Source: Verrucomicrobiota bacterium (lineage in GTDB: Bacteria; Verrucomicrobiota; Verrucomicrobiia; Verrucomicrobiales; DEV007). From it: DNA of 64,000 nucleotides. The notes beneath the pieces were generated by a model that made no database searches, was not told the DNA's origin, and saw only the letters and a program-made list of their open reading frames with translations. The position numbers and the translations under genes were made by a program. Numbering within the stretch: the stretch's first letter is position 1; every line of letters starts with the position of its first letter. The stretch covers positions 62,001 to 126,000 of the forward strand of contig JAGWVU010000002.1 in NCBI GenBank assembly GCA_018970725.1. Direction: 5' to 3'. Shown here in pieces: positions 1 through 64,000 of this stretch.

Positions 1-462
1 GACGGTGAGCGGTGGCCACCCACCCGGCTTCTGCGTCTGGAACATCCAAAGGTAGGTCGCCACCAGCTCGGGAGAGCGGGATTCCAGCAAACGATCGATG
101 GCCGGGCCGACTTTGTCCGCATCCAGCTCATCCGGCAATTCCTCGACACTCCCCTCCCCGTCATGAGGCACTCCGATGCCGTCGAGGAAATCGACGAGGA
201 GATCCTGATGGCATTTGAGCAACCAGATTTGGAGGATGTGTTCCGCCGCGCTGTCGCTCGCCTTCAACTTGACCGTTTTGACCATCCAGTCGACCTGCGC
301 GTCCAACGGCTTCCGTTGGATGAAGACGGGTCGGAGCCGGCGCTCGTTGGCCAGGGAAATCAAGGCTCCCTTGTAAACGTCTCGGTTGTTTTCCCGGAGG
401 CCGCGGAAGACATCCTCCGCAAGCTGGGGGGACATGGCTTGGAACAGTTGAAAGGCTCTCAC
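1..462 (-). CDS. Conserved-looking protein of unknown function (N-terminal part; runs off the window)
   Basis: An open minus-strand frame of 154 codons runs from a possible GTG at 462 (or ATG at 435) to base 1 without a stop, so the C-terminus lies outside the window. The translation is soluble and mostly helical-looking, with balanced charged and hydrophobic residues (begins RAFQLFQAMSPQLAEDVF), unlike the biased overlapping frames. I recognise no family. Neither start has a clear Shine-Dalgarno. It is divergent from the oxidoreductase operon that starts at 589, leaving about 125 bp for promoters. Confidence 0.6.
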   Translation of the reverse strand, partial: MRAFQLFQAMSPQLAEDVFRGLRENNRDVYKGALISLANERRLRPVFIQRKPLDAQVDWMVKTVKLKASDSAAEHILQIWLLKCHQDLLVDFLDGIGVPHDGEGSVEELPDELDADKVGPAIDRLLESRSPELVATYLWMFQTQKPGGWPPLTV

Positions 463-588
463 GGGATCGGGTCCGGGGCTGCGTGGACGTCTTCCAGCAA
501 ACAGCCCCCGTTCTCCCAAGGCAACCGCTTTTTCAAGGCCGCTTGTGATTCCCACGGATCGCCCTTACGCTCCCGACAACGCCCGGAC

Positions 589-1815
589 ATGCCCGAAGCC
601 CAACCCAACCCCACGCCGCGCATCGAGACCGATGTCGCCATCCTCGGCGGAGGCATCGCCGCCCTTTGGACCGCCCATGTCCTCCGGGACGCCGGGTTCG
701 GGGTGGCTGTGTTCACCAACGCGGATTGGGGCGCCGGCCAAACCCTCGCGGCCCAAGGCGTCATTCACGGCGGCCTGAAATACGCCTTGGGCGGAAAGTT
801 GACGGATTCCTCGGAGGCTCTCGCCGCGATGCCCGGACGCTGGCGCCAAAGCCTGGCCGGGAAAGGCGAGATCGATCTGCGCGGCGTCACCGTCCTCAGC
901 CCGTCCCAAATCCTCTGGAGTCTCCCGCAGGTCTTGAGCAAGGTCGTCGCCTTTTTCGGTAGCCAGTCGCTCCGCAACCGCGCCGGGGCTCTGGCGCGCG
1001 AGGATTACCCGCCCCCGTTCCAGCACCCGGACTACCGCGGCCAACTCTTCGAATTGGACGAGATGGTCGTGGATCCGGTCACCCTCGTGGCCGCCTTGGC
1101 GGGCCCGCTTCAGGATTGCGCCCGCAAGTGGAACGGCACCGCCTCTTGGAACACCGATCCCGCGGGCCGGATCACCGAAGCGGTTTTTCCCGATGCCTCC
1201 GGGCGTCCCGTCACCCTCCGCGCCCGCCACTGGGTCCTCGCCGCCGGGGCCGGCAACGGGGACCTGCTCCGGTCCATGGGTCGCCAGGGCCCGGCCATGC
1301 AACTCCGCCCCCTCCACCAGGTCATCATCCGCAGCCGCCGGCTCCCCCCGCTTTTCTCCGTCTGCATCGGCACCGGCATCAAACCACCGGTCGTCACCAC
1401 CACCCATATCGCCTCGGACGGCACCCCGCTCTGGTATGTCGGCGGTGACCTCGCGGAAACCGGGGTCGAACGGTCCGAATCCGCCCAAATCGATTTCGCC
1501 AGGGCCCGCTTCCGGGAGCTGCTCCCATGGCTCGATCTCGCCGATGCCGGGTGGGCCACCTTGCGCGTCGATCGCGCCGAACCGCGCACCGGTAGCGGGG
1601 AGCGTCCCCCGGGAGCCTTTGTCGACCACCGGGAAAACGTTTTCACGGTCTGGCCGACGAAACTGGCGCTCGCTCCCGATCTCGCCAGCCAGGTCCACCA
1701 TCTTCTCCGCAACGCCGAGCCCCACCCCTCCGGGCGGGTCACCGGTCTCGAAGCCTTCAACCTCCCCGTTCCCGCCCCGGCCAAAGCGCCGTGGGACTTC
1801 CCATCCGCATCATGA
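589..1815 (+). CDS. FAD-dependent oxidoreductase (DAO family)
   Basis: A 408-residue flavoprotein. Near the N-terminus (residues 9-40) is a Rossmann dinucleotide-binding signature, DVAILGGGIAALWTAHVL, typical of D-amino-acid oxidase/glycerol-3-phosphate dehydrogenase-like enzymes. A second FAD-contact segment, WVLAAGAGNGDLL, sits in the middle. The substrate cannot be told. The ATG at 589 is chosen because it comes immediately before the Rossmann fold; the open frame continues upstream to 163, but that stretch is antisense to the gene at 1-462 and has no homology look. Its stop overlaps the start of the aldo/keto reductase by ATGA, so the two are translationally coupled. Confidence 0.85.
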   Translation: MPEAQPNPTPRIETDVAILGGGIAALWTAHVLRDAGFGVAVFTNADWGAGQTLAAQGVIHGGLKYALGGKLTDSSEALAAMPGRWRQSLAGKGEIDLRGVTVLSPSQILWSLPQVLSKVVAFFGSQSLRNRAGALAREDYPPPFQHPDYRGQLFELDEMVVDPVTLVAALAGPLQDCARKWNGTASWNTDPAGRITEAVFPDASGRPVTLRARHWVLAAGAGNGDLLRSMGRQGPAMQLRPLHQVIIRSRRLPPLFSVCIGTGIKPPVVTTTHIASDGTPLWYVGGDLAETGVERSESAQIDFARARFRELLPWLDLADAGWATLRVDRAEPRTGSGERPPGAFVDHRENVFTVWPTKLALAPDLASQVHHLLRNAEPHPSGRVTGLEAFNLPVPAPAKAPWDFPSAS

Positions 1816-2627
1816 CTCTCCGCGAAATTCCCGGCACCGGCGTTCGCGTCTCCCGGCTCGGTCTCGGGACGGTGAAGTTCGGACGCAACCAGGGCGTCAA
1901 GTATCCCCGGCCTTTCGATCTGCCGACCGATGCCGGGATCCATCGCCTCCTCGATGCCGCCCGCGAAGGGGGCATCAATTTCCTCGACACGGCCCCGGCT
2001 TATGGAACCAGTGAGGAGAGAATCGGCTCGATCCTCGCGGAGCGGGACGAGGACTGGGTCCTCGGCACCAAAGCCGGCGAGGAGTTTTCCGGCGGAGCCT
2101 CCCACTTCGACTTCTCTCCATCAGGCATCCGCACCAGCGTGGAACGCAGCCTGAGCCGGTTGCGCCGCGAACGTCTCGACATCGTCCTGCTTCATTCGGA
2201 CGGGAATGATCTCACCGTCCTCCACCAAACCGGGGCGTTGGAAACCCTCCGTGACCTCAAACTGGCGGGCAAAATCGGTGCCCTCGGCATCTCCACCAAG
2301 ACCGTCGAGGGAGGGCAGGCCGCCGTCGCCTTGGGCGCGGATCTGGTCATGGCCACCTACAACCCCTGGTTCCGGGACGAGGAACCGGTGCTCGATGCCG
2401 CCGTCGCCGCCCGCCGCGGCGTGTTCATCAAAAAGGCGCTCGGCAGCGGATGGCTCGGCCCGGAGGCCGGTCCCTCCCCGCTCGATCAAGTCCGCCAGGC
2501 CTTCGACTTCATCTTCGCCCACCCGGGGACCACCGCCGTCGTCGTCGGCACGACCAATCCCGCCAATCTCCGCCTGAATTGTGAACTCGCCTCGGCCGCG
2601 GAGGCCAGGGCCGCGGGTCGCCCATGA
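1812..2627 (+). CDS. Aldo/keto reductase
   Basis: A 271-residue NAD(P)H-dependent aldo/keto reductase of TIM-barrel fold. The N-terminal part carries the family pattern GVRVSRLGLGTVKFG, followed by GINFLDTAPAYGTSEERIG, which holds the catalytic Asp and Tyr. KAG (catalytic Lys position) and DIVLLHSDG follow, then a GTTNPANL cofactor-binding segment near the C-terminus. It is somewhat shorter than the usual 300-330 residues. The start at 1812 overlaps the upstream oxidoreductase stop, and its own stop overlaps the glycosylase start, so the three genes form one coupled operon. Substrate unknown. Confidence 0.9.
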   Translation: MTLREIPGTGVRVSRLGLGTVKFGRNQGVKYPRPFDLPTDAGIHRLLDAAREGGINFLDTAPAYGTSEERIGSILAERDEDWVLGTKAGEEFSGGASHFDFSPSGIRTSVERSLSRLRRERLDIVLLHSDGNDLTVLHQTGALETLRDLKLAGKIGALGISTKTVEGGQAAVALGADLVMATYNPWFRDEEPVLDAAVAARRGVFIKKALGSGWLGPEAGPSPLDQVRQAFDFIFAHPGTTAVVVGTTNPANLRLNCELASAAEARAAGRP

Positions 2628-3307
2628 CACCCCTTCCCACGGATTTCTTCCGCCGGGATCCGGTCCTCTGCGCCCGCGAATTGATTGGCGTGGAGTTCGT
2701 CTGGAACGGCTGTGGCGGCCTCATCGTGGAAACGGAGGCCTATGCCGACGAGGGTGATCCCGCCTGCCATACCATGTTCCGCCCCAGTGCCCGCCGCTTT
2801 GTGGAGGCCTCCGCCCCGGGCACCGCCTACGTCTACCTGAACTACGGAATGCACTGGCTGACCAATGTCCTGGTCAAGGGCGGTCCACGCAACGGGTTCG
2901 TCCTCATCCGCGCCCTCCAACCCACCCGGGGCCTTCCCGAAATGCGCCTCCGGCGTCGCAAGGAACACTTCAAGGACCTCTGCTCCGGTCCGGGCAAACT
3001 CAGTGCCGCCCTCGGGATCAACGCGGCTCTCCACGGCACCTCCCTTCTCCACTCACCTCACGGAGGACTCTTCCATAGCCAGGCCTCCCCGGGAATCACC
3101 TCCTGCGTCCGCATCGGCATCTCCTGCGCCGTGGATCTCCCTTGGCGGTTCCTTGCCGCGGACTCGGAATTCGTCAGCGTCAAGCCGCGCGCCGCAAAGC
3201 TTCCCCGGCACACCCCATCAATTCCCGGATCCCCTCGTCCAGACCAACCGAAGCCGAAAACCCGAGGAATTCGAGCGCGGCGGACGGATCCCCCGCCCCC
3301 TGGCTGA
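2624..3307 (+). CDS. DNA-3-methyladenine glycosylase, AAG/MPG type
   Basis: A 227-residue protein of the Pur_DNA_glyco family, which excises alkylated and deaminated purines in base excision repair. Supporting patterns are LIVETEAYADEGDPACH (catalytic Glu region), AYVYLNYGMHWLTNV (Tyr that intercalates into DNA, followed by the lesion pocket), and a middle section with VLIRALQPT and LCSGPGKLSAALGI. The family normally ends near the FVSV motif at about residue 185. Here the frame continues about 43 Pro/Arg-rich residues into the antisense of the convergent epimerase gene, so the last 128 bp overlap. Third gene of the coupled operon that starts at 589. Confidence 0.92.
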   Translation: MTPLPTDFFRRDPVLCARELIGVEFVWNGCGGLIVETEAYADEGDPACHTMFRPSARRFVEASAPGTAYVYLNYGMHWLTNVLVKGGPRNGFVLIRALQPTRGLPEMRLRRRKEHFKDLCSGPGKLSAALGINAALHGTSLLHSPHGGLFHSQASPGITSCVRIGISCAVDLPWRFLAADSEFVSVKPRAAKLPRHTPSIPGSPRPDQPKPKTRGIRARRTDPPPPG

Positions 3308-4142
3308 AATCCACCCCCCGCTCCGGAGCAAAGACCGGGTCCGGTGCCCCGGGATTCAGCGCCGCAAAGCGACCGGCGATCTCCGCCACCGAATGCGCCG
3401 TGCCACTGCAGAGCGCATACGCCCCGCTCGGCACCCCGGGCCGGGTCGCCGCCAAGGCCAGGCCCCGGGCTGCATCGGCGATCCAAAGCAAGTCCCGCGT
3501 CCGCGTGCCATCCCCGAAAATCGTCACCGGACGGCGTTTCCGGAACCGCTCCGCGAACACCGTGACCACGCTGGATTGGGGCGCGGCCGGATCCTGACGG
3601 CCCCCATACACGTGGGACAAACGGGCCGCCACCGCGGTGGTGCCCCCGCTCCGCGCCAAGTCCGCGAGGAGCCGTTCACTCTCCAGCTTGGCCCGACCCA
3701 ATTCCGTTCCCGGGTCCGGCGCCCCGGCCCCGCCCCACTCCCCAGCCACCGCCGCGGAAGAAACCAAAACCACCCGGCCGATCCCCCGGCTCCGCGCCGC
3801 TTCCACCACCACCCGCGTCGCTTCCACGTGCAAACGACGGTTGTGCCCCGGCCACTGCTCCGCCTTCGTCACCCCGCCGAATCCAGCCGCGTGGAGGATC
3901 ACCTCCGGACGGAACGCATCCACCACCCCATCCAACAGGCCGCGGTGCAGCAGATCGTCATCCACCAGACGAAACCCACGGGACCGGGCGGAAGCGAGAT
4001 GCGCCCGGCGCCCGCTCGACAAGTCATCGATGCCCAGCACCACGTGGCCCTCGTCCAAAAGGAGATCGACGGCATGACTGCCGAGGAAACCGGCGGCACC
4101 GGTGACGAGCACACGGACGGGATGCGGACGATGCGGGATCAT
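3180..4142 (-). CDS. NAD-dependent epimerase/dehydratase (extended SDR) with altered catalytic motif
   Basis: A 320-residue extended short-chain dehydrogenase of the nucleotide-sugar epimerase type. The N-terminal Rossmann motif is RVLVTGAAGFLGSHAVDLL and the acidic ribose-binding residue is in GIDDLSSGRR. The catalytic Ser region, VLVSSAAVAGEW, is present. The usual YGxSK motif reads LGRAK: the Lys is kept, but Tyr is replaced by Leu. HVYGGRQDP and DLLWIADAARGL match the later substrate-domain motifs. The start at 4142 is chosen because the 28 residues upstream do not fit the fold. The Tyr loss suggests altered chemistry or a binding-only role. Confidence 0.85.
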   Translation of the reverse strand: MIPHRPHPVRVLVTGAAGFLGSHAVDLLLDEGHVVLGIDDLSSGRRAHLASARSRGFRLVDDDLLHRGLLDGVVDAFRPEVILHAAGFGGVTKAEQWPGHNRRLHVEATRVVVEAARSRGIGRVVLVSSAAVAGEWGGAGAPDPGTELGRAKLESERLLADLARSGGTTAVAARLSHVYGGRQDPAAPQSSVVTVFAERFRKRRPVTIFGDGTRTRDLLWIADAARGLALAATRPGVPSGAYALCSGTAHSVAEIAGRFAALNPGAPDPVFAPERGVDFSQGAGDPSAALEFLGFSASVGLDEGIRELMGCAGEALRRAA

Positions 4143-4211
4143 GAGCGTTGCAGGAAGAGGCCCGATCTTAATCGTAACTCCCATATTTGCAATAATTTTA
4201 GAAAAAGAGAT

Positions 4212-4617
4212 GGAACGACCCGTCATAAGCCGGATTCTGTTCCCCGCCGGAGCGGGGCGACGACCATTTATCTATCGGCCGGTCTCCCGTCCGATCCCCG
4301 CCGAAGCGAGGTGCGACTAATACCCGGGGACAGATCGCCGAAGCGAAACCGGACAGGCGGCCCGTTTCCCCTGCTCTGTCTTGCACCGCATGGGGTTTGC
4401 CTTGCCTCCGCCGTTGCCGGACGGAGCGGTGAGCTCTTACCTCGCCATTTCACCCTTACCGGGCCGGAGCCAGGCGGTTTGTTTTCTGTGGCACTTTCCG
4501 TCCACCCCGCATTACACGGGGCGTCCCCGGCTTTTCACCGGGCATGCTGCCTTGTGGTGTCCGGACTTTCCTCTCGCCAAGCCGAAGTTCGACGAGCGAC
4601 CGTCTCGGGGTCGTTCC
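4212..4617 (-). ncRNA. rnpB: RNase P RNA (bacterial type A)
   Basis: About 406 nt, read on the minus strand. The conserved 5' core GAGGAAAGTCCGGAC lies at about 4557-4575 and the 3' core ACAGAATCCGGCTTA at about 4224-4240. The middle includes the GGTAAGGGTGAAATGG and GGTAAGAGCTCACCG signatures. The ends are set by a perfect 10-bp P1 helix: GGAACGACCC (4608-4617) pairs with GGGTCGTTCC (4212-4221). A T-rich stretch (TCTCTTTTTC) follows P1 and probably helps termination. It is the catalytic RNA that processes the 5' end of tRNA precursors. It lies between the epimerase and the ABC ATPase genes. Confidence 0.97.
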
Positions 4618-4625
4618 AAGGAGGC

Positions 4626-4654
4626 ACCCTACTCCGGGGACAGGCCCGGGTCAA
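4626..4654 (-). promoter_or_regulatory. Sigma-70-type promoter of rnpB
   Basis: On the minus strand, TTGACC (4649-4654) and TAGGGT (4626-4631) are separated by exactly 17 bp. The -10 lies 8 bp before the first base of the P1 helix at 4617, a normal distance to a start site. The -35 overlaps the TGA stop of the ABC ATPase gene (4651-4653). Position and spacing strongly support a dedicated rnpB promoter. Confidence 0.75.
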
Positions 4655-5322
4655 GCGCGCTCCACGAGCCGTCCGTCCCGCATTTCCACCCGCCTCGAGG
4701 CCGCCGCGGCGACTTCTTCCTCATGCGTCACCACGACCAGGGTCGCCAAGCCCTGGCGATGAATGTCCCGAAGCACCTCGATGACCCGGTCCCGGTTCGC
4801 GGAATCGAGATTTCCGGTCGGCTCGTCCGCGATCACGAGGCGCGGTTCGTGGATCAAGGCCCGGGCAAAGGCGACCCGCTGCATCTCCCCCCCGCTGAGT
4901 TGGTGGGGAAAGTGGTGCTGCCGCTCACCCAGACCGACGAGGCCGAGCAACTCCCCGGCGCGCAACCGGCCCGCCTTGAGGTCGTCACCGCGCAACGCCA
5001 GGGGCAGCGTCACGTTTTCCCGCACCGTCATCGTCGGCATCAGGTTGAAGAACTGGAAGACAATCCCAATGACGCGGCGCCGGAATTCCGTTTTCTCCGC
5101 CTCCCCGGCCCGGTGCAAGGCCAGCCCCGCCACCTCGATTTCCCCGGAGTCGGGCGCATCGAGACTGCCGATGAGATTGAGCAGGGTGCTCTTGCCACTG
5201 CCGCTCGGCCCGGTTATGGCCACGAATTCCCCGTCGGCAATGTCGAGATCAATCTCCCGGACGGCGGGGACATGGAGGGATCCGGAGGCGTAACTGCGGC
5301 AGAGTTGACGGCAATGCACCAT
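4651..5322 (-). CDS. ABC transporter ATP-binding protein, LolD/MacB type
   Basis: A 223-residue ATPase of the LolD/MacB/FtsE class, which drives lipoprotein release or macrolide/lipid export. It has Walker A GPSGSGKST, Q-loop VFQFFNLMPTMTV, signature LSGGEMQRVA, Walker B LVIADEPTGNLDS and the H-loop VVVTHEEE. The length is normal. No permease gene adjoins it. The only FtsX-type permeases in view are the two LolC/E-like genes at 50.4-53.0 kb, so this may be the ATPase that serves them. Downstream on the same strand comes rnpB, whose -35 overlaps this gene's stop. Confidence 0.9.
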   Translation of the reverse strand: MVHCRQLCRSYASGSLHVPAVREIDLDIADGEFVAITGPSGSGKSTLLNLIGSLDAPDSGEIEVAGLALHRAGEAEKTEFRRRVIGIVFQFFNLMPTMTVRENVTLPLALRGDDLKAGRLRAGELLGLVGLGERQHHFPHQLSGGEMQRVAFARALIHEPRLVIADEPTGNLDSANRDRVIEVLRDIHRQGLATLVVVTHEEEVAAAASRRVEMRDGRLVERA

Positions 5323-5346
5323 GGCGCTCCCTGATACGTCCCGCGC

Positions 5347-6447
5347 TCACAGCATGGCCGCCATCCGGGGCAAAACCTGCGCCAGAAGCAAATTGCTCCC
5401 GCCGCGCATCAGAATGTCATTGACCAGATCCTCATCGGTCTGGCCGGGGCCGGGGAGGAACGATCCGGTTTGGTGGACGCCGAAACGTGAACGGATCTCC
5501 AGCAACGGCGAGGCCGCGGAGGCGATCACCTCGAAGCGGCCTCCCCCGCCCTCCAGCAGAATCGAGGGGATGGCCGCGGACCCGTCGCTCTGTTCCAAGA
5601 GGGACAGGCTGATCCGGCCGCCCCCGGGCCGTTGGTAGTGGTAGGAAGCGCCGACCCGTTCCACCAACTCCGCCCCCAACTGCCGGGTGATCCAGGCGGC
5701 GAGGTAGAGCCCGGTGTGGCGATGGGCCGGGGTGTGAACGATCTCGATCCGGTTGATTTCCGGAAGAAAGCAGCGGGCCGCCGGGGGATCGAACAAAACC
5801 GCCACCGCCCGCCGGTGCTGATGCCCGCGGGTGTAGGCCAGATCATGGACCAACAACTGCCCGCGCCGGTCCGAAAGCCGGCCGGTCGGTGCGGTCACGG
5901 CCTGGGCGATCTTGGCAAACTGCGGCACCGGATGCGCCCAACGGCTGCTGTCGAGGATGAGCCGGTCGATCGAGGTGTAGAGGCTTTCCTGAAAATGGTG
6001 GGAAAGTTCACCGCGCCACCACATCACCAGGGGCAAGTCCGAGCGCAGGTGGGAAAACACCAGATTCGTGAGGCAGGACTGGCAATCGCCCCCGAGCAGG
6101 AAGGTGACCTGTTCGGAACAGAGCCGTCCCTTGCCGTCCGGCCCCAGCTGGCACCTGGCCTTGATCCAACAGCGCACCGAAAGCCCCTCCCGGTCCGGCA
6201 GGATTCCGAGCAACAGGGCGCGGCAGGCATGGTTCCGGGTGATGCGGTTGAGCGATTCATCGTCCGCCGCCAGCGTTTCGGGATGCTCGGTGTAGATGGC
6301 CAGATTCATCAACGAAGCCCGGGTCACCCCGGGTTCGACGCTGAAATACTGATCCAAACGACGCTCGATCTCGCCAAGCGGCGTCTCCTCACCGAAGCAT
6401 CCTTCGTCGATCGCCTCCCGCAGCGGAATTGGAACCATGGCCTCCAT
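5347..6447 (-). CDS. opcA: OpcA-like glucose-6-phosphate dehydrogenase assembly protein
   Basis: A 366-residue protein resembling the OpcA/G6PD assembly family, which activates G6PD in cyanobacteria and actinobacteria. It lies 13 bp downstream of zwf on the same strand, the usual arrangement. Visible family-like stretches are ARASLMNLAIY near the N-terminus, SDLPLVMWWRGELS in the middle, and DLAYTRGHQHR with EINRIEIVHTP further on. No catalytic motif is expected. The start could be Met1 (6447) or Met4 (6438). Assignment rests on sequence impression plus context. Confidence 0.82.
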   Translation of the reverse strand: MEAMVPIPLREAIDEGCFGEETPLGEIERRLDQYFSVEPGVTRASLMNLAIYTEHPETLAADDESLNRITRNHACRALLLGILPDREGLSVRCWIKARCQLGPDGKGRLCSEQVTFLLGGDCQSCLTNLVFSHLRSDLPLVMWWRGELSHHFQESLYTSIDRLILDSSRWAHPVPQFAKIAQAVTAPTGRLSDRRGQLLVHDLAYTRGHQHRRAVAVLFDPPAARCFLPEINRIEIVHTPAHRHTGLYLAAWITRQLGAELVERVGASYHYQRPGGGRISLSLLEQSDGSAAIPSILLEGGGGRFEVIASAASPLLEIRSRFGVHQTGSFLPGPGQTDEDLVNDILMRGGSNLLLAQVLPRMAAML

Positions 6448-6460
6448 CGGTTTCGCCGGG

Positions 6461-7990
6461 CTAGAGCCGCCTCCAGACGCGTCCGTCCCGGCTCAACAAG
6501 TTGTCCGCCTCCTCCGGGCCCCAGGTCCCGGCCTCGTAATGCGCCATCGGCGGAGGGGAATTGGACCGGTGCCAGGCATGCTCGATGTCATCGATGAACC
6601 GCCAGGCGTGCTCCACTTCGTCGCGCCGGGCGAAGAGCGTGGCATCCCCGGCCATGGCATCCAGCAGCAAGCGTTCGTAGGCTTCGGGGCTCGGTTTGCC
6701 GAACGAGGTGCTGTATTGGAAATCCATCTTCACCGGTTCCATCCGGATGGAGGGGCCCGGCATCTTGGAGAGCATGCGGAGGGACATGCCCTCGTCCGGC
6801 TGGATCCGCAGCACCAGCACGTTCTTGCGGGCGGTGACCGGGAGACGGTTGAAGAGCACCCCGGGCGGCTCCCGGAAATGGATCGAGATCTCCGTCACCT
6901 TTTTCGCGAGGCGCTTGCCCATCCGCATGTAAAACGGCACGCCTTCCCAACGCCAGTTGTCGATGTTGATCTTCAGCGCCACATAAGGCTCCGTCATGGA
7001 ACGCGGATGGATCCGGTCCTCCTCCAAATACCCCCGCACATTCTGCCCGAGGATGGTTCCGGCCCGGTATTGCGCCCGCACCACGTTTTCCGCCACGGTC
7101 CGGGCATCGGGATACCTCCGGAGCGACTTGATGACTTTCACTTTCTCGTCCCGGATGCCGTCGGCCGTCAGATCCGCGGGCGGTTCCATGGCGATGAGGG
7201 AAAGCAATTGGAGCAAATGGTTCTGCACCATGTCGCGCAACGCTCCGGCCGTATCATAATAGCCGCCGCGCCCGCCTTCCATGCCGAGCGTCTCGGAACA
7301 GGTGATCTGCACGTGGTCGATGTAGCGGCTGTTCCAGAGCGGTTCGTAAATCGCGTTGGCAAAGCGGATCACCATGATGTTCTGCGCCGTCTCCTTGCCC
7401 AGATAGTGATCGATCCGGTAGGTGTCACGCTCCGGAAAGGTGGCGTTGGCCACCCCGTTCAAGCGCTGCGCCGTCACCAGGTCCGTGCCAAACGGCTTCT
7501 CCACCACGGCACGGGTCCACCCGCCCTCCACCGCTTCATGCAAACCGGACTCCCGCAACTGATCCAGAATCACCGGGAAAAACTCCGGGGCGGACGCCAG
7601 GTAAAACAGCCGGTTCGGGCGGCCCGGCCCGGAGGCGTCCAGCTTCCCCAGCCGTTCCGCCAGCGAGCGATACCCCTCCGGATCGTTGAACTCGCTGCGG
7701 TGATAGGAAATCCCCGCCGCGAAACGTTCCCAGAGCACTTCGTCATGGCCCTGACGGGATACCTTGCGGTTCATCTCCCGCAATTCCTCGCGGAACTCCC
7801 CGTCGCTCTTCTCGCGCCGCGCCACCCCGATAACCCGGGAACCCGGCGGAAGGTCCCCCTCCTTGGCGAGGTTGTAGAGCGCGGGGATCAATTTGCGGTG
7901 CGTCAGGTCACCGGTGGCGCCGAAGATGACCACGCTGCAAGGTTCGGGACTGGAACGGGAAACGAGAAACTCGCGGAACGGATTGTCCAT
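6461..7990 (-). CDS. zwf: Glucose-6-phosphate 1-dehydrogenase
   Basis: A 509-residue G6PD, the first, NADP-reducing step of the oxidative pentose phosphate pathway. The N-terminal nucleotide-binding motif is VVIFGATGDLTHRKLIPALYNL (GxxGDLxxRK). The active-site signature RIDHYLGKE, with the catalytic His, is near residue 190. The substrate region EKPFGTDL and the C-terminal half (PGPSIRMEPVKMDF, YERLLLDAMAGD) also fit. Length is standard (about 490-510). It is the first gene of a zwf-opcA unit and is divergent from typA, with 116 bp between them. Confidence 0.98.
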   Translation of the reverse strand: MDNPFREFLVSRSSPEPCSVVIFGATGDLTHRKLIPALYNLAKEGDLPPGSRVIGVARREKSDGEFREELREMNRKVSRQGHDEVLWERFAAGISYHRSEFNDPEGYRSLAERLGKLDASGPGRPNRLFYLASAPEFFPVILDQLRESGLHEAVEGGWTRAVVEKPFGTDLVTAQRLNGVANATFPERDTYRIDHYLGKETAQNIMVIRFANAIYEPLWNSRYIDHVQITCSETLGMEGGRGGYYDTAGALRDMVQNHLLQLLSLIAMEPPADLTADGIRDEKVKVIKSLRRYPDARTVAENVVRAQYRAGTILGQNVRGYLEEDRIHPRSMTEPYVALKINIDNWRWEGVPFYMRMGKRLAKKVTEISIHFREPPGVLFNRLPVTARKNVLVLRIQPDEGMSLRMLSKMPGPSIRMEPVKMDFQYSTSFGKPSPEAYERLLLDAMAGDATLFARRDEVEHAWRFIDDIEHAWHRSNSPPPMAHYEAGTWGPEEADNLLSRDGRVWRRL

Positions 7991-8106
7991 GATGGTCCCA
8001 TCCAGCCTTGCCCATCCCGCAGCAAATGCAACCGGAGGTTCTCCAGCAAGACGTCACACAACGATCATTTGCGATTCACAGAAACGCCATTATCGTACGC
8101 GCCGCC

Positions 8107-9933
8107 ATGGTCCGTCCTTCCGACATCCGCAACATCGCTATCATCGCCCACGTCGATCATGGCAAAACCACCCTCGTCGATCAACTCCTTCGTCAAGGAG
8201 GCGCTTTCCGCGAGAATCAAGCCGTCAGCGAACGCGCCATGGATTCCATGGACCAGGAACGCGAACGCGGCATCACCATCAAGGCCAAGAACACTTCCGT
8301 CCGCTGGAACGAGAAGATCATCAACATCGTCGATACCCCCGGCCATGCCGACTTCGGTGGCGAGGTCGAGCGCGTCATGAAGATGGTGGACGGCGTCCTC
8401 CTCGTCGTGGACGCCTACGAAGGCCCCCAGGCCCAGACCCGGTTCGTCCTCAAAAAGGCCCTCGCCGAAAACCTCCACCCCATCGTCTTCGTCAACAAGA
8501 TCGATCGCCCCAACGCAGACCCCATCGCCGTTCACGACAAGGTGCTGGAACTCTTCCTCGACCTCAACGCCACTGAGGAACAGTTCGGCGCTCCGTTCCT
8601 CTACGGCAGCGCCAAAAACGGTTTCGCCGTCGCCTCGCCGGACCAGACCAGCGATTCCATGAACGCCCTTTTTGAGGCCATCATGGAAAAAATCCCCGCT
8701 CCGAACGCCAACCCGGATGCCGAGTTCAAGATGCTCATTTCCAATATCGATTGGAGCGACTACGTCGGCCGCATCGCCATCGGCAAAATCCTCGGCGGTC
8801 AAGTCAAGACCGGGGACACGGTCTGGCGCCTCAAAAAGGACGGCACCAAGGAACGCGCCAAAGTCACCAAACTGATCGAGTTCAGCGCCCTCTCCACCCG
8901 GGATTCCTCCGAGGGAATCGCCGGAAACATCGTCGGCATCGCCGGTTTCGAGGACGCCGATATCGGTGAAACCCTCGCCGACTCCGACTCCGCCACTCCC
9001 CTGCCCTTCGCGGAAATCGATCCCCCCACCGTGCAGATGGCCTTTTCCATCAACGATGGCCCGTTCGGCGGACGCGAGGGAACCCGTGTGACTTCCCGGG
9101 AAATCCGGGACCGGCTCTTCCGCGAGGCCCGCACCAACGTTTCCATCTCCGTGGAAGACGGGGACGAGGCCGGCACCTTCAAGGTGAGCGCCCGGGGCGC
9201 CATGCAGGTCGCCGTATTGGTGGAGAGCATGCGGCGCGAAGGATTCGAGGTCCTCGTTTCCCGGCCCACCGTGATCGAGCGCATCGTCGAGGGACAACGC
9301 TGCGAACCCTACGAAACTGTCTACGTCGAGTGTCCCGACCATGCCGTGGGCGGCATCATCAGTGGACTGGCCAACCGCAAGGGCCGCGTCGATAAAATGG
9401 AGTCGCTCCACGGACGCACCTACATCGAGGCCACCTGCACCACCCGCGGCCTCATCGGCTTCGAATTCGAACTCCTCAACCTGACGAGCGGGGAAGGCAT
9501 CATGTCCCACCTCTTCAAGGAGTATGGACCCCTCGCCGGAGAAATCCGGACCCGCGGCACCGGCACCCTCGTGGCGATGGAACAGGGAACCGCCATGGCC
9601 TATGCCCTCGACAGCCTTGAGGCGCGCGGCAAACTCTTCGTCGCCCCGGGGGAAGAAGTCTACGAAGGTATGATCGTGGGCGAAAACCCGCGGACGGACG
9701 ACCTGCCCGTGAACCCCACCAAGGCGAAGCAACTGACCAACCACCGTTCCAGCGGGGACGGCAAGGGCATCCAGCTCAGCCCGCCGTTGAAATTCTCCCT
9801 GGAGCGCGCCATCGAATACATCGCTCCGGACGAACTCGTGGAAGCCACCCCGAAAAACCTGCGCCTTCGCAAGAAGATCCTCTCGATGAACGATCGCAAG
9901 CGCCAGGCCAAGAAGGATCTGGCAGGGGTCTGA
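8107..9933 (+). CDS. typA: Translational GTPase TypA/BipA
   Basis: A 608-residue ribosome-associated GTPase of the EF-G-like family. G1 is AHVDHGKTT (residues 14-22), the switch II motif is [15 protein letters not shown], and G4 is NKIDRP. Domains II, III and V follow, with the BipA-typical [18 protein letters not shown] and a C-terminal basic segment. The ATG at 8107 is chosen because [19 protein letters not shown] matches the family N-terminus exactly; the in-frame ATG at 8008 would add 33 non-homologous residues. Roles known for the family are stress and cold adaptation and 50S assembly. Confidence 0.98.
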
Positions 9934-9985
9934 TCCCGGTTCCAACCCATCGGGCGCGCGGGGCGGCGCGGGACAAGAAAGCCCT

Positions 9986-10186
9986 TCACTCCAACCATTC
10001 GTCCGCGAGAAACGGCTCGGGGTCCGACTGCCGGAAACGGGGCGTCACCCGGTCGTTCCCGTTTTCCCCACTCAGGGCGAACAACAAGCCGGGACCATCG
10101 GACAGGGTCTGGATGCGTTTCCGGAGGATCGGTTGGGACTCGGTGTAGTCACAGACGCGCACCTTGAAGTTGCGAACGGTGTTCAT
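9986..10186 (-). CDS. Small hypothetical protein, 66 aa
   Basis: An ORF beginning MNTVRNFKVRVCDYTESQPIL and ending DPEPFLADEWLE, acidic toward the C-terminus, with no membrane segment. The start at 10186 is preferred over 10246. I recognise no family. It lies alone between typA (convergent) and nuoC (same strand, about 236 bp upstream). A 25-bp inverted repeat sits about 76 bp upstream of its start. It could be a real small protein, but coding is not certain. Confidence 0.5.
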   Translation of the reverse strand: MNTVRNFKVRVCDYTESQPILRKRIQTLSDGPGLLFALSGENGNDRVTPRFRQSDPEPFLADEWLE

Positions 10187-10261
10187 GGCGATGCTGGCGA
10201 ATCGAAGGTTTGGGTTTCGGAGTGCATCGGAACAAAATGGGGCCAAGCGATGCCCAGCCTC

Positions 10262-10286
10262 ACATCATTCCTTAATAGAATGATGT
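10262..10286. promoter_or_regulatory. Perfect inverted repeat (possible operator or hairpin)
   Basis: ACATCATTC and GAATGATGT form two perfect 9-bp arms around a 7-bp AT-rich centre (CTTAATA). It stands out in a GC-rich genome. There is no T-tract on either side, so it is a poor intrinsic terminator. It lies between nuoC and the small gene at 9986-10186 and could be a repressor site for the latter. The rest of the 10187-10422 gap shows no other clear signal. Confidence 0.45.
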
Positions 10287-10422
10287 TAGCGATTGTCAGC
10301 CGCCGCGCAACAAAAAGATAAACTTACTGTTAGGGTTGCCTGACTATTGGCCATCCAGAGAACCCGGCACGAAGGTGCGCAGCCCGGCGGGGCTTCGTTT
10401 GCAGGCGGTCCGGAGACCGGGG

Positions 10423-11001
10423 TCAGAGGTCCCGTGAGCGCGGCTCGCGGTGGACCGTGGTGGCATCGGCCGGCACCGTGACGAACGGGCCGCCGGCCAG
10501 GGGTGCGGTGCCTGTGAAGGCCACGTCGGGCACGTCCGTCTCCTTGCCGCCCAGGGGGAAATCCTTGCGGAGCGGGAAGAAAGGATAGCCTTCCCACATG
10601 AGAATGCGACGCAAGTCAGGATGCCCGCTGAAATCGATCCCCATCATGTCATAAACCTCGCGCTCGTGCCAGTTGGCGGTCGGCCAGAGGTCGACCACGC
10701 TTTCGACTTTTCCGGTTTGGTCAGGGACCTCCGAGCGGACGCGGAGATGGATCTTGTCCTTATAAGAATATAGTTCGTAGACCATCTCGAAGCGGTTCCC
10801 GGCATGGTCATCGCCGAGGTGGTCCAAGCTGCTGACATCGACCAGATAATCGAAGCCGAGTTCGCTCTTGCAATGCGACAAGATGGTCTTGAGGGAAGCG
10901 GGATCGACCTTGAGGGTCTCCTCACCCCGGAACGAGACGTGGGCGGAAATGGCGGAAGCGAACTTGTCCTGGAGAGCGTTCGCGGCGGCGGCGGCGGTCA
11001 T
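10423..11001 (-). CDS. nuoC: NADH-quinone oxidoreductase subunit C
   Basis: A 192-residue subunit of the peripheral arm of respiratory complex I. Family features are FDYLVDVSSLDHL, the ELYSYKDKIHLRVR segment and the 30-kDa-subunit signature WHEREVYDMMGIDFSGHPDLRRILMWEGY (residues ~120-150). The C-terminus ends in a short Arg/Asp-rich tail. It follows nuoB by 20 bp. No nuoA precedes the pair and no nuoD follows it, so complex I genes must be split in this genome or the pair serves another module. Confidence 0.96.
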   Translation of the reverse strand: MTAAAAANALQDKFASAISAHVSFRGEETLKVDPASLKTILSHCKSELGFDYLVDVSSLDHLGDDHAGNRFEMVYELYSYKDKIHLRVRSEVPDQTGKVESVVDLWPTANWHEREVYDMMGIDFSGHPDLRRILMWEGYPFFPLRKDFPLGGKETDVPDVAFTGTAPLAGGPFVTVPADATTVHREPRSRDL

Positions 11002-11021
11002 GGAATCGGATGGAGGCGGCG

Positions 11022-11558
11022 TCAGGCGGTCAGTTCCGCGATGAGTTCACGCTTTTGATCGGCCAGGGCATGTTCCTTGCCGATCTTGCGTTGCAGGCGC
11101 ATAAGACCTTCCAAGAGCGCTTCGGGCCGCGGCGGACACCCGGAGATGTAGACATCGACCGGGATGAGGTGATCGATTCCCTGGAGCACGGCGTAACTGC
11201 GATACATGCCGCCACTGGAGGCGCAGGCGCCCATCGCGATGCACCACTTGGGTTCCGCCATCTGATCCCAGATCCGTTTGACGGCCAACGCCATTTTGTA
11301 GGTGACGGTGCCGGCTACGATCATGACATCTGACTGGCGGGGTGAGAAGCGCATCACCTCGGAACCGAACCGGGCGATATCGAACCGGGAGGCTCCCGAG
11401 GCCATCAGCTCAATGGCGCAGCAGGCCAATCCCATGGGCATCGGCCAAAGGGAATTCGATCGCATCCAGTTGATGGCGGCGTCCACTTGGGTGAAAATGA
11501 TGTTTCCCTCGATCTTGGAATCGTAGGCGGCGGCGATGCTGTTTCCGGGCGCGGACAT
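11022..11558 (-). CDS. nuoB: NADH-quinone oxidoreductase subunit B
   Basis: A 178-residue subunit that carries iron-sulfur cluster N2, the last electron carrier before quinone. Cluster ligands are visible in [11 protein letters not shown], in [11 protein letters not shown] and in [15 protein letters not shown]. The start [16 protein letters not shown] at 11558 is chosen because the longer frame upstream is antisense to the EVE gene. It is first of the two-gene nuoB-nuoC unit; upstream on the other strand is the EVE-domain gene, so its promoter must lie in 11559-11660. Confidence 0.97.
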
Positions 11559-11660
11559 GGCTCTGGACTTTCCCCACCTTACGAACGGCGGGCGGACTGG
11601 CAACCCGCCATTGTGAAATTGTGCCTGCTTTTGCGCTTTCTGTCGTAAGAGTGTCCAGCG

Positions 11661-12140
11661 ATGCGCCACTGGCTCCTCAAATCCGAACCCGACGTCTTCT
11701 CGTTCCAAGACCTGCAGGACCGTCCCCGCAAGACCGAACCGTGGAACGGCGTCCGCAATTATCAGGCCCGCAACTTCATGCGGGACGGGATGACCCTGGG
11801 CGATCCCGGCCTCTTTTACCACTCCAACACCGCCATCCCGGGGGTGGCCGGGGTGGTCCGCGTCTCCCGCTCCGCTTACCCCGACCCGACGCAATTCGAT
11901 CCGGATTCCGAATATCATGATCCGAAAAGCGATCCCGCCGCCCCCCGCTGGCTCATGGTGGATGTCACCTGGGCCGCCGCTTTTCCCCGCTTCGTTCCCT
12001 TGGAAACGATGAAACAGGATCCGGCCCTGGAAGGCCTCTGGATCCTCCGCCGCGGCAACCGGCTCTCCATCACCCCGGTCGATCCCGATCATTTCGACCG
12101 CATCTGCCACCTCGGAGGTCTCAAGGCCTTGCCGCAATGA
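11661..12140 (+). CDS. EVE domain protein
   Basis: A 159-residue single-domain EVE protein. The N-terminus [18 protein letters not shown] and the following [17 protein letters not shown] are diagnostic. The core [20 protein letters not shown] and [16 protein letters not shown] complete the fold. The family (thymocyte nuclear protein 1) belongs to the PUA/ASCH group and binds modified bases in DNA or RNA; some bacterial members are linked to restriction systems, but no restriction gene is nearby here. Its stop overlaps the start of the M28 peptidase by ATGA. Confidence 0.95.
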
Positions 12141-13195
12141 AGTTTCCCGCCCTCTCCTCCGCCACCGTGATCCGGATCTGCCTGGTGGGCCTGCCGCTCG
12201 GGCTTTTCCTCATGGGGGCGCTTTCCCTCATCTTCATCCCGCACGCCCCCAGACAAGCCGAACAAGGGCGCCCCGAAGCCATGCCTCCCAAACAACTTAA
12301 GCGAACCGGTCTGGACCTCCCTTCCCTCACCCGGCGCCACGTCGATACTTTGGCCTCGGAGATCGGTCCCCGCAGCTTCGAAAACTTCGCCAGTCTCGAG
12401 GCCGCCCGCTTCTACCTGCTCTCCACGCTCGGACCGAGCAATCTCGGCTACCCCGTCCGGGAGCAGCGCTACACCGTGAGCGAACAAACCTTCTCCAACG
12501 TGGAGGCGGAACTGCCCGGCAAACGTTGGCCCCGGGAGATCATCGTCATCGGCGCCCACTACGACTCCCTCGCCCCCACCCCGGGCGCGGATGACAACGC
12601 TTCCGGCGTCGCCTCGCTCCTCACCCTCGCGGAGATCTTCGCCGGCAATCCCCAGGGCCGCACCCTCCGCTTCGTCGCCTTCACCAACGAGGAACCTCCC
12701 TGGTTCCAAACCGCCGACATGGGCAGCTTGCGCTACGCGAAGGAACTCCGCGCCAAAGGCGAAAACGTCGTTGCCATGCTTGCCTTGGAATCGATCGGCT
12801 ACTTCTCCGATGAGCCCGGTTCCCAGCACTATCCTCCCCCGCTCGACCAGTTGTATCCCGACACCGGGAACTTCCTCGCGGTGGTCGGGTCCCCGGCCCA
12901 CGCCCGGCTCGTCGACTTCGTCCACTCCGCCATCGGTTTCAGCGGAGCGATCCCCGTCCAGAAAGGGGCTCTTCCCCCCCAAACCCCGGGGGTGGGTTGG
13001 TCGGATCACTGGTCCTTCTGGGAAAACGGATACCCCGCGGTGATGCTCACCGGGACCGCTCCGTTCCGCAACCCGAACTACCACCAGCCGACCGATACCG
13101 CCGCCACGCTCGATTACGAACGCTTGGGCCGGGCCACCGCGGCGATCCGCCAGGCGATCGAGGCGCTCGCCAACACGCCCGGACCCGCCTGGTGA
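12137..13195 (+). CDS. M28 family zinc metallopeptidase, membrane-anchored
   Basis: A 352-residue aminopeptidase-like enzyme. Residues ~9-35 form an N-terminal membrane or signal segment ([20 protein letters not shown]). The zinc-site motifs are [29 protein letters not shown] (catalytic Glu) and the C-terminal [26 protein letters not shown] is also family-typical. It probably works outside the cytoplasmic membrane on peptides. It is translationally coupled to the upstream EVE gene, although the two have no obvious shared function. Confidence 0.92.
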
Positions 13196-13214
13196 ATCAC
13201 CTTGCAAAATCTGG

Positions 13215-13243
13215 TTGAATCCCACGGCCCCGGCGCGTAGGAT
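13215..13243 (+). promoter_or_regulatory. Sigma-70-type promoter of tRNA-Ala
   Basis: TTGAAT (13215-13220) and TAGGAT (13238-13243) are spaced by exactly 17 bp, about 30 bp upstream of the tRNA-Ala 5' end. The spacer is very GC-rich. It is the best promoter match in the 77-bp gap after the peptidase gene. Confidence 0.65.
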
Positions 13244-13272
13244 CACCGTCCCGTCCCAAGGGCGGTCCTTCC

Positions 13273-13345
13273 GGGGCATTAGCTCAGTTGGTAGAGCGCT
13301 TCAATGGCATTGAAGAGGTCAGCGGTTCGAACCCGCTATGCTCCA
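13273..13345 (+). tRNA. tRNA-Ala (anticodon GGC)
   Basis: A 73-nt cloverleaf. The acceptor stem GGGGCAT pairs with ATGCTCC (one G-U). The D arm is GCTCAGTTGGTAGAGC, the anticodon stem CTTCA/TGAAG has loop ATGGCAT, and the T arm is AGCGGTTCGAACCCGCT. The middle of the anticodon loop reads GGC, so it decodes GCC/GCU alanine. The 3' CCA is not encoded and must be added after transcription. Confidence 0.98.
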
Positions 13346-13367
13346 GTCCCCTCCTGCTGGATTCACG

Positions 13368-14402
13368 TTAGCAGATCCGGGGCAACTGGTCTCCGCTCAG
13401 CAGGTCCAGCATCCGCCGCCCCCCCATCCGCGTCCTCAGGGTCAACACCCCACGGTCCTCCCCCGTCACTTCCCCGATCACCGCCGCCCCGCTTCCCATG
13501 GGATGCGCCCGCAGGACCGCCAGCGCCAGGCCCGCCTCTTCCGGAGCCACGATCGCGAGAAATTTTCCCTCGCTGGCCACGTGCAATGGATCCAACCCCA
13601 ACAACTCACAGGCACCGCGCACCGCTTCGTCCACCGGGATGGATTCCTCCCACAACCGGATCTCCGTCCCGGACCGGAGCGCGATTTCGGTGAGCGCCGC
13701 GACCACCCCTCCGCGGGTCGGGTCCCGCATCACCCGCACGTCCGGCACCGCGTCCAACAGGCTCCGGACGATGTCGCTCAAGGGAGCCGTATCGCTCCGG
13801 ATCGGCGGGGTAAACTCCAAACCGTCGCGCACGGATAGAATCGCGATCCCATGGGCGGCGATCGGTCCGCTGAGTAGAACCCTGTCCCCGGGGATGACGC
13901 GGCGGGCGTCGATCCGGACCCCGTCCCGAACCTCTCCGACACCGGAGGTCTGGATAAAGATCCCGTCCCCCTTCCCGCGCTCCACCACCTTGGTGTCTCC
14001 ACATACGATGGCCACTCCGGCGTCTTCCGCCGCCTCCCGCATGGAGCCGACGACGCGGGCAAGGGTTTCCAGGGGCAATCCTTCCTCCAGAATGAATCCG
14101 ACCGAGAGATGGAGGGGGCGCGCCCCGCACATGGCCAGATCGTTGACGGTTCCGTGCACCGCCAGCCGGCCGATGTCACCGCCCGGAAAGAAGAGGGGCC
14201 GGACCACGTGGCCATCCGCACTGAAAGCGAGCCGGCCCCGGACGGGCGGCAGGATCGCCCCGTCGTGCAACGGCTCCAGCCATTCGTTGTGGAACGCGGG
14301 GAGAATCAGGCGCTCGATGAGTTGTTGCGTGAGCCGGCCGCCGCTGCCATGGCCCAGCACAATCTCGGAGGGACCGTCAAAGGGGACCGGGCAGGAAGTC
14401 AT
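13368..14402 (-). CDS. hypE: Hydrogenase maturation protein HypE
   Basis: A 344-residue enzyme of the AIR-synthase-like family that dehydrates the thiocarbamate on its C-terminal cysteine to thiocyanate, supplying the cyanide ligand of NiFe hydrogenases. The N-terminus ILGHGSGG region is seen as [36 protein letters not shown] and [16 protein letters not shown] follow. The protein ends in PRIC, the required carbamoylated Cys. The start overlaps the hypD stop (ATGA), so hypF-hypD-hypE is one coupled unit. Confidence 0.97.
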
Positions 14403-15502
14403 GGGCGTCGGGAATCGCGGTGTCGCCCGCAAAGATAGTAGGCCGCGCAAGCTCCCTCCGAGGAAACCATCGTGGGTCCCAACGGGTGCTCCGGGGTGCA
14501 GGCATGGCCGAACGCGGGGCAGTCGTGCGGCTTTTTCGCTCCCTGCAAAATCTGGCCGCTGAGGCAGGGACCGGGAGCCGCGGAGATGACCCCGGAAAGA
14601 TCGAAGCGCTTTTCCGCGTCGTGCGCCTCGAACCCGGGACGCAACCGGTAGCCGCTCCCGGCGATCCATCCCGCACCGCGCCACTCCCGGTCGCACTCCT
14701 CGAACACGCGGTCGATCCATTGGCGCGCCACGATGTTTCCTTCCCGCCGGACGACGCGCGGGTATTGGTTTTCCACCTCGGACCGTCCCTCCTCCAGTTG
14801 CCGCAAAACCAGGAGAATCCCCTGCAAAAGATCCACCGGCTCGAATCCGGTGATCACCACGGGCACCCGGTGACGCGCCGCCAACGGCTCGTATTCCTCA
14901 TACCCGACCACCGTGCAGACATGGCCGGGACCAAGGAAACCCTGCACCCGGTTGTCCGGTGATTCGAGGATCGACACCATGGCCGGGGGAACCCGGACAT
15001 GCGCCACCAGAAGGGAGAGGTTCGTCAGGCCCTGCTCGCGCGCCTGCCAAGCCAGGATGGCGTTGGCCGGAGCGGTGGTTTCAAAGCCGATCGCGAAAAA
15101 CACCACCTCCCGCTCCGGATTTTCCCGGGCGATGCGCAGGCAATCGAGGGGGGAATACACCACCCGGATCGCCGCGCCCCGGGACTTCAAGGTCAACAGA
15201 TCGGACTCGGATCCCGGAACCCGGAGCATGTCGCCAAACGAGCAGAAGATGACGTCGGATCGCCCCGCGATGGCGTGCGCGCGATCGATCATCCGGACCG
15301 GGGTGACACAGACGGGGCAGCCGGGACCGTGGACCAATTCGACTTCCGGAGGGAGGAGTTGATCGATCCCATGCCGCACGATGCCATGGGTCTGCCCGCC
15401 GCAAACCTCCATGAGAACCCAGGGGCGCGTCACCAGGGAACGGATCCCGTCCAGCAATTTGCGGCTCAACCCGGCGTCGCGATATTCGTCGAGGTATTTC
15501 AT
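14399..15502 (-). CDS. hypD: Hydrogenase maturation protein HypD
   Basis: A 367-residue iron-sulfur protein that, with HypC, carries the Fe(CN)2CO unit for NiFe hydrogenases. Diagnostic stretches are [45 protein letters not shown] and the C-terminal cluster region with PDCPAFG-like [17 protein letters not shown] and [10 protein letters not shown]. Length is normal. It starts directly after the hypF stop and overlaps the hypE start. No hypC, hypA or hypB is in the window. Confidence 0.97.
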
Positions 15503-17752
15503 TCAGGTCACGGAGCCCATGATTTGTCCGGCCGCCAGACCACCGTCGTTCGGCGGAATCCGGTGATGCCAGACCGGACGGAACCCGGCCCCCGACAAGC
15601 CTTCCACGCATCGTTCCGTGAGCAAACGGTTCTGGAAACAACCGCCGGTCAACGCCACGACCGTGCAGCCGACGCTTTGGGCGACCCCGACGATCATCCG
15701 GGCCAGCGTGTTGTGAAATCTGGCGGAAATCAAGCCCGGCGCCACGCCCGCCGCCGCCTCGGCCGCGATTTCCCGGATCATCGGCCGCCAGTCGACCACC
15801 GGCATCGGCAGATCATGGGGATAGCAGCCCGCCTCCCGGAACCCCGGGGCGGCGTTCTCCAGTTCCATCGCTGCCTGCCCCTCATAGCCCGTCCCGGTCC
15901 GCAACCCCGTCAGCGCGGCCACCGCATCAAAGAGACGCCCCACGCTCGTGGTCACCGGCCACGACGCCCGCCCGTCCCACGCCCGGACCCACGGATCCCC
16001 CTCCTCCCACCAGCCCCGCCGCGCGCCCCAAGCGAGACCGTCCCGACCCATCGCCTCGAACAAAACGCCCATCGCACTGCGCACCGGGCGGGAAGCGGCC
16101 GCCTCCCCCCCGGGCAACCGGAACGGATGGAAGTGCGCCACCCGCCGGGAGTTGCCACGTTCCTCCAGAAGAAACTCTCCGCCCCGGATGACACCGTCCT
16201 CCCCAAGCCCCGCGCCATCCCAGGCCACGCCGAGGACCGGCGGCGGCAATCCGTTGTCCGCCATGCAGGCGAGGACATGGGCCCGGTGATGCGGCACCCT
16301 CACCAAGGGCCGGTTCAGGCGCTCGGCCACCAAGGTGGAATGATAGTCCGGATGAAGGTCGCAGGCGGTCCGTTCCGGCTCGACCCCGAAAAGCTCCGGA
16401 AGATCGTGCACCGCCCGACGGAACGAGGTTCCCGCCTCCGGACTGACCAAATCCCCGACATGCGCACCCAGGTGGAGGCTCCGTCCAAAGCCCACAGCCA
16501 CCGCATTCTTGAGGTGTCCACCCACCGCCAGCACCGGGTCCTGATCCTCCTCCACCCCGGGCATCTCCACCGGCAAAGGCGCATAACCCCGCGCCAGCCG
16601 CAAAACCTGCGCCCTTCCCGCCACCACCTGCACCACCGAATCATCCAGCGGGCGCACGATCGGGCGATCGTGGACAAGGAAAAGATCCGCGATGGCGCCA
16701 AGCCGGGACACCGCCTCCGCTTCCGAGATCCAGATCGGCTCCTCCAAACGATTGCCACTGGTGGCCACAAGGGGAAACCCCAGCTCCGCCATCAGCAGAT
16801 GATGCAAGCCCGCGGCGGGCAGCATTATCCCCAGCCACGGAATCCCCGGGGCCACCCCGGCGGCGATCGCCCATCCCCCGTCCGCCCGCCGGCCACGCAA
16901 CAAGACGATGGGCGCCGCGGCGGATGCCAGCAGCCCGGCCTCGACCCCACCGACTTCGCCCAGCCGCGCCGCCGCGGCCAGATCGGGCACCATCAGGGCA
17001 AACGGCTTCTCCGGACGTTGCTTGCCCCGGCGCAACCGCTCCACCGCCTCATCCGAGCGCGCATCCGCCAACAACTGGAACCCCCCGATCCCCTTGAGCG
17101 CCACCACCCCGCCGCTTCGCAAAACGTCCGCCGCCAACGCGATCGCCTCCCCGTCCCCTCCCGCTTGACCACCCCCCGCGTCCCAGGCCACCAGTTTCGG
17201 CCCGCACTCCGGACAGGCGATGGTCTGGGCATGAAAACGCCGGTCCCCGGGGTCCGCATACTCCCGCCCGCAGTCCCGGCAGAGGGGGAAAAGCCGCATG
17301 GAGGTGCCCGCACGGTCATAGGGCATCCTCTCCACGATGCTGTATCGCGGCCCGCAATGCGCGCAGCTGATGAACGGGTGACGGAAGCGCCGGTCTTGCG
17401 GGTCGAAGAGTTCCCGGACACAATCGGGACAGGTCGCCAGATCCGGCAACACCCACGCTGTCCGCCGCGCCCCGGCCTCGCTCTCCCACACCTCGAAACC
17501 ATGGCCCCCGCGCGCCTCCCCAAACCGGACCTCCACGTCACGAATCCGCGCCGGCCCGGGGGCCTCCGTGCGAAGCCGCTCCAGGAAGCGCTGCAAATTT
17601 TCCTCGGAACCTTCCGCCTCGATGAGCACCCCGCCCGGTCCGTTGCGAACCCCGCCGCAGAGCCCGAGCCCGGTCGCCAGCCGGAAAACAAAGGGCCGGA
17701 ATCCAACCCCCTGGACCGCGCCCTGAACCGTGATGCTGGCATGAAGCTTCAC
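15503..17752 (-). CDS. hypF: Carbamoyltransferase HypF
   Basis: A 749-residue enzyme that makes thiocarbamate on HypE from carbamoyl phosphate. Domains in order: acylphosphatase-like (residues 1-90, VQGVGFRPFVFRLA), two zinc fingers (CPDC...CAHC and CRDC...CPEC, about 105-175), a YrdC-like domain (about 195-370, GGVVALKGIGGFQLLADA and RRGKQRPEKPFALM) and a Kae1/carbamoyltransferase-like domain with HHRAHVLACMADNG. The GTG at 17752 is chosen because VKLHASITVQG matches the family N-terminus and gives the standard length. First of the hypFDE unit, 32 bp after the zinc-ribbon gene. Confidence 0.96.
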   Translation of the reverse strand: MKLHASITVQGAVQGVGFRPFVFRLATGLGLCGGVRNGPGGVLIEAEGSEENLQRFLERLRTEAPGPARIRDVEVRFGEARGGHGFEVWESEAGARRTAWVLPDLATCPDCVRELFDPQDRRFRHPFISCAHCGPRYSIVERMPYDRAGTSMRLFPLCRDCGREYADPGDRRFHAQTIACPECGPKLVAWDAGGGQAGGDGEAIALAADVLRSGGVVALKGIGGFQLLADARSDEAVERLRRGKQRPEKPFALMVPDLAAAARLGEVGGVEAGLLASAAAPIVLLRGRRADGGWAIAAGVAPGIPWLGIMLPAAGLHHLLMAELGFPLVATSGNRLEEPIWISEAEAVSRLGAIADLFLVHDRPIVRPLDDSVVQVVAGRAQVLRLARGYAPLPVEMPGVEEDQDPVLAVGGHLKNAVAVGFGRSLHLGAHVGDLVSPEAGTSFRRAVHDLPELFGVEPERTACDLHPDYHSTLVAERLNRPLVRVPHHRAHVLACMADNGLPPPVLGVAWDGAGLGEDGVIRGGEFLLEERGNSRRVAHFHPFRLPGGEAAASRPVRSAMGVLFEAMGRDGLAWGARRGWWEEGDPWVRAWDGRASWPVTTSVGRLFDAVAALTGLRTGTGYEGQAAMELENAAPGFREAGCYPHDLPMPVVDWRPMIREIAAEAAAGVAPGLISARFHNTLARMIVGVAQSVGCTVVALTGGCFQNRLLTERCVEGLSGAGFRPVWHHRIPPNDGGLAAGQIMGSVT

Positions 17753-17784
17753 CGCGCAGGACTCAGGTCGCCGACGGAAACCGC

Positions 17785-18039
17785 TCAGGCGGTATCGAAC
17801 TGCCGCACTTTTTCGCGCACCGGATCGCGCCCGAAGTGGTGATACCACTCGGCATGCGGAGAGCGGGCCCCGCAACTTAGGCAATCCGTCCAGTCGAACT
17901 TTTTGCCGCAATCCGGGCAGACGCCCCAGGTGTCAAAGGTGTTCCATTCGTGGCCACAGCCGGGGCGGCAGACCCAACGATCTTCCTGCTGCGGTTCCCA
18001 TCTGCATTTGGGACAAAAGATTTCGACTCTGCGATCCAC
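17785..18039 (-). CDS. Small zinc-ribbon protein
   Basis: An 84-residue protein with four CxxC-like pairs: CPKC, CRPGC, CPDC and CLSC, followed by SPHAEWYHHFG. This predicts at least two structural zinc sites. The GTG start at 18039 is inferred because it precedes VEIFCPKCRWEP; the frame is open further upstream but overlaps the desaturase. It is not HypA: the HypA N-terminal His and fold are missing. It sits between desaturase (7 bp) and hypF (32 bp), so it may be cotranscribed with either. Function unknown. Confidence 0.75.
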   Translation of the reverse strand: MDRRVEIFCPKCRWEPQQEDRWVCRPGCGHEWNTFDTWGVCPDCGKKFDWTDCLSCGARSPHAEWYHHFGRDPVREKVRQFDTA

Positions 18040-18046
18040 TGTTTCA

Positions 18047-19303
18047 CTATGCCCCAAATTCCGTGGCGGGCAACCGGATCCGCGAGGTTCCGTCAGGCCC
18101 GGCGGCCCAGGATTCCGCAAGGGTGGTTTGGCCGGGAGCGCGCCGGTGCACGGTGCCATGGACTTCCTGCAACTGGTGCCGGTAGTCCTCACTCCGCTCG
18201 AGGAGCAGGGCGTGCGCGGCGCGGAGATGATAGTGCGGGATGTTGGGATAGATGTGATGGATCAAGTGGAAGTCATTCCCATATCCCAACAGGGCCCACC
18301 GGGTGAACGGATCCGCATGAATGATGCGCGAGTTGTCCAGATTTCCCGTGCCCAGATTCGCATGCTGGTAAAGCTCACGCAACAGCATCAGGTAAGGAAA
18401 GACATAGAGGAGCGGCAGCAGCCAGAACAAAGCATAATAGAGGCCCAAGGGCAGGCCGAGAAAAAACCGCGCCCAGGTCACCAGCATCAAAATCCCGGCA
18501 TACACTGTCAGCCGGATGATCCCCGCTGTCTTTTTGCTGTAGCCCAGAGTTCCCTCCTGTCGTTCGAAAGCGGATCGCGGCAGCCGGGCCCAAACCACGA
18601 TGGCCAGGAGGTGCGCCATCAGTGGACACCCCAAGAGCCACGCCGGATTCCCCGAAAGACGCGCCCCCACGAGCACCCCGACCAACGTAAAAAGATAGGC
18701 GATCCCGAGCAGACCGGGACCCGGCCCCCGCCGACCTCCCGAATCGGGACCCGGCGTCCCCACGCCGAGGACCCTCCCCATTTGCAGGAGGTTCCGGATG
18801 ACAAAGGGCGGCCAGAGAAAGAACGCGTAATATTTGTAGATCGACGCCGGGCTGCGCATCGGAAACTCCGCGAACAACTTCTCCGCAGCCTCCGTCCCGA
18901 GGTTCGGATCCTTGCCGGGTTGATTGGGGTGGAGATGATGCCCGGTGTGCTTCCGCCGGTAGTTCACAAGGGATCCCCAGAGCGGAAAGAAACAGAGAAG
19001 ATCCGCCATGATCTCGTTCCAGCGGCGGTCCCGCATCAGAAGATAATGCGAACTCTCGTGACCGAGAAGCGCGATCCGGTGGATGACGCAGCCGGTGAGC
19101 AGGATGGTGAGGAGCGCTACGGGCGGGAGACTCCAGACCGGCCAACCCCAGTCCTCATACCGTTCGAACACGGTGATGGCCCCGGCCTGCAGGAGCGCCG
19201 CACAAGCGTAATCTCCGAAGACATGAACCAGATTGCGCCCCGGAACGAGGGCGGTGAACTTCCGCAGGCTGGCGGCATCGAGAAGCGGTCCGGACGTTTT
19301 CAT
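18047..19303 (-). CDS. Membrane fatty acid desaturase
   Basis: A 418-residue diiron desaturase. The three His boxes are HESSH (about residue 83), HTGHH (about 118) and HLIHH (about 353), with the expected spacing. Hydrophobic segments at 47-75, 210-250 and 280-320 give a four-to-six-span membrane enzyme. The start at 19303 is the first Met before the domain (MKTSGPLLDAASLRKF). A homologous but clearly distinct desaturase lies 92 bp upstream on the same strand. Substrate and double-bond position cannot be predicted. Confidence 0.9.
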   Translation of the reverse strand: MKTSGPLLDAASLRKFTALVPGRNLVHVFGDYACAALLQAGAITVFERYEDWGWPVWSLPPVALLTILLTGCVIHRIALLGHESSHYLLMRDRRWNEIMADLLCFFPLWGSLVNYRRKHTGHHLHPNQPGKDPNLGTEAAEKLFAEFPMRSPASIYKYYAFFLWPPFVIRNLLQMGRVLGVGTPGPDSGGRRGPGPGLLGIAYLFTLVGVLVGARLSGNPAWLLGCPLMAHLLAIVVWARLPRSAFERQEGTLGYSKKTAGIIRLTVYAGILMLVTWARFFLGLPLGLYYALFWLLPLLYVFPYLMLLRELYQHANLGTGNLDNSRIIHADPFTRWALLGYGNDFHLIHHIYPNIPHYHLRAAHALLLERSEDYRHQLQEVHGTVHRRAPGQTTLAESWAAGPDGTSRIRLPATEFGA

Positions 19304-19395
19304 ATCAGGCGCGGGGACTTGACGGGCCGAAGAACCATCCCCCACCCTTTGGCAAATCACGACGCGTGCAAGTGGCAATACGTCTGAGAATGATT

Positions 19396-20700
19396 TCAGG
19401 AACTCTCCGCGATTCCTGATCCGGAATCCATCGCGGGGTTGCGGAACCGCTCCCGGCCGCTCCGTTCGTGCCCGGGGCCCAGGACCTCGAGAACCGTCGG
19501 GTTGCGCGGGTGTCCGCGGCGCGGGATGAAATAGTTGTCGACGACCTGGCACGAGTCCGCGTAGTCCGGCTTCGTGAGGAGAAATTCATGGAGGGCCGCC
19601 AACCGGTAATGGGGCACCGAGGCATACATGTGATGGGGCAAATGATAATCCATCCCGAAGGGAAACACCGCATAACGCACCAGCGGATTCATGCGGAACA
19701 CCCGCGTGTTCGTCAACCAGCCACGGTCGCCGTTCCCGTGCTGGACCAACTGACGCAGGATGAGAAAGACCGGGAACGTGGTGACCAACGGGACATACCA
19801 GAGCAACGTGTAATACCGCAAAGCGAGGAAACCGGTCGCGTTCTGGATGTAGGCCAGCCCGGCCAGCAAAAAGGAGAAAAAGGCGGTTTGCCCAATATAA
19901 GCCTGCCGGGCCGGCACCACCCGGTGCACCGGCGATCCCCCAAACCAGGATTCCGGCACCGTCGCATAGACCGCGGCCGTCATCACCCAGGCCGCCAAGG
20001 GCACCACCCCCACCACCCACGGGGAAACGCGTCCCTGCAAAACCACGAGCGCGGCCACGATGGCGAGGAACAACCCGAGCGCGAGCCGGGCTGGAGCTTT
20101 GCCGGATTGGCCCCGCGGACCGGTCCCCGGCTGGTATTCCCCGAGGCTGTTGAAGCGGAGCCGCACCAGCATGTAACGCACCAGATCGAACAACAGGATC
20201 TGCCGCAACATCCGGCCGAGAAACTCCGCCTTGCCCACCGGGAAACGCATCCAGTGTCCACTCGCCTTGAGCATCGCAAAGTCCGGGTCCCGGTCCGGGT
20301 CGTTCACGTGCTGGTGGTGGGCAAAATGGTAAAGCCGGAACTGGTGCACGGACGAGACGATGGGGAACATGCAAAGCCAGTCCCCGGCCAGCTCGTTGAG
20401 CCAACGGTTGCGAAACAGGGTGTGGTGCACCGCCTCATGTCCGGCCCCGGCCAATTGATGCTGGGACGCCCCCATCACCAACAACGCCACCAGATAGACC
20501 GGCAGGTTCCAGACCAGCGCCAGACCTTGCGCCCGGGTCCAGGCGAAAAACCCCAGCGCCACCGCGAAGGTCACCAGAATCACTAGATGAACCCGCGCGA
20601 GATGCCGCCAGTTCGTTGTGTTATCCAGCACCAAAAATTCGCGCAACCGGCTCTTGAGTTCCGGATCGGCCCGCAACGGCGTGGTCTCCTCGTTCCGCAT
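19396..20700 (-). CDS. Membrane fatty acid desaturase (second copy)
   Basis: A 434-residue diiron desaturase. Its His boxes are HEAVHH (about residue 89), HFAHHQH (about 124) and HLPHH (about 360), which differ in detail from the neighbouring gene at 18047. Several membrane segments surround them (VHLVILVTFAVALGFFAW, WVVGVVPLAAWVMTAAVY). The C-terminal tail is hydrophilic. It probably forms an operon with the next desaturase; the 92-bp gap between them holds no evident terminator or promoter. The upstream 148-bp gap separates it from the divergent fumarase. Confidence 0.9.
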   Translation of the reverse strand: MRNEETTPLRADPELKSRLREFLVLDNTTNWRHLARVHLVILVTFAVALGFFAWTRAQGLALVWNLPVYLVALLVMGASQHQLAGAGHEAVHHTLFRNRWLNELAGDWLCMFPIVSSVHQFRLYHFAHHQHVNDPDRDPDFAMLKASGHWMRFPVGKAEFLGRMLRQILLFDLVRYMLVRLRFNSLGEYQPGTGPRGQSGKAPARLALGLFLAIVAALVVLQGRVSPWVVGVVPLAAWVMTAAVYATVPESWFGGSPVHRVVPARQAYIGQTAFFSFLLAGLAYIQNATGFLALRYYTLLWYVPLVTTFPVFLILRQLVQHGNGDRGWLTNTRVFRMNPLVRYAVFPFGMDYHLPHHMYASVPHYRLAALHEFLLTKPDYADSCQVVDNYFIPRRGHPRNPTVLEVLGPGHERSGRERFRNPAMDSGSGIAESS

Positions 20701-20848
20701 GGCGATTCTCCAAGGGCTGCCTCACGGGGCCCTGTAGACCCAATACCGATCCGGAACCCTCACGCAACCAGAATGGTGGTCTCCCCCCGAAAAGACTCCC
20801 CGACACTCCAAACTTGAGTCTCGTGCGGAATCGGCGAAGACTCTCCCG

Positions 20849-22477
20849 GTGAGTTCCTTCCACTACCAACCCCCATTCCCGCTCGGAGCGGACACCACCC
20901 GCTACCGGCTCGTTTCGCGCGACCATGTTTCCGTGACTCACTTCGAGGGGCGCGAGATCCTCAAGGTGGACCCCGCCGCCCTCACCCTTCTGGCCAACGA
21001 AGCGATCCGCGACATCTCCTTCATGCTCCGCCCGTCCCATCTCCAGCAGGTGGCGGCCATCCTCGAGGATCCGGAGTCTTCCGACAACGACCGCATGGTG
21101 GCCCTCACCCTGCTCCGCAACGCGGAAATCGGCGCCCGCGGGATTCTGCCGACCTGTCAGGATACCGGAACGGCCATTGTCATCGGCGAGAAAGGGGATC
21201 GCGTCTGGACCGGCGGAGGGGACGAGGAAGCGCTCGCGGCCGGCGTTTGGAAAACCTATCAGGAAGAGAACCTCCGGTATTCCCAACTCGCTCCCCTGAC
21301 CTTGTTCGACGAGGTCAACACCAAGGACAATCTCCCGGCGCAGATCGATCTCCACGCCTGCGATGGCGATACCTATGAATTCCTCTTCATCACCAAGGGC
21401 GGCGGGTCCGCCAACAAATCGCTTCTTTTCCAGGAAACCAAATCCCTCCTGACACGGGACCGCTTCCTCAAGTGGGCGGAGGAAAAGATGCGCGCCCTGG
21501 GCACATCCGCCTGCCCTCCCTATCACCTCGTCTTCGTCGTCGGCGGCACCAGCGCCGAGATGACCATGAAGACGGTGAAACTGGCGTCCACCCGCGTCCT
21601 CGACAGCCTGCCCACCGCCGGAAACGCCTCCGGTCAGGCCTTCCGCGATCTCGAGATGGAGGCGGAACTCCTCGGCATCGCCCGCAAGATCGGGATCGGC
21701 GCCCAATTCGGGGGCAAACATTTTGCTCTCGATGTGAGGGTCATCCGACTCCCGCGCCACGGCGCCAGTTGCCCGGTCGGCGTCGGAGTCAGCTGCTCGG
21801 CGGACCGTCAGGCCCGCGCCAAAATCACCCGGGATGGGATTTTCCTGGAACAGTTGGAGACCAATCCCGGGCAATATATCCCCGAGCGCTGGAGGGATCA
21901 CCAGTTCCATGGCGTCAAGGTAGACCTCAACGCCGGGATGGACGCGGTTCGCGCCACCCTCACCAAATACCCCGTCACCACCGCTCTGGAACTTTCCGGA
22001 ACCATCGTCGTGGCCCGGGACATTGCCCACGCCAAACTCCGCGAACGCATCGAACGCGGCGAGGATCTCCCGGACTATTTCAAACAGTACCCCATCTACT
22101 ACGCCGGCCCCGCCAAAAAGCCCGAGGGCATGGCCAGCGGCTCTTTCGGTCCCACCACCGCAGGCCGCATGGATCCTTACGTCGATCTCTTCCAGTCCCA
22201 CGGCGCCTCCCTCGTCATGATCGCCAAGGGCAACCGGAGCGAAGCCGTCACCAACGCCTGCAAACAACACGGCGGCTTTTACCTCGGCTCGATCGGAGGC
22301 CCCGCCGCCATCCTCGCCCAAAACCACATCCGCAAAGTCGAGGTCCTCGATATGCCCGAACTCGGCATGGAAGCGGTCTGGAAAATCGAGGTGGAAAACT
22401 TCCCCGCCTTCATCCTCGTGGACGACAAGGGGAACGACTTCTTCCGGCTCGTGAATCAGTGCCCCATCCATGGCTGA
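20849..22477 (+). CDS. Fumarate hydratase, class I
   Basis: A 542-residue single-chain 4Fe-4S fumarase that interconverts fumarate and malate in the TCA cycle. Cluster-cysteine regions are [14 protein letters not shown], and the [13 protein letters not shown] region in the middle. The alpha-domain [13 protein letters not shown] and the C-terminal beta-domain [13 protein letters not shown] and KGNRSEAV are family-typical. The start is GTG at 20849. A 6-bp inverted repeat (GAGTCT 20816-20821 / AGACTC 20838-20843) lies just before it. It is divergent from the desaturases. Confidence 0.97.
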
Positions 22478-22518
22478 TTCCGCTTGAGTCCGGCCGGATC
22501 GGTTGCTAATCTCGGCTG

Positions 22519-22533
22519 TGTTGATTATCAACA
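22519..22533. promoter_or_regulatory. Short palindrome before the 22540 gene
   Basis: TGTTGAT-T-ATCAACA, perfect 7-bp arms around one base, lies 7 bp before the ATG of the next gene. It could be an operator that also covers the ribosome-binding site, since no Shine-Dalgarno is seen there. It resembles half of an FNR/CRP-like TTGAT...ATCAA box, but the spacing is 1 rather than 4. Confidence 0.35.
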
Positions 22534-22539
22534 AGCCCT

Positions 22540-23229
22540 ATGCATCGCCGCCGCCATCTCGTCCTGCATACCCTCCACCCGCTTTCCAATTGTTTGAAAG
22601 ACCACGAGGCGGTCTATCGGAACGTCCCCGGTTTCACCGAGCAAGTCGCGGTCTTTCATCGGTTGGCCGCCGCCGCCGCACTCCAGACGGAACATTGCCT
22701 CGACGGGCGTCCCCATCTTCCACAGGATTTGCGGGACGTTCGCGAGAGCCTCATCCAAACGATCTGCTCCGTCTCCGGTCCCCTGGCCGGCTGGGCCGCC
22801 GTGATTGGCGATGAATCCCTTCGCGGCCAACTCGTCCGCACCGCCGCGGAACTGAGGGCCATGGGGCCCACGCTCTCCGATCACGCCCGGGCGATCGCCG
22901 CCATCGGTCGTTGCACCCTGACCCAGGGCGCCGGGCATTACGGTCTGACCGAGTTGGCCTTGGAACGGCTCCTCCGGGAGACCCGTGAGTTCGAGACCCG
23001 GGTGGATGCCTGCCCGGACGCTTTTCAAACCCTCCACGGAGCGGCGGAAGAACTCCACGCGTTTCTCCGGCAGGTCTTGGACCCGTTGGTCAGCGGCTTT
23101 CTCCTCAGCGCACCCCATTTTTGCGCCGCTTACCGGCAGGCCCGGCAGGCGCGACGCCCCGGACTGGTCGGACCTGCCGAACGGATCGGGGAGCCGGCCC
23201 CGGCCACCGGGGCGGTGTTGCACGCCTGA
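22540..23229 (+). CDS. Hypothetical alpha-helical protein, 229 aa
   Basis: A 229-residue protein, predicted almost entirely helical and soluble, beginning MHRRRHLVLHTLHPLSNCL. It is rich in Ala, Leu, Glu and Arg. Two segments (TIGQ-like SLIQTICSVSGPLAGWAAVIG and ALERLLRETREFETRV) suggest a helical bundle. I recognise no family. It stands alone between fumarase and ndk, with a palindrome at 22519-22533 immediately upstream. Strong, unbroken codon use like its neighbours supports it as a real gene. Confidence 0.7.
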   Translation: MHRRRHLVLHTLHPLSNCLKDHEAVYRNVPGFTEQVAVFHRLAAAAALQTEHCLDGRPHLPQDLRDVRESLIQTICSVSGPLAGWAAVIGDESLRGQLVRTAAELRAMGPTLSDHARAIAAIGRCTLTQGAGHYGLTELALERLLRETREFETRVDACPDAFQTLHGAAEELHAFLRQVLDPLVSGFLLSAPHFCAAYRQARQARRPGLVGPAERIGEPAPATGAVLHA

Positions 23230-23255
23230 AAATTCCGTGACCCGCCCCCGGGATC

Positions 23256-23678
23256 TCAGTAAGAGAACAATTCGCCGGGCGCGAAAAACCGGTCCAACTC
23301 GACCTTGGCGTTTTCCACGGAGTCGGAGGCGTGGACCACGTTGACCATCATGTCGACGCCGAAATCCCCGCGGATGGTGCCCGGAGCCGCGTCCTTGGAG
23401 TTGGTCGGGCCGAGGAGATCACGCACCCGGAGCACGACATCGTCGCCCTCGATGGCCAAGGCGACGACCGGGGTCTGTTGCATGAAAGCCTGGACTTCCG
23501 GGAAAAACGGCCGGCTGGCGATGTGGGCGTAATGCTCAAGCAACAAGGCATCGGTCAGCTTCAGCATCTTGATCCCGCGGATCTTGAAGTTGCATCGTTC
23601 GAAGCGCTGGATGACGTCGCCGCAATGCCCTTTTCCAATGCAGTCGGGCTTGAGGAGGATGAGTGTGGTTTCGGACAT
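23256..23678 (-). CDS. ndk: Nucleoside diphosphate kinase
   Basis: A 140-residue NDK that transfers the gamma phosphate between nucleoside di- and triphosphates. The N-terminus TLILLKPDCIGKG and the active-site segment MVNVVHASDS are visible, with catalytic His at residue 116; RGDFGVDMM is the usual nucleotide-binding stretch. Length is standard. The ATG at 23678 is chosen because MSETTLILLKPD fits the family; the frame upstream is unrelated. Confidence 0.97.
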   Translation of the reverse strand: MSETTLILLKPDCIGKGHCGDVIQRFERCNFKIRGIKMLKLTDALLLEHYAHIASRPFFPEVQAFMQQTPVVALAIEGDDVVLRVRDLLGPTNSKDAAPGTIRGDFGVDMMVNVVHASDSVENAKVELDRFFAPGELFSY

Positions 23679-23758
23679 GGGTGAAGAGGTGAAGAACGGG
23701 CCTGCAAACCTATCCAGATTCAGCCTGATGCAACCGGGAAAGTCCGGCAACCAAACTC

Positions 23759-24556
23759 TCAGAGCGCTTGGCCATAGGTCGCACACCGGTGGCTCCATCC
23801 CGGCAACCACATGGATTCATCCCTCGGCGCGTTTTTCACCCGCCGGGTCAACACCCGGGTGGCGGCGCGCCCGAACTCGACGGCGGCGGCATTCCCCTCG
23901 GGACGCCCCTCCATTTCCAGAAGGACCTGGGCCAAACCCCAGCCCTGCCCTTGGTAACGCTCCTCTTTCTTGATCCCCTCGCCTTTGAAATTCACGTAAT
24001 CGATCAACGCGTAAATGCCCGATCCGGTGCCGGCCACGGCGGCGAACTGGCGTTGCAACTTCCTCCGGTCGCCCGACGAAACACCCGCGGTCATCTTCGG
24101 CAGCGCTGCCTCCAACCGCCGCACGATGAATGCCGTTTGCCCCTCCACGGTCGCTTCCAAAAACTGGCGCAGCTCCCGCATCCGCGGACTCTGGAATTCC
24201 GCTTGGAACGCTTCCCGGTTGGGCCAGGGACAGTCACGGGTGGTCAAAAGCCAGGCCGGGACCGGGACCGCGCCGGCCTCGAACCAGGCGATCAGCTTCG
24301 GCCAGCTTTCCTCGAACGGGCCCTCCTGACCGGCCGGATACCAAATGAAGTGGCCGATCCCGAGGGAGGCGAATGTCTCCCCTTTGTTCCAACTCGTCAG
24401 GCCTTCCACCGTTCCGGCGCACTCATTGCGCCAGATCTTGCGGCCGATGACGCGCGCCTCCTCCGCCTTGAGCCGGATCGGGGCCACCGCCGCCGGAGCC
24501 GGAGGCGCCGCGCTCCAGACCCAGACCACGCATCCGAGACAGAGCAGGTTTCTCAT
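23759..24556 (-). CDS. Secreted conserved protein, possibly lysozyme-like
   Basis: A 265-residue protein with a signal peptide (residues 1-24, MRNLLCLGCVVWVWSA then PPAPAAVA). The mature part has NECAGTVEGLTSWNKGETF followed by LGIGHFIWYP. The Glu and the LGIGHF stretch recall the EG...GIGHL catalytic core of phage-type lysozymes, but the overall match is weak. DYVNFKGEG and YQGQGWGLAQVLLEM follow. The start at 24556 is preferred; an in-frame Met at 24580 would extend the signal by eight residues. It is divergent from the zinc-ribbon membrane gene at 24659, with a 102-bp shared promoter region. Function unproven. Confidence 0.7.
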   Translation of the reverse strand: MRNLLCLGCVVWVWSAAPPAPAAVAPIRLKAEEARVIGRKIWRNECAGTVEGLTSWNKGETFASLGIGHFIWYPAGQEGPFEESWPKLIAWFEAGAVPVPAWLLTTRDCPWPNREAFQAEFQSPRMRELRQFLEATVEGQTAFIVRRLEAALPKMTAGVSSGDRRKLQRQFAAVAGTGSGIYALIDYVNFKGEGIKKEERYQGQGWGLAQVLLEMEGRPEGNAAAVEFGRAATRVLTRRVKNAPRDESMWLPGWSHRCATYGQAL

Positions 24557-24658
24557 GACGATGGTCCCGCGCCGGGCCATCTCGGTTCGCAAATTTCGCT
24601 TCATTCGCTCCTTTCCCGCCGGTCCCCAGCGTGGCATAGTTTCCCGCTCCCGCAAACG

Positions 24659-25807
24659 ATGGATCCGTCCATTTCCCCGTCCCCACCGCCCGGCACCCTC
24701 CCCGCCCCGCTGCATCTCGCGTGTCCGGCCTGTTCGCGCCCGCTCACCTTGGAACCCACCCATGTCGGCATCGAGGGGTTCTGCCCGGAATGTGCCGTGC
24801 CGATCGTGGCCCGGCCGGATTTCGCAGGCGGTATCGCTGTGACCCGTCTCGACCAGGCGCTCCCTGACGAATCCGCCCCGCCCCCTCCCCTGCCCACGCC
24901 GGGGGACGCCCTCCCGCAAACGGAGCGCGGATTCTTCGTGGAGGCGCGGCAGCCCGACCGCCGGATCCTCCCGCTGGCCCTCGGCCTCGGGGCCGCCGTC
25001 CTGTTTTTCGCCCTCCTCGCGGCAACCCTCTACCCGCGTCTCGTGAGCCGCCCGGTGGCCGCCGCCACGGCCGCTCCCGCGACGCCCTCCGCGCCCACCC
25101 CGCCGACTGTTGCGCCGTTGGAGCCGGAGCCTCCGAAGCCCCGCGTGGTGGAGCCGGAAGATCCCCGCAAGGCCTTGCTCGCGGCCGAGGCGGAGAAGAC
25201 GCTGCGCGCCTTTCTCTCCGCGGACCGGCCTTGGGAGAAACTGACGTATGTCGTTGAACCCGAGGAAGATCTGCTTTCCATCCTCGACTACCAGAAACTC
25301 GACGCCATCGCCAAGGACGCCCCGGTCCGCGGGCTGGAAATCGACCACGCCTGGGCGGAAACGCGCTGGGTCAGTCTGGCCTCGGTGCCCGAACGGGACG
25401 GGACGCGGCGCACCTTCTGCCTCGTGCACAGCGGGCGGGACGGCACCGCCAAGGTGGACTTTTCCTTGCATTGGCAAAACCGGTCCAATCAGTTGGGTTC
25501 CTTCACCGCCGGCCCGCCCAAGTCCAAAACGCTCAGCCTGCGGGTCGAAATGCGCCGCCTGCCGTCCACCGAAGCCCGCCCCGGCCTGCACCTCGCCGTG
25601 AGCCAGGCCTTTTCAGACTACGCCCCGGTGGAACTTTCCATCCCGCGCCCCGCTCCCGTGGCTGCGGAAATCTCCGCGCGGCCCGGGATCGATTCCCCCA
25701 CCATGGCCATCGTGGAACTGGTCTGGACCGCGGGCGGGCGCCAGGAACCACCGGTGCCGACGATCAGCCGGATCGTTCAGTGGGGCCTCTGGGCCGCCGA
25801 GGGCTGA
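24659..25807 (+). CDS. Zinc-ribbon, single-pass membrane protein of unknown function
   Basis: A 382-residue protein. Residues ~18-45 hold a CxxC...CxxC pair (CPACSRPL and CPECAVPI), predicted to bind zinc. One membrane span follows at about 105-127 (LPLALGLGAAVLFFALLAATLY). A Pro/Ala-rich linker (130-165) leads to a C-terminal domain of about 210 residues, probably periplasmic, with no recognised family. The start at 24659 is chosen because the region upstream is antisense to the divergent gene. Its end overlaps the convergent AlkB-like gene by 31 bp. Confidence 0.7.
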   Translation: MDPSISPSPPPGTLPAPLHLACPACSRPLTLEPTHVGIEGFCPECAVPIVARPDFAGGIAVTRLDQALPDESAPPPPLPTPGDALPQTERGFFVEARQPDRRILPLALGLGAAVLFFALLAATLYPRLVSRPVAAATAAPATPSAPTPPTVAPLEPEPPKPRVVEPEDPRKALLAAEAEKTLRAFLSADRPWEKLTYVVEPEEDLLSILDYQKLDAIAKDAPVRGLEIDHAWAETRWVSLASVPERDGTRRTFCLVHSGRDGTAKVDFSLHWQNRSNQLGSFTAGPPKSKTLSLRVEMRRLPSTEARPGLHLAVSQAFSDYAPVELSIPRPAPVAAEISARPGIDSPTMAIVELVWTAGGRQEPPVPTISRIVQWGLWAAEG

Positions 25808-26382
25808 ATCAAGCGGAACGTGAGGTTCACCCGCGGCTCCTTGACCCGCGTCGTTTTCGGGAGGCAATGCAACCAGTGGGTTTGCGTGGCCCCGGCCATC
25901 ACCAAAAGGCTGCCATGTTCGAGTTGCACGGTCACCGCGGGCTCCGTCCCCCGTTTGCGCTTGAAGCGGAACGGCCTGGCCGCCCCGAGACTGAGGGAGG
26001 CAATGGCCGACTCGCGCACGATCTCCGGTTCATCATCGCTGTGCCAGGCCATGCCCTCGTTTCCGTGATGATACAGGTTCAGCAGGCAGCAGTTGAAGGC
26101 CGCACTGCTCCGGCTCTCCACCACCGCCTTCAGCTCGAGCAACGCTTCCGTCCACGGCAGCGCCGCCTTGGTCATCCCGGAGTAGGTGTAATCGCAGCCC
26201 GGATCCCCATACCAAGCCACTTGGCGCGCGGTCACGATCCGCTTGCCGAACATGATGATTTCATCGGATCGCCAGGCCACTGACTCGCGCAACACCGTGA
26301 AGTAGCGGTCCGCTTCGGCCGCCGTCAGGATCGGTCCGAAATAAAAGGTCTCTCCGTCGCAGGGAAGCAGGTTCGGACTCAT
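25777..26382 (-). CDS. AlkB-like 2-oxoglutarate/Fe(II) dioxygenase
   Basis: A 201-residue oxygenase of the AlkB/ALKBH2-3 type, which removes alkyl groups from 1-methyladenine and 3-methylcytosine by oxidation. The iron ligands are H114 and D116 (WHSDDE) and a His near 172 (LHCLPKT); R184 and R190 in RVNLTFR fit the 2-oxoglutarate and product-contact positions. LNLYHHGNEGMAWHSDDE is the ALKBH-type core. It starts 4 bp inside the ogt stop (ATGA), so it is coupled to the alkyltransferase gene upstream. Confidence 0.92.
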   Translation of the reverse strand: MSPNLLPCDGETFYFGPILTAAEADRYFTVLRESVAWRSDEIIMFGKRIVTARQVAWYGDPGCDYTYSGMTKAALPWTEALLELKAVVESRSSAAFNCCLLNLYHHGNEGMAWHSDDEPEIVRESAIASLSLGAARPFRFKRKRGTEPAVTVQLEHGSLLVMAGATQTHWLHCLPKTTRVKEPRVNLTFRLIQPSAAQRPH

Positions 26383-26897
26383 CCCGGATTTACGCGCGAC
26401 TCCCGCGCCAGGAGCACTGCTTTCCGCTCCAAACCCCATCGGTATCCGGTCAGGCTGCCGTCACGCCCGATCACCCGGTGACACGGAATCGCCCCGGCCA
26501 AGGGATTTGCGGCGCAGGCCCGGGCCACCGCGCGTGCGGCCGAAGGCATGCCCAGCAGCCCGGCCAGTTTCCCGTAGGTGGTGGTCGTCCCCGCCGGCAC
26601 CCGCCGCAAAGCGTCCCAAACCGCGAGCTGAAACGGCGTGCCCCGCGGATCGAGCGGCCAATCCAAAACGCCGGCGGGCGCTTCGAGAAAGGCGAGCACC
26701 CGGCCGATCCGGGCGTCTGCCGACGCCGGAAGGCACGCCCACCCGCCAAACCGCCGCGCCAAATCCGCCCGCAAGGCCGGGACCTCGTCCCCGGGAAGAA
26801 TCGCGCACAACCCCGTTTCCGTCCACGCCACCAACACCAAGCCCAACCAGGCGGAGCCGTGCCCGATCGCAAATCGAAGGCTTTCGTCCGGGCTCAT
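26379..26897 (-). CDS. ogt: Methylated-DNA--[protein]-cysteine S-methyltransferase
   Basis: A 172-residue suicide enzyme that repairs O6-alkylguanine. The active-site motif is IPCHRVI (C139). The helix-turn-helix/recognition region, PFQLAVWDALRRVPAGTTTTYGKLA, and NPLAGAIPCHRVIGRDG are standard. The start at 26897 gives normal length and overlaps the DUF1648 gene stop; its own stop overlaps the AlkB-like gene start. The ogt-alkB pairing mimics the Ada-AlkB adaptive response, but no Ada regulator domain is present. Confidence 0.96.
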   Translation of the reverse strand: MSPDESLRFAIGHGSAWLGLVLVAWTETGLCAILPGDEVPALRADLARRFGGWACLPASADARIGRVLAFLEAPAGVLDWPLDPRGTPFQLAVWDALRRVPAGTTTTYGKLAGLLGMPSAARAVARACAANPLAGAIPCHRVIGRDGSLTGYRWGLERKAVLLARESRVNPG

Positions 26898-27430
26898 GCG
26901 GAAGCGGTCAAGGCGGCGCGGGCCCGGCGCAAGGACTGCAGCAGCCCGAGGATGAGGACGGCGGTCCCGGTCAGGAAAATGCCGAGCGGCCAAAACAGCA
27001 TGGCCCAGGGCAGACGCGGGGGCGAAAGCTGGTTGGCCACGACCAGGGTCTCATTGAGCAACCCCAGAAAAAGGAGCTGCAACGCCCCCAACAACCAGGA
27101 CCAGCGCGCCACCATCCGGCAGGCTTCCGGAAAATGCCCGGGCGAGCGCCAGAAATCCGCGTCCGGTAGATTGAGCGCCCGCGCCGGCAAAAACCGCACC
27201 CCATGGAGGAGCACGATCAACAAACCGGACAACCCAAGACCGAACCCCAGGATGAACCGGACGTGTCCCTCCCGGGTCATCCATCCGTTCGCTTCGCCAT
27301 GGGCGCCAAAGTGCGTGGCCACCCGTTCCGGCAAGAGCGGGAGGGAATGACGCACCGCCCAGACAAACGCACCCGCGGTCAGGATGAAAAGCAGTTGCGG
27401 GACGGGGAAGCGATGCCGGGCGTCGGACAC
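26894..27430 (-). CDS. DUF1648-type membrane protein
   Basis: A 178-residue membrane protein with about four spans. The N-terminal DUF1648 motif is LPERVATHFGAHGEANGWMTR (residues ~30-50). Further spans are FILGFGLGLSGLLIVLLHGV, WSWLLGALQLLFLGLL and WAMLFWPLGIFLTGTAVLIL. The likely start is a GTG at 27430 (VSDARHRFPVPQ), inferred because there is no in-frame ATG before the first span; this is uncertain. The stop overlaps the ogt start. Function unknown; related SdpI-like proteins confer peptide immunity, but this one has not been linked to such a role. Confidence 0.7.
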   Translation of the reverse strand: MSDARHRFPVPQLLFILTAGAFVWAVRHSLPLLPERVATHFGAHGEANGWMTREGHVRFILGFGLGLSGLLIVLLHGVRFLPARALNLPDADFWRSPGHFPEACRMVARWSWLLGALQLLFLGLLNETLVVANQLSPPRLPWAMLFWPLGIFLTGTAVLILGLLQSLRRARAALTASA

Positions 27431-27474
27431 AGGACCACATGATGCCACGGAAAGCGCGCCCGGCCAAGGACCAA

Positions 27475-28188
27475 TCAAAGCAGGCGCTCCACCCAGGCGC
27501 GGGCGCTCAAGGCGTTGCGCCACCACTGGGCGAAAAAGGTTTGCGGCTCCATCCCGGGCGCGGCGAGCAGCACCAGGGCCGCCAGCACCAACACATTGAC
27601 CAAAAAAATCCAAACCAGCGAGAAAAACCGCCCATGGTGCGCCAGATCGGATTGCACCTGCCACAGCATCCACGCCGTGTAGAAGAGGTGAAAGCCCCAG
27701 GTGAACCCGAGGGCTGCATAGAAAATCCACTGCGCCATCGGGCCCGGATCCAGCCACCGTCCCAACCCGAAGAAGATCGCGGCCACCAGAACCGAGTAAA
27801 ACGGGAAGACGTAGGGTGAGAGCGCGATGAGGTGATTCGTCTTGGAAGCCAGAACGTGCCCGCCCCGGCTGGTCACTTCCGGCCAGGCCAGAATCCTCCC
27901 CCCACAGAGGATCGTGAAAAGCACGTGGGTCCATTCATGGCCGAAAACATAGAGCCAGGTGAAGGCCGGGCCCCGCAACCCGGCGAACGTGATGCTCCAG
28001 AGAAGGAACCCGATGTGAAACCACCAGACCGGAGGGGAAGTCCAAAACGTGTCGCGCACCGCGGCCGCAGCCAAGGTCTGCCCGAAGGTCCACAAGGTGA
28101 CCCAGAGCACCGGGACCAGCAAGAGCCCGGAGCCGATGCTCAACCATGCGGGAGGGAGTCCGAACGCGCTCCGCCGTTCCATCACCAC
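27475..28188 (-). CDS. Polytopic membrane protein with HEWTH motif
   Basis: A 237-residue protein with about five or six membrane spans. One carries YVFGHEWTHVLFTIL, an HExxH zinc-metallopeptidase-like motif in or near the membrane, around residue 85-95. This is compatible with an M50-like site-2 protease, but the downstream LDG-type motif is not obvious and the family is unclear. The start is Met1 (28188) or Met3. It lies 9 bp after the EF-P stop on the same strand, so it is probably cotranscribed with efp. Confidence 0.65.
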   Translation of the reverse strand: MVMERRSAFGLPPAWLSIGSGLLLVPVLWVTLWTFGQTLAAAAVRDTFWTSPPVWWFHIGFLLWSITFAGLRGPAFTWLYVFGHEWTHVLFTILCGGRILAWPEVTSRGGHVLASKTNHLIALSPYVFPFYSVLVAAIFFGLGRWLDPGPMAQWIFYAALGFTWGFHLFYTAWMLWQVQSDLAHHGRFFSLVWIFLVNVLVLAALVLLAAPGMEPQTFFAQWWRNALSARAWVERLL

Positions 28189-28197
28189 CCTCCCGGT

Positions 28198-28758
28198 TCA
28201 CGCCCGCGACATGTATTTCTTGGTCTCGGTGCTGATCTTGAGGACATCACCCTCTTTCACGAACAAAGGGACCTGGACTTCCAGGCCGGTCTCCAGCTTG
28301 GCGGGTTTCGTCGGATTGTTCGCGGTATCCCCTTTCATCCCCTCGGCCGCTTCCACCACTTTCAGTTCGACCGAAGACGGCAGTTCCACGCTGACCGGTT
28401 TGTCCTCCACATAAAGGATGTCACACGCGAGGTTCTCCGTGAGCAGTTGCTCGTTTCCTTCCAGGAGGGCCGGGCTCAGGGTCGTCATTTCAAAGGTGTT
28501 CGGATCCATGAAGTGAAAACCCTCGGCATCCGCGTAATTGAACTCCAGGGTGACCCGTTCCAGGCTGAGCACGTCCACCTTGTCCGAACTGGCAAAGCGA
28601 ATGTCCTTCGTCCGGCCGGAGGCAAACGACCGGATCGTGGCCATGACCAAGGCGTTGCCCTTGCCCGGAGTCCGGTGTTCGAGGCCGATCACCAGCCCCT
28701 GTTCACCCTTGTATTCAATGCACTGTCCCTTTTTCAGCTGGGTTGCGACGACTGCCAT
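28198..28758 (-). CDS. efp: Elongation factor P
   Basis: A 186-residue translation factor that relieves ribosome stalling at polyproline stretches. The KOW-like N-terminal domain starts MAVVATQLKKGQCIEY. The modified-lysine loop reads EHRTPGKGNALV, with the target Lys at residue 33. The two OB-type domains end in the SVELPSSVELKVVEA and GEVQVPLFVKEGDVLKI-like segments (ETGLEVQVPLFV here) and YMSRA. Length is standard. Downstream comes the HEWTH membrane protein; upstream a divergent glycosyltransferase. Confidence 0.97.
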   Translation of the reverse strand: MAVVATQLKKGQCIEYKGEQGLVIGLEHRTPGKGNALVMATIRSFASGRTKDIRFASSDKVDVLSLERVTLEFNYADAEGFHFMDPNTFEMTTLSPALLEGNEQLLTENLACDILYVEDKPVSVELPSSVELKVVEAAEGMKGDTANNPTKPAKLETGLEVQVPLFVKEGDVLKISTETKKYMSRA

Positions 28759-28842
28759 AAAAAACGTTCGGTAGATTTGCGGATTCCGGATCCCGGCGCG
28801 AGTCCCTCGACAGACGGGCGTTCCACGTGTATTCAGCCTGCC

Positions 28843-30012
28843 ATGCCGCCGAAGCCCGTGGTCGCCAGTTACTGCGTGACATTCCTCGCTCCCGAGATGC
28901 TCCACGTGTATCGGCAGATCCGCGGTTTGCAAGAGTTTCAACCCGTCGTGCTCACCGAGAAATGGATTCACCGGGATCGGTTCCCGTTCGATCCCTCCCT
29001 CGTCGAGGTGATTCCCCGCGCCCGCCTGCGCGCCTTGCGGAAGCTATGGTACAAACAGGTCACCCGGCGTCCCATCCCTGCCTCCGCCCGGCAGGTCCAA
29101 ACCATCGAACGCGTCCTGCGCCAGCGCGAAGCCCGGGTGCTCCATGTCTATTTCGGCCACATCGGCCTCTACCTGCTGCCCTTGTTGCGCAAGCGCCTTC
29201 TCCCCACCGTGGTGTCCTTTCACGGGGCCGATGCCGGGGTGGATCACCACCAGCCGCAGCATCGCGCCGCCCTGTTGGAGCTGTTCCAAGTCGCGGACCG
29301 GCTCCTCGTCCGGTCCGAGGCTCTCGCCACGGAACTGCGCAAGGCCGGTTGCCCGGAGGCCAAGCTCCGGCTCAACCGGACCGGGATTCCCCTGGAGGAT
29401 TGGCCCTCCGTGGCCCGGGAAGTTCCCGCCGATGGCGCCTGGCGCCTCCTTCAAGCTTGCCGCTTGATCGAGAAAAAAGGTCTCGACCTCTCGTTGCGCG
29501 CCTTCGCCCGGCTCCATCGGGATTATCCCGCCGCCCGATTGGTCATCGCCGGGGAAGGTCCCTTGCAAACCGGTCTGGAAGCGCTGGCCCGGGAGCTGGG
29601 TATCCAAGACGCCGTTGCGTTCCGCGGGTTTCTCGATGAAGCCGGGCTCCGGGCCGAGATGCAACGTGCCCATCTCTTCCTCCACCCCAGCCGGACCGGA
29701 AGCGATGGCAACCAGGAGGGCGTGCCCAACTCCATGCTTGAGGCCATGGCCACCGGCCTGCCCGTCCTCGCCACCCACCACGGCGGGATCCCTGAAGCCG
29801 TGACCGACGGCGTGAGCGGTCTCCTGGTCCCGGAGAACGACGGCCCGGCGCTGACCGCGGCGTTGCGACGCTTGATCGATGACCCGGACCTCGCCCGCCG
29901 CCTCGGCACCGCGGGTTGCGCCTCCGTGAGGGAAACGTTCAGCTCCGCCGCGCGGGTCGCGGATCTGGAGCGCATTTATGCCGAGGTGGGGTCCAGGTGG
30001 AAAGCTGGATGA
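28843..30012 (+). CDS. Glycosyltransferase, GT4 family
   Basis: A 389-residue GT-B-fold transferase. The N-terminal half contains PTVVSFHGADAGVDHHQP and LLVRSEALATELRKAGC. The C-terminal nucleotide-sugar domain has LLQACRLIEKKGLDLSL, RLVIAGEGPLQ and the acidic EGVPNSMLEAMATGLPVLATHHGGIPE motif that binds the sugar nucleotide. Substrate unknown; it probably adds a sugar to an exopolysaccharide, LPS or glycolipid. The ATG at 28843 is chosen because MPPKPVVASYCVTF leads straight into the fold. Confidence 0.93.
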   Translation: MPPKPVVASYCVTFLAPEMLHVYRQIRGLQEFQPVVLTEKWIHRDRFPFDPSLVEVIPRARLRALRKLWYKQVTRRPIPASARQVQTIERVLRQREARVLHVYFGHIGLYLLPLLRKRLLPTVVSFHGADAGVDHHQPQHRAALLELFQVADRLLVRSEALATELRKAGCPEAKLRLNRTGIPLEDWPSVAREVPADGAWRLLQACRLIEKKGLDLSLRAFARLHRDYPAARLVIAGEGPLQTGLEALARELGIQDAVAFRGFLDEAGLRAEMQRAHLFLHPSRTGSDGNQEGVPNSMLEAMATGLPVLATHHGGIPEAVTDGVSGLLVPENDGPALTAALRRLIDDPDLARRLGTAGCASVRETFSSAARVADLERIYAEVGSRWKAG

Positions 30013-30047
30013 GGTTTCACTCTGCCCCCAGCTCGTGAGACCCGGGG

Positions 30048-30749
30048 CTACTCCCCCTGCGGCAACCGATCCGGCTCGACAAAGACCGCGCCCTGTCGCT
30101 TCACCTCCGCGATGAAGCCTTCCACCACCGGAAGGAGCCAGGGACAATCCCCCGGGCGGACCGATGGCACAGGCCCGGACGCAAGAATCGGATAGATCCA
30201 TTCGTGCAAGATGTAAACCCCGGCACGGCACCGTTTCAAGTCGCCGCGCAAGGACGTGGCAATGCGCCATTGGTTTCCCGGGAAAGGAAAAATATCCCAG
30301 GCGAAATTGGTGATCGGATAGAGATCCCGGCCGGTGCGCGCCAACACCCGTTGCACCCCCTGGCTCAGGATGCCTCCCGGGGGACGGAACCAGCGGGAAC
30401 GATAGTGATCCCGGCCGAGGGCTTTGCCAATCGCCGCATCGCACCGTTCCAGATCCGCCGCCAATGCTTCTTCGGTCAGGCTCAGGGGACTGACATGGGC
30501 AAAGGAATGATTTACCAGCAGGTGGCCCCCGGCCTCGATCCGGCGGCACACTTCCGGCCGGCGTTCCACTTCACGCCCGACGACACAAAAGCCGGCCCGG
30601 ATCCCGTGGTGGTCCAGAAGATCGAGGAGCGCCTCTGTTCTTCCGGCCCCCGCCGGGCCATCGTCGAACGTGAGGATGACCTGACCTCGCTCCAGCCCGA
30701 GATCCTCACTGCGCCGCAAGATGGACCCTCTCACCCCGCTGATCCTCAC
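30048..30749 (-). CDS. Polysaccharide deacetylase family protein
   Basis: A 233-residue NodB-homology protein that removes N- or O-acetyl groups from polysaccharides. The motif-1 LTFDDGPAGAGRTEALL holds the catalytic Asp and metal-binding Asp; motif 2, VNHSFAH, supplies the two metal His, and motif 3 is RWFRPPGGILS. HEWIYPIL fits motif 5. It lacks a signal peptide in the present start. The start overlaps the DUF1552 stop (ATGA), so it is coupled to that operon, which is unusual. Confidence 0.92.
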   Translation of the reverse strand: MRISGVRGSILRRSEDLGLERGQVILTFDDGPAGAGRTEALLDLLDHHGIRAGFCVVGREVERRPEVCRRIEAGGHLLVNHSFAHVSPLSLTEEALAADLERCDAAIGKALGRDHYRSRWFRPPGGILSQGVQRVLARTGRDLYPITNFAWDIFPFPGNQWRIATSLRGDLKRCRAGVYILHEWIYPILASGPVPSVRPGDCPWLLPVVEGFIAEVKRQGAVFVEPDRLPQGE

Positions 30750-32098
30750 ACTTCACCCAGAGGCTGCACGGCATCCGCGAAGGCCTCTTCCCTGCCGCCC
30801 ATTTCCCGGAGGAGACGCAAATGGAGCCGGTTGAGCGGCGTCTTCTGATCCGTCAGGACCACATGCCGCCCGGGGTGCAAACGACCTCCCCCGTTCCCGG
30901 CCACGATGATCGGCAACCGATCGTGTTGATGCCGGTCCGGATCCCCCAGACCTGAACCCCAAAGAATCATGGAGTTCTCCAGCAGCGTCCTGCCATCCAC
31001 ATCCCTGGCTCCTTTCAGCTTTTTCAAGAAGTAGGCGAACTGCCGGATGTAAAACTGGTCTATCTTGGTCAGTTTGGCGAGTTCCTCTGGTTTTCCTTGG
31101 TGATGGGAAATCGTATGATGGCCCTGCGTGATCCCGATCGAAGGCATCGTCCGGTTGTTTCCGTCGTGCGATTGCAGGAAACTGATGACGCGCGTTGAGT
31201 CTGTGACAAAAGCCAGATACATCATGTCGAACATCACTTGCAGATGTTCTTCATAACTTTCCGGAACGCCTTTCGGGGCGGGCACGCCGGGGTCCGGCGG
31301 GAGTCCGAATTTCTCGAGGTTCTGGATGCGCCGTTCGATCTCCCGGATGCCGGTAAGGTATTCGTCGAGTTTCTGCTGGTCGTTGCGCCCCAACTCGGCA
31401 TGCATTTTTTTGGCATCGGTGAGCACGAAATCGAGCAGCGAACGCTGCCGGATCCGGGCCCGTTCCAGATTGGCCTTGCGCTGTTCACCCTGACCGACCC
31501 CGAAGAGACGCTCGAAGACCTGCCTTGGATTGGCTTCCGGGGCCATCGGCTGGGTTTCGGAACGCCAGGAAACATTGAATTGATAGGCGCAGGAATAACC
31601 GGAATCACATACCCCGGAACGCCGCACCGATTCCGTGCCCAGTTCCAACGAGGCAAACCGGGTCTGATCCGCCACGAGCTGGGCCATGAGCTGGTCCACG
31701 GAAACCCCGACCTTGATGTCAGCTCCCGCGGTCTTGTAAGCACGGACCCCGGTCAGGAAGGTGGCGTTGGCCCGGGCATGGTCCCCTCCCCCATCCCCCA
31801 TGGACCACCCCGCCTTCTGTTCCAAGCCCTTGATGATCTGAATGTCCTGACGCAGGTCCGAAAGCCCCTGCAAAATGGGACTCATCGCGTATTCCCCGTT
31901 GGCGTCCTGAATTTCCCAATCGCTCAGGTTCACGCCGTTCGGCTTGTAAATGAAGGCGGCCCGCAACGGAGCCCCGGACGCCGTCCGGCCGGGACCGGGC
32001 TCGGCAAGCGCCTTGGGCGCCCCGAAACATTCCAGCGCCGGAAGCGCCACCACGGCTCCGAGGCCTCGGAGGAATTTGCGTCGTTCAATCGGATTCAT
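30746..32098 (-). CDS. DUF1552 protein, Tat-like N-terminus
   Basis: A 450-residue secreted protein of the DUF1552 family, found mainly in Planctomycetes and Verrucomicrobia. The N-terminus MNPIERRKFLRGLGAVVALP has a twin-arginine-like RRKFLR motif and hydrophobic stretch. The conserved DUF1552 stretches are FIYKPNGVNLSDWEI, DHARANATFLTGVRA, SQHDGNN-like (LQSHDGNNRTMPSIGITQGHH) and NSMILWGSGLGDPDRH. It lies 12 bp downstream of the DUF1592 gene and the two are nearly always paired. Role unknown; thought to act in extracytoplasmic degradation. Confidence 0.93.
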   Translation of the reverse strand: MNPIERRKFLRGLGAVVALPALECFGAPKALAEPGPGRTASGAPLRAAFIYKPNGVNLSDWEIQDANGEYAMSPILQGLSDLRQDIQIIKGLEQKAGWSMGDGGGDHARANATFLTGVRAYKTAGADIKVGVSVDQLMAQLVADQTRFASLELGTESVRRSGVCDSGYSCAYQFNVSWRSETQPMAPEANPRQVFERLFGVGQGEQRKANLERARIRQRSLLDFVLTDAKKMHAELGRNDQQKLDEYLTGIREIERRIQNLEKFGLPPDPGVPAPKGVPESYEEHLQVMFDMMYLAFVTDSTRVISFLQSHDGNNRTMPSIGITQGHHTISHHQGKPEELAKLTKIDQFYIRQFAYFLKKLKGARDVDGRTLLENSMILWGSGLGDPDRHQHDRLPIIVAGNGGGRLHPGRHVVLTDQKTPLNRLHLRLLREMGGREEAFADAVQPLGEV

Positions 32099-32110
32099 GG
32101 GAGTATCATC

Positions 32111-34417
32111 TCAATTTCGGGCCACACGGTTTCCGTCCCCGCGTCGATTTTGAAACGCCGGACTGGAAATCACTTCATCGATCACCGCCCGCAACGTCGC
32201 ATTCTTGCGTTCCACCTCCGTCACGATCCGTTCCAGCTCCGGTCGGTCGTAGAATTCCAACCCGCGACCCAGGGCATAGACCATGATTTTTTCCACCATC
32301 GCCCGGTGCACATCCCGCTTCCGGGAGGTGGCGAGGATCTTCACCAGCTCATCGGCATTCGCGAAGGTCTCCCCGGTGACCAGTTTGCCCGCCGTTTCGA
32401 TCGGCTTCCCGTTTTCGTCTTTCCGCCACTGCCCCAGCGCGTTGTAATGCTCGAAAGCCAATCCGATCGGATCCATCCGGGCATGGCACGAGGCGCAGAG
32501 CGCCTCCTGGCGGTGCAACGCCATGAGTTCGCGAACCGTCGGATTTTTCAGCCCGGGTTTCTTGGCGGACTCCAACGGCGGAATGTTCGGTGGCGGCGGC
32601 GGCGCGGGGGCTCCCAGGATATTTTCTAACACGAAGAGGCCCCGCTTGACCGGAGAGGTTCTCGTCGGATTGGAGGTGACCGCGTGAAACGTCGCCTGGC
32701 CAAGGATTCCACTCGTCCGCCCTTGCAACGGCACCTTGCGCATTTCCCGCCCGCTCACTTTCGGGAAGCCATAATACGCCGCCAGTTTCTCGGAGACGAA
32801 GGTGTAATCCGCCGTGAGCAGTTCAGTCACCGGCCGCTTCTCCCGCAGCACGTGGGCGAAGAGCATTTCCGATTCCCGTTGCATGTCCCGCCGCAGCTCG
32901 ACGCTGAAAAAGCGCAACGCTTCCTCCAAGCGCTTGGATCCGAGAATGGCGCGGGCATCGAGGTTTATGGTCGTCACATCCCGCGCTTGCAACCATTGGC
33001 CGACAAAATTCACCACGAACCGATCCGCCTTGGGATCCTGCAACATCCGCTCCACCTCCGAAGCCAGTTGCGCCCTCAAAACCCCTTTCCGCGCCGTATC
33101 GAGCAGCGCCGCATCCGGGAGCGAACTCCACAGAAAGTAGGAGAGCCGCGAGGCCAGCGCAAACTCGTCCAGGGGAACGACCTTGGCGGGATCATCCGGT
33201 CGCGGTTGCGTCTCGGACCGGAAGAGAAACCTTGGAGACACCAGCATGGCCGCCATTGCCTGCCGGATCCCTTCCTCGAAACTGGTGTCCGGCTGATGAT
33301 CTGTCGTCAGGGCGATCGCCACGAGCTTGTCCAGCGTCGCGGAATCGAGCGGGCGACGGAAGGCCCGCTCCGCCAGATTCCCAAGGATTTTCCGGGCATA
33401 AGCTTCCCGTCCCGCCTGATCCTGCCAGCCCGGGGGCGGACCGTCTACCATGATCCTTTTGTATTCGTTTGAGTACTCTATGAACGACCCGTCCAGTGGC
33501 CCCTCGAACCGCATCCCCTCCACCCGCGCCGTCAGTGGCTTCTCCCCTTCCTTCGCCGGTTTCGCCGGCACCAGCTCCACGGAGAATTTCTGGTTCCCCC
33601 TTTCGAGCTTCGTCTTCCCCGTCAGAAGGATCCGTTGCCGGCTGTCCCAGCCGATCTCATCCTCCGCCACGACGCGCTCCCCCACCCTCGCGCGGAGCAA
33701 GGCCGTGTTTTCCGTGGCCTCGATGGACCCGCTCACTTTGAAAGCGATCTCCACCTTGTATTCGCCGGTCGCGGGAACCCACTTGGTGGCTTCGAGCGCC
33801 TTGGTCTTGTCGAACGGGAGATAGCCGTTGGACAAGCCGAACGTGCGTTGCGGAATTCGTCCGGGAATGAGCGGCAGCGCTTCCGCCACAATCTCTTGCG
33901 CCGCCGCCATGTATTTTTCCATAAGCAACGGCGACAGACTCAAGACATCGCCAATGGTATCAAACCCGTAGCCGGTGTCGTCCGGCGGAAAATTGTCATC
34001 GACCGGGAAATCGACGCCGAGCAGGTCCTTGACGGAGAATCGATATTCCTCGCGGTTCAAACGCCGGATGGTGACCCGGCCGGGATCCGGATTTTGAGGA
34101 TCGAGTTGAAACACCTGCCGCTCGATCCACCCGGCCAGCGCCGCGCGTTCGGCGTCGCCCGGTTGATCCTTCTCCGCGGGCGGCATAAGATGGGTTTCCA
34201 GGTTGTGCCAGACGCGGTCCCAAAGTCCGACCTTGCGCACGGCGGCCGCCTCGTCCGCGAAGTCAAGGGACACGTCTCCCTTGGTGGCTCCATCCCCGTG
34301 ACAATCGAAACAGTAATTCGCGAGGAACGGTTCCACCTGTTCCCGGTAAACCGAACCCCCCGCAGCCCGGGCGGAAGAGGCCGCGAGACCGAGAACGACG
34401 ATGATCCACTGTTTCAT
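32111..34417 (-). CDS. DUF1592/DUF1588/DUF1585/DUF1587/DUF1595 multidomain protein with c-type haem motif
   Basis: A 768-residue exported protein, signal peptide MKQWIIVVLGLAASSARA. Domains in order as in PVC bacteria: a planctomycete-type cytochrome c motif (CFDCH, residues ~35-40), DUF1587 (VTIRRLNREEYRFSVKDLLG), DUF1595 (NLAERAFRRPLD), DUF1592 (FLFRSETQP...LASRLSYFLWSSLPDAALLDTA), DUF1588 (HAVTSNPTRTSPVKRGLFVLENIL, and a second CxxCH, CASCHARMDPIG) and DUF1585 (ALGRGLEFYDRPEL). The start could be 34417 or 34435. Pair partner is the DUF1552 gene. Function unproven; a role in extracytoplasmic polymer oxidation is often proposed. Confidence 0.93.
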   Translation of the reverse strand: MKQWIIVVLGLAASSARAAGGSVYREQVEPFLANYCFDCHGDGATKGDVSLDFADEAAAVRKVGLWDRVWHNLETHLMPPAEKDQPGDAERAALAGWIERQVFQLDPQNPDPGRVTIRRLNREEYRFSVKDLLGVDFPVDDNFPPDDTGYGFDTIGDVLSLSPLLMEKYMAAAQEIVAEALPLIPGRIPQRTFGLSNGYLPFDKTKALEATKWVPATGEYKVEIAFKVSGSIEATENTALLRARVGERVVAEDEIGWDSRQRILLTGKTKLERGNQKFSVELVPAKPAKEGEKPLTARVEGMRFEGPLDGSFIEYSNEYKRIMVDGPPPGWQDQAGREAYARKILGNLAERAFRRPLDSATLDKLVAIALTTDHQPDTSFEEGIRQAMAAMLVSPRFLFRSETQPRPDDPAKVVPLDEFALASRLSYFLWSSLPDAALLDTARKGVLRAQLASEVERMLQDPKADRFVVNFVGQWLQARDVTTINLDARAILGSKRLEEALRFFSVELRRDMQRESEMLFAHVLREKRPVTELLTADYTFVSEKLAAYYGFPKVSGREMRKVPLQGRTSGILGQATFHAVTSNPTRTSPVKRGLFVLENILGAPAPPPPPNIPPLESAKKPGLKNPTVRELMALHRQEALCASCHARMDPIGLAFEHYNALGQWRKDENGKPIETAGKLVTGETFANADELVKILATSRKRDVHRAMVEKIMVYALGRGLEFYDRPELERIVTEVERKNATLRAVIDEVISSPAFQNRRGDGNRVARN

Positions 34418-34488
34418 GTTCCGCACCAAGGACATATTGACTCTGACCGGAACGGCACCAGACCGCTCGGTTTTTCTAGGGAGAGTTA

Positions 34489-34516
34489 CGGTGAACAAAC
34501 GGTGAAGGGCGGTGAA
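34489..34516. repeat. Three phased direct repeats of CGGTGAA (TTCACCG)
   Basis: CGGTGAA occurs at 34489-34495, 34500-34506 and 34510-34516, with periods of 11 and 10 bp, about one helical turn. On the minus strand this reads TTCACCG three times, about 55-80 bp upstream of the DUF1592 gene start. A fourth copy is at 34706-34712. Tandem half-sites on one DNA face are typical of OmpR/PhoB-type regulators. The rest of the 34418-34737 gap has no gene I can support. Confidence 0.5.
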
Positions 34517-34737
34517 GAACGGCGGAAAACTCCCCCTGAACCCGGCTTTGCCAACAAGTCCCCGGCGGATCCCGGCAGGTTCCTCACAGTGCCATAATCC
34601 GCACAAATCACTGATTTCTAGTCACTTGTGGAGGAAAGTCCCACTTCTTCACATCCATAAGAAGAAGATGGAGAAGGATCCCCAACCCGATCTCTTTCTT
34701 CAGAGCGGTGAACAACCGGGACAAAATCACGCAGCGG

Positions 34738-35715
34738 TCAGCAGATGGAGAGGGCCTTCTTGACGACGTCCATCGGCCGGGGCAGTTGCACCTCCTCGAG
34801 GCGCGGACTGTAAATGGCCGGGGCATCGATCGCGGAAACGCGCGCCACCGGGGCGTCCAGATCATCGAACGCCTTCTCCTGGATCATCGCGGTGATTTGC
34901 GCTCCTACGCCGCAGAACGGCTTGTTCTCCTCCACCACCACGACACGGTGGGTTTTGCGGACGGACTCAAGGACGGTCTCCTCGTCCAACGGACGGATGG
35001 AGCGGAGGTCGACGACTTCCGCCTTGATGTCGTGCTCCGCCTCGAGAAGTTCCGCCGCCTTGAGGCAGGTGATCACGGCCCGGCCGTGGGCCACCAAGGT
35101 GAGGTCGGAACCGGAGCGTTTCACGTCAGCGACACCCAACGGGATGGTGTATTCGCCCTCCGGTACGTCCCAGAGTTCGCCATAGAGCTTGGTGTTCTCC
35201 ATTACGTAGACCGGGTCGTTGTCCCGGATCGCGGTCTTCATGAGGCCCTTGGCATCGTAGGCCGTGGCCGGGCAGACCACCTTGAGCCCGGGCATGTTCC
35301 CAAAGAGGTTTTCCGGGGTGTGCGAGTGGGTCGCTCCGACGTTGGTTCCGCCATTGGCCGGGCCGCGGACCACGATGGGGCAATGGAGCAAGCCGCCGGA
35401 CATGTAACGGACCGTGGCGGCGTTGTTGATCATCTGGTCGAAGGCCACGTAGGCGAAGCTCCAGAACATGAGTTCCATCACGGGACGCAACCCGAGCATG
35501 CTGGCACCGACCCCCATCCCGATGAATCCGGCCTCGGAGATCGGGGCGTCGATGACCCGTTTGTCGCCATACTTCGCCCAGAGACCTTGGGTCACCTTGT
35601 AGGCTCCATTGTATTGGGCGACCTCCTCCCCGATGATGAAGACGTTCGGATCGCGCTCGATCTCCTCGGCAAGAGCTTCGCGGATGGCGGTGCGGTAATC
35701 GATTTGGCGGCTCAT
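34738..35715 (-). CDS. pdhB: Pyruvate dehydrogenase E1 component, beta subunit
   Basis: A 325-residue transketolase-like beta subunit. N-terminal MSRQIDYRTAIREALAEEI leads to FIIGEEVAQYNGAYKVTQGL (TPP-contacting Glu) and VIDAPISEAGFIGMGVGAS. PIVVRGPANGGTNVGATHSH and the C-terminal transketolase domain (DLTLVAHGRAV, VVDLRSIRPLDEETV) follow. It overlaps the alpha-subunit stop by one base. It makes acetyl groups for the lipoyl E2; no E2 or E3 gene follows. A branched-chain E1 is possible, but pyruvate is the usual call for this sequence type. Confidence 0.92.
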   Translation of the reverse strand: MSRQIDYRTAIREALAEEIERDPNVFIIGEEVAQYNGAYKVTQGLWAKYGDKRVIDAPISEAGFIGMGVGASMLGLRPVMELMFWSFAYVAFDQMINNAATVRYMSGGLLHCPIVVRGPANGGTNVGATHSHTPENLFGNMPGLKVVCPATAYDAKGLMKTAIRDNDPVYVMENTKLYGELWDVPEGEYTIPLGVADVKRSGSDLTLVAHGRAVITCLKAAELLEAEHDIKAEVVDLRSIRPLDEETVLESVRKTHRVVVVEENKPFCGVGAQITAMIQEKAFDDLDAPVARVSAIDAPAIYSPRLEEVQLPRPMDVVKKALSIC

Positions 35716-36803
35716 CAGTCGTTGAAGAAATGTTTTCCGGTCAGGCCCGATTCGGTTTGGTGATCGACCTCGTGATAGACATCGGCAGTGATGTCGGCTT
35801 CGGCGGGCCAGGGGGATTGCTCGGCGAACTGGGCGGAAGCCTCCGCCTCCTGCAAGGCTTCCCGGTTGAGCTGGCGGTAATCCTCCTCGGTGATGACCCC
35901 TTCCTCGAGCAGGGTGTTCTTCCAGCGGGTGATTGGATCGAACAGGTTCTCGTGTTGTTCGATCTCCTCTTTGGTGCGGTAGACCTTCGAATTCGCGTCC
36001 GCAACGGAATGGCCGCGATACCGGTAAGTGGCCACTTCCACGATCGTCGGCCGGGATTCGTTGTGGGCTCGTTGCATCGCCCGGTGGAAACCGGCGCGGA
36101 GTTCGTAGACGTCCCAGCCGTTGAACGCGTCCCACGCCATGTTATAGCCCTCGGCGCGTTTCGCCAGAAAGTCGGGGTAAGCGGAGGAACGTTCCTGGCT
36201 CGTCCCCATGGAGTAGCCGTTGTTCTCGATGACGTAGATCACCGGGATATCCCAAAGCGAGGCGAGGTTCAGCGACTCGTGGAAGGCGCCTTGGTTGACC
36301 GCTCCATCGCCGAGGAAACAGAGGCAACAACCGGTCTTGCCCTGATATTTCAACGCGAAGGCAATCCCGAGACCGAGAGGCGTCTGGCCGCCCACGATCC
36401 CGTGCCCGCCCCAGAAATTCTTGTCTGGTGCGAAGTAATGCATCGAACCGCCCTTGCCCTTGGAGCATCCGGTCGCCTTGCCGTAAAGCTCGGCCATGCA
36501 CTCGTTCATCGACATGCCGACCGCCAACGCGTGCCCGTGATCGCGGTAAGCGGTGATCATGTGGTCGTTCGGTCCCAGCAGCGAAGCGGCGGACACGGCC
36601 ACCGATTCCTGGCCGATGTATAGGTGGAGGAATCCGCCGATGCGTCCTTGAGAATACGCTTTGTTGGAGCGTTCCTCAAAGTTCCGGATGCGCACCATGT
36701 CGCGCAGGAAACGCACCTTGTCCGACGCTTCCAAGCTCTGGTTGATGGCCTCCCGGGCAAACTGGGCGCCGGTGCCGGATTCGTTTTTCAGTATCGCGGA
36801 CAT
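35715..36803 (-). CDS. pdhA: Pyruvate dehydrogenase E1 component, alpha subunit
   Basis: A 362-residue thiamine-diphosphate subunit that decarboxylates pyruvate. The TPP motif is FLGDGAVNQGAFHESLN...IENN (residues 164-195). YRDHGHALAVG and GCSKGKGGSMHYF are typical of PDH alpha, and RYRGHSVADANSKVYRTKEE is near the phosphorylation-loop region in mitochondria. The start at 36803 is chosen since MSAILKN precedes the fold, and the frame upstream is antisense to mnmG's leader. Divergent from mnmG. Confidence 0.94.
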   Translation of the reverse strand: MSAILKNESGTGAQFAREAINQSLEASDKVRFLRDMVRIRNFEERSNKAYSQGRIGGFLHLYIGQESVAVSAASLLGPNDHMITAYRDHGHALAVGMSMNECMAELYGKATGCSKGKGGSMHYFAPDKNFWGGHGIVGGQTPLGLGIAFALKYQGKTGCCLCFLGDGAVNQGAFHESLNLASLWDIPVIYVIENNGYSMGTSQERSSAYPDFLAKRAEGYNMAWDAFNGWDVYELRAGFHRAMQRAHNESRPTIVEVATYRYRGHSVADANSKVYRTKEEIEQHENLFDPITRWKNTLLEEGVITEEDYRQLNREALQEAEASAQFAEQSPWPAEADITADVYHEVDHQTESGLTGKHFFND

Positions 36804-36914
36804 AATCGTGGAATAGTGTCTCTTGGGAGACCCGGGAACCATTTGCGAGGGATTGACTCGGCGCAACCTCAAACCCCCGGCGGATTCACCGCTTTTTCAC
36901 AGGAAATCACATCC

Positions 36915-38795
36915 ATGTTCACGTTTCCAAAACCTTACGATGTCGTCGTCATCGGAGCCGGACATGCCGGGATCGAAGCCGCCCTCGCTGCGGCCCGCCT
37001 CGGATGCGCCACGGCCGTCATCTCCCAGAACCTCGATACCATCGGCCAGATGAGCTGCAATCCGGCCATCGGCGGCCTCGCCAAGGGACACATGGTGCGC
37101 GAGATCGATGCCTTGGGCGGCGCCATGGCGCTCAACACGGATGCCACCGCCATCCAATTCCGCATGCTCAACTCCGCCAAGGGACCGAGCGTGCGCGCCC
37201 CGCGGGCCCAGTGCGACAAAAAAGCCTACCAGTTCCGCATGAAATGGCTCCTCGAACACACGGCGAATCTCGACCTCCACCAAGGCAACATCGCCGGGCT
37301 CACCGTGGAGAACGACCGCGTCACCGGAGTTTCCACCAGCCTCGGGGTCGCTTTCCGCGCCCGGGCCGTGATTGTCACCACCGGGACCTTCATGCGCGGG
37401 CTGCTGCACGTCGGACTGCAAAATCAGAGGGGCGGCCGGATGGGCGACGCCATGTCCACCCTCAGCGACGGCCTCCGGGATCTCGGGTTCCACGTGGAAC
37501 GTTTCAAGACCGGCACCCCGGCCCGGCTCAACGGGCGCTCTCTCGATCTCAGCGCTTGCGAACGCCAGGAGGGCGATACCCCGGCCCCCCGTTTCAGCTA
37601 CCTCGCGGATACCCTGAACCGGGATGAGGACGATATCTTCACGCTGAATCCCTGGGGCGATCCGGCCTTCCGCATCCGGCAGATGCCTTGTTGGATCACC
37701 TACACGAACCCGCGCACCCACGACGTGATCCGGGACAATCTCGACAAATCACCGATGTATGCCGGCCGGATCGAGGGAATCGGCCCGCGGTATTGCCCGA
37801 GCATCGAGGACAAGGTGGTGAAGTTTGCCGAGAAAGAACGACACCAGGTCTTTCTCGAGCCCGAAGGCCGCCACACCACCGAATTCTACGTCAACGGCGT
37901 CTCCACGAGTCTGCCCTTCGAGGTCCAGCTCGATTTCCTCCGCTCGATCCAAGGGCTGGAACACTGCGAGATCATCCGCCCGGGATATGCCGTGGAATAC
38001 GATTACTGCGTCCCCACCCAACTCGGCCCGACCCTCGAAACCAAGCGGATCGAGCACCTTTACTTCGCCGGGCAGATCAACGGCACTTCCGGTTACGAGG
38101 AGGCCGCCGGACAAGGCCTCGTCGCCGGAGCCAACGCAGCTCTTAAGTTGCATGGAAAACCCCCGCTCCTCCTGCACCGCTCCCAAGCCTATCTCGGGGT
38201 CATGGTCGATGACCTCGTGACCAAGGGCACCACGGAACCGTATCGCATGTTCACCAGCCGGGCGGAATTCCGCCTCCTCCTGCGACAAGACAACGCCGAC
38301 CTGCGACTCACCCCGCTCGGGGCCTCTTGCGGTCTCGTCGATCCCCTCCGCCAGGCCCGGACGGCACAACGGGCGGCCGATCTGGCCGACGCCTTGCGCC
38401 TTGCGGAGACCGAGCGTTTCGGCGAGGTGACGCTCGGGAAATGGCTGCGCCGCCCGGAATCCTCCTGGCACCGGTTGCCCCCGGAACTGCTGGCGCGTTT
38501 TCCCGGTGAGATCTGGGAGATGGCCGAGATCGACCTGAAATACGAGGGCTATATCCGGCGCCAGGAAGGTGAAGTGGAGCGCACCGCCCGCCTCGAGGAA
38601 AAGACCCTCCCGGGTTGGATCGACTACAACGAAATCAGCGGCCTGAAACGCGAAGCCAAGGCCAAGTTCGGATCCGTTCGCCCCGCCACTCTCGGCCAAG
38701 CCTCTCGCATCGAGGGCATCACCCCGGCCGATATCTCCATCCTCCTTATCTACCTCGAAAAAGGACGTCGCTCCCGCGCCGAACCGGCCGAGTGA
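36915..38795 (+). CDS. mnmG: tRNA uridine-5-carboxymethylaminomethyl modification enzyme MnmG (GidA)
   Basis: A 626-residue FAD enzyme that, with MnmE, modifies wobble U34 of several tRNAs. N-terminal FAD motif DVVVIGAGHAGIEAALAAARLG, then SCNPAIGGLAKGHMVREIDALGG and the RFKTGTPARLNGRS motif. PTQLGPTLETKRIEHLYFAGQINGTSGYEEAAGQGL holds the GidA signature. The C-terminal helical domain ends LIYLEKGRRSR. The start at 36915 is preferred (MFTFPKPYDVVVIG). A parS-like palindrome lies inside it and another directly after its stop. Confidence 0.98.
   Translation: MFTFPKPYDVVVIGAGHAGIEAALAAARLGCATAVISQNLDTIGQMSCNPAIGGLAKGHMVREIDALGGAMALNTDATAIQFRMLNSAKGPSVRAPRAQCDKKAYQFRMKWLLEHTANLDLHQGNIAGLTVENDRVTGVSTSLGVAFRARAVIVTTGTFMRGLLHVGLQNQRGGRMGDAMSTLSDGLRDLGFHVERFKTGTPARLNGRSLDLSACERQEGDTPAPRFSYLADTLNRDEDDIFTLNPWGDPAFRIRQMPCWITYTNPRTHDVIRDNLDKSPMYAGRIEGIGPRYCPSIEDKVVKFAEKERHQVFLEPEGRHTTEFYVNGVSTSLPFEVQLDFLRSIQGLEHCEIIRPGYAVEYDYCVPTQLGPTLETKRIEHLYFAGQINGTSGYEEAAGQGLVAGANAALKLHGKPPLLLHRSQAYLGVMVDDLVTKGTTEPYRMFTSRAEFRLLLRQDNADLRLTPLGASCGLVDPLRQARTAQRAADLADALRLAETERFGEVTLGKWLRRPESSWHRLPPELLARFPGEIWEMAEIDLKYEGYIRRQEGEVERTARLEEKTLPGWIDYNEISGLKREAKAKFGSVRPATLGQASRIEGITPADISILLIYLEKGRRSRAEPAE
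37487..37500. promoter_or_regulatory. parS-like palindrome (site 1, inside mnmG)
   Basis: GTTCCACGTGGAAC, a perfect 14-bp palindrome identical to the ParB-binding core known from other bacteria. It lies inside the mnmG coding sequence and reads Phe-His-Val-Glu in frame. See the finding on the three-site cluster. Confidence 0.7.
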
Positions 38796-38811
38796 TGTTC
38801 CACGTGGAACG
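38796..38811. promoter_or_regulatory. parS-like palindrome (site 2, after mnmG stop)
   Basis: TGTTCCACGTGGAACG starts right after the mnmG TGA and ends just before the convergent HAD gene stop (38812). It matches the 16-bp parS consensus at 15 of 16 positions. It is the only intergenic copy of the three. Confidence 0.75.
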
Positions 38812-39357
38812 TCAGGACTCCACCGGCCCCGGACCAAGCCGCGCTTCCAGGATGCCGTGCACCTCCGCCAAGCTCCGGACCTCGTGGTCCCCGGCCACGC
38901 CCACCGGTTTGAATCCGTTGACCCGGATGGTGTGCGCAACTCCCGCCGCTTGCGCCATCGCCATGTCCCGGTCGGCGTCGCCGATCAACCAGGATCGGCT
39001 CAAGTCCAGCCCCAGATCCCGGACCGCGGCCCATACCATGCCGGGGTCCGGCTTCGGCGGCACCGGATCCCCGGGCAAGCCGGTGTGCACGTAGATGGCG
39101 TCGAAGGCGAGGTCGCCCAAGACCTCTTGCATCCGCCCGTGCAGACCAGCCAACGCCGCCTCACCCAACAGACCCTTGCCGACACACCGTTGGCTGGTGA
39201 CGAGCACCGTGGTGAATCCGCGCCGCTTGATTTCCCCCAACAACGCGAAGAGCCCCGGGGCCCACACCCATTGTTCCCAGGAGAGCACGTAGGGCTGCGG
39301 ATCGGGGTCGATGTTGACCACGCCGTCCCGATCGAAGAAAAAAGCCGGCTGGTTCAT
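38812..39357 (-). CDS. HAD-IIIA family phosphatase (GmhB/HisB-like)
   Basis: A 181-residue HAD hydrolase. Motif I is FFFDRDGVVN (nucleophile D9, acid D11), motif II VTSQRC, and motifs III/IV are KPDPGM and IGDADRDMAMAQAAG. This resembles D-glycero-D-manno-heptose-1,7-bisphosphate phosphatase (GmhB) or the histidinol-phosphatase domain of HisB, but the zinc-loop cysteines of GmhB are not clear, so the substrate is open. The start overlaps the ribD stop (ATGA); a parS-like site lies just past its 3' end. Confidence 0.88.
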   Translation of the reverse strand: MNQPAFFFDRDGVVNIDPDPQPYVLSWEQWVWAPGLFALLGEIKRRGFTTVLVTSQRCVGKGLLGEAALAGLHGRMQEVLGDLAFDAIYVHTGLPGDPVPPKPDPGMVWAAVRDLGLDLSRSWLIGDADRDMAMAQAAGVAHTIRVNGFKPVGVAGDHEVRSLAEVHGILEARLGPGPVES

Positions 39358-40397
39358 GAAGCCTCCCCGGGGTAATCCACCGTCGCCCGATACCGGAGGT
39401 CCGCCCCGAACCAGACGATCTCAGGAGCGGACAACCGCGCGCGGAACCCTTCGCCGGCCACCGCCCGTTCCGGACCGCCTCCAATCACCGGCGCCACGTA
39501 AAACACCACCTCGTCCACCAGGCGCCGTGTGAACGCCTCACCCGACAACCTTCCGCCGCACTCCAAAAGGACGCTGCAAACCCCCTCGGCTCCCAATGCG
39601 TCCAAAACCGGTTCGAGGTGTTCCACGTGGAACACCCGGGTCCGTTCCCGGTGCTCGTCCGTGAAGAGGATCGCGTCCGCCGGAAGCTCGCCCGACCGGG
39701 TGACCACCACCCGCATCGGCTGGGTTCGGCGCAAGGCCTCCGCCCCGCGCAAGGTGAGCCTCGGGTTGTCTTTCCGCACCGTCTCGCCACCCACCAGGAT
39801 GGCGTCCACTTCCCCCCGCAACCGCTGCACATCCAAACGCGCCGCTTCTCCGGTGATCCACCGGGATCCTCCCGGCGCCGGCGTGATCCTTCCGTCCAAG
39901 GTCATCCCCGTTTTGGCCACCACGAAAGGGCGCCCCGTCAGGATGTGCTTCCGGAAAAACCGGATCAGGTCGTCACAGGCGGGGGCCAGAACTCCGGACT
40001 CCACTTCCAGCCCGGCCCGTCGCAAAACCTCAAGCCCGTTCCCCGCATGCCGCGGGTTTGGATCGGTCGATCCCACCACAACCCGTCGCAAGCCCGCCTC
40101 AATCAATGCCTCCACGCACGGAGGGGTCCGTCCCGTGGTGGAACAGGGCTCCAACGTGACATACATCGTCGCCCCGGCCAAGTCCATCCCCCGCGCTTTC
40201 CCGTCGCGCAACGCCCGCACTTCCGCATGAGGCCCCCCCGCCTGCTCGTGATACCCGGTCGAGAGCATCCGGCCGTCCCGCACCAGCACCGCGCCCACCG
40301 GCGGGTTCGGGCTCGTCCGGCCCAAGCCTTTGCGGGCCTCTGCCAACGCGAGCCTCATCCAGACCTCGTCCGTGGAATCTTCTTGGGGCGGTGCCAT
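39354..40397 (-). CDS. ribD: Bifunctional riboflavin deaminase/reductase RibD
   Basis: A 347-residue enzyme of riboflavin synthesis. The N-terminal deaminase domain (residues 1-150) has zinc ligands H57 in GGPHAEVRAL and cysteines in LEPCSTTGRTPPC (C85, C94). The C-terminal reductase domain has the RDIFT-like KTGMTLDGRIT and VGGETVRKDNPRLTLRG motifs and ends in a DFR-like segment. The start at 40397 gives MAPPQEDSTDEVWMRLAL, in line with the family; a longer frame upstream lacks homology. No other rib gene is nearby. Confidence 0.95.
   Translation of the reverse strand: MAPPQEDSTDEVWMRLALAEARKGLGRTSPNPPVGAVLVRDGRMLSTGYHEQAGGPHAEVRALRDGKARGMDLAGATMYVTLEPCSTTGRTPPCVEALIEAGLRRVVVGSTDPNPRHAGNGLEVLRRAGLEVESGVLAPACDDLIRFFRKHILTGRPFVVAKTGMTLDGRITPAPGGSRWITGEAARLDVQRLRGEVDAILVGGETVRKDNPRLTLRGAEALRRTQPMRVVVTRSGELPADAILFTDEHRERTRVFHVEHLEPVLDALGAEGVCSVLLECGGRLSGEAFTRRLVDEVVFYVAPVIGGGPERAVAGEGFRARLSAPEIVWFGADLRYRATVDYPGEAS
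39619..39634. promoter_or_regulatory. parS-like palindrome (site 3, inside ribD)
   Basis: TGTTCCACGTGGAACA, a perfect 16-bp palindrome that extends to 20 bp (39617-39636). It lies inside ribD and codes FHVEH in that frame. This is the best match of the three. Confidence 0.8.
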
Positions 40398-40543
40398 CCC
40401 CGAATCTACTCCCGGCCCACGGACGCGCATCCCGCGATGCACGATTTTCCACCGTACCGGAATCCTTCGCCAATGAAGACGGCCCTCCGGGACACGGAGG
40501 ATCCCAGTTGCCAAGAGCCCGGATGCATCCTCCCATTGGACCC

Positions 40544-41533
40544 ATGCCGCTCTCCCATCGCGAAAAGTTTTTCCTTTACGCCGAACTGACCAAACTGGTC
40601 GCCGCCGGATTCGGGATCGACAAGGCGGCCGAGTTGCTTTCCGGGCAGAATCCCCACGGACGCATCGCCGGATTCGCCCGCGGCATCCTCGCCGGTTTGC
40701 GAAAGGGGTTTTCGTTCGCCGGAGCGGTCGCCCAAGCCAAACCGGAGCCGTCCGGCCTGGAGATCTCCATCCTCCGGGCCACGGAATCCGGCGGGGTGCT
40801 CCCGGAGGGCCTGTGCTACCTGCGCGATGCCTATGAGGCGGAATGGAAACTCTGGCGGACCCTGATCCAACGGTTGCTCTATCCCGCTTTTCTCCTGCAT
40901 TTCGCCGCCCTCGTCCCCGTGATCCCGGCCCTCGTCACCGGTGGGCATTTTCAGGACGGCCTCACCCGCGCCCTCTGGACTCTCGCCGGGGTCTGGGGCT
41001 TCGGACTGGCCCTTGCGCACCTCGGCCGAACCCTCGGAGAGCGCGCGCCGACCGACGAGGCTGCCGACCGCTTCCTGCGCGGACTTCCGGGGATCGGCGG
41101 GGCTTGGAAATTCCTCTGCCTCCAACGCTTCGCCGGGATCTTCCAAGTATACCTCCGCTGCGGCAGCACGTTCTCCGTGGCCCTCGATGGGGCGGGGGAG
41201 GCCACCCAGAGCGCGGTCTTGGCAAACGAGGCCGCCCGCCTCGCCTCTTGCGCCGACGCCGGTGAAGCCATCGGGCCATACCTCCAAACCAGTGGCCTTT
41301 TCCCCCAGGATTTCGCTCGCTCCCTGGCCAATGCCGAACGAATCGGCGGACTCGAGGAGGACCTGGGACGCTGGGCAACCCACTATCGCGAGACCGCCAC
41401 CCAGCGCCTCGAACAGCTCGGGATCTGGCTGCCAAAAGCCGTTTTCGTCCTCGTCGCCCTCTACGTCGGCTGGCAAGTCATCCAGTCTCAATTGGCGATT
41501 TACGGGGAGGTTTTGCAGCAACTCGAAAGATAG
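40544..41533 (+). CDS. Type II secretion/type IV pilus GspF/PilC-like inner membrane protein
   Basis: A 329-residue protein of the T2SSF superfamily. The N-terminal repeat begins [30 protein letters not shown], followed by the typical [13 protein letters not shown]. Membrane spans are at about 115-140, 150-170 and 300-320 ([19 protein letters not shown]). The second T2SSF repeat is [21 protein letters not shown]. The start at 40544 is taken; 40523 adds seven residues. No gsp or pil partner genes are next to it, so it may belong to a split system. It precedes recA by 107 bp. Confidence 0.83.
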
Positions 41534-41566
41534 ATGGAAAATTGTTCAATATTCTACTAGACGCGC

Positions 41567-41595
41567 GAACACGTTCATGCGATGTGTGCAACATC
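41567..41595. promoter_or_regulatory. Inverted repeats upstream of recA
   Basis: Two dyads lie between the GspF-like gene and recA: GAAC-AC-GTTC (41567-41576) and GATGT-GTGCA-ACATC (41581-41595). They are candidate SOS operators. Neither is an exact match to the E. coli CTGT-N8-ACAG or B. subtilis CGAAC-N4-GTTCG boxes. A GAAAG ribosome-binding site is 4 bp before the recA ATG. Confidence 0.4.
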
Positions 41596-41640
41596 TGGTC
41601 AATCCAACTTGCATCCTCAACTTACAACAACGAAAGAATC

Positions 41641-42753
41641 ATGACCGCTGTCATCGAACCTCCAGTCATTCCCACCATCGCACCCATTCCCATGGCGAAT
41701 CCGAAAGTCACTCCGCCTGCGGACGATCCTCATTCCCGGCGCCTTTTCGAAGCCCGGGCCAAAAATCTTGATCTCGCAATCTCGCAGATCCAAAAGGACT
41801 ACGGTGAGGGCGCCATCATGCGTCTCGGCGACGAAAGCCACGCCGACATCGAGGTCATTCCCACCGGCAACGTCCTGATCGATCGCGCCCTCGGCGTCGG
41901 AGGTTTTCCCCGCGGGCGGATCGTTGAGATCTTCGGTCCGGAATCCTCCGGGAAGACCACCCTCACGCTCACCGCCATTGCCCAGGCCCAAAAGGCCGGG
42001 GGACTGGCCGGATTCGTCGATGTCGAACACGCGCTGGATCCGACCTACGCCCGCCAGCTCGGGGTGAACATGGAAGAGCTGCTCGTCTCCCAACCCAGCT
42101 CCGGGGAAGAGGCTCTCCGGATTGTCGAAACCCTCGTGCGCTCCAACGCGCTGGACATCATCGTGCTCGATTCGGTGGCCGCCCTGGTGACCAAGGCGGA
42201 GCTGGAGGGGGAAATCGGGGACACTACCGTCGGGGCCCAGGCCCGCCTCATGAGCGCCGCACTGCGCAAACTCACCGCCATGATCTCCAAGGCGCGGACC
42301 TGCGCGGTCTTCACCAACCAGATCCGGGAGAAAGTCGGCGTGATGTTCGGCAGTCCCGAGACCACTCCGGGCGGCCGCGCCCTCAAGTTTTATGCCTCCA
42401 TCCGGGTGGACATCCGCCGGATCGGCAGCATCAAGAACTCGGACGGCACCGTGACCGGCAGCCGCACCAAAATCAAGGTGGTGAAGAACAAGGTCGCCGC
42501 TCCTTACACGGAGGCGGAGTTCGACATCATGTATGCCGAGGGCATTTCGTCCGTGGGCTCGCTCATCGACCTCGCCTTGGAATATGAGATCATCCAAAAG
42601 CGCGGCAGCTGGTTCAGCTACAAGGGCACCCAGGTCGCCCAAGGTCGGGACGCGGCCAAGGATGCCCTCAAGGCGGACCCCGCGCTCTACGCGGACATCG
42701 AGGAAGCGGTGAAAGCCAAATTGGACGAACTGGCCGCGGGCAAAAAGAAGTGA
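41641..42753 (+). CDS. recA: Recombinase RecA
   Basis: A 370-residue DNA-strand-exchange ATPase. Walker [10 protein letters not shown] is at residues 99-107. Loop motifs include [52 protein letters not shown] and [28 protein letters not shown]. The N-terminus has about 33 extra residues (Pro-rich, [17 protein letters not shown]) before the usual core. The C-terminal tail is Lys-rich (AAGKKK). The ATG at 41641 has a good GAAAG site and starts the frame's real protein. Confidence 0.98.
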
Positions 42754-42845
42754 ATCCCGGGCCTGTTCCGTCCGTCCTCAAAGAAGCAGTTTGTCATCTC
42801 GTGCCCCCGGGCTCCGCTGTTTGGGGGCGTTCTACGCACGAACTT

Positions 42846-42879
42846 CCGGCCCTGTCGCTCGGGTGAGTGGCAGGGCCGG
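42846..42879 (+). terminator. Strong hairpin after recA
   Basis: CCGGCCCTG and CAGGGCCGG form perfect 9-bp arms; an inner CGCTC/GAGTG stem extends the helix to about 15 pairs with loop GGGT. No U-tract follows, so it may be a Rho-independent terminator of the weak type or a stabilising 3' structure. It is 92 bp after the recA stop. Confidence 0.5.
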
Positions 42880-42989
42880 GTTCATTTCCAACCCCGGGGC
42901 CGGAGCCGCTCGCTCCGGAAGTGGGTTCAGCTCCTGACTTGGCGCGTGGAGGGCGCGGTCCGGGCACCGGGAAATATTCCCTGACACCC

Positions 42990-43544
42990 ATGGCCTCAGA
43001 CCCTATTTTACGCAGCGTGCGGAGTCTTGCGGATCAGAAAAAGATCGAACGGGTCGTCCGAGAACTCGGGCGCAGGGCCAAAGGGCCGGGCCGGGTCTAT
43101 CTGGTGGGCGGCAGTTCCGTGGTGCTGGAGGGCGGCCGGGCCGCCACGATCGATGTGGACCTGAAACTGGATCCGGAGCCCGAGGGCATTTTTGAGGCGA
43201 TTGCGGAGATCAAGAACGAGCTGGACGTGAACATTGAACTTGCTTCCCCGGATCAGTTCATTCCAGAGGTGCCCGGGTGGCGGGAGCGCTCCGCATTCAT
43301 TGGCCGGGAAGGGGAGGTGGATTTTTACCACTATGACTTTTATGGTCAGGCCCTCGCCAAGTTGGAACGCTCCCACCCGCGCGACCTCGCGGATGTCGCC
43401 GCATGGATTCATACGGGCAGGGTCCGGAAAGATCAGCTGATGGAATGCTTCCTCGCCATCGAACCGGGACTCCTCCGCTTTCCGAGGATCGACGCCCCAT
43501 CCTTCCGCAGGCGGGTTGAACGATGCGCCAACCCAACCACATGA
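42990..43544 (+). CDS. Nucleotidyltransferase-like protein (DUF6036-type)
   Basis: A 184-residue protein with a nucleotidyltransferase core: VYLVGGSSVVLEGGRAATIDVDLKL (residues 33-57) has the GGS motif and the paired acidic residues (DVD) of the Pol-beta superfamily. VDFYHYDFYGQALAKLERS follows. DUF6036/AbiEii-like members of this kind often act in toxin-antitoxin pairs. The start at 42990 is chosen because the preceding residues do not fit. It overlaps the downstream partner gene by ATGA. Which partner is the toxin, if any, is not known. Confidence 0.7.
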   Translation: MASDPILRSVRSLADQKKIERVVRELGRRAKGPGRVYLVGGSSVVLEGGRAATIDVDLKLDPEPEGIFEAIAEIKNELDVNIELASPDQFIPEVPGWRERSAFIGREGEVDFYHYDFYGQALAKLERSHPRDLADVAAWIHTGRVRKDQLMECFLAIEPGLLRFPRIDAPSFRRRVERCANPTT

Positions 43545-43885
43545 GCCTCGTTCGACATTCTCCGGACCTTCTCGCCGGACTGCCCGGCGCGGACCTCGTG
43601 GCCCGGGGACTCGAAGACCTCGGGCGGGGGGAAACCGAAAGCATCGAGGCCCTCTTGGTTCTGATGGCCGCACCCAGAATGAGGCCTTGCGGGTTTCCCT
43701 GGCTCAAAGAGCCGGCCGACCCCTCGCCAGAGCTTGAACTGCGTCTCTACCGTCGGCTCGGCGAGTCCGGTGACGAGGCTCCCTATGGCACCTACAATTC
43801 TCTCAGGGCGACGCTCTCCAGCTTCCTCAGTGCCCTCGAAGTCCGGGCCAATCGGGATGGCGCGGCCGACGGTTGCCCGCCATGA
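43541..43885 (+). CDS. Small partner of the nucleotidyltransferase gene
   Basis: A 114-residue soluble protein (MSLVRHSPDLLAGLPGADLV). It is coupled to the nucleotidyltransferase by an ATGA overlap at 43541; an in-frame ATG at 43523 would overlap further. EALLVLMAAPRMRPCGFPWL and YGTYNSLRATLSSFLSALEV are its most regular parts. It resembles, by impression, small proteins that accompany such nucleotidyltransferases. No confirmed family. A two-gene antitoxin-toxin-like module is the main idea. Confidence 0.6.
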   Translation: MSLVRHSPDLLAGLPGADLVARGLEDLGRGETESIEALLVLMAAPRMRPCGFPWLKEPADPSPELELRLYRRLGESGDEAPYGTYNSLRATLSSFLSALEVRANRDGAADGCPP

Positions 43886-43979
43886 GTGGTGACCCGCGCC
43901 CCGGGGAGGGTGCGTCCGCCGCCTCTTCCCATCCGTTACCTCTTGAAGGGAGGCACCTCTCTCAACAACTCAGTCCACC

Positions 43980-44195
43980 ATGAATCCTACCCATCTCAAA
44001 CTGCTCAGCAACGTCTGTTTCATCCTCGGCTTCGCCTCCATCATCGGGTCGATCGCCATCTGGTATGCCACCGGCGGTCAGGCTGCGGATACCCAGGCTC
44101 ACGGGGAGCGTTTCGGCATCTTCGTCGGCCTCTGGGCGCCCACCTTCTTCATCCTCTCCAATCGTTTTGATCGGTATTCGGAAAAGGCCGGTTGA
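43980..44195 (+). CDS. Small membrane protein, 71 aa
   Basis: A 71-residue protein with two membrane spans (LLSNVCFILGFASIIGSIAIW and FGIFVGLWAPTFFILS) and a polar end (NRFDRYSEKAG). AGGGAGG lies at 43948-43953, rather far for a ribosome-binding site, but the start MNPTHLKLL is the natural one. It ends 22 bp before the photolyase-like gene and could be cotranscribed with it. Function unknown. Confidence 0.65.
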   Translation: MNPTHLKLLSNVCFILGFASIIGSIAIWYATGGQAADTQAHGERFGIFVGLWAPTFFILSNRFDRYSEKAG

Positions 44196-44217
44196 CCCCG
44201 CCCGACCCGCCGCCCCG

Positions 44218-45459
44218 ATGTCTTCGCTCCCACTTTCCCGGGCTGCGGCCCTGAGCGCTTGGGGTGCTTTCCTGCCGCAGGTTCGCCAGTATGCGGCCCG
44301 CAGGAATCACGTGGAGCCGGGGCATGAAAACGTGTCGCGACTCAGCCCGGCCCTTCGGCACCGCCTCCTCACCGAAGACGAGGTCATTGCGGGCACCCTT
44401 GACCGGTTTTCTTTTGGCGCGGCGGAAAAGTGGCTTCAGGAGGTATGCTGGCGGCGCTACTGGAAGGGGTGGCTCGAGCTCCGTCCGCAGGTCTGGACGA
44501 GTTGGCGGAGCCGGGTGCGGGAGTTGCGCGGGACCTCGCCTCCCGGGATCTTGGAACGGGCTGAAGCCGTTGCCTCCGGGGAGAGCGGGGTCGCTTGCAT
44601 GGACCTCATCGCCAGAGAGCTGATCGGGACCGGCTATCTCCACAATCATGCCCGCATGTGGTGGGCCAGTTTCTGGGTCCATGCTGAAGGTCTGCCGTGG
44701 GAACTCGGCGCGGACTTCTTCTTCCGCCACCTGCTCGACGCCGACCCTGCCAGCAACACCCTCTCCTGGCGCTGGGTCTCTGGCCTGCAAACGCCCGGAA
44801 AGACCTACTTGGTCCGGCTCTCCAATCTGGAGAAATACGCCGGCGAAACGCTCCTGCGCGATCCGGGCGGCAGCCATCGCATCGCCGATGGCGCAGTGAA
44901 GCCGATGCTCCAACAGGACTGGGCGGACACCACCAAACGCCCTCTTGCGAACCTCCCCCCGGAGCCTGCCCCGTGCGCCGGACGGACAGGGCTCTGGTTG
45001 CACGCGGATGATCTGGCCCCGGAAACCGGCCTGGGCCCCCGGTTTTGCCCGGATGCGGTGGCGGCTTTCAGCAGCGAACGGATCTACCGGGAACGTTACC
45101 GCCTCGCCGAACATCGCATCGCAGCGCTCCACACCGTTCTCGCGGACGGCGTCGCCAGGGCCGGGGCGCATTTCGGTTGTCCCGCCATGTTATGGGACAC
45201 GGACGATCCCGTCGCCGCCATCTGCTCATGGGCGGAGGCGGAACAGCTCACAAGAATCGTGGCCTTTGCCCCCCAGGTCGGACCGGTTGGCGACCTTGTT
45301 CCCCGTCTCTCCTCGCGTCTGGCTGGGATGGGAACGACGCTCCACCTCATCCGGCGCTCCAGCGATACCCACGCTTTCTCCCTTGCCGGCAGCGGCTTCT
45401 TCCCCTTTTGGGAGAAAATGAGCCGCCATCTCCAGACCAACCCCGTCCCTGCAGTTTAG
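44218..45459 (+). CDS. Photolyase/cryptochrome-like FAD protein with swapped domain order
   Basis: A 413-residue protein. Residues ~35-215 match the FAD-binding helical domain of photolyases, with CWRRYWKGWLEL, GTGYLHNHARMWWASFWVH, and PASNTLSWRWVSGLQTPGKTY. This domain is normally C-terminal. The last ~150 residues (GLWLHADDLA..., AEQLTRIVAF, AGSGFFPFWEKM) resemble the alpha/beta antenna domain, which normally comes first. The start at 44218 (MSSLPLSRAAALSAWG) is the natural Met. It could repair UV lesions or sense light; neither is shown. It converges on the FAD oxidoreductase. Confidence 0.8.
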   Translation: MSSLPLSRAAALSAWGAFLPQVRQYAARRNHVEPGHENVSRLSPALRHRLLTEDEVIAGTLDRFSFGAAEKWLQEVCWRRYWKGWLELRPQVWTSWRSRVRELRGTSPPGILERAEAVASGESGVACMDLIARELIGTGYLHNHARMWWASFWVHAEGLPWELGADFFFRHLLDADPASNTLSWRWVSGLQTPGKTYLVRLSNLEKYAGETLLRDPGGSHRIADGAVKPMLQQDWADTTKRPLANLPPEPAPCAGRTGLWLHADDLAPETGLGPRFCPDAVAAFSSERIYRERYRLAEHRIAALHTVLADGVARAGAHFGCPAMLWDTDDPVAAICSWAEAEQLTRIVAFAPQVGPVGDLVPRLSSRLAGMGTTLHLIRRSSDTHAFSLAGSGFFPFWEKMSRHLQTNPVPAV

Positions 45460-45527
45460 CCCGCATTTCTCAAGGATCGCGTGGCGCAGCCGCGAGGGCT
45501 TGAGGTCCCTGGGACCTGCCGGCCCGG

Positions 45528-47642
45528 TCAGGGCGACTCGATCCACTGCACGGCATCGATCACGACATAGCCGTCCGCGCCCTCGTTGCGGATCACGACA
45601 GCGGCGGGCACGCCCGGATCGAAGGTGAACTTGCCGAGCAGCGCAAAGGGGCTTTTTTCCGCCAGCGCGAGCCTTTGGTTGAGGGGCTGCGTGGTTTGGC
45701 CTCCGGCGTGTTCGACGGTGACCGAGGCGTTGCTGGCGCGGTTGGCGTTCGGCGGCCAAGCGATCAGCACCTGGTAGGTGCCGGGCTTGGGGAGTTTGGC
45801 TTCGAACCGGGCCGAGGCGGGGCCGGCGCTGTTTTTTCCTTCGTGCCGGTAACCGTGCCCGACGTAGCGCGCCGCGGCACCGCTTTCCTGCCAGGGTCCG
45901 GAGAGAATGGCCTCGTCGTCATCGACCACGAGGCCCGGGAAGCTTCGGGGATCGAGGCCCGGGCGATGCGCTTCGCGGTCGGCGGCGGTGGGCGTGTGAT
46001 GGAGGATCTGGCCCCCGGCCTCCAGTTTGGCGCGCAGGGCAGGGTAGGGGACGTCTTGCACCGTAAGGTTTCCGTCGATGGCCATGACGGCGGCGGTGGC
46101 GGCGCTTTGGGCGAGAATCATGAAAACGGGTTCCATCCGGATGGATCCGAAAGCGATGTGCGAGCTGGAAACGCAGACGGGAACGAGGAGGTTCGGGCAT
46201 TCGCCCCGTTTGGGCACGAGGGCACCGTAAGCGATTTCGTAAGGCCCGCGGGTGGGGACGCCGATATCCCCCTCATTCTGCACGTGACCCTCCGGCGTGA
46301 CATAACGCTGCACGTTGTGGGAATCGATGGTATAGGAACCCATCCCCACGGAGTCCGGGGTGGGCTTCTTTTTGAGCAGTTCCTGCTCGGTCATCACGAA
46401 AGCCCCGATCATGCGCCTCGCCTCACGGATATAGAGTTGGTGGGACCAGTTCCCGTGATCCGTGAATTCATCTTTGGGCAGGCCCCAGCGCTGCATCTCC
46501 GTGCGCACTTCCGCAGGAACACGGGGATCATTGGCGATGAACCAGAGCCAGCCCTTTTGATAGGACTCGTGTTCCCGGATGATTTCGCGGCGTCGTTCGT
46601 AACCGGCCTCCGGGTAATCATGGTTGGAGCCGATGTTGTCGGTGCTGAACGGTCCATGATTGTTGGTGTCCGTTTTGTGATTGGGGAGGGGATCGAACTT
46701 CTCGAACGTCTCCCGCCAGCCCGCCTGGAACACCCGGAAGAGCAATTCGTATTGGGCGGGGTCGTAGTTCTCCGGCTTGGGGAAGGGAATCCGGTTGGCC
46801 GGGTGATCCGTCAGGCACATCCGGAAGCAATAGGCTTGGATCCGCTTGTCTCCGGCGTGCCGTTCCCCTGGAGGCTCGGGCGAGATGCGGGCGAGGAGGC
46901 CGCTGGCGGGGTCCCCGGGGATCTTGTAGGCGCTGACCGGCATTTCCAGCGCGCCGAAGTGATGGCGGTGGTGGAGGATCCCCACCTGGATCCCGTTCCA
47001 TTCCTCTTCGTAAACCTCCCGGCCTTCCCGGCCAACGTGATAGGACACCCCGGCGGCGGCCATGAGATCCCCTTCGTAGGTCGCGTCAATGAACATGCGT
47101 CCGGCAAAACGCCGGCCACTCAGCATCGTGATCTCCCGGATGAGGCCGTTCTCCAAGCGAACCCCTTTCTGTCGGTCCAACCACTCGTCCCGGAAGACCG
47201 GCACCTCGGATTCACGGACGTAGTCCTCGAACACCTTTTCGGCCACGCGCGGTTCGAAGATCCACATGGTGCGCTGGTTCCCGTCGATGGCCGGAGTGCC
47301 CTGGCCTTTGTTCCCGTATTCTTCCGGTTTCTGCCATTTCCAGGTTGTCGGTTTTTGATATTCCTTCCAAACGCGGTGATAGAAATCCCGGGAAAGGCCG
47401 CCGATGACCGCCTTGTTCCCGGTATCGGTCCAACCCAGACCGCCGCTGGAAAGGCCGCCGAGATGGCGGTCGGGCCCCACGAGGACCGCGGTTTTGCCCA
47501 TCCGCCTGGCTTGCACGGCAGCGATGACTCCGGCGGAAGTCCCGCCGTAAACCACCACGTCATAGGTTTCGACGGCGGCGGCGCGGCCGGGTTGCATCAG
47601 GAGAACGAGGCTGAGGAGCGGGGAGAACCAACGGCGTTTCAT
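45528..47642 (-). CDS. Secreted FAD-dependent oxidoreductase with C-terminal golvesin/xanthan-lyase-like domain
   Basis: A 704-residue exported flavoprotein; signal peptide MKRRWFSPLLSLVLLMQPGRAAA. The FAD_oxidored core has YDVVVYGGTSAGVIAAVQARRMG and HLGGLSSGGLGWTD near the N-terminus, and FIDATYEGDLMAAAGV. The last ~130 residues (PGTYQVLIAWPPNANRASNASV, GYVVIDAVQWIE) look like a golvesin/xanthan-lyase-type beta domain. Members are common in PVC bacteria that degrade polysaccharides, and substrates are unknown. The start at 47642 includes a proper signal peptide. Confidence 0.87.
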   Translation of the reverse strand: MKRRWFSPLLSLVLLMQPGRAAAVETYDVVVYGGTSAGVIAAVQARRMGKTAVLVGPDRHLGGLSSGGLGWTDTGNKAVIGGLSRDFYHRVWKEYQKPTTWKWQKPEEYGNKGQGTPAIDGNQRTMWIFEPRVAEKVFEDYVRESEVPVFRDEWLDRQKGVRLENGLIREITMLSGRRFAGRMFIDATYEGDLMAAAGVSYHVGREGREVYEEEWNGIQVGILHHRHHFGALEMPVSAYKIPGDPASGLLARISPEPPGERHAGDKRIQAYCFRMCLTDHPANRIPFPKPENYDPAQYELLFRVFQAGWRETFEKFDPLPNHKTDTNNHGPFSTDNIGSNHDYPEAGYERRREIIREHESYQKGWLWFIANDPRVPAEVRTEMQRWGLPKDEFTDHGNWSHQLYIREARRMIGAFVMTEQELLKKKPTPDSVGMGSYTIDSHNVQRYVTPEGHVQNEGDIGVPTRGPYEIAYGALVPKRGECPNLLVPVCVSSSHIAFGSIRMEPVFMILAQSAATAAVMAIDGNLTVQDVPYPALRAKLEAGGQILHHTPTAADREAHRPGLDPRSFPGLVVDDDEAILSGPWQESGAAARYVGHGYRHEGKNSAGPASARFEAKLPKPGTYQVLIAWPPNANRASNASVTVEHAGGQTTQPLNQRLALAEKSPFALLGKFTFDPGVPAAVVIRNEGADGYVVIDAVQWIESP

Positions 47643-47715
47643 GGGATTGGGCGCACAGCTTCCCAGAAAAGCCGGGTCCGGACAACCCCGGATGGAGGAA
47701 TCCTGCCGTCCGGGG

Positions 47716-48270
47716 TCAAGCGACCGGGTCCGCCCAATCGACCGGAATGGCTTGGACCCGGCCGAATTTGTCGACATACTTCACATGACCGTTTTGCACG
47801 CCATATTCGTGGATCATTTTGGTGACCTTGACGTCGAAACAGCAGTAGCGGGCGATCTCCCGCAGATTGCCCTCCTGCCACCAACGAATGGCCTGAAGGC
47901 CATCGGCGGTTTTTCCGACGCCGAGCGAGGCGACGGCAACGGCTTCCAGTTTGGGCCGGTGATCGAGGCCGCGTTCCAACTCGACCATGAGGTCCAGACT
48001 GTTCAGCCGTTCCCGGAGATCGAGAATGGTATAGGCCATGAGGACCTCGTAATCGAAATTGATCTGGTTGAAACCGACGACCAGATCCGCGTTGCAGAGT
48101 TGGTCCACGAGGGCATCCGCGTCCTTTTCCCGGAAGATCCGGTATTGGCCTGCGGCGGTGCTGTAAGTGACGCCGATGGACATGCCCATTCTGGCTTTAC
48201 CGGACCAGCCGCCGACGTCTCCCGCCGTGCGCTGGGTTTCCAAATCAAAATAGACGATGTCTCGCGCCAT
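47716..48270 (-). CDS. DEDDy-type 3'-5' exonuclease-like protein
   Basis: A 184-residue RNase-H-fold protein. ExoI is YFDLETQ (Asp-x-Glu), ExoII VVGFNQINFDYEVL (Asp in the third strand), and ExoIII YCCFDVKVT (Tyr-x3-Asp). The rest, including SLGVGKTADGLQAIRWWQEG, fits predicted PolB-like or YprB-like nucleases that often sit by a helicase, but no helicase is next to it. The start at 48270 (MARDIVYFDLET) fits; upstream residues are antisense of the sialidase. Substrate DNA or RNA unknown. Confidence 0.8.
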   Translation of the reverse strand: MARDIVYFDLETQRTAGDVGGWSGKARMGMSIGVTYSTAAGQYRIFREKDADALVDQLCNADLVVGFNQINFDYEVLMAYTILDLRERLNSLDLMVELERGLDHRPKLEAVAVASLGVGKTADGLQAIRWWQEGNLREIARYCCFDVKVTKMIHEYGVQNGHVKYVDKFGRVQAIPVDWADPVA

Positions 48271-48322
48271 GGGATTGCTGCAGGGCACCCTAGCAGACCC
48301 GCCAAGACCATGCAACGCGGGA

Positions 48323-49531
48323 TCACGGGACCAGCTTCCACCGCGCCTGACGGAGAACGGCCTTGGAGGTTTTGGCTTCCGGGCTTTTGGACGCCTCATA
48401 CCACACGGTGAGCAGCGTGCCATCCGCCAGTTCGACGCTGCTGGGGTAGCCGAGATCCCCACCGGTCCCGTCCGCGGAAAGGATCATGGCGTGTCCCCAG
48501 GTTTTGCCGTGATCCGTGCTGAGCCGGGCCTGATTGCCGAAGGGCGGGCGCCGGTGGCCATAGGTCATGAGGAGCCGTCCATCCTGGAGCCGCAAAAGGT
48601 GCGAGGGCAGGCCCCAGACGCCGATCGGGTGCGGCTGGCTCCATGTCCTGCCCCCGTCCGTGGATTCCGATTGCAAGGTCTCTCCCGCGTTGGCCTGGTT
48701 ATGGTTGCGGATGTGGGCCACGATCGTGCCGTCCGCGGCTTCCACCGCGTGCAGCTCGTGGTAACTGTTCCGGGCGTCGTCACCCGGCCGGGTGGGGATT
48801 TCCGCGAGCCAACGCCAAGTCAGGCCGTCGTCCACCGACTCGCAGACGCCGATGCGGCGTGTTTCGGTCCACAGTTCCTTGCCGGCGTAGAGCAGCCTGC
48901 CGTCGCGCAAGGAGACCGGCCCGTGCGGGCTGTTCACCAGGGTCGGAACGCGGGCGGACCAAGAGATGCCGCCGTCGGTGGAACGGATCAGCCATTGGCC
49001 GAGTTCGGCCTTGCGGGCGGCGTCATCAAGGCGTTCGTGCGCGGCCAGCCAACGGGCCAGCTGATCCGGCGGCATCGCCCGGCTGACCCATCCCTTGTCG
49101 GTATACTCCGCCATGGCGCGGGCTTTTCCGAGGGAATCCTCGTAGGCCAGGGAAGTGAACGTGGTGACGAGGAGGGAACCTTTGGCGGTTTCCACCAGGC
49201 CGGAGTCCCGGTCGTCGATCGGGCCGTCCAGAAGGACGCGCGGCCAGGTCCAGGATTTGCCGTTGTCCTTGGAGACCATGGCGTGGACCTGACCGAACGG
49301 GCAGACGTGGGATTCCCGGCCGCCGGACCAGGAGACCCACAGGTCCCCGTCGGAGCGACGGGCCAGGGTGGGCCACCCGTGATACAGTTCCGGTTGCCAG
49401 CTGATGGTCCTGAGTTCCGTCACCTCCGCCGTCGCGGCCGGGGTTTGGGGGAGGGTGCAGAGGGACAGGGCGAGCGCCAGATGGACCGCGGTAGGGCGGG
49501 GGAGGGGTCGGGAAGCCATGTTCCCGAACAC
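48323..49531 (-). CDS. Exported sialidase-like (BNR/Asp-box) protein
   Basis: A 402-residue exported beta-propeller. Signal peptide near residues 10-34 (LALALSLCTLPQTPA). Five Asp boxes (S-x-D-x-G-x-x-W) are seen: SKDNGKSW, STDGGISW, SVDDGLTW, STDGGRTW and STDHGKTW. PTLARRSDGDLWVSWSGGRE and LADGTLLTVWYE are typical of exo-alpha-sialidases of PVC bacteria. Real sialidase activity needs the Arg triad, which I cannot verify. Start Met1 (49531) or Met5 (49519). Confidence 0.85.
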   Translation of the reverse strand: MFGNMASRPLPRPTAVHLALALSLCTLPQTPAATAEVTELRTISWQPELYHGWPTLARRSDGDLWVSWSGGRESHVCPFGQVHAMVSKDNGKSWTWPRVLLDGPIDDRDSGLVETAKGSLLVTTFTSLAYEDSLGKARAMAEYTDKGWVSRAMPPDQLARWLAAHERLDDAARKAELGQWLIRSTDGGISWSARVPTLVNSPHGPVSLRDGRLLYAGKELWTETRRIGVCESVDDGLTWRWLAEIPTRPGDDARNSYHELHAVEAADGTIVAHIRNHNQANAGETLQSESTDGGRTWSQPHPIGVWGLPSHLLRLQDGRLLMTYGHRRPPFGNQARLSTDHGKTWGHAMILSADGTGGDLGYPSSVELADGTLLTVWYEASKSPEAKTSKAVLRQARWKLVP

Positions 49532-49549
49532 TCCGCGGGGACGCGTCTT

Positions 49550-50395
49550 TTATCGCGGCAGGAACGAATCGGCCACGATGAGTATGATCAAGACCAGCAG
49601 GATGAGGAAGGAGCGTCCCGGGTTGAAGGGCCCTTGATCGACCCGGGTGTGGGCCAGTTCATCCCAGAAGGCGACGCCCTTGCTCTGCACCCGGAAGAAG
49701 GCGCAAAAATTCGCGATCCAGCGCAGCGGTTCGAAGCCGGCCCCCATGCCGAAGAGGAAGAGGAGCAGGGAACGGTAAAGGCTGCGGAAAAAGCCCGGTT
49801 TGCCGCCGTCGGGCCCGCAGACGCGAATCCGGAAGACCCACTTGCCCAAGGTGGTGGAGGTGAGGGCGAGCAGCAACGGCTCGATCAGGTGCCAGGCGAA
49901 GACGCTGCCGAGTTGGAAGTAAAGGACCTTCCAGGCGTAGGCCATCTGCTCCGTGTTCGTGGTGTCCTGGGAAACTTTCCAGAGCGCCGCGAAGAAGTCC
50001 CGGACGTTTTCGTAGTCGTCCGGGTTGGGCATGCTCTGTGGCGGTTCCGGCAGGCTCCAGACGAGGCCGATGATGACCTGGAAAACCATCAGATCGACCA
50101 TCCGCGCGCCAAACCGGGAGATGGCGTGGGAGGGCAGTCGCTGCGGCGGCACGGTCGAAGGCGGGGCGAGGGTGGGGCGGTCTGACTTGGCCAACTCCGC
50201 ATCGAGCTTCTCCTTTTCGAGGGATTGGATCAGGCTGAGGACGGGAGGCAAATCCCGGAGCGGTTTCCAACCGGATTCGCCCGCCATCCAGCCGGGGGTG
50301 TCCCCGGTGATCTCCGCGGCCTCCAGCATTTCGTGGATTTGCAAAAGGGTGTAGGGGCCGAGTTGTTGGCCGTTTTTTCCGACGTAAATCTGCAT
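49550..50395 (-). CDS. GYF_2 and RDD domain membrane protein
   Basis: A 281-residue protein. Residues 1-50 are a GYF_2 domain (DUF4339): MQIYVGKNGQQLGPYTLLQI and GWMAGESGWKPL. The C-terminal part is an RDD domain with membrane spans (RFGARMVDLMVFQVIIGLVW, FAWHLIEPLLLALTSTTLGK, and a final SFLILLVLIILIVADSFL). RDD proteins may be transporters; GYF binds Pro-rich peptides. It is next to the LolC/E-like permeases on the same strand (27 bp gap). Confidence 0.88.
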   Translation of the reverse strand: MQIYVGKNGQQLGPYTLLQIHEMLEAAEITGDTPGWMAGESGWKPLRDLPPVLSLIQSLEKEKLDAELAKSDRPTLAPPSTVPPQRLPSHAISRFGARMVDLMVFQVIIGLVWSLPEPPQSMPNPDDYENVRDFFAALWKVSQDTTNTEQMAYAWKVLYFQLGSVFAWHLIEPLLLALTSTTLGKWVFRIRVCGPDGGKPGFFRSLYRSLLLFLFGMGAGFEPLRWIANFCAFFRVQSKGVAFWDELAHTRVDQGPFNPGRSFLILLVLIILIVADSFLPR

Positions 50396-50422
50396 GCGTT
50401 CTGCTCTCTGGGGACGGGATGA

Positions 50423-51706
50423 TCAGACCGAGGACTCGTTGCGGAGGGCCCGGGCGGCATCCAGCCGTGCCGCAAGATACGCTGGAAGCAACGAGGAAAA
50501 CGCACAGGCGAAAAATGCACCCCCGCAAATCACCACCAGATCCGGGGTCGCCAAGCGCGCCGGGAGGTCGTAAAAATCGTAAACCTCCGCGGAAAAAATC
50601 TCCCGTTGCGTCAGGCGCGCGAGCCCCTCCCGCAGGGGCTGCCGGAAGGTCAGAAGCCCGATCCCGATCAACAGGCCGAGGGCGGTGCCGATCGCTCCCA
50701 CCGCGAGCCCTTGACCCAAAAAAATGTGCACGATCTGGTCCATCCGGGCGCCCACCGCTTTGACAATGCCGATCTCCCGCCGTTTTTGGGTCGTCACGGT
50801 GATCATGGTGTTCATGATGGAGAACCCGGCGGCGATCACGATCATGAACATGAGGAAGTAGATGAGGAGACGGTTCGAGGCGATGAACTCGAATTTGGCG
50901 CGGTTTCGATCCTCCCAGCTATAGGCTTCCAACGGGGGCGGGAGCGCGGGGCGCAGGGCATCGCGGACTTGGTCGGCCTCCCACGGATCCCGGACCTGGG
51001 CGATCAGCCCGTGCACGGCGCCTTGCAGGCTGTAAAGCGTCTGGCCGGTTTGCAGCGGGATGAAAATGGTCTGGGAGTCGTAGCTGTAGCGGCCGGAATC
51101 GAAAATCCCGGAGACGGTGAGTTCCGCGGGGACGATGAGGTCTTCCGGCGTCCGTCCTTCCCGTTGCGCTTCCAGCATCTGGCGCCCGTTGGCCAGGGAA
51201 TGCAGGATCACGGTGTCCCCGACCTTGATCCCCAGGTTCCGCGCCAGGGCCCGGCCCACCACCACGGTATCTCCGGACAGGTCGAACTCTCCTTCACCTT
51301 TGCGGACGAGGCGCTGGAGGCGGTCCAGGATCGGTCCCGGTTTTGGTTCCAGCCCCTGGACCCGGACGGCCCGGAGCTGGCGATGGACATCCAGGACCAG
51401 TTGGCCGCGGGTGAACGGAGCCGCATCGGTCACCTCGGGATGCCGTCGGACGATTTCCAGGATCTCCGGCCAGTTCTCGATCGGCCGCTGCTGCTGGATG
51501 TCGAGGTGCGGTTCAAAGCCGAGCACGGTCTGCCGCATCCGCACGTCGTAGCCGGTCATGATGGCGACGACGAAGACCAGCACCTGGACGCCGAGGGCCA
51601 CGCCGACGACCGACAGGATCGTGATCAGGGAGACGAAGTTCCGCTTCGGCCGGAGGAAGCGGAGGGCGAGGAAGAGGCTGAATGGGGGGGACCAGCGGCG
51701 GGGCAT
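50423..51706 (-). CDS. LolC/LolE-family permease (first copy)
   Basis: A 427-residue FtsX-type membrane protein of the LolC/E class, which moves lipoproteins from the inner membrane. The N-terminal span is FVSLITILSVVGVALGVQVLVFVVAIMTG; a large periplasmic domain follows; three C-terminal spans end near LVVICGGAFFACAFSSLLPAYLAARLDAARALRNE. The characteristic TQKRREIGIVKAVGA segment precedes the last spans. It overlaps no gene and lies 12 bp from a homologous permease upstream. Its ATPase may be the LolD-like gene at 4651. Confidence 0.92.
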   Translation of the reverse strand: MPRRWSPPFSLFLALRFLRPKRNFVSLITILSVVGVALGVQVLVFVVAIMTGYDVRMRQTVLGFEPHLDIQQQRPIENWPEILEIVRRHPEVTDAAPFTRGQLVLDVHRQLRAVRVQGLEPKPGPILDRLQRLVRKGEGEFDLSGDTVVVGRALARNLGIKVGDTVILHSLANGRQMLEAQREGRTPEDLIVPAELTVSGIFDSGRYSYDSQTIFIPLQTGQTLYSLQGAVHGLIAQVRDPWEADQVRDALRPALPPPLEAYSWEDRNRAKFEFIASNRLLIYFLMFMIVIAAGFSIMNTMITVTTQKRREIGIVKAVGARMDQIVHIFLGQGLAVGAIGTALGLLIGIGLLTFRQPLREGLARLTQREIFSAEVYDFYDLPARLATPDLVVICGGAFFACAFSSLLPAYLAARLDAARALRNESSV

Positions 51707-51718
51707 CGGCGTGGGGGC

Positions 51719-53035
51719 TCAGGCGGTGGTCCGGTTGCGCAGGGCGGCGGCGGGATCGAGCTCGGCGGCGAGGGTGGCGGGCAGAAGGGCGGCCACCGCG
51801 CTGGCGAGGAAGGCCCCGGTGCTGATCACGCTGAGGTCGAGCGCGGTGATTTTGGCTGGAAGATTCCAGAGGAACGTGAGGCCCGGATCATACGGGTCCA
51901 TGCCGAAGGCCCAGCCGAGGCCCCGGACGAGGTAACGGCGGAAAAAGAGGGTGCCGAAGGCGAGGAGCAACCCGGTGCCGGTGCCGATGAGTCCGACGGA
52001 GAACCCCTGCCAGAGGAAGGCGGCCACGACCTGGCTCTTGTTGGCCCCGACCGCGCGCATGAGCCCGATTTCATGGCGTTTCTGGGTGGTGACCGTGATC
52101 ATGGTGTTCGTGATACAGAATGCCGCCACCACCATGATCATGAAGAGCAGGAAATACATGTTGGTCCGCTCCTGCGCCACCGCGTTGAACTCGGCCGCGT
52201 TGCGGTCGATCCAGCTGGTCCACTCATACTGCGGGTAGCGTTGCGCCAGGGCGTCCTTGATCCCTTGCACCCGATAGGGTTGCGTCAATTCCAGATCGAT
52301 GCCGTTGACCGTGCCGGGGTTCTCAAAGAGCGGCTGCGCCACTTCCAGGGGCACGTAGATCAGCGGGGAATCCGGTTCCTCGTCATCGCTCTCGTAAACT
52401 CCGGTCACCGACAACTCCGCCGGCAGGATCATCTGGCGCGGCTCCCGGCCTTCGTTGTTCGCGTCAAGGATTTCCCGGCCATTGGCCACGGAATGCAGGA
52501 CGATGGTTTCCCCCACCGGGATGCCGATGCCCTCGGAAAGCAAGCGACCGAGAATGGCATGGTCGTCCGAGAGGTCGAAGGCGCCGAAGGAACGGGTCGC
52601 TTCCGGCGGCGGGATCATGGCCTCCAGTTTCTCCCGGATGGCTCCGGGCCGGGGCAGGACCCCCATGACGCGGACCACCCAGACGATGTTGTGGTAGTCC
52701 AGCACCGCCTGGCCTTCCACGAACGGTGCCACGTCCCGGACGCCGGGGAAGGCGGACAGTTCCTGGCACAGGCCGGGCCAGGGCTCGATCGGCGCCGCCA
52801 GGGGCAGCCGCGCGGTGAGGTGCGCCTGCGTGCCGAGGATGCGCTCCCGCATCTGGATGTTGAACCCGGTCATGATGGCGATCACCGTGGTCAGGATCCA
52901 GACGCCCAGGGTCACGCCGAGGACCGAGATCAACGTGATCACGGACACAAAGGTCCGCTTCGGCCGCAAATAACGCAGGCTCAGGAACAGACTGAACGGG
53001 AGCTGGGTGACGAAAGCTTTCAAAAGACGCCCCAA
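51719..53035 (-). CDS. LolC/LolE-family permease (second copy)
   Basis: A 438-residue homologue of the previous gene with the same layout: an N-terminal span (TFVSVITLISVLGVTLGVWILTTVIAIMTG), a periplasmic domain, and the TQKRHEIGLMRAVGA segment before the final three spans. The two permeases probably form the LolC-LolE heterodimer. The end overlaps nothing. The start lies 105 bp from the divergent adenylate kinase-like gene. Confidence 0.92.
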   Translation of the reverse strand: MGRLLKAFVTQLPFSLFLSLRYLRPKRTFVSVITLISVLGVTLGVWILTTVIAIMTGFNIQMRERILGTQAHLTARLPLAAPIEPWPGLCQELSAFPGVRDVAPFVEGQAVLDYHNIVWVVRVMGVLPRPGAIREKLEAMIPPPEATRSFGAFDLSDDHAILGRLLSEGIGIPVGETIVLHSVANGREILDANNEGREPRQMILPAELSVTGVYESDDEEPDSPLIYVPLEVAQPLFENPGTVNGIDLELTQPYRVQGIKDALAQRYPQYEWTSWIDRNAAEFNAVAQERTNMYFLLFMIMVVAAFCITNTMITVTTQKRHEIGLMRAVGANKSQVVAAFLWQGFSVGLIGTGTGLLLAFGTLFFRRYLVRGLGWAFGMDPYDPGLTFLWNLPAKITALDLSVISTGAFLASAVAALLPATLAAELDPAAALRNRTTA

Positions 53036-53140
53036 AAGACCATGCTAGCAGGGTTCCACCAAGGCGGAAGTTGAATTCCTCGCGACTTGCAGCGAATGAA
53101 TCGCTCCGTTCCCGGCCCACACCCCGCCGGCCGCTTCCTC

Positions 53141-53761
53141 ATGCTTCCAGCCAAATACCGCACCTTCCTCATCTTCGGCGCACCCGGTTGTGGCAAGGGA
53201 ACCCAGGGCTCCATCATCGCGCAAATCCCGCGCTTCCACTATTTTTCCTGTGGCGATGCCTTCCGCGCCCTCGAGGCGCGCAGCCCGCTCGGCCAGAAGT
53301 TCGTGGAATACTCCAGCAGAGGGCAACTCGTGCCCGATGAATTCACCATCGAACTCTGGAAAAACCAGATCGAGGGGCGGATCTCAAGTTCCGGCTTCAA
53401 ACCGGACATCGATTTCCTCTGGCTCGACGGCATCCCCCGGAATGTGGAACAGGCGGCCTTGCTCGATCCGTTTTGCGACGTTCTCAAGGTCTTCCACCTC
53501 TCCTGCCCGAACCGGGACGAACTGGCCCGGCGGATCCGCAAGCGCGCCCTGAAGCAGAACCGGCTCGACGATGCCAACGAGGCCGTGATCCGCAAACGAT
53601 TCGAAATTTACGACAACGAATCCAAACCGATTCTTGAATATTACGGCGAACGCACCGTCCACATCGATGCCTCGCAATCCCCGGTCAAGATCCTGAATGA
53701 CATCCTCAACGAGATCATGGTGCTGGAGTGTTGGGCGGAACTTTCCCGCATGGCGGTCTGA
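53141..53761 (+). CDS. Adenylate kinase-like protein
   Basis: A 206-residue nucleoside monophosphate kinase fold. Walker A is IFGAPGCGKGTQG (residues 12-23). The NMP-binding part has SCGDAFRAL and YSSRGQLVPDEFTIELWK, and LDGIPRNVEQA (GxPR) follows. The LID region is short (RKRALKQNRLDDANEAVIRKRFEIY) with no zinc cysteines, typical of short-type kinases. A second adk is likely elsewhere. The start at 53141 gives MLPAKYRTFLIFGAPG. It precedes the DUF4126 gene by 91 bp. Confidence 0.88.
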   Translation: MLPAKYRTFLIFGAPGCGKGTQGSIIAQIPRFHYFSCGDAFRALEARSPLGQKFVEYSSRGQLVPDEFTIELWKNQIEGRISSSGFKPDIDFLWLDGIPRNVEQAALLDPFCDVLKVFHLSCPNRDELARRIRKRALKQNRLDDANEAVIRKRFEIYDNESKPILEYYGERTVHIDASQSPVKILNDILNEIMVLECWAELSRMAV

Positions 53762-53852
53762 CGGAACGGCTTCCCGTCGTTACAATCCCCCAGCCGCTTT
53801 GTAGTGGACCCCACCGGCCTCGCCATGGCAGATATGGCAGGCTCCCCTCGCC

Positions 53853-54857
53853 ATGGAAACACTCGATCAACTCGCGGTTGGGCTCGGTTTCGCGACCCTC
53901 GCCGGCGTCAATCTTTACCTCGTGGCCTTTGCCACCGGGCTGGCCATCCGCCTCCAATGGGTCCTCCTTGATGAACGCTTCGCCGATCTCCAGGTCCTCG
54001 GCCAAACTCCCGTCCTCGTGGTCGCGGGCGTCTGCCTGGCGGCCGAATCTCTGGCGGACAAAATCCCGTGGGTCGACACTTTCTGGGATTCCGTCCACAC
54101 CCTGATCCGCCCCGTCGGCGGCGGGTTGCTCGCCGTTTCCGCCATCGGCACCACCCGGCCGGAATACGACGTGATCATCGCCCTCCTCGCCGGGGGCGCC
54201 ACCCTCATGAGTCATGGTCTCAAGGCCGGCACCCGGGTTGTGGTCAACGGTTCGCCGGAACCGGTGAGCAATTTCGTGGTCAGCGCCATGGAGGACGTCA
54301 CAGTCATCGGCGGCTTGGCCCTGATGAAGTCCGAACCCAGGTTATTCGCCGGGCTCTGTATCGTCTTCCTGCTGCTCTGCTTCGTCCTCCTCCCCAAAAT
54401 TTTCCGCCGCGTGCAAGCCTGCGGCTGGCTCGTCTGGAGAACCTTCGCCCAAGAATCCCCGGGCACGCTGGCTTCGAAACAGCATCAGGCCCTGCGTGCC
54501 CTGGTTCCCGAGGCCCGAATCCTCTGGGACCTCGCCGTGGTCACCGGCCGCGGCAAAGCCCTTTCCCCGGTCCGCAGCTGGATGTTGGGCCGGCTCGTCG
54601 CGGTTCAGGACCCGGCGGATCGCGTCCGCCTCTTCTTCGCCGGACGCTCCTGGGGCCGCGCCTTCTGCACCGAGCTGCCTTCGGACCCGCCCCTGAACCT
54701 CCGGCGCGAGGCCGGGTGGCTCGGGGAAAAACTCTCCATCCAAGATGCCTCGGGCACCGTGCTGGCGGAATTCCGGATCCCGAGCAGCCAGGCCCAGGGT
54801 TCGGAGCGGGTCGCCGCCGCGCTGGCGTCCGCCGGTCAGGGATGGCAGCCCGCCTGA
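53853..54857 (+). CDS. DUF4126 membrane protein
   Basis: A 334-residue protein. The N-terminal DUF4126 domain (residues 1-190) has several membrane spans: GLGFATLAGVNLYLVAFATGLAI, VLVVAGVCLAAESLADKIPWVDTFWD and LFAGLCIVFLLLCFVLLPKIF. The C-terminal ~130 residues are soluble and may be a PH-like domain. Its stop overlaps the preferred glcD start by 16 bp. Function unknown. Confidence 0.85.
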   Translation: METLDQLAVGLGFATLAGVNLYLVAFATGLAIRLQWVLLDERFADLQVLGQTPVLVVAGVCLAAESLADKIPWVDTFWDSVHTLIRPVGGGLLAVSAIGTTRPEYDVIIALLAGGATLMSHGLKAGTRVVVNGSPEPVSNFVVSAMEDVTVIGGLALMKSEPRLFAGLCIVFLLLCFVLLPKIFRRVQACGWLVWRTFAQESPGTLASKQHQALRALVPEARILWDLAVVTGRGKALSPVRSWMLGRLVAVQDPADRVRLFFAGRSWGRAFCTELPSDPPLNLRREAGWLGEKLSIQDASGTVLAEFRIPSSQAQGSERVAAALASAGQGWQPA

Positions 54858-56290
54858 AAAGGCCCTTGCGGCTTTCCCCGGTCCGGCTTTACGGTGCCTC
54901 CCTTGTGACCCCCGCACTCGCTGCCCTCCAGGAAATCACCGGCCCCGGCGGATTGTTGACGGATCGCGCCGATCTGATTCCCTACGCCTTCGATGGCACC
55001 GCCGAGCTTTTCCAGCTGCCGCTTGCCGTGGCGCTTCCCTCGGACACCGCCCAGGTTGCGGCTTGTGTCGGTTGGGCGAGGGAAAACCGGGTGGCCGTGG
55101 TGACCCGGGGGTCGGGCACCGGCCTGAGCGGGGGCAGCGTGCCGCTTCCGGGTTGTCTGGTGCTTTGCCTGGCGCGGCTCGACCGGATTCTGGAGGTGGA
55201 TCCGCTGAACCTGACCTTGCGCGCCCAACCGGGGGTCATCACCAAGGAGATCGATGACGAGGCGGCCCGGCATGGCTTGTTTTATCCGCCGGATCCGGGG
55301 TCGATGAAGATTTCCACGATCGGCGGGAACGTGGCGGAGAACAGCGGCGGGCTGCGCGGGTTGAAATACGGCGTGACCCGGGACTACGTGATGGCGTTGC
55401 AAGTGGTCTTGGCGGATGGCCGGGTCGCCCGCCTCGGGAATGCCTGTGTCAAGGACGTGGCCGGGTATTCGCTCAAGGATCTTTTCATCGGATCCGAGGG
55501 CACGCTCGGGGTCATCACCGAGGTCCTCCTGAAGTTGCTCCCGCGGCCGGCGGCCCGCAAGACCATGCTGGCCATCTTTTCCTCCATGGGAGCCGCCGCC
55601 GAGGCCATTTCTGCGATCATTGCCGCCCGGATCATCCCGTGCACCCTCGAGTTCATTGACCAAACCACGCTGCAATGCGTCGAGGATTACACCCGGATCG
55701 GTCTCCCGACCCATGCCGCGGCGGTGCTCCTCATCGAGACCGACGGCCATCCCGCCGCCGTGGCGGACGAAGCCGCGCGCATGGAGGAAATCGTGCGCCG
55801 CCATGGAGCGGATGAGGTCCAGGTGGCCGCGGACGAGGCCGAGGGAGCCAAATTGGCCATGGCGCGCCGCCAGGCCTTTTCCGCGTTGGCCCGGGTCCGG
55901 CCGACCACGATTCTTGAGGATGTGACCGTTCCCCGGAGCCGGTTGGCGGAAATGGTGGGCTTTGTCTCGGAAACCGCCCGGCGTCATCAGCTGCGGATTG
56001 CCACCTTCGGCCACATGGGGGATGGGAACCTGCATCCGACCTTCCTGACCAATGAACGGGACCGTGAGGAGATGGAGCGGGTGCACCACGCGCTCTCCGA
56101 GATTGTCGACAAGACCGTTTCCCTCGGCGGCACGGTGACCGGGGAACACGGGGTGGGCCTCGCGAAGAAGGACTATTTGAAGCGGCAGTTCGATGAGGCG
56201 AGTTACGATCTGCTCCGCTCCGTGAAGCGCGCGCTCGATCCCGGGAACCTTCTCAACCCCGGCAAAATCTTCGACCTCGATCCCGCTTGA
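54842..56290 (+). CDS. glcD: Glycolate oxidase subunit GlcD (FAD-linked oxidase)
   Basis: A 482-residue FAD-binding_4 oxidase. The FAD motif is VTRGSGTGLSGGSVP and the segment PGVITKEIDDEAARHGLFYPPDPGS follows. GGNVAENSGGLRGLKYGVTRDYV and the C-terminal FGHMGDGNLHPTF and GGTVTGEHGVGLAKKDYL are GlcD-type. With GlcF it oxidises glycolate (or D-lactate). The start is ATG 54842 or, as likely, GTG 54905; the first adds 21 residues. It is followed by glcF after 3 bp; no glcE is present. Confidence 0.93.
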   Translation: MAARLKRPLRLSPVRLYGASLVTPALAALQEITGPGGLLTDRADLIPYAFDGTAELFQLPLAVALPSDTAQVAACVGWARENRVAVVTRGSGTGLSGGSVPLPGCLVLCLARLDRILEVDPLNLTLRAQPGVITKEIDDEAARHGLFYPPDPGSMKISTIGGNVAENSGGLRGLKYGVTRDYVMALQVVLADGRVARLGNACVKDVAGYSLKDLFIGSEGTLGVITEVLLKLLPRPAARKTMLAIFSSMGAAAEAISAIIAARIIPCTLEFIDQTTLQCVEDYTRIGLPTHAAAVLLIETDGHPAAVADEAARMEEIVRRHGADEVQVAADEAEGAKLAMARRQAFSALARVRPTTILEDVTVPRSRLAEMVGFVSETARRHQLRIATFGHMGDGNLHPTFLTNERDREEMERVHHALSEIVDKTVSLGGTVTGEHGVGLAKKDYLKRQFDEASYDLLRSVKRALDPGNLLNPGKIFDLDPA

Positions 56291-56293
56291 GCC

Positions 56294-57601
56294 ATGGCCA
56301 AGGCGTCCCTCCGTGATCTCGATTACAAGGTCTTGCAGCAATGCATGCACTGCGGCATGTGCCTCCCCACCTGCCCCACCTACATCACCTCCAAATTGGA
56401 ACGCCATAGCCCGCGCGGGCGCATCGCCCTGATGCGCGCCGTGGCGGACGGCCGGTTCGAGGCCGGAACGGAACTGGCCCGGGAGATGAACCACTGCCTC
56501 GGTTGCCTCGCCTGCACCACCGCCTGCCCGGCGGGCGTCGACTACGGCACCATGTTCGAGACCGCCCGGGCCGAGACCGAGGCCAACCACACCTCCGGCG
56601 GGCCGATGCGCCGGTTCTACCGTTGGCTCGTGCTGGAGCAGATCTTCCTCTTCCCGGCCCGTTTGCGTCTCGTCGGCTGGCTTTTGCGGGTCTACCAGCG
56701 CTCCGGTCTGGCCGGGTGGGTCCGCCGGCTCAAGCTGCCTTACCTGCTGGGCCGGGACCTCGGTGACCTGGAACCCCAGGCCCCGGTGATGGAATCGCCC
56801 TTCAGCGACGGACGGATCGCCCCGCTGGAAACGCCGCCTCCCGGGGTCCCGGTGCGGGGCCGGGTCGGTCTCCTGAGCGGTTGCATCCAGTCCCTCGCCT
56901 TCGGGTCGGTGAACCGGAGCACCGTGGATGTCTTGCTGGCCAACGGGTGGGAAGTGGAGACGCCCCGCCTGCAATCCTGTTGCGGTTCCCTGCACGCCCA
57001 CAACGGGGCCCCGGAATTGGCGCGCCGGGCTGCCCGGGCGTTGTTGGAGCGTTTCGATCCCTCCCGTCTGGACGCCATCATCACCAATGCCGGGGGCTGC
57101 GGTTCCCACCTCAAACATTACGCCGCGCTGTTCCCCGAAGGCGAGCTGGCCGCGCCCGCCCGGGCCTGGGACGCCAAGGTCAAGGACATCCACGAATTCC
57201 TCGTGGCCACCGGTTTTCGCAAACCGGTGGCCCGGGCCGGGGAGACCGTCCGCATCACCTACCATGAGTCTTGCCACCTCTCGCACGGTCAGGGAGTCCG
57301 CCAGCCACCCCGTGAAATCCTGCGCGCCATCCCCGGCTTGCAGCTCGTGGAACTGCCGGAAGCGGATCTCTGCTGCGGCAGCGCCGGCATTTACAACATC
57401 CTCCAACCCGGGGAAAGCCAGCGTCTCCTCGAGCGCAAGACCGGGCGCATCGGGGAAACCTCCGCCAGCCTTGTGGCCACGGCCAACCCGGGCTGCCATT
57501 TGCAACTCGCCCGCGGGTTGCGGCAACGGGACGCCGCCGTGCACGTGACCCAACCGGTCGTCCTCCTCGCGGAAGCCTATCAACGCGAACAGTCCGCATG
57601 A
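56294..57601 (+). CDS. glcF: Glycolate oxidase iron-sulfur subunit GlcF
   Basis: A 435-residue ferredoxin-like protein. Two [4Fe-4S] sites are CMHCGMCLPTCP and CLGCLACTTACP (residues 17-28 and 76-87). Two CCG domains follow, with LLSGCIQSL, QSCCGSLHAHNG, ITYHESCHLSHG and LCCGSAGIYN. It accepts electrons from GlcD. Length is normal. Its stop overlaps the sulfatase start by ATGA, an unusual partner. Confidence 0.95.
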   Translation: MAKASLRDLDYKVLQQCMHCGMCLPTCPTYITSKLERHSPRGRIALMRAVADGRFEAGTELAREMNHCLGCLACTTACPAGVDYGTMFETARAETEANHTSGGPMRRFYRWLVLEQIFLFPARLRLVGWLLRVYQRSGLAGWVRRLKLPYLLGRDLGDLEPQAPVMESPFSDGRIAPLETPPPGVPVRGRVGLLSGCIQSLAFGSVNRSTVDVLLANGWEVETPRLQSCCGSLHAHNGAPELARRAARALLERFDPSRLDAIITNAGGCGSHLKHYAALFPEGELAAPARAWDAKVKDIHEFLVATGFRKPVARAGETVRITYHESCHLSHGQGVRQPPREILRAIPGLQLVELPEADLCCGSAGIYNILQPGESQRLLERKTGRIGETSASLVATANPGCHLQLARGLRQRDAAVHVTQPVVLLAEAYQREQSA

Positions 57602-59046
57602 AAACCCCGCTCCTCCTGCTGCTCGCCGCCTTCACCGGGGCCGCCGCCGCCGCTCCCCGTCCCAACATCCTCTGGATCATCAGTGAGGACATGTCCCCCC
57701 ATTTCGGGTGTTGTGGGGAGACCGCCATCGCCACGCCGAACGTGGACCGGCTGGCCGCTGAGGGCACCCGCTTCGCCCATGCCCATGTCACTGCGCCTAT
57801 TTGCTCCACCTCGCGCTCCGCGTTGATCACCGGGATGTATCAAACCTCCATCGGGGCCCACCACCACCGCAGCGGGAGGGGAACCGTCAAGATTCACCTG
57901 CCCGAAGGCGTCCCCTTGGTCCCCCGCCTTTTTCAGGAGGCCGGTTACTGGACGAGCAACGGTTCCTGGCCCGGCGGGGGCAAGGGCATCGCCAAGACCG
58001 ATTACAATTTCGAGTGGGATCCGGCGGTCTATGACGCCAACGACTGGGCGGGCCGGCCCGACGGAAAGCCCTTCTTCGCCCAAATCCAGCTGCACGGAGG
58101 CAAGGTGCGCGATGGCGCGAATGCCGCCCGGGTCCTCACGGAAAAGCTCGGCAGCCTGACCGCTCCGGAAAACCTGACCCTGCCCCCCTATTACCCGGCC
58201 ACCCCCGCCCTGCGCGCGGACTGGGCGCTCACGCTCGATGCCTGCCGCCTAGTGGACCAACAGATCGGCGAGATCCGGCGGCGCTTGGAAGGGGAGGGGA
58301 TTCTCGACCAAACCGTCCTCTTCTTTATCACCGACCACGGCGTCAGCCATGCCCGTGGCAAGCAATATCTCTACGCCGAGGGCACCCACATCCCCTGCGT
58401 GGTCCGCGGGCCGGGCATTCCGCGGGGAAACCTGCGGGAGGACCTGGTCGAGCACATCGATCTGGCCGCCACTTCCCTGGCCCTGGCAGGCATCCCCAAA
58501 CCTTCCACCATGCAATCCCGGGATCTCTTTGCCCCGAATTTCGAGCCGCGGGAAGCCATCTTCGCGGCGCGCGACCGGGCGGACGAGACGGTGGACCACA
58601 TGCGTTCCGTGCGCACGGAGGACTGGCTTTACATCCGCAATTTCCTGCCCAAGCGACCCCACCTCCTGCCGAACCATTACAAGGATCACAAGGATTGTTA
58701 TGTGGCCCTGCGGGCGGCGCGGGCCGCGGGCCTGCTCAATCCCTTGCAGGAATCCCTCTTTGCCCCGGAACGAGCCCCCGAGGAACTCTACGATACCCGC
58801 GCGGACCCTTGGGAAATCCGGAATCTCGCCGCGGATCCCGCGCACGCCCGGATCCTGACCGAGATGCGCGGCCGTCTCGACGCCTGGATGGAGCGGACCG
58901 GCGACCAAGGCCGTGAACCCGAGCCCGCCGCCCAGTATGACAGCGACATGGCCGTCTACCTCGGGCAGGGGAAAAAGGGCGTCGACAAGCCCATGATCGA
59001 AGCCAACATCGCCCTCATGAAACGCCTAGCCTCCGAAGGCAGGTAA
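57598..59046 (+). CDS. Secreted sulfatase
   Basis: A 482-residue exported sulfatase with signal peptide MKTPLLLLLAAFTGAAAAAP. RPNILWIISEDMSPHFGC and TPNVDRLAAEGTRFAHAHV begin the alkaline-phosphatase-like fold. The formylglycine motif is CSTSRSALITG (Cys69), with Thr where Pro or Ala is usual. FFITDHGVSHARGKQYLYAEGTHIP supplies later metal-site residues. The substrate sugar is unknown. It is coupled to glcF; the next gene is convergent. PVC bacteria use many sulfatases on algal or host glycans. Confidence 0.9.
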   Translation: MKTPLLLLLAAFTGAAAAAPRPNILWIISEDMSPHFGCCGETAIATPNVDRLAAEGTRFAHAHVTAPICSTSRSALITGMYQTSIGAHHHRSGRGTVKIHLPEGVPLVPRLFQEAGYWTSNGSWPGGGKGIAKTDYNFEWDPAVYDANDWAGRPDGKPFFAQIQLHGGKVRDGANAARVLTEKLGSLTAPENLTLPPYYPATPALRADWALTLDACRLVDQQIGEIRRRLEGEGILDQTVLFFITDHGVSHARGKQYLYAEGTHIPCVVRGPGIPRGNLREDLVEHIDLAATSLALAGIPKPSTMQSRDLFAPNFEPREAIFAARDRADETVDHMRSVRTEDWLYIRNFLPKRPHLLPNHYKDHKDCYVALRAARAAGLLNPLQESLFAPERAPEELYDTRADPWEIRNLAADPAHARILTEMRGRLDAWMERTGDQGREPEPAAQYDSDMAVYLGQGKKGVDKPMIEANIALMKRLASEGR

Positions 59047-59233
59047 CACCGCCGTCCCGCCTGCGGTTTCCCAACCCCCATTGCTCGTTGCGGAGGGGCC
59101 CTTTGATGGTGCGGATGATCCCGAGCGGCGTGAACCCTTGGTTCCGGCGTGGAGGTGGCTGACATCGGTTCAACCACTGCCGCAGCGCGAAGGCGGCATC
59201 CTGACGAATGTGGCTGATGAAGAGCCGGGCCAT
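59015..59233 (-). pseudogene. Possible truncated TIR-domain gene
   Basis: A 72-codon frame whose first 23 residues (MARLFISHIRQDAAFALRQW and three more) resemble the start of bacterial TIR domains (FISH...D...LxxWL). The match then stops and the frame runs on into antisense of the sulfatase end. There is room for only a fragment, so it would be a decayed remnant rather than an active NADase. It starts 27 bp after the NUDIX gene on the same strand. The similarity is short and could be chance. Confidence 0.4.
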
Positions 59234-59260
59234 GGTTCCTTGCGTGCGGGAGGGAAACGA

Positions 59261-60988
59261 TCAATCGGCCCGTTTGGCGGTCAAGTGGATTTGGATGTCC
59301 CTGCGGGCGGCTTCGTCCAGCTTATCCAAGATGCTGGGAAAGCCTGCGGCGGACCTCCGGACTTCACGCGCCAGCCAGGCCCGGAGCATGGGGCCGTGGG
59401 AGGCAAAGCAGTTTTCGATCACCGGCTGCTCCCCTGGCCCGGGCTCGAGGAAGAGTCCGGCCAACGGCATCCATTGGGCGTCCCCGACTTCCTCGGCGTC
59501 GTCGCGCACCCCGCGGGCCCGGAGCACGAGGTCGGGAAGGTCGCTCAGATCGAGCGCGTAAACATGATCCCGGACCCAGGACCGGCTCGTTTCGCGCGGG
59601 TCCCGAACCCTTCCCACAAAGACCAGCTCCGCCCGGTTCGTCCGCTCCTGCAGCTTGTCGAATTGGGGTTGTCCGGGATCGCAGGCGATGGCTTCTTCGG
59701 CCAGTTCCCGGGCCAGTTCTTCCCGGGGAGGCAGGGGGCGGTAGAGGGCGTCGTGGCGGAGGAAGCCGCCCGGCAGAGCCCACCAGGTTTTCCCGGCCTG
59801 TGTCTTCCGGAGCAGAAGGACGGAGTCGCCCCGGGTGACCAAGCCGGTGGCGGTGCCGTTCGGGCCGTGGTAATGGAGTTCCCCCGGTCCGAGGGGCGCG
59901 ATCTTGCGCGGATGGGAAAGCCTGGCCAGGGAGTCGCGCTCCGCATCGGGGCTCCCGGGGAAGAAGAGGGCGTCGGAGGTCGGCCGCGGGATGGGCACCT
60001 CAAGCTCGAAGAAACCCTGATTGCCCGTTTCCGTCCCGGGCTCTCTGGCTTTTTGCCAGAGCCCAGTCATACGCTTTGCCTTCCTGCGCGCGCAAGTTTC
60101 CGTCCCGGGCTCTCTGGCTTTTTGCCAGAGCCGCGCCACCTGAGCCATGGCGACGTAGCGTTTGCGGTCGAGAGGGCGGGGAGGGGTCCCGAGTTCCTTG
60201 ATGAGGCGGTCGATCGCGCCCTCGCCTTCCAGGGTCACCCGGCCGCTCCGCTCCAGCTTCTTTCGAAACTCGTCGGCCCCCGGGGTCGAACCTGCGGACT
60301 TAAACTCCACATGATGTTCCTCACAAAGTTCGTCGAGCAAGGCGGATGGGGTCGTCTCGGTGGCAGTCGCTTCCCGCCGGGTCCAGGCGAGGAGTGCCTC
60401 GATGGAGTCCCGCGGAAAGAGCAGGACCCGGATTTTCTGTTTGCTCAGTCCGCCGGATTTGGACTTGGCGTTGGGAGGCAGGACCTCGAGGAAGTGGAAG
60501 CCTTCCTCGGGAGGCTGGAAGCGTGGCTCGCAAGTCAGAGCGCCGACGAAGGCGGCCGATTCAAAGACTTCCCCGCGGGCTTGGCGGCCCACCACATCGA
60601 GAACATTGACCTGCCGGCCATAGATCTGGTTGCGCACGGCGTCGTTGATCAGTTTGGTGAAATCCCCGAGTTGCTTCTCGGAGAGGATGATCGCGTCCGG
60701 TTTGGTCGATTGGCTTGCGCTCAGGATCTTGCGGACCAGAGTTTCGTTCAGCTCTCCGGCCAGCAGATGGGTCAGGGGAAGTTCCCACTGGGTCCGGATG
60801 TGCATGGCGCCGTGCTGGAAGTAGGTTAGGCTGACATCGACGAGATCGCTGAGCGAGTGGGAACGAACTTTGCGGGCATTCTTCCATCGGAGAAACCGGC
60901 TCCAAAGCAAGGTGCCGAACGCACCGACGCCTGCGGCGATGTATTCGGAAAGGTCGAGATGCGGGAGATGGGAGAGGAAGGGTGGCAT
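59261..60988 (-). CDS. NUDIX hydrolase fused to a membrane-anchored unknown domain
   Basis: A 575-residue protein. A likely membrane segment is near the N-terminus (IAAGVGAFGTLLWSRFL). Residues ~40-285 are an unrecognised domain. Residues ~285-320 contain a duplicated LWQKAREPGTET segment. Residues ~360-545 are a NUDIX domain: KTWWALPGGFLRHDALYRPL and then ELARELAEEAI, a degenerate NUDIX box (REUXEE kept). It may hydrolyse NAD-related or ADP-ribose compounds. It lies 24 bp after another NUDIX gene. Likely one operon. Confidence 0.75.
   Translation of the reverse strand: MPPFLSHLPHLDLSEYIAAGVGAFGTLLWSRFLRWKNARKVRSHSLSDLVDVSLTYFQHGAMHIRTQWELPLTHLLAGELNETLVRKILSASQSTKPDAIILSEKQLGDFTKLINDAVRNQIYGRQVNVLDVVGRQARGEVFESAAFVGALTCEPRFQPPEEGFHFLEVLPPNAKSKSGGLSKQKIRVLLFPRDSIEALLAWTRREATATETTPSALLDELCEEHHVEFKSAGSTPGADEFRKKLERSGRVTLEGEGAIDRLIKELGTPPRPLDRKRYVAMAQVARLWQKAREPGTETCARRKAKRMTGLWQKAREPGTETGNQGFFELEVPIPRPTSDALFFPGSPDAERDSLARLSHPRKIAPLGPGELHYHGPNGTATGLVTRGDSVLLLRKTQAGKTWWALPGGFLRHDALYRPLPPREELARELAEEAIACDPGQPQFDKLQERTNRAELVFVGRVRDPRETSRSWVRDHVYALDLSDLPDLVLRARGVRDDAEEVGDAQWMPLAGLFLEPGPGEQPVIENCFASHGPMLRAWLAREVRRSAAGFPSILDKLDEAARRDIQIHLTAKRAD
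60027..60132 (-). repeat. 37-bp direct repeat with internal hairpin, in frame in the NUDIX gene
   Basis: GTTTCCGTCCCGGGCTCTCT and the following 17 bp occur twice, at 60027-60063 and 60096-60132, 69 bp apart (23 codons, so in frame). Each copy holds an imperfect hairpin, GGCTCTCTGGC-TTTTT-GCCAGAGCC. It codes for LWQKAREPGTET twice. It resembles a REP-like palindromic element inside a gene. Confidence 0.85.
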
Positions 60989-61012
60989 GGTGCTGATGAG
61001 GGTTGGCCGGGT

Positions 61013-61732
61013 TCAGGTTTGGTGATCTCCGAGGGAGGCTTCGTCCAAGATGGAGCCCACGAGCGCGGCCAGTTCCCTGGCGGGCATCCCGCGGCGCCGG
61101 GCGCGCTGCAGCAGCAGGAGGAGCAGGCCGAGCTTTTCCTGGTTGTTGTGCAGGTCCCGGAACAGGGCGGGCGTGAGGGGGCGGACGTGGCTGGTGACCG
61201 CTTCCGCCTCTCCCCGCGCCCCGTGGGTCCGCGCATGAAGTTCCGGTACGCTCAGGCCCTCGGGAAGGCGGATTTGCGCCTCGTAAAGGGCGACTTGTTC
61301 GTTGGTGCCTCCGGGCGAAACGAAATCGGCCCCGGCGAAGGTGGGGATCAGGCGCACCTCGAGCAGCCAGGAGGGTTGGATTCCCAATTCCTCCTGCAAC
61401 TCACGTTCCGCCAGCGAACGCAAGGCCTCCGCCCGGTCGTTGGACCCGGCGGCAAATCCGGTCAGCCGCAGGCCCGCCCCGGCGCGGAACTCCTCCCCCA
61501 AAACGGTCCAGGCGGCACCGTCGGGGGTCTCGATTACCGGAATGATGAAGGCGCTGTTCTGCCGGAGCAGCCCGATCCGGGTGGCGGCGGTTCCGTAGAT
61601 GGCGGGCGGCAATTCCACCCGGAACAATTCCAGGAACTTCCCGAGGCGCCGGAACGGCCGCCCCGCCGTCCCCCCAACCGCACGAATCCGCGCATACCAA
61701 TCCGCAATCGCATCCAGCCCGCCAATGATCAT
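61013..61732 (-). CDS. NUDIX hydrolase
   Basis: A 239-residue protein with a full NUDIX box at residues 96-118: GSNDRAEALRSLAERELQEE LGI fits Gx5Ex7REUxEExGU. The N-terminal ~90 residues are of unknown type and the C-terminal tail is helical and Leu-rich (LLLLLLQRARRRG). The substrate is unknown; NUDIX enzymes cleave nucleoside diphosphates linked to other groups. It lies upstream of the membrane NUDIX gene with a 24-bp gap, so the pair is likely an operon. Confidence 0.85.
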   Translation of the reverse strand: MIIGGLDAIADWYARIRAVGGTAGRPFRRLGKFLELFRVELPPAIYGTAATRIGLLRQNSAFIIPVIETPDGAAWTVLGEEFRAGAGLRLTGFAAGSNDRAEALRSLAERELQEELGIQPSWLLEVRLIPTFAGADFVSPGGTNEQVALYEAQIRLPEGLSVPELHARTHGARGEAEAVTSHVRPLTPALFRDLHNNQEKLGLLLLLLQRARRRGMPARELAALVGSILDEASLGDHQT

Positions 61733-61902
61733 GCCGCATCCTAACGCAGGGTGGGGGATTGGCTCAAGTGAAGATCCGGGTGGTCACCCCATCCGACCGG
61801 ACAATCAAGCAGGTTGACCGTTGGACGCCGCGCCGCTTTTGCCGGCGGCGCGGAAGGAACTTGACGGTTCTCTGGTGGTCAACTACCCTTCCATCCAAGC
61901 TG

Positions 61903-62349
61903 ATGCCATTGCGCGAAATCCGTTTTTTCGTCGGCCTTGTCGTCTTCCTTGCGGTCGGCTGGGCGCAGGTTTCGGGCTTTCCGCGTGGCTTCCTCTGTGA
62001 GGGTGAGCGCTTCGGTGAGGTCAGTTGGACCCGTGAGGATCACTGCCATGGTCCGCACACCACCGCCGCTCATGACGCCGGGGATCATTCCATTGCGCAT
62101 CGGCACGGGGAAGAGGAGGGCGGGACGCATCATCATGCGGCCGTGGTCGAGCCTTTGTTGGCCATGCTGTCCGGCTCCCTGGCGGCGCCCGTGGCGCCGA
62201 TGTTGTGGATGATCCGGGTGACTCCGGATGAGTTCCCCAGCCTGCACACTCTGCGTGCGGCAACGAGCCCGGGGGAGATGCCGCGATGGAGCCGTGCCGC
62301 GCCCGAGTGGCCGCGCCGCCTCGCGCAGGCCATCGCGTTGAGGGTTTGA
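61903..62349 (+). CDS. His-rich exported protein preceding the efflux operon
   Basis: A 148-residue protein with a probable signal segment (IRFFVGLVVFLAVGWAQVSG) and a His-rich central part (REDHCHGPHTTAAHDAGDHS and HRHGEEEGGTHHH). The histidines suggest binding of Zn, Co, Ni or Cu in the periplasm. It comes before the TolC/CzcC-like gene by 101 bp, as is common in czc/cus loci. The start at 61903 fits the signal peptide. Family not recognised. Confidence 0.65.
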   Translation: MPLREIRFFVGLVVFLAVGWAQVSGFPRGFLCEGERFGEVSWTREDHCHGPHTTAAHDAGDHSIAHRHGEEEGGTHHHAAVVEPLLAMLSGSLAAPVAPMLWMIRVTPDEFPSLHTLRAATSPGEMPRWSRAAPEWPRRLAQAIALRV

Positions 62350-62450
62350 GGCCCGGGGCCGCCGGAAGCGATTTCCGGCTCCGCAGCGTCATCCGCGTCC
62401 ACGGCGCGATGACATGTCCTCCATCCCTCCACCCTCAGTCCGCCCTACCC

Positions 62451-63656
62451 ATGACCCGTTGGTTGTTTTTCCTTCTCCTGCCTTCTTTCGGTTTGGCTGC
62501 CGAGATCCCGTTGCCAGAAATTGCCGCCCGGGTCCGGGCGCATCATCCCATGCTCAAGGCCGCGCGGCTTGCCGTGGAGGAAGCCCGCGGCCGTCGGTCA
62601 GGCTCCGGGAGGCTCGCGAATCCGACGCTGGAGTCCAGTTTCCAAAGCGAGAGCCGCGTCAGCCCGCGCACGCTTCTCTTCGGCATTGACCAGTCGTTTC
62701 CGCTAACGAAACGATTGAGCCTGGAGAAGAAACTCACCGCCCAACTTGTTGCCGCTGCGGAACTGGAAGTGCGTGATGTGGAGCGTCGTTTGGTCGCCGA
62801 AGCGCGGGCTTGCGCGGTGAAGATCCTCGCGTTGGAAAAGCAGCGCGCCCTCCGCCAGGAGCAGACGGACCTGGCGCGCAAGCTTTCCGCCTTTGCCAAA
62901 AGCCGCGCGGAGAAGGGCGAACTTTCGCCGCTCGACGCCGCGCAGGCGCAGGTGGATGCCCAACGCCTCCTGCTGGAAAGCCGCCGTCTGGAAACCGATC
63001 GCATCACCCTGCTCGGCGAGTTGAAGCCGTTGCTCGGGCTGGCGCCGGACGAGGCCTGTGTCATCCGCGGTGACCTGCCGGTGCCTGAGATGCCCGGCCT
63101 TTCCCCGTGGCAGCAACGCGCCGATTATCAAATGGCCCGGACCCAAATGGAAGCCGCGCGAACCGAGGCGGCGCTCGCGGAAGCCAAGCGGGTTCAGGAT
63201 ATCAGCGCCGGCCTCTTTGGTGCCCAGGAAGCGCAAGACCAGACGAACGGGCGGCGCGAGCACACCGGATACCTCGGCCTGCGCACCTCCATTCCTCTCC
63301 CGCTATGGAATCGCAACCAGGGCGAGATCCTCGAAAAAAACGCTGCGGCGGAGCGCAGGCGTTTCGAAGCCGAAGCCCTCGGCAGACAAATCGCCAGCGA
63401 GGCCGACACGGCGCGGCGGGAGATGCGGGCCAATGCCGATCTCGCCCGCGAGACGCGCGACCACCTGCTGCCGCTTGTGCTGGAGCAGACGGTGAATCTG
63501 GAAAGAGCCTACGAGGCGGGCCAGGCGGATCTCCTCACCTTGTTGCGGGCCCGCGACCAACGGCTTCAGCTCGAATCCGCCGCGCTCGATGCCGAGCGTG
63601 ATTTTCACCTCGCCCGCATCCGCTACGAAGCAGCCACCGGAGCCTCTTTGCCATGA
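62451..63656 (+). CDS. TolC/CzcC-family outer membrane efflux protein
   Basis: A 401-residue outer membrane factor. Signal peptide MTRWLFFLLLPSFGLAA is followed by two OEP repeats. IPLPEIAARVRAHHPMLKAARLAVEEARGRR and LANPTLESSF open the first; IPLPLWNRNQGEILEKNAAAERR opens the second, with ERAYEAGQADLLTLLRARDQ after it. Typical of metal-efflux CzcC/CusC. It is coupled to the next gene (ATGA). Metal not determined. Confidence 0.9.
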   Translation: MTRWLFFLLLPSFGLAAEIPLPEIAARVRAHHPMLKAARLAVEEARGRRSGSGRLANPTLESSFQSESRVSPRTLLFGIDQSFPLTKRLSLEKKLTAQLVAAAELEVRDVERRLVAEARACAVKILALEKQRALRQEQTDLARKLSAFAKSRAEKGELSPLDAAQAQVDAQRLLLESRRLETDRITLLGELKPLLGLAPDEACVIRGDLPVPEMPGLSPWQQRADYQMARTQMEAARTEAALAEAKRVQDISAGLFGAQEAQDQTNGRREHTGYLGLRTSIPLPLWNRNQGEILEKNAAAERRRFEAEALGRQIASEADTARREMRANADLARETRDHLLPLVLEQTVNLERAYEAGQADLLTLLRARDQRLQLESAALDAERDFHLARIRYEAATGASLP

Positions 63657-64000
63657 GACATCTTGTTTGCGTTTTCCTGATCCCTTGCGGCCTTCCCGCC
63701 GCGTCCAAACCGGACATCATTCTCGATGACGTGGCGGTCTCCAACATGAACCTCGAATTCGCCGAGGCGGAGGAAACGGTTTTCGAGGAGACGGTTTTCG
63801 CGCTCGGCGGCATCGAGGTGCTGCCGGGAAAACGGGGTATCGTGAGCAGCCGCATCCCGGGCCGGGCTCTTTCGGTGCTGGTGGTCCCGCATCAGGAGGT
63901 GGCGGCCCGTGCGGAGGTGGCCTTGGTGGAAAGCCGCCAACCGGGTGATCCCCCGCCCGTGGTCAAGCTGGAGGCTCCCATCGCCGGCTTGGTATCCAAG
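63653..64000 (+). CDS. RND efflux membrane fusion protein (N-terminal part; runs off the window)
   Basis: 116 codons of a CzcB/CusB-like periplasmic adaptor. A signal-like start MRHLVCVFLIPCGLPAA is followed by ETVFALGGIEVLPGKRGIVSSRIPGR and a lipoyl-like half motif PVVKLEAPIAGLVSK at the window end. It couples to CzcC by ATGA. The RND pump (CzcA) is expected just beyond the window. Confidence 0.85.
   Translation, partial: MRHLVCVFLIPCGLPAASKPDIILDDVAVSNMNLEFAEAEETVFEETVFALGGIEVLPGKRGIVSSRIPGRALSVLVVPHQEVAARAEVALVESRQPGDPPPVVKLEAPIAGLVSK

Follow-up and report, generated by a model that had tools for sequence, protein, structure and literature searches.

A probable chromosomal parS cluster in and around mnmG of a Verrucomicrobiota bacterium, and mnmG as a probable host of parS in its phylum

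Three palindromes in a 64-kb stretch of DNA from a Verrucomicrobiota bacterium (the whole stretch is hereafter referred to as the window) form, as we hold with high confidence, the chromosomal parS cluster of this organism, at which ParB-CTP would be loaded, the origin complex moved by ParA, and SMC loaded. The link between mnmG and parS is wider than the initial annotation proposed, and extends to many lineages of the phylum; intragenic parS itself is already known.

Three palindromes within 2.1 kb

The window contains three perfect copies of GTTCCACGTGGAAC, at 37487, 38797, and 39620, exactly where the initial annotation had placed three matches within 2.1 kb, and no fourth copy was found in it even at two mismatches. 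Its judgment that such a group would hardly arise by chance in 64 kb also stands: shuffled windows gave a mean of 0.35 matches at up to two mismatches, and three were reached in none of 100 shuffles, on which grounds a chance origin was rejected. Compared with the 16-mer TGTTNCACGTGNAACA, which we take to be a form of the parS consensus, the sites have 2, 1, and 0 mismatches respectively, and all three match the 14-mer core of the consensus without mismatch.

Site 1, GGTTCCACGTGGAACG (37486..37501), lies inside mnmG, where it is read ..GFHVER.. (F192-R196). Site 2, TGTTCCACGTGGAACG (38796..38811), takes up the whole of the 16 bp that separate the stop codon of mnmG from a convergent open frame. 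Site 3, the one described earlier as perfect to 20 bp, is indeed a perfect 20-bp palindrome, GGTGTTCCACGTGGAACACC (39617..39636), and lies inside ribD, where the minus strand encodes RVFHVEH, so that mnmG and ribD were correctly named as hosts of two of the sites (none of the three sites is assigned a strand). The mnmG gene (gidA; 36915..38795, plus strand; Pfam GIDA, 2e-159) encodes the tRNA uridine 5-carboxymethylaminomethyl modification enzyme, and its product matches the solved MnmG/GidA chains 9hip, 3cp2, and 3ces, presumably those of E. coli, at about 2e-203. HMMER alignment to these chains, together with further alignments, reveals a 17-residue insertion (residues 235-251), with its codons at 37617..37667 on the plus strand. 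The convergent open frame (38812..39357, minus strand) has no Pfam match at 1e-10, and we assume from its FDRDGVV motif that it is HAD-phosphatase-like. ribD (deaminase-reductase; 39354..40514, minus strand, start codon uncertain) has Pfam matches to RibD_C (3.6e-42) and the deaminase domain (4.2e-22).

In the genome as a whole (4.9 Mb), only four exact GTTNCACGTGNAAC sites are present, the three in the window and one GTTTCACGTGAAAC on contig C28, away from the cluster; three of the four thus lie within 2.1 kb, the low copy number and clustering looked for in parS. At two mismatches the 16-mer occurs at 15 places genome-wide versus 7 for the reversed control, with grouping only at this cluster, and this is far from the many dispersed palindromes that would have spoken against parS. 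The nearest relative has the same three 16-mers without a single change, despite an overall identity of 76% and flank identities of 78%, 64%, and 73% at sites 1, 2, and 3 respectively; only 3.0% of the 16-bp windows in this comparison are fully identical. The genome also encodes one canonical ParB, on contig C43, with ParB_N, HTH_ParB, and ParB_C domains, which provides the CTPase, HTH, and dimer domains looked for in a cognate ParB; it contains GERRYRA and ENLQRED, in our assumption its CTPase motifs. Because the 16-mers are unchanged between flanks of 64-78% identity, and because there is a single canonical ParB, the three palindromes are, judging from the sequence, very probably parS.

ParB, ParA, and the replication origin

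The cumulative GC-skew minimum of the 182.6-kb contig, taken as the approximate replication origin, is at window position 45584 (no strand), within a stretch of about 42 to 49 kb over which the curve is flat, and about 6 kb from the parS cluster. The origin placed in this way, by the skew check that had been proposed, is not far from the sites. It supports the suggestion of a chromosome centromere region close to the origin, as do nine complete relatives, in which the mnmG parS lies at the GC-skew origin (mean 4.9% of half a chromosome; KS p = 3e-7, uncorrected for kinship). In the same nine genomes, dnaA (KS p = 0.85) and parB (p = 0.86), likewise uncorrected for kinship, look randomly placed. 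Each genome was sampled for skew at 10-20 stretches, each 20 kb long, and in six genomes the sampling was denser around parS and dnaA; in G238 one stretch was shifted onto parS, and in G145 one of 20 stretches was read as N and dropped. In G081, parS is off the skew origin by 377 kb. One DnaA box, TTATCCACA, was found on the whole contig (C78, position 148127), with no cluster of looser matches near the skew minimum, and oriC itself is therefore not located.

The initial annotation described mnmG as commonly near both the origin and parAB, of which the first holds here by GC skew and the second does not. parB is on C43, flanked by genes for a protein with S1 domains and for an M28 peptidase, and a search for a ParA-type Walker motif among open frames of at least 150 aa on contig C78 or in 18 kb around parB gave none; nor was a KGGxGK[ST]-type motif found in 30 loci (L157-L186) around ParB of relatives. 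The canonical arrangement, with parA and parB adjacent and near parS and dnaA, is thus not seen here. The expectation that dnaA would neighbor the sites also failed, as it lies within 100 kb of parS in only seven of 27 complete relatives; for 18 of these relatives the contig sizes used were rounded to 0.1 Mb, and four of the seven short distances (G071, G101, G106, and G115) span the record start and depend on this rounding. For Methylacidiphilum infernorum, whose family we would guess to be our family f9, the available text of one report places the origin by GC skew 250 nt upstream of dnaA (PMC2474590).

Many of the sites are no more than 130 bp upstream of where mnmG starts, as might be expected if the palindromes were operators with a CACGTG core through which some other dimeric regulator controls mnmG and ribD. 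We consider such an operator very improbable, however, as the sites track ParB. Among 29 complete genomes, 27 have both ParB and sites, and the other two have no sites and no ParB match (the reversed pattern matched in 6 of the 29 searched). In a further comparison of 56 genomes picked by site status, all 22 with exact sites have a strong ParB match (1.2e-41 or better), whereas among the 34 without exact sites the match is absent in 16, weak in nine, and strong in nine. In a one-mismatch search of the last nine (reversed control 0-2 per genome), G091 and G160 yielded one-mismatch sites, in both cases on a different contig from mnmG; among the 25 with neither an exact site nor a strong ParB, G361 has a ParB match still above the family cut-off. 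The position at the origin argues further against an operator, for which sites deep within genes would also be an odd placement.

mnmG as a probable host of parS across the phylum

Of the complete genomes of the class, 27 have sites, and in every one of these 27 at least one site lies inside mnmG. In other classes, among the matches listed (39 site-bearing genomes and 75 sites), 38 of the 39 genomes have a site inside mnmG, as do 68 of the 75 sites themselves. We compared 81 mnmG loci (the locus sample of 80 being the best 80 of 589 confirmed): an exact site lies inside the gene in 66, an exact site only within -400/+1000 bp in five, a one-mismatch site inside in two or in the flank in one, and no site in seven, six of which form one clade (L094, L100, L111, L113, L114, and L117). 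Sites with at most one mismatch number 170 in 261 kb at mnmG versus 9 in 1.19 Mb elsewhere. The exact site is absent from 91 of 240 genomes sampled from the phylum (34 + 2 of the 91 were followed further), and, within the family, from 10 of 58 genomes, or 4 of 35 if only the good genomes are counted. Among 30 family loci tested, L039, L048, and L049 have asymmetric matches without an adjacent mnmG, probably by chance.

In most of the 81 loci, parS (read as FHVE) directly follows the MnmG insertion, at residue 252, a place at which the mnmG of the window reads FRIR and has no parS site. The insertion is predicted to be a loop, at low confidence, in a model of relative L052 made with an alignment of 29 of the 81 proteins. 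The codon-192 site of the window is exact at the same position in six of the 81 genes. On a quick tree of the 81 proteins, the codon-192, loop, codon-529, and upstream sites require at least 4, 9, 7, and 13 changes respectively, which points to turnover of sites without telling gain from loss.

A conserved peptide could in principle leave repeated DNA as a by-product, with no protein-binding site involved, and the loop column of MnmG is indeed F in 81 of 81 proteins and reads FHV[EK] in 69. We nevertheless regard this as very unlikely. The exact 14-mer is found in 63 of these 69 loops (the other six are one or two bases off), as opposed to about 8.5% predicted for the four FHVE codons from the codon use of the gene, and these codons, with a constancy of 0.93-1.00 versus a median of 0.525, rank 0-3 among 364 conserved columns and are the most synonymously frozen in mnmG. 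Further, 14 of the 68 in-gene sites of other classes, among the matches listed, are read in another frame, L122 has a site read as STWN, and sites also lie outside the frame altogether, within 300 bp upstream of mnmG in 48 of the 81 loci, in the intergenic gap, and in ribD. Peptide conservation was rejected on these out-of-frame sites, the codon constancy, and the exact 14-mers; since in-gene sites are read in other frames and synonymous codons are frozen, it is the DNA that is kept, the selection on DNA looked for in parS. Also very unlikely is a parS of a mobile element or secondary replicon: plasmids too use ParB and parS, but the neighbors of the cluster are housekeeping genes (recA, mnmG, ribD, and genes for dehydrogenase E1 and transketolase-type subunits), the sites occur inside mnmG in distant relatives, and in large genomes assembled as single contigs they lie at the GC-skew origin, so that plasmid parS was rejected.

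Proposed role and comparison with known systems

Reading the palindromes as chromosomal parS, and by analogy with the known ParABS mechanism of binding, spreading, segregation, and SMC loading, ParB-CTP would load on the three sites and spread as a clamp, and the resulting complex near the origin would be moved by ParA and would load SMC. Across the phylum such a site typically forms part of the mnmG reading frame, its bases thereby serving as codons and, very probably, as centromere. At most of the 81 loci it lies at the end of the MnmG loop insertion; in the genome of the window that place is empty, and sites are instead found at codon 192, just past the stop codon, and in ribD. Overall, we think it likely that the ancestor of Verrucomicrobiota fixed a centromere inside the mnmG frame, that the insertion was kept because its DNA is the centromere, that site-less lineages mostly lost this ParB, and that parS in mnmG, rather than dnaA or parB, has since marked the origin, with dnaA and parB moving freely, in some cases close to the terminus.

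In the literature searched, we did not find a centromere that a whole phylum keeps in mnmG, apart from dnaA and parB. parS in mnmG of Verrucomicrobiota was absent from titles and abstract openings among the matches listed, and the available text of PMC13342612 adds nothing on mnmG. parS in mnmG offers a sequence-only marker of the replication origin for a phylum in which dnaA is a misleading guide, and coverage-based growth-rate estimates and genome orientation are therefore correctable. It is also a clear example of DNA serving as protein code and centromere at once, the MnmG insertion apparently being held by the DNA function. It further allows tests of how a chromosome manages when its centromere lies in a gene under transcription and when parB and dnaA are distant from the origin.

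The comparisons below draw on the available parts of the cited texts. In Akkermansia muciniphila YL44, clustered parS and GC skew were used to place the origin in a Hi-C study of OMM12, which remarks that the origin is not always with dnaA and, in the part available, mentions neither mnmG nor an intragenic site (PMC10197239). Clustered parS at the origin, with dnaA not always alongside, is common to that strain and our case. In Pseudomonas aeruginosa, nine of ten parS are predicted within coding sequences, four are close to oriC, and parS has been mutated without protein change (PMC4368675). This resembles our case in its intragenic parS and cluster near oriC; it concerns ten sites in one species, and a single host gene conserved across a phylum is not described in the text available. 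In Thermus thermophilus HB27, with the parS consensus given as TGTTNCACGTGAAACA, a single parS lies inside gidB, with parA directly downstream of that gene; the distance from parAB to oriC, itself downstream of dnaA, is about 6 kb (PMC4409726). The likeness lies in a chromosomal parS of the same consensus hosted by a housekeeping gene in the origin region. Unlike in Thermus, where gidB is beside parA, the host here is mnmG, parB lies apart from it, and dnaA is in many cases distant from the origin.

Three parS-like sites at mnmG

An initial annotation had proposed three palindromes resembling parS, the ParB-binding centromere site, with one of them perfect over 20 bp, two lying inside genes, and a very small probability of chance occurrence, all of which our analysis bears out. 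Exactly three copies of GTTCCACGTGGAAC are present, at 37487, 38797, and 39620 (sites 1, 2, and 3 respectively), with no fourth copy in the window at up to two mismatches, and 100 dinucleotide shuffles gave 0.35 copies on average and never reached three. Site 1 is located within mnmG (36915-38795, + strand) and site 3 within ribD (39354-40514, - strand), while site 2, taken as a 16-mer from 38796, spans exactly the interval separating the mnmG stop codon from a convergent open frame. Relative to TGTTNCACGTGNAACA, they carry two, one, and no mismatches respectively, site 3 being a perfect 20-bp palindrome (39617-39636). In the whole genome, a 4.9-Mb draft of 108 contigs, exact GTTNCACGTGNAAC occurs four times in total, at the three window sites and once on another contig. 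This lone exact GTTTCACGTGAAAC, off the cluster and within an EF-hand protein gene (C28:97438; L018:9439-9452), represents a coincidental match or else an outlying parS.

All three sites are found at corresponding places in the nearest relative (locus L050), whose MnmG is 89% identical to that of the window. The three 16-mers are identical between the two, compared with 78, 64, and 73% identity in the 50-bp flanks of sites 1, 2, and 3 respectively, and only 3.0% of 16-bp windows across the whole region are fully identical.

mnmG as the host gene in many lineages of Verrucomicrobiota

We compared 81 mnmG loci, consisting of the window and the best 80 of 589 confirmed loci. In 66, mnmG itself contains the exact 14-mer, and in five it occurs only in the near flanks; a one-mismatch copy lies inside the gene in two and in a flank in one. 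The other seven have none, and six of these (L094, L100, L111, L113, L114, and L117) group together as a single clade in a quick tree (97% SH-aLRT). Near-sites number 170 in 261 kb at mnmG vs. 9 in the remaining 1.19 Mb of these loci. One to four sites, all GTTCCACGTGGAAC, are present in 27 of the class's 29 single-contig genomes (the reversed control pattern matches in 6 of 29), and each of the 27 has at least one inside mnmG; all six complete genomes from group g19 (G145 among them) have just one site, near codon 530. An exact site is present in 48 of 58 genomes in a family sample, and in a phylum sample of 240 genomes it is present in 149 and absent from 91. For other classes, we examined 39 site-bearing genomes, i.e., those with sites among the matches listed: 38 have an in-mnmG site, comprising 68 of the 75 sites among these matches, and the remaining one (G345) gave no mnmG match. 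Sixty-three of the 68 fall where one profile match breaks off and the next begins (around profile position 226-232), and many come as pairs spaced 33 to 135 bp apart.

Most of the 81 loci translate the site as FHVE, at residue 252. This position comes after 17 residues of the window MnmG (235-251) that are missing from the MnmG chains 9hip, 3cp2, and 3ces, which we take to be from E. coli. In the AlphaFold model of a relative (L052), the segment between strands 216-218 and 259-263 lacks helices of at least four residues and strands of at least three, and pLDDT is below 50 at residues 243-254. That the site merely results from conservation of the peptide is contradicted by codon constancy and by differences in frame. 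The four FHVE codons rank first to fourth in constancy among 364 conserved columns (0.93-1.00 vs. a median of 0.525), this ranking within the gene being a fairer control than a binomial p, which ignores kinship. From codon use in these mnmG genes, the four codons would be expected jointly in about 8.5%; the exact 14-mer is found in 63 of 69 FHV[EK] loops, the other six being off by one or two bases. In other classes, 14 of the 68 in-gene sites are in a different frame. These sequence comparisons indicate that selection keeps the DNA of the site, not the peptide. A site at codon 192 occurs in 6 of the 81 loci, including the window, with at least four changes on the tree, and one near codon 529 occurs in 15 with at least seven, so the site moves about within mnmG. 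The unusual feature is this location, a probable centromere in the reading frame of the gene for one tRNA-modifying enzyme in many lineages of the phylum, with parB and dnaA elsewhere.

Probable ParB partner and replication origin

The genome has a single ParB match, on another contig (C43), with ParB_N, HTH_ParB, and ParB_C domains. On one side of this parB (L017:7399-8409) is a gene whose product has six S1 stretches, on the other an M28 peptidase gene, and no ParA-type Walker motif was found in the 18 kb around it. Sites and ParB co-occur among the genomes compared: with kinship ignored, 27 of 29 complete genomes carry the two together and the other 2 lack them both. For a second comparison, 56 genomes were picked by site status, again with kinship ignored. 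Among these, the 22 with exact sites all match ParB at 1.2e-41 or better, and in the 34 without, the match is absent in 16, weak in 9 (the best, 1.2e-16 in G361, exceeds the family's cut-off), and strong in 9. Eight of these nine strong-ParB genomes carry a one-mismatch site, inside mnmG in six (against 0-2 per genome for the reversed control), and G376, the ninth, lacks both a one-mismatch site and an mnmG match. In the other two of the eight, G160 and G091, the one-mismatch variant GTTCCATGTGGAAC clusters away from the mnmG contig (on C36, four sites spread over 16.6 kb, and on C26, two sites 937 bp apart, respectively), and these are perhaps lineages whose centromere left mnmG. All six complete genomes of family f9 (G071, G088, G101, G106, G111, and G115) carry a further ParB-like match (TIGR00180), which lies far from the first and in a longer open frame.

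By analogy with the established ParABS mechanism, ParB-CTP clamps would load at the sites and spread along the DNA, and ParA would move the ParB complexes, which would also load SMC.

The initial annotation had further noted that mnmG is commonly close to both the origin and parAB. The former is supported, with parS at the skew origin in nine complete genomes, and the latter fails here, with parB on another contig. On the 182.6-kb contig, cumulative GC skew reaches its minimum at window position 45584, on a flat floor from ~42 to 49 kb. In the nine genomes, GC skew was taken in 10-20 stretches of 20 kb each and fitted with two breakpoints. The distance from parS to the middle of the origin interval averages 4.9% of the half chromosome (maximum 17.5%, G081; KS p = 3e-7), and for dnaA and parB the corresponding means are 45 and 53%, consistent with random placement (p = 0.85 and 0.86 respectively), with four of the nine genomes from family f13 and kinship ignored in the p values. 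Sampling was denser near parS and dnaA in six genomes, and one G238 stretch was shifted onto parS, making the fit sharper there; the poorest fits are those of G238 and G277 (residuals 0.39 and 0.32). A nearby dnaA is not the rule, being within 100 kb of parS in just 7 of 27 complete genomes (lengths rounded for 18). The dnaA genes of G126 and G081 map close to the fitted terminus, away from the origin. A possible origin candidate is an AT-rich stretch (41475-41674, GC 0.445) that separates recA from a T2SSF-domain gene; it lies at the margin of the skew floor and contains no DnaA-box cluster. A bacterial class A RNase P RNA (Rfam RF00010, 207.8 bits) is encoded at 4210-4615 (- strand), ~33 kb from the parS cluster.

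Comparison with known systems

Among the matches listed, no paper deals with parS sites within the mnmG gene of Verrucomicrobiota; the main parS survey (Livny 2007) falls outside this scope. Intragenic parS is already known. In Pseudomonas aeruginosa, 9 of 10 parS are predicted within coding sequences (PMC4368675), and a Hi-C study on gut strains including Akkermansia located origins via parS and GC skew and noted that the origin is not always together with dnaA (PMC10197239). Thermus thermophilus has a single chromosomal parS in gidB, beside parA (PMC4409726). That site is intragenic like the mnmG sites, whereas its host gene gidB adjoins parA and mnmG has parB elsewhere.

Follow-up and report, generated by a model that had tools for sequence, protein, structure and literature searches.

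Two Nudix genes beside the remnant of a TIR-nSTAND1-FGE gene in a Verrucomicrobiota genome: a possible decayed NAD+/ADP-ribose conflict locus

The 64-kb stretch of Verrucomicrobiota DNA analysed here (hereafter the window) contains two intact genes for Nudix proteins, N1 and N2, followed on the same strand by a short open reading frame that homology identifies as the pseudogene of a large TIR-nSTAND1-FGE gene. We give about even chances to the locus being what is left of an operon of three genes, N1-N2-(TIR-nSTAND1-FGE), that served in NAD+/ADP-ribose conflict. As the third frame is the remnant of a TIR protein and both Nudix proteins appear, by their motifs, to be directed at ADP-ribose, the DNA is best read as a degraded NAD-linked locus.

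Results

The three frames lie on the minus strand in the order N1, N2 and TIR-like ORF (Table 1), with 24 nt between the end of N1 and the start of N2 and 27 nt between the N2 stop and the ATG of the TIR-like ORF, which is preceded by a Shine-Dalgarno-like AAGGA. Two tandem NUDIX genes beside a TIR-like fragment had been proposed from an initial sequence-only reading, and both Nudix frames are indeed intact. GC by codon position is coding-like in N1 (0.72/0.49/0.82) and N2 (0.69/0.47/0.78) and follows the same pattern in the TIR-like ORF (0.63/0.54/0.75). Long plus-strand ORFs opposite N2 (59081-60829) and N1 (60857-61744) were rejected as genes since homology favours the minus strand; they are a high-GC effect. 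The last codons of the TIR-like ORF overlap the 3' end of a convergent sulfatase gene (57598-59046), and on the opposite flank the next gene recognised by Pfam is a plus-strand outer-membrane efflux gene. None of the adjoining window genes, which encode a sulfatase, an Fe-S/CCG oxidoreductase and an efflux protein, is a defence gene; the locus itself lies outside any recognised defence island, and its intergenic DNA does not belong to a repeat family.

Table 1. Features of the Nudix and TIR-remnant locus, in window coordinates
Feature	Position	Strand	Description	Basis
N1	61013..61732	-	soluble Nudix protein of 239 aa, encoded first in the set	ORF
N1 Nudix box GSNDRAEALRSLAERELQEELGI	61379..61447	-	residues 96-118	full-consensus match
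N1 SPGGTNE loop	61298..61318	-	residues 139-145	ADP-ribose pyrophosphatase signature position
N2	59261..60988	-	575 aa; N-terminal-helix family domain and C-terminal Nudix domain	ORF, Pfam, family homology
N2 N-terminal module	59993..60988	-	residues 1-332, with inserts	alignments to standalone relatives
In-frame partial duplication in N2	60027..60132	-	two identical 37-nt copies of LWQKAREPGTET, 69 nt apart (60027-60063 and 60096-60132)	
N2 Nudix domain	59444..59848	-	residues 381-515	Pfam match
N2 Nudix core RELAEE	59693..59710	-	residues 427-432	REUXEE intact
N2 DPRETSRSW motif	59576..59602	-	residues 463-471	common to TRPM2 NUDT9-H
TIR-like ORF	59015-59233	-	72 aa, 3' of N2	
TIR remnant	59159..59233	-	residues 1-25	63% identity to L080 5685-5765
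nSTAND1 remnant	59072..59149	-	residues 29-54, just past Walker A	62% to L080 4983-5060
Homology end	59047..59071	-	about 930 STAND and FGE codons gone up to the sulfatase stop at 59046	

The product of the TIR-like ORF, taken alone, gave no Pfam, PADLOC or NCBIfam match, and its dismissal after these empty scans was overturned when a search of 75 genomes of the family returned a parent protein. In genome G027, a single open frame of 1,203 codons matches both residues 29-54 of the fragment (62%, E = 1.9e-4) and residues 1-25, the two blocks being collinear. Residues 29-54 also match contig C103 of the genome under study at 58% (L081 12290-12367). Aligned to the G027 protein, the blocks score 74 and 87, where shuffled sequence averages 26 and 30 (sd about 4), so that each block lies about 13 sd above shuffles. 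The proposed homology to a TIR protein thus holds, at 62-63% in two collinear blocks of one TIR-nSTAND1-FGE protein, but the label “TIR-like” fits only the first 25 or so residues, the second block being nSTAND1. About 208 codons are missing between the blocks and the TIR start is fused to post-Walker A sequence, which on the alignment is an internal deletion joining the two parts. What is retained amounts to about 51 of some 1,190 residues, about 4% of the parent, and no TIR, Walker A or FGE domain is left complete. Because these internal codons and everything past residue 54 have been lost, the product cannot act as a TIR NADase or STAND switch.

The parent-type protein of G027 (L080) has 1,192 aa and the architecture TIR_2-nSTAND1-FGE-sulfatase. 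The C103 copy (L081) consists of TIR-nSTAND1, after which come a premature stop and disrupted FGE sequence, and its TIR start is degraded. Both match PF20703 and PF13676, and L080 additionally matches PF03781. The C103 copy adjoins HmaA, HmaB, HEC-01A, HEC-01B and a dynamin-like protein, with which it makes up a defence island (L081 1-13156) that runs HmaB, HEC-01B, HEC-01A, dynamin-like protein, HmaA and then the TIR-nSTAND1-FGE copy, near the contig end. Proteins of the TIR/EAD-nSTAND1-FGS type are predicted to counter invaders and are often linked to diversity-generating retroelements, according to two reports (PMC8195603, PMC10907252). This predicted role and the Hma/HEC-01 genes beside the C103 copy place the parent gene in a defence setting. 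At a strict cut-off of 1e-30 a TIR-nSTAND1 profile matched in this genome only among 384 genomes of the class, a draw that evidently did not hold the G027 copy; plasmids yielded a few TIR-nSTAND1 proteins, viral contigs and phage records no such protein. On a Sinorhizobium plasmid (L084 6097-12982) the relative lies directly 3' of a serine protease gene and is followed by small genes, its neighbours being partners other than Nudix. Contig C88 of the genome under study carries a 387-aa gene (L008 1477-2640) with, by eye, an N-terminal TIR and a C-terminal FGE-like region; no STAND domain was seen in it.

The Nudix box of N1 fits GX5EX7REUXEEXGU exactly and is the sole full-consensus box in the six frames of the window. 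The SPGGTNE loop follows about 20 residues further on. Loops of the form SPGxxxE or SSPGxxxE mark NudF/NUDT5-type ADP-ribose pyrophosphatases, the counterpart in E. coli NudF being SPGGTSE, and N1 has such a loop 3' of its box, as the NudF type does. Against PF00293 the protein scores 16.9 bits (E = 0.0065), under the gathering cut-off of 21.1 bits, which is a curated threshold rather than a biological definition. Its top PDB matches are NudF, NudE, an ADP-sugar pyrophosphatase and MutT/nudix proteins, at E values of only 0.05-1.6. Weak relatives (E 7e-6 to 1e-3) that carry a Nudix box occur in other families of the phylum, most of them with the SSPGxxxE loop. By these features N1 looks like an ADP-ribose pyrophosphatase.

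The Nudix domain of N2 scores 21.1 bits against PF00293 (E = 3.4e-4), exactly at the gathering cut-off. Its core matches the REUXEE consensus given in PMC6461439, and a 5-residue insert ahead of this core disrupts the spacing of the full box. In phmmer the second PDB match is Nematostella TRPM2 (6co7), with a weak E of 0.3 and an alignment that spans WAxPGG and GxVxDPRxTxxxW. The Nudix domain of this TRPM2 is an active ADPRase (PMC6461439) and, from this and the motif features together, we infer that the Nudix domains of both N1 and N2 act on ADP-ribose compounds.

The N-terminal module of N2 belongs, in diverged form, to an unnamed family of proteins of about 208 aa that have an N-terminal helix. 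Profile matches between module and family run in both directions, and the two have in common the motifs DxVxxSL, GxxxxRTxxE, LTCE and RKxRxM and a terminal strand. In the alignment, the last strand of the family, FxxLEVCV, falls on FFELEVPI (about N2 residues 325-332), which makes the module longer than the “unknown 240-residue domain” first described. Standalone members (compared: L003, L026, L030-L034 and L044) occur in the genome under study (L026/L027, contig C77), in both other members of the genus searched, in two further members of the family, and in one myxobacterial (Myxococcales) MAG and one Gemmata MAG. No TIR gene or adjacent Nudix gene stands beside them, the lone Nudix gene near one member (L028) being about 2 kb off with two genes between, so the earlier proposal that this domain is an effector is unsupported. 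Consistent defence neighbours of the standalone members were not found either. Genes near the C77 member include one with a PIN domain and one resembling FAD-dependent oxidoreductases.

The module matched no Pfam or PDB family and contains no pore-like or enzymatic signature. The AlphaFold2 model of the family is moderate (mean pLDDT 77), and its comparison with PDB structures gave no confident fold. Nudix-fold chains were scattered among the structure matches at Z 3.3 or less, with no profile-profile match to Nudix, and a Nudix-like fold was not adopted on these grounds. The full-length N2 model (mean pLDDT 49) made a fold search meaningless. AlphaFold2 predicts the N-terminal helix of N2, which its family shares; the hydropathy maximum of this helix is 1.06, below the usual threshold of 1.6, but two relatives exceed that value, so that the “membrane-anchored” NUDIX protein keeps its helix while its anchoring becomes plausible rather than firm. 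The partial duplication lies within an insert of the module and each copy holds the hairpin CTCTGGC-TTTTT-GCCAGAG; as the whole genome has two copies, both in N2, a genome-wide REP/MITE element was rejected. A second match to N2 in its own genome, on contig C9, was rejected as the antisense of a peptidase gene. In genome G701 a short ORF (L067 1504-1659) matches the C-terminal tail of N2, CFxSHxPxxxAWL, at E 9e-7 within the locus; it has no upstream Nudix domain and is possibly another remnant.

A second NUDIX-NUDIX-TIR locus was not found. The 75 family genomes contain no orthologs of N1 or N2, and neither these proteins nor the N-terminal module had matches on plasmids, phages or viral contigs. 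No Nudix box lies near any of the 7 further TIR loci in this genome, near the TIR-nSTAND1 locus of G027 (where a divergent DUF2971 gene is upstream) or near 3 plasmid relatives. The search for intact TIR-NUDIX-NUDIX sets in relatives thus came out negative, and the association rests on one locus. There it is based on co-direction, tight spacing, the AAGGA at the start of the remnant and matching chemistry, TIR making ADP-ribose and both neighbours looking like ADP-ribose Nudix enzymes.

Discussion

The idea of a degraded NAD-linked locus is favoured by the TIR remnant and the ADP-ribose-type Nudix motifs, and set back by the lack of any intact three-gene set among the genomes searched. For a decayed operon we count the two collinear blocks from one TIR-nSTAND1-FGE ORF, whose paralog sits among HmaA/HmaB and HEC-01A/B, the closely spaced co-directional frames and the ADP-ribose-type features of N1 and N2. 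Against it we count the lone locus without N1/N2 orthologs, the weak TRPM2/NUDT9 match (E 0.3), the only moderately hydrophobic N2 helix and the position of the locus outside a recognised defence island. Nudix domains are reported to recur in NAD/ADPr conflict systems (PMC9503650, PMC7159879). In the operon that we envisage, the FGE/STAND protein would sense an invader and the TIR domain would then cut NAD+ into ADP-ribose products, on which N1 (soluble, NudF-like) and N2 (NUDT9/TRPM2-like, on a helix module) would act. The likeliest role of the Nudix proteins would be the hydrolysis of ADP-ribose to AMP and ribose-5-phosphate, which could keep the signal short or limit self-damage, or could deny phage the ADP-ribose from which phages are reported to rebuild NAD+ (PMC12774641). 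Alternatively, N2 might sense ADP-ribose at the membrane. The TIR-STAND gene would later have been lost bar about 51 codons, and N1 and N2 would remain as orphans, still intact. What the sequences show is the two Nudix ORFs, their order and spacing with the remnant, the parentage of that remnant and the defence-island setting of its parent family; former joint function, substrates, location at the membrane and mechanism are inferred from these. Rather unlikely, in our view, is an undescribed kind of immune module that encodes an FGE-sensing TIR-STAND NADase along with two ADP-ribose Nudix partners, a soluble one and a membrane-tethered NUDT9/TRPM2-like one, and in which the products of NAD+ cleavage would either be destroyed or be read out at the membrane, for example to keep from phages the ADP-ribose for NAD+ rebuilding.

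The main rival, which has a substantial though lesser probability than the operon, is chance adjacency of an independent N1-N2 housekeeping or nucleotide-cleaning unit and a TIR-STAND gene decaying beside it in a variable spot. Defence genes often decay in variable genomic spots, N1 and N2 are still intact after the loss of the TIR gene, and a Nudix-TIR neighbourhood is missing from the comparison loci (7 in this genome, the G027 copy and 3 on plasmids). Chance would however have to account for co-direction, gaps of 24 and 27 nt and the AAGGA kept at the start of the remnant, as well as for two neighbours that both look ADP-ribose-directed. A self-sufficient two-gene system, with the helix module of N2 as output, its Nudix domain as ADP-ribose sensor and the TIR gene as an alternative signal source, is improbable. 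The open frames of N1 and N2 with their coding-like GC3 (0.82 and 0.78) would suit it, and so would the helix module, which stands alone in distant phyla and is thus a real domain, N2 looking like a secondary fusion of this module with a Nudix domain; but the module has no pore-like or enzymatic signature, defence genes do not lie consistently beside its standalone members, and the REUXEE core of N2 predicts hydrolysis over pure sensing. That the TIR-like frame is a chance ORF, as its empty profile scans might suggest, is refuted by its two high-scoring blocks in the right order of one TIR-nSTAND1 protein and by the match to a copy in the same genome.

If the link of the decayed operon is true, TIR-STAND immunity gains partners that destroy ADP-ribose, by which the host would counter phage pathways that recycle ADP-ribose to reconstitute NAD+ (PMC12774641), and an immune-type operon would supply a bacterial case of a NUDT9/TRPM2-like Nudix domain fused to a putative membrane helix. 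Even if it is false, an unnamed conserved protein family has been defined, and a single genome holds decayed and better-preserved copies of the same TIR-STAND gene.

Compared with known systems, N1 resembles the NudF/NUDT5 ADP-ribose pyrophosphatases in its Nudix box and SPGxxxE loop, and differs from them in being diverged, with no ortholog found and a Pfam score under the cut-off, and in its extra N- and C-terminal segments and longer box-to-loop spacing. N2 has, like NUDT9 and the NUDT9-H domain of TRPM2, WALPGG, the REUXEE core and GxVxDPRxTxxxW in a Nudix domain joined to a membrane part, putative in N2; unlike the TRPM2 channel it is bacterial, only weakly similar (E 0.3), has the 5-residue box insert and carries a single putative helix. 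Thoeris (ThsA-type effector and TIR ThsB) gave no PADLOC match in N1, N2 or the fragment. The likeness to Thoeris and other TIR defence would lie in TIR NADase signalling and a second gene that acts on or senses ADP-ribose products; here, however, Nudix genes take the place of a SIR2-SLOG or macro effector, the TIR is fused to a STAND NTPase, and the TIR gene is dead. The excerpts describing TIR/EAD-nSTAND1-FGS proteins mention no Nudix partner (PMC8195603, PMC10907252). It is from this same TIR/EAD-nSTAND1-FGE(FGS) architecture that the remnant derives, with about 51 residues left here and two Nudix genes upstream.
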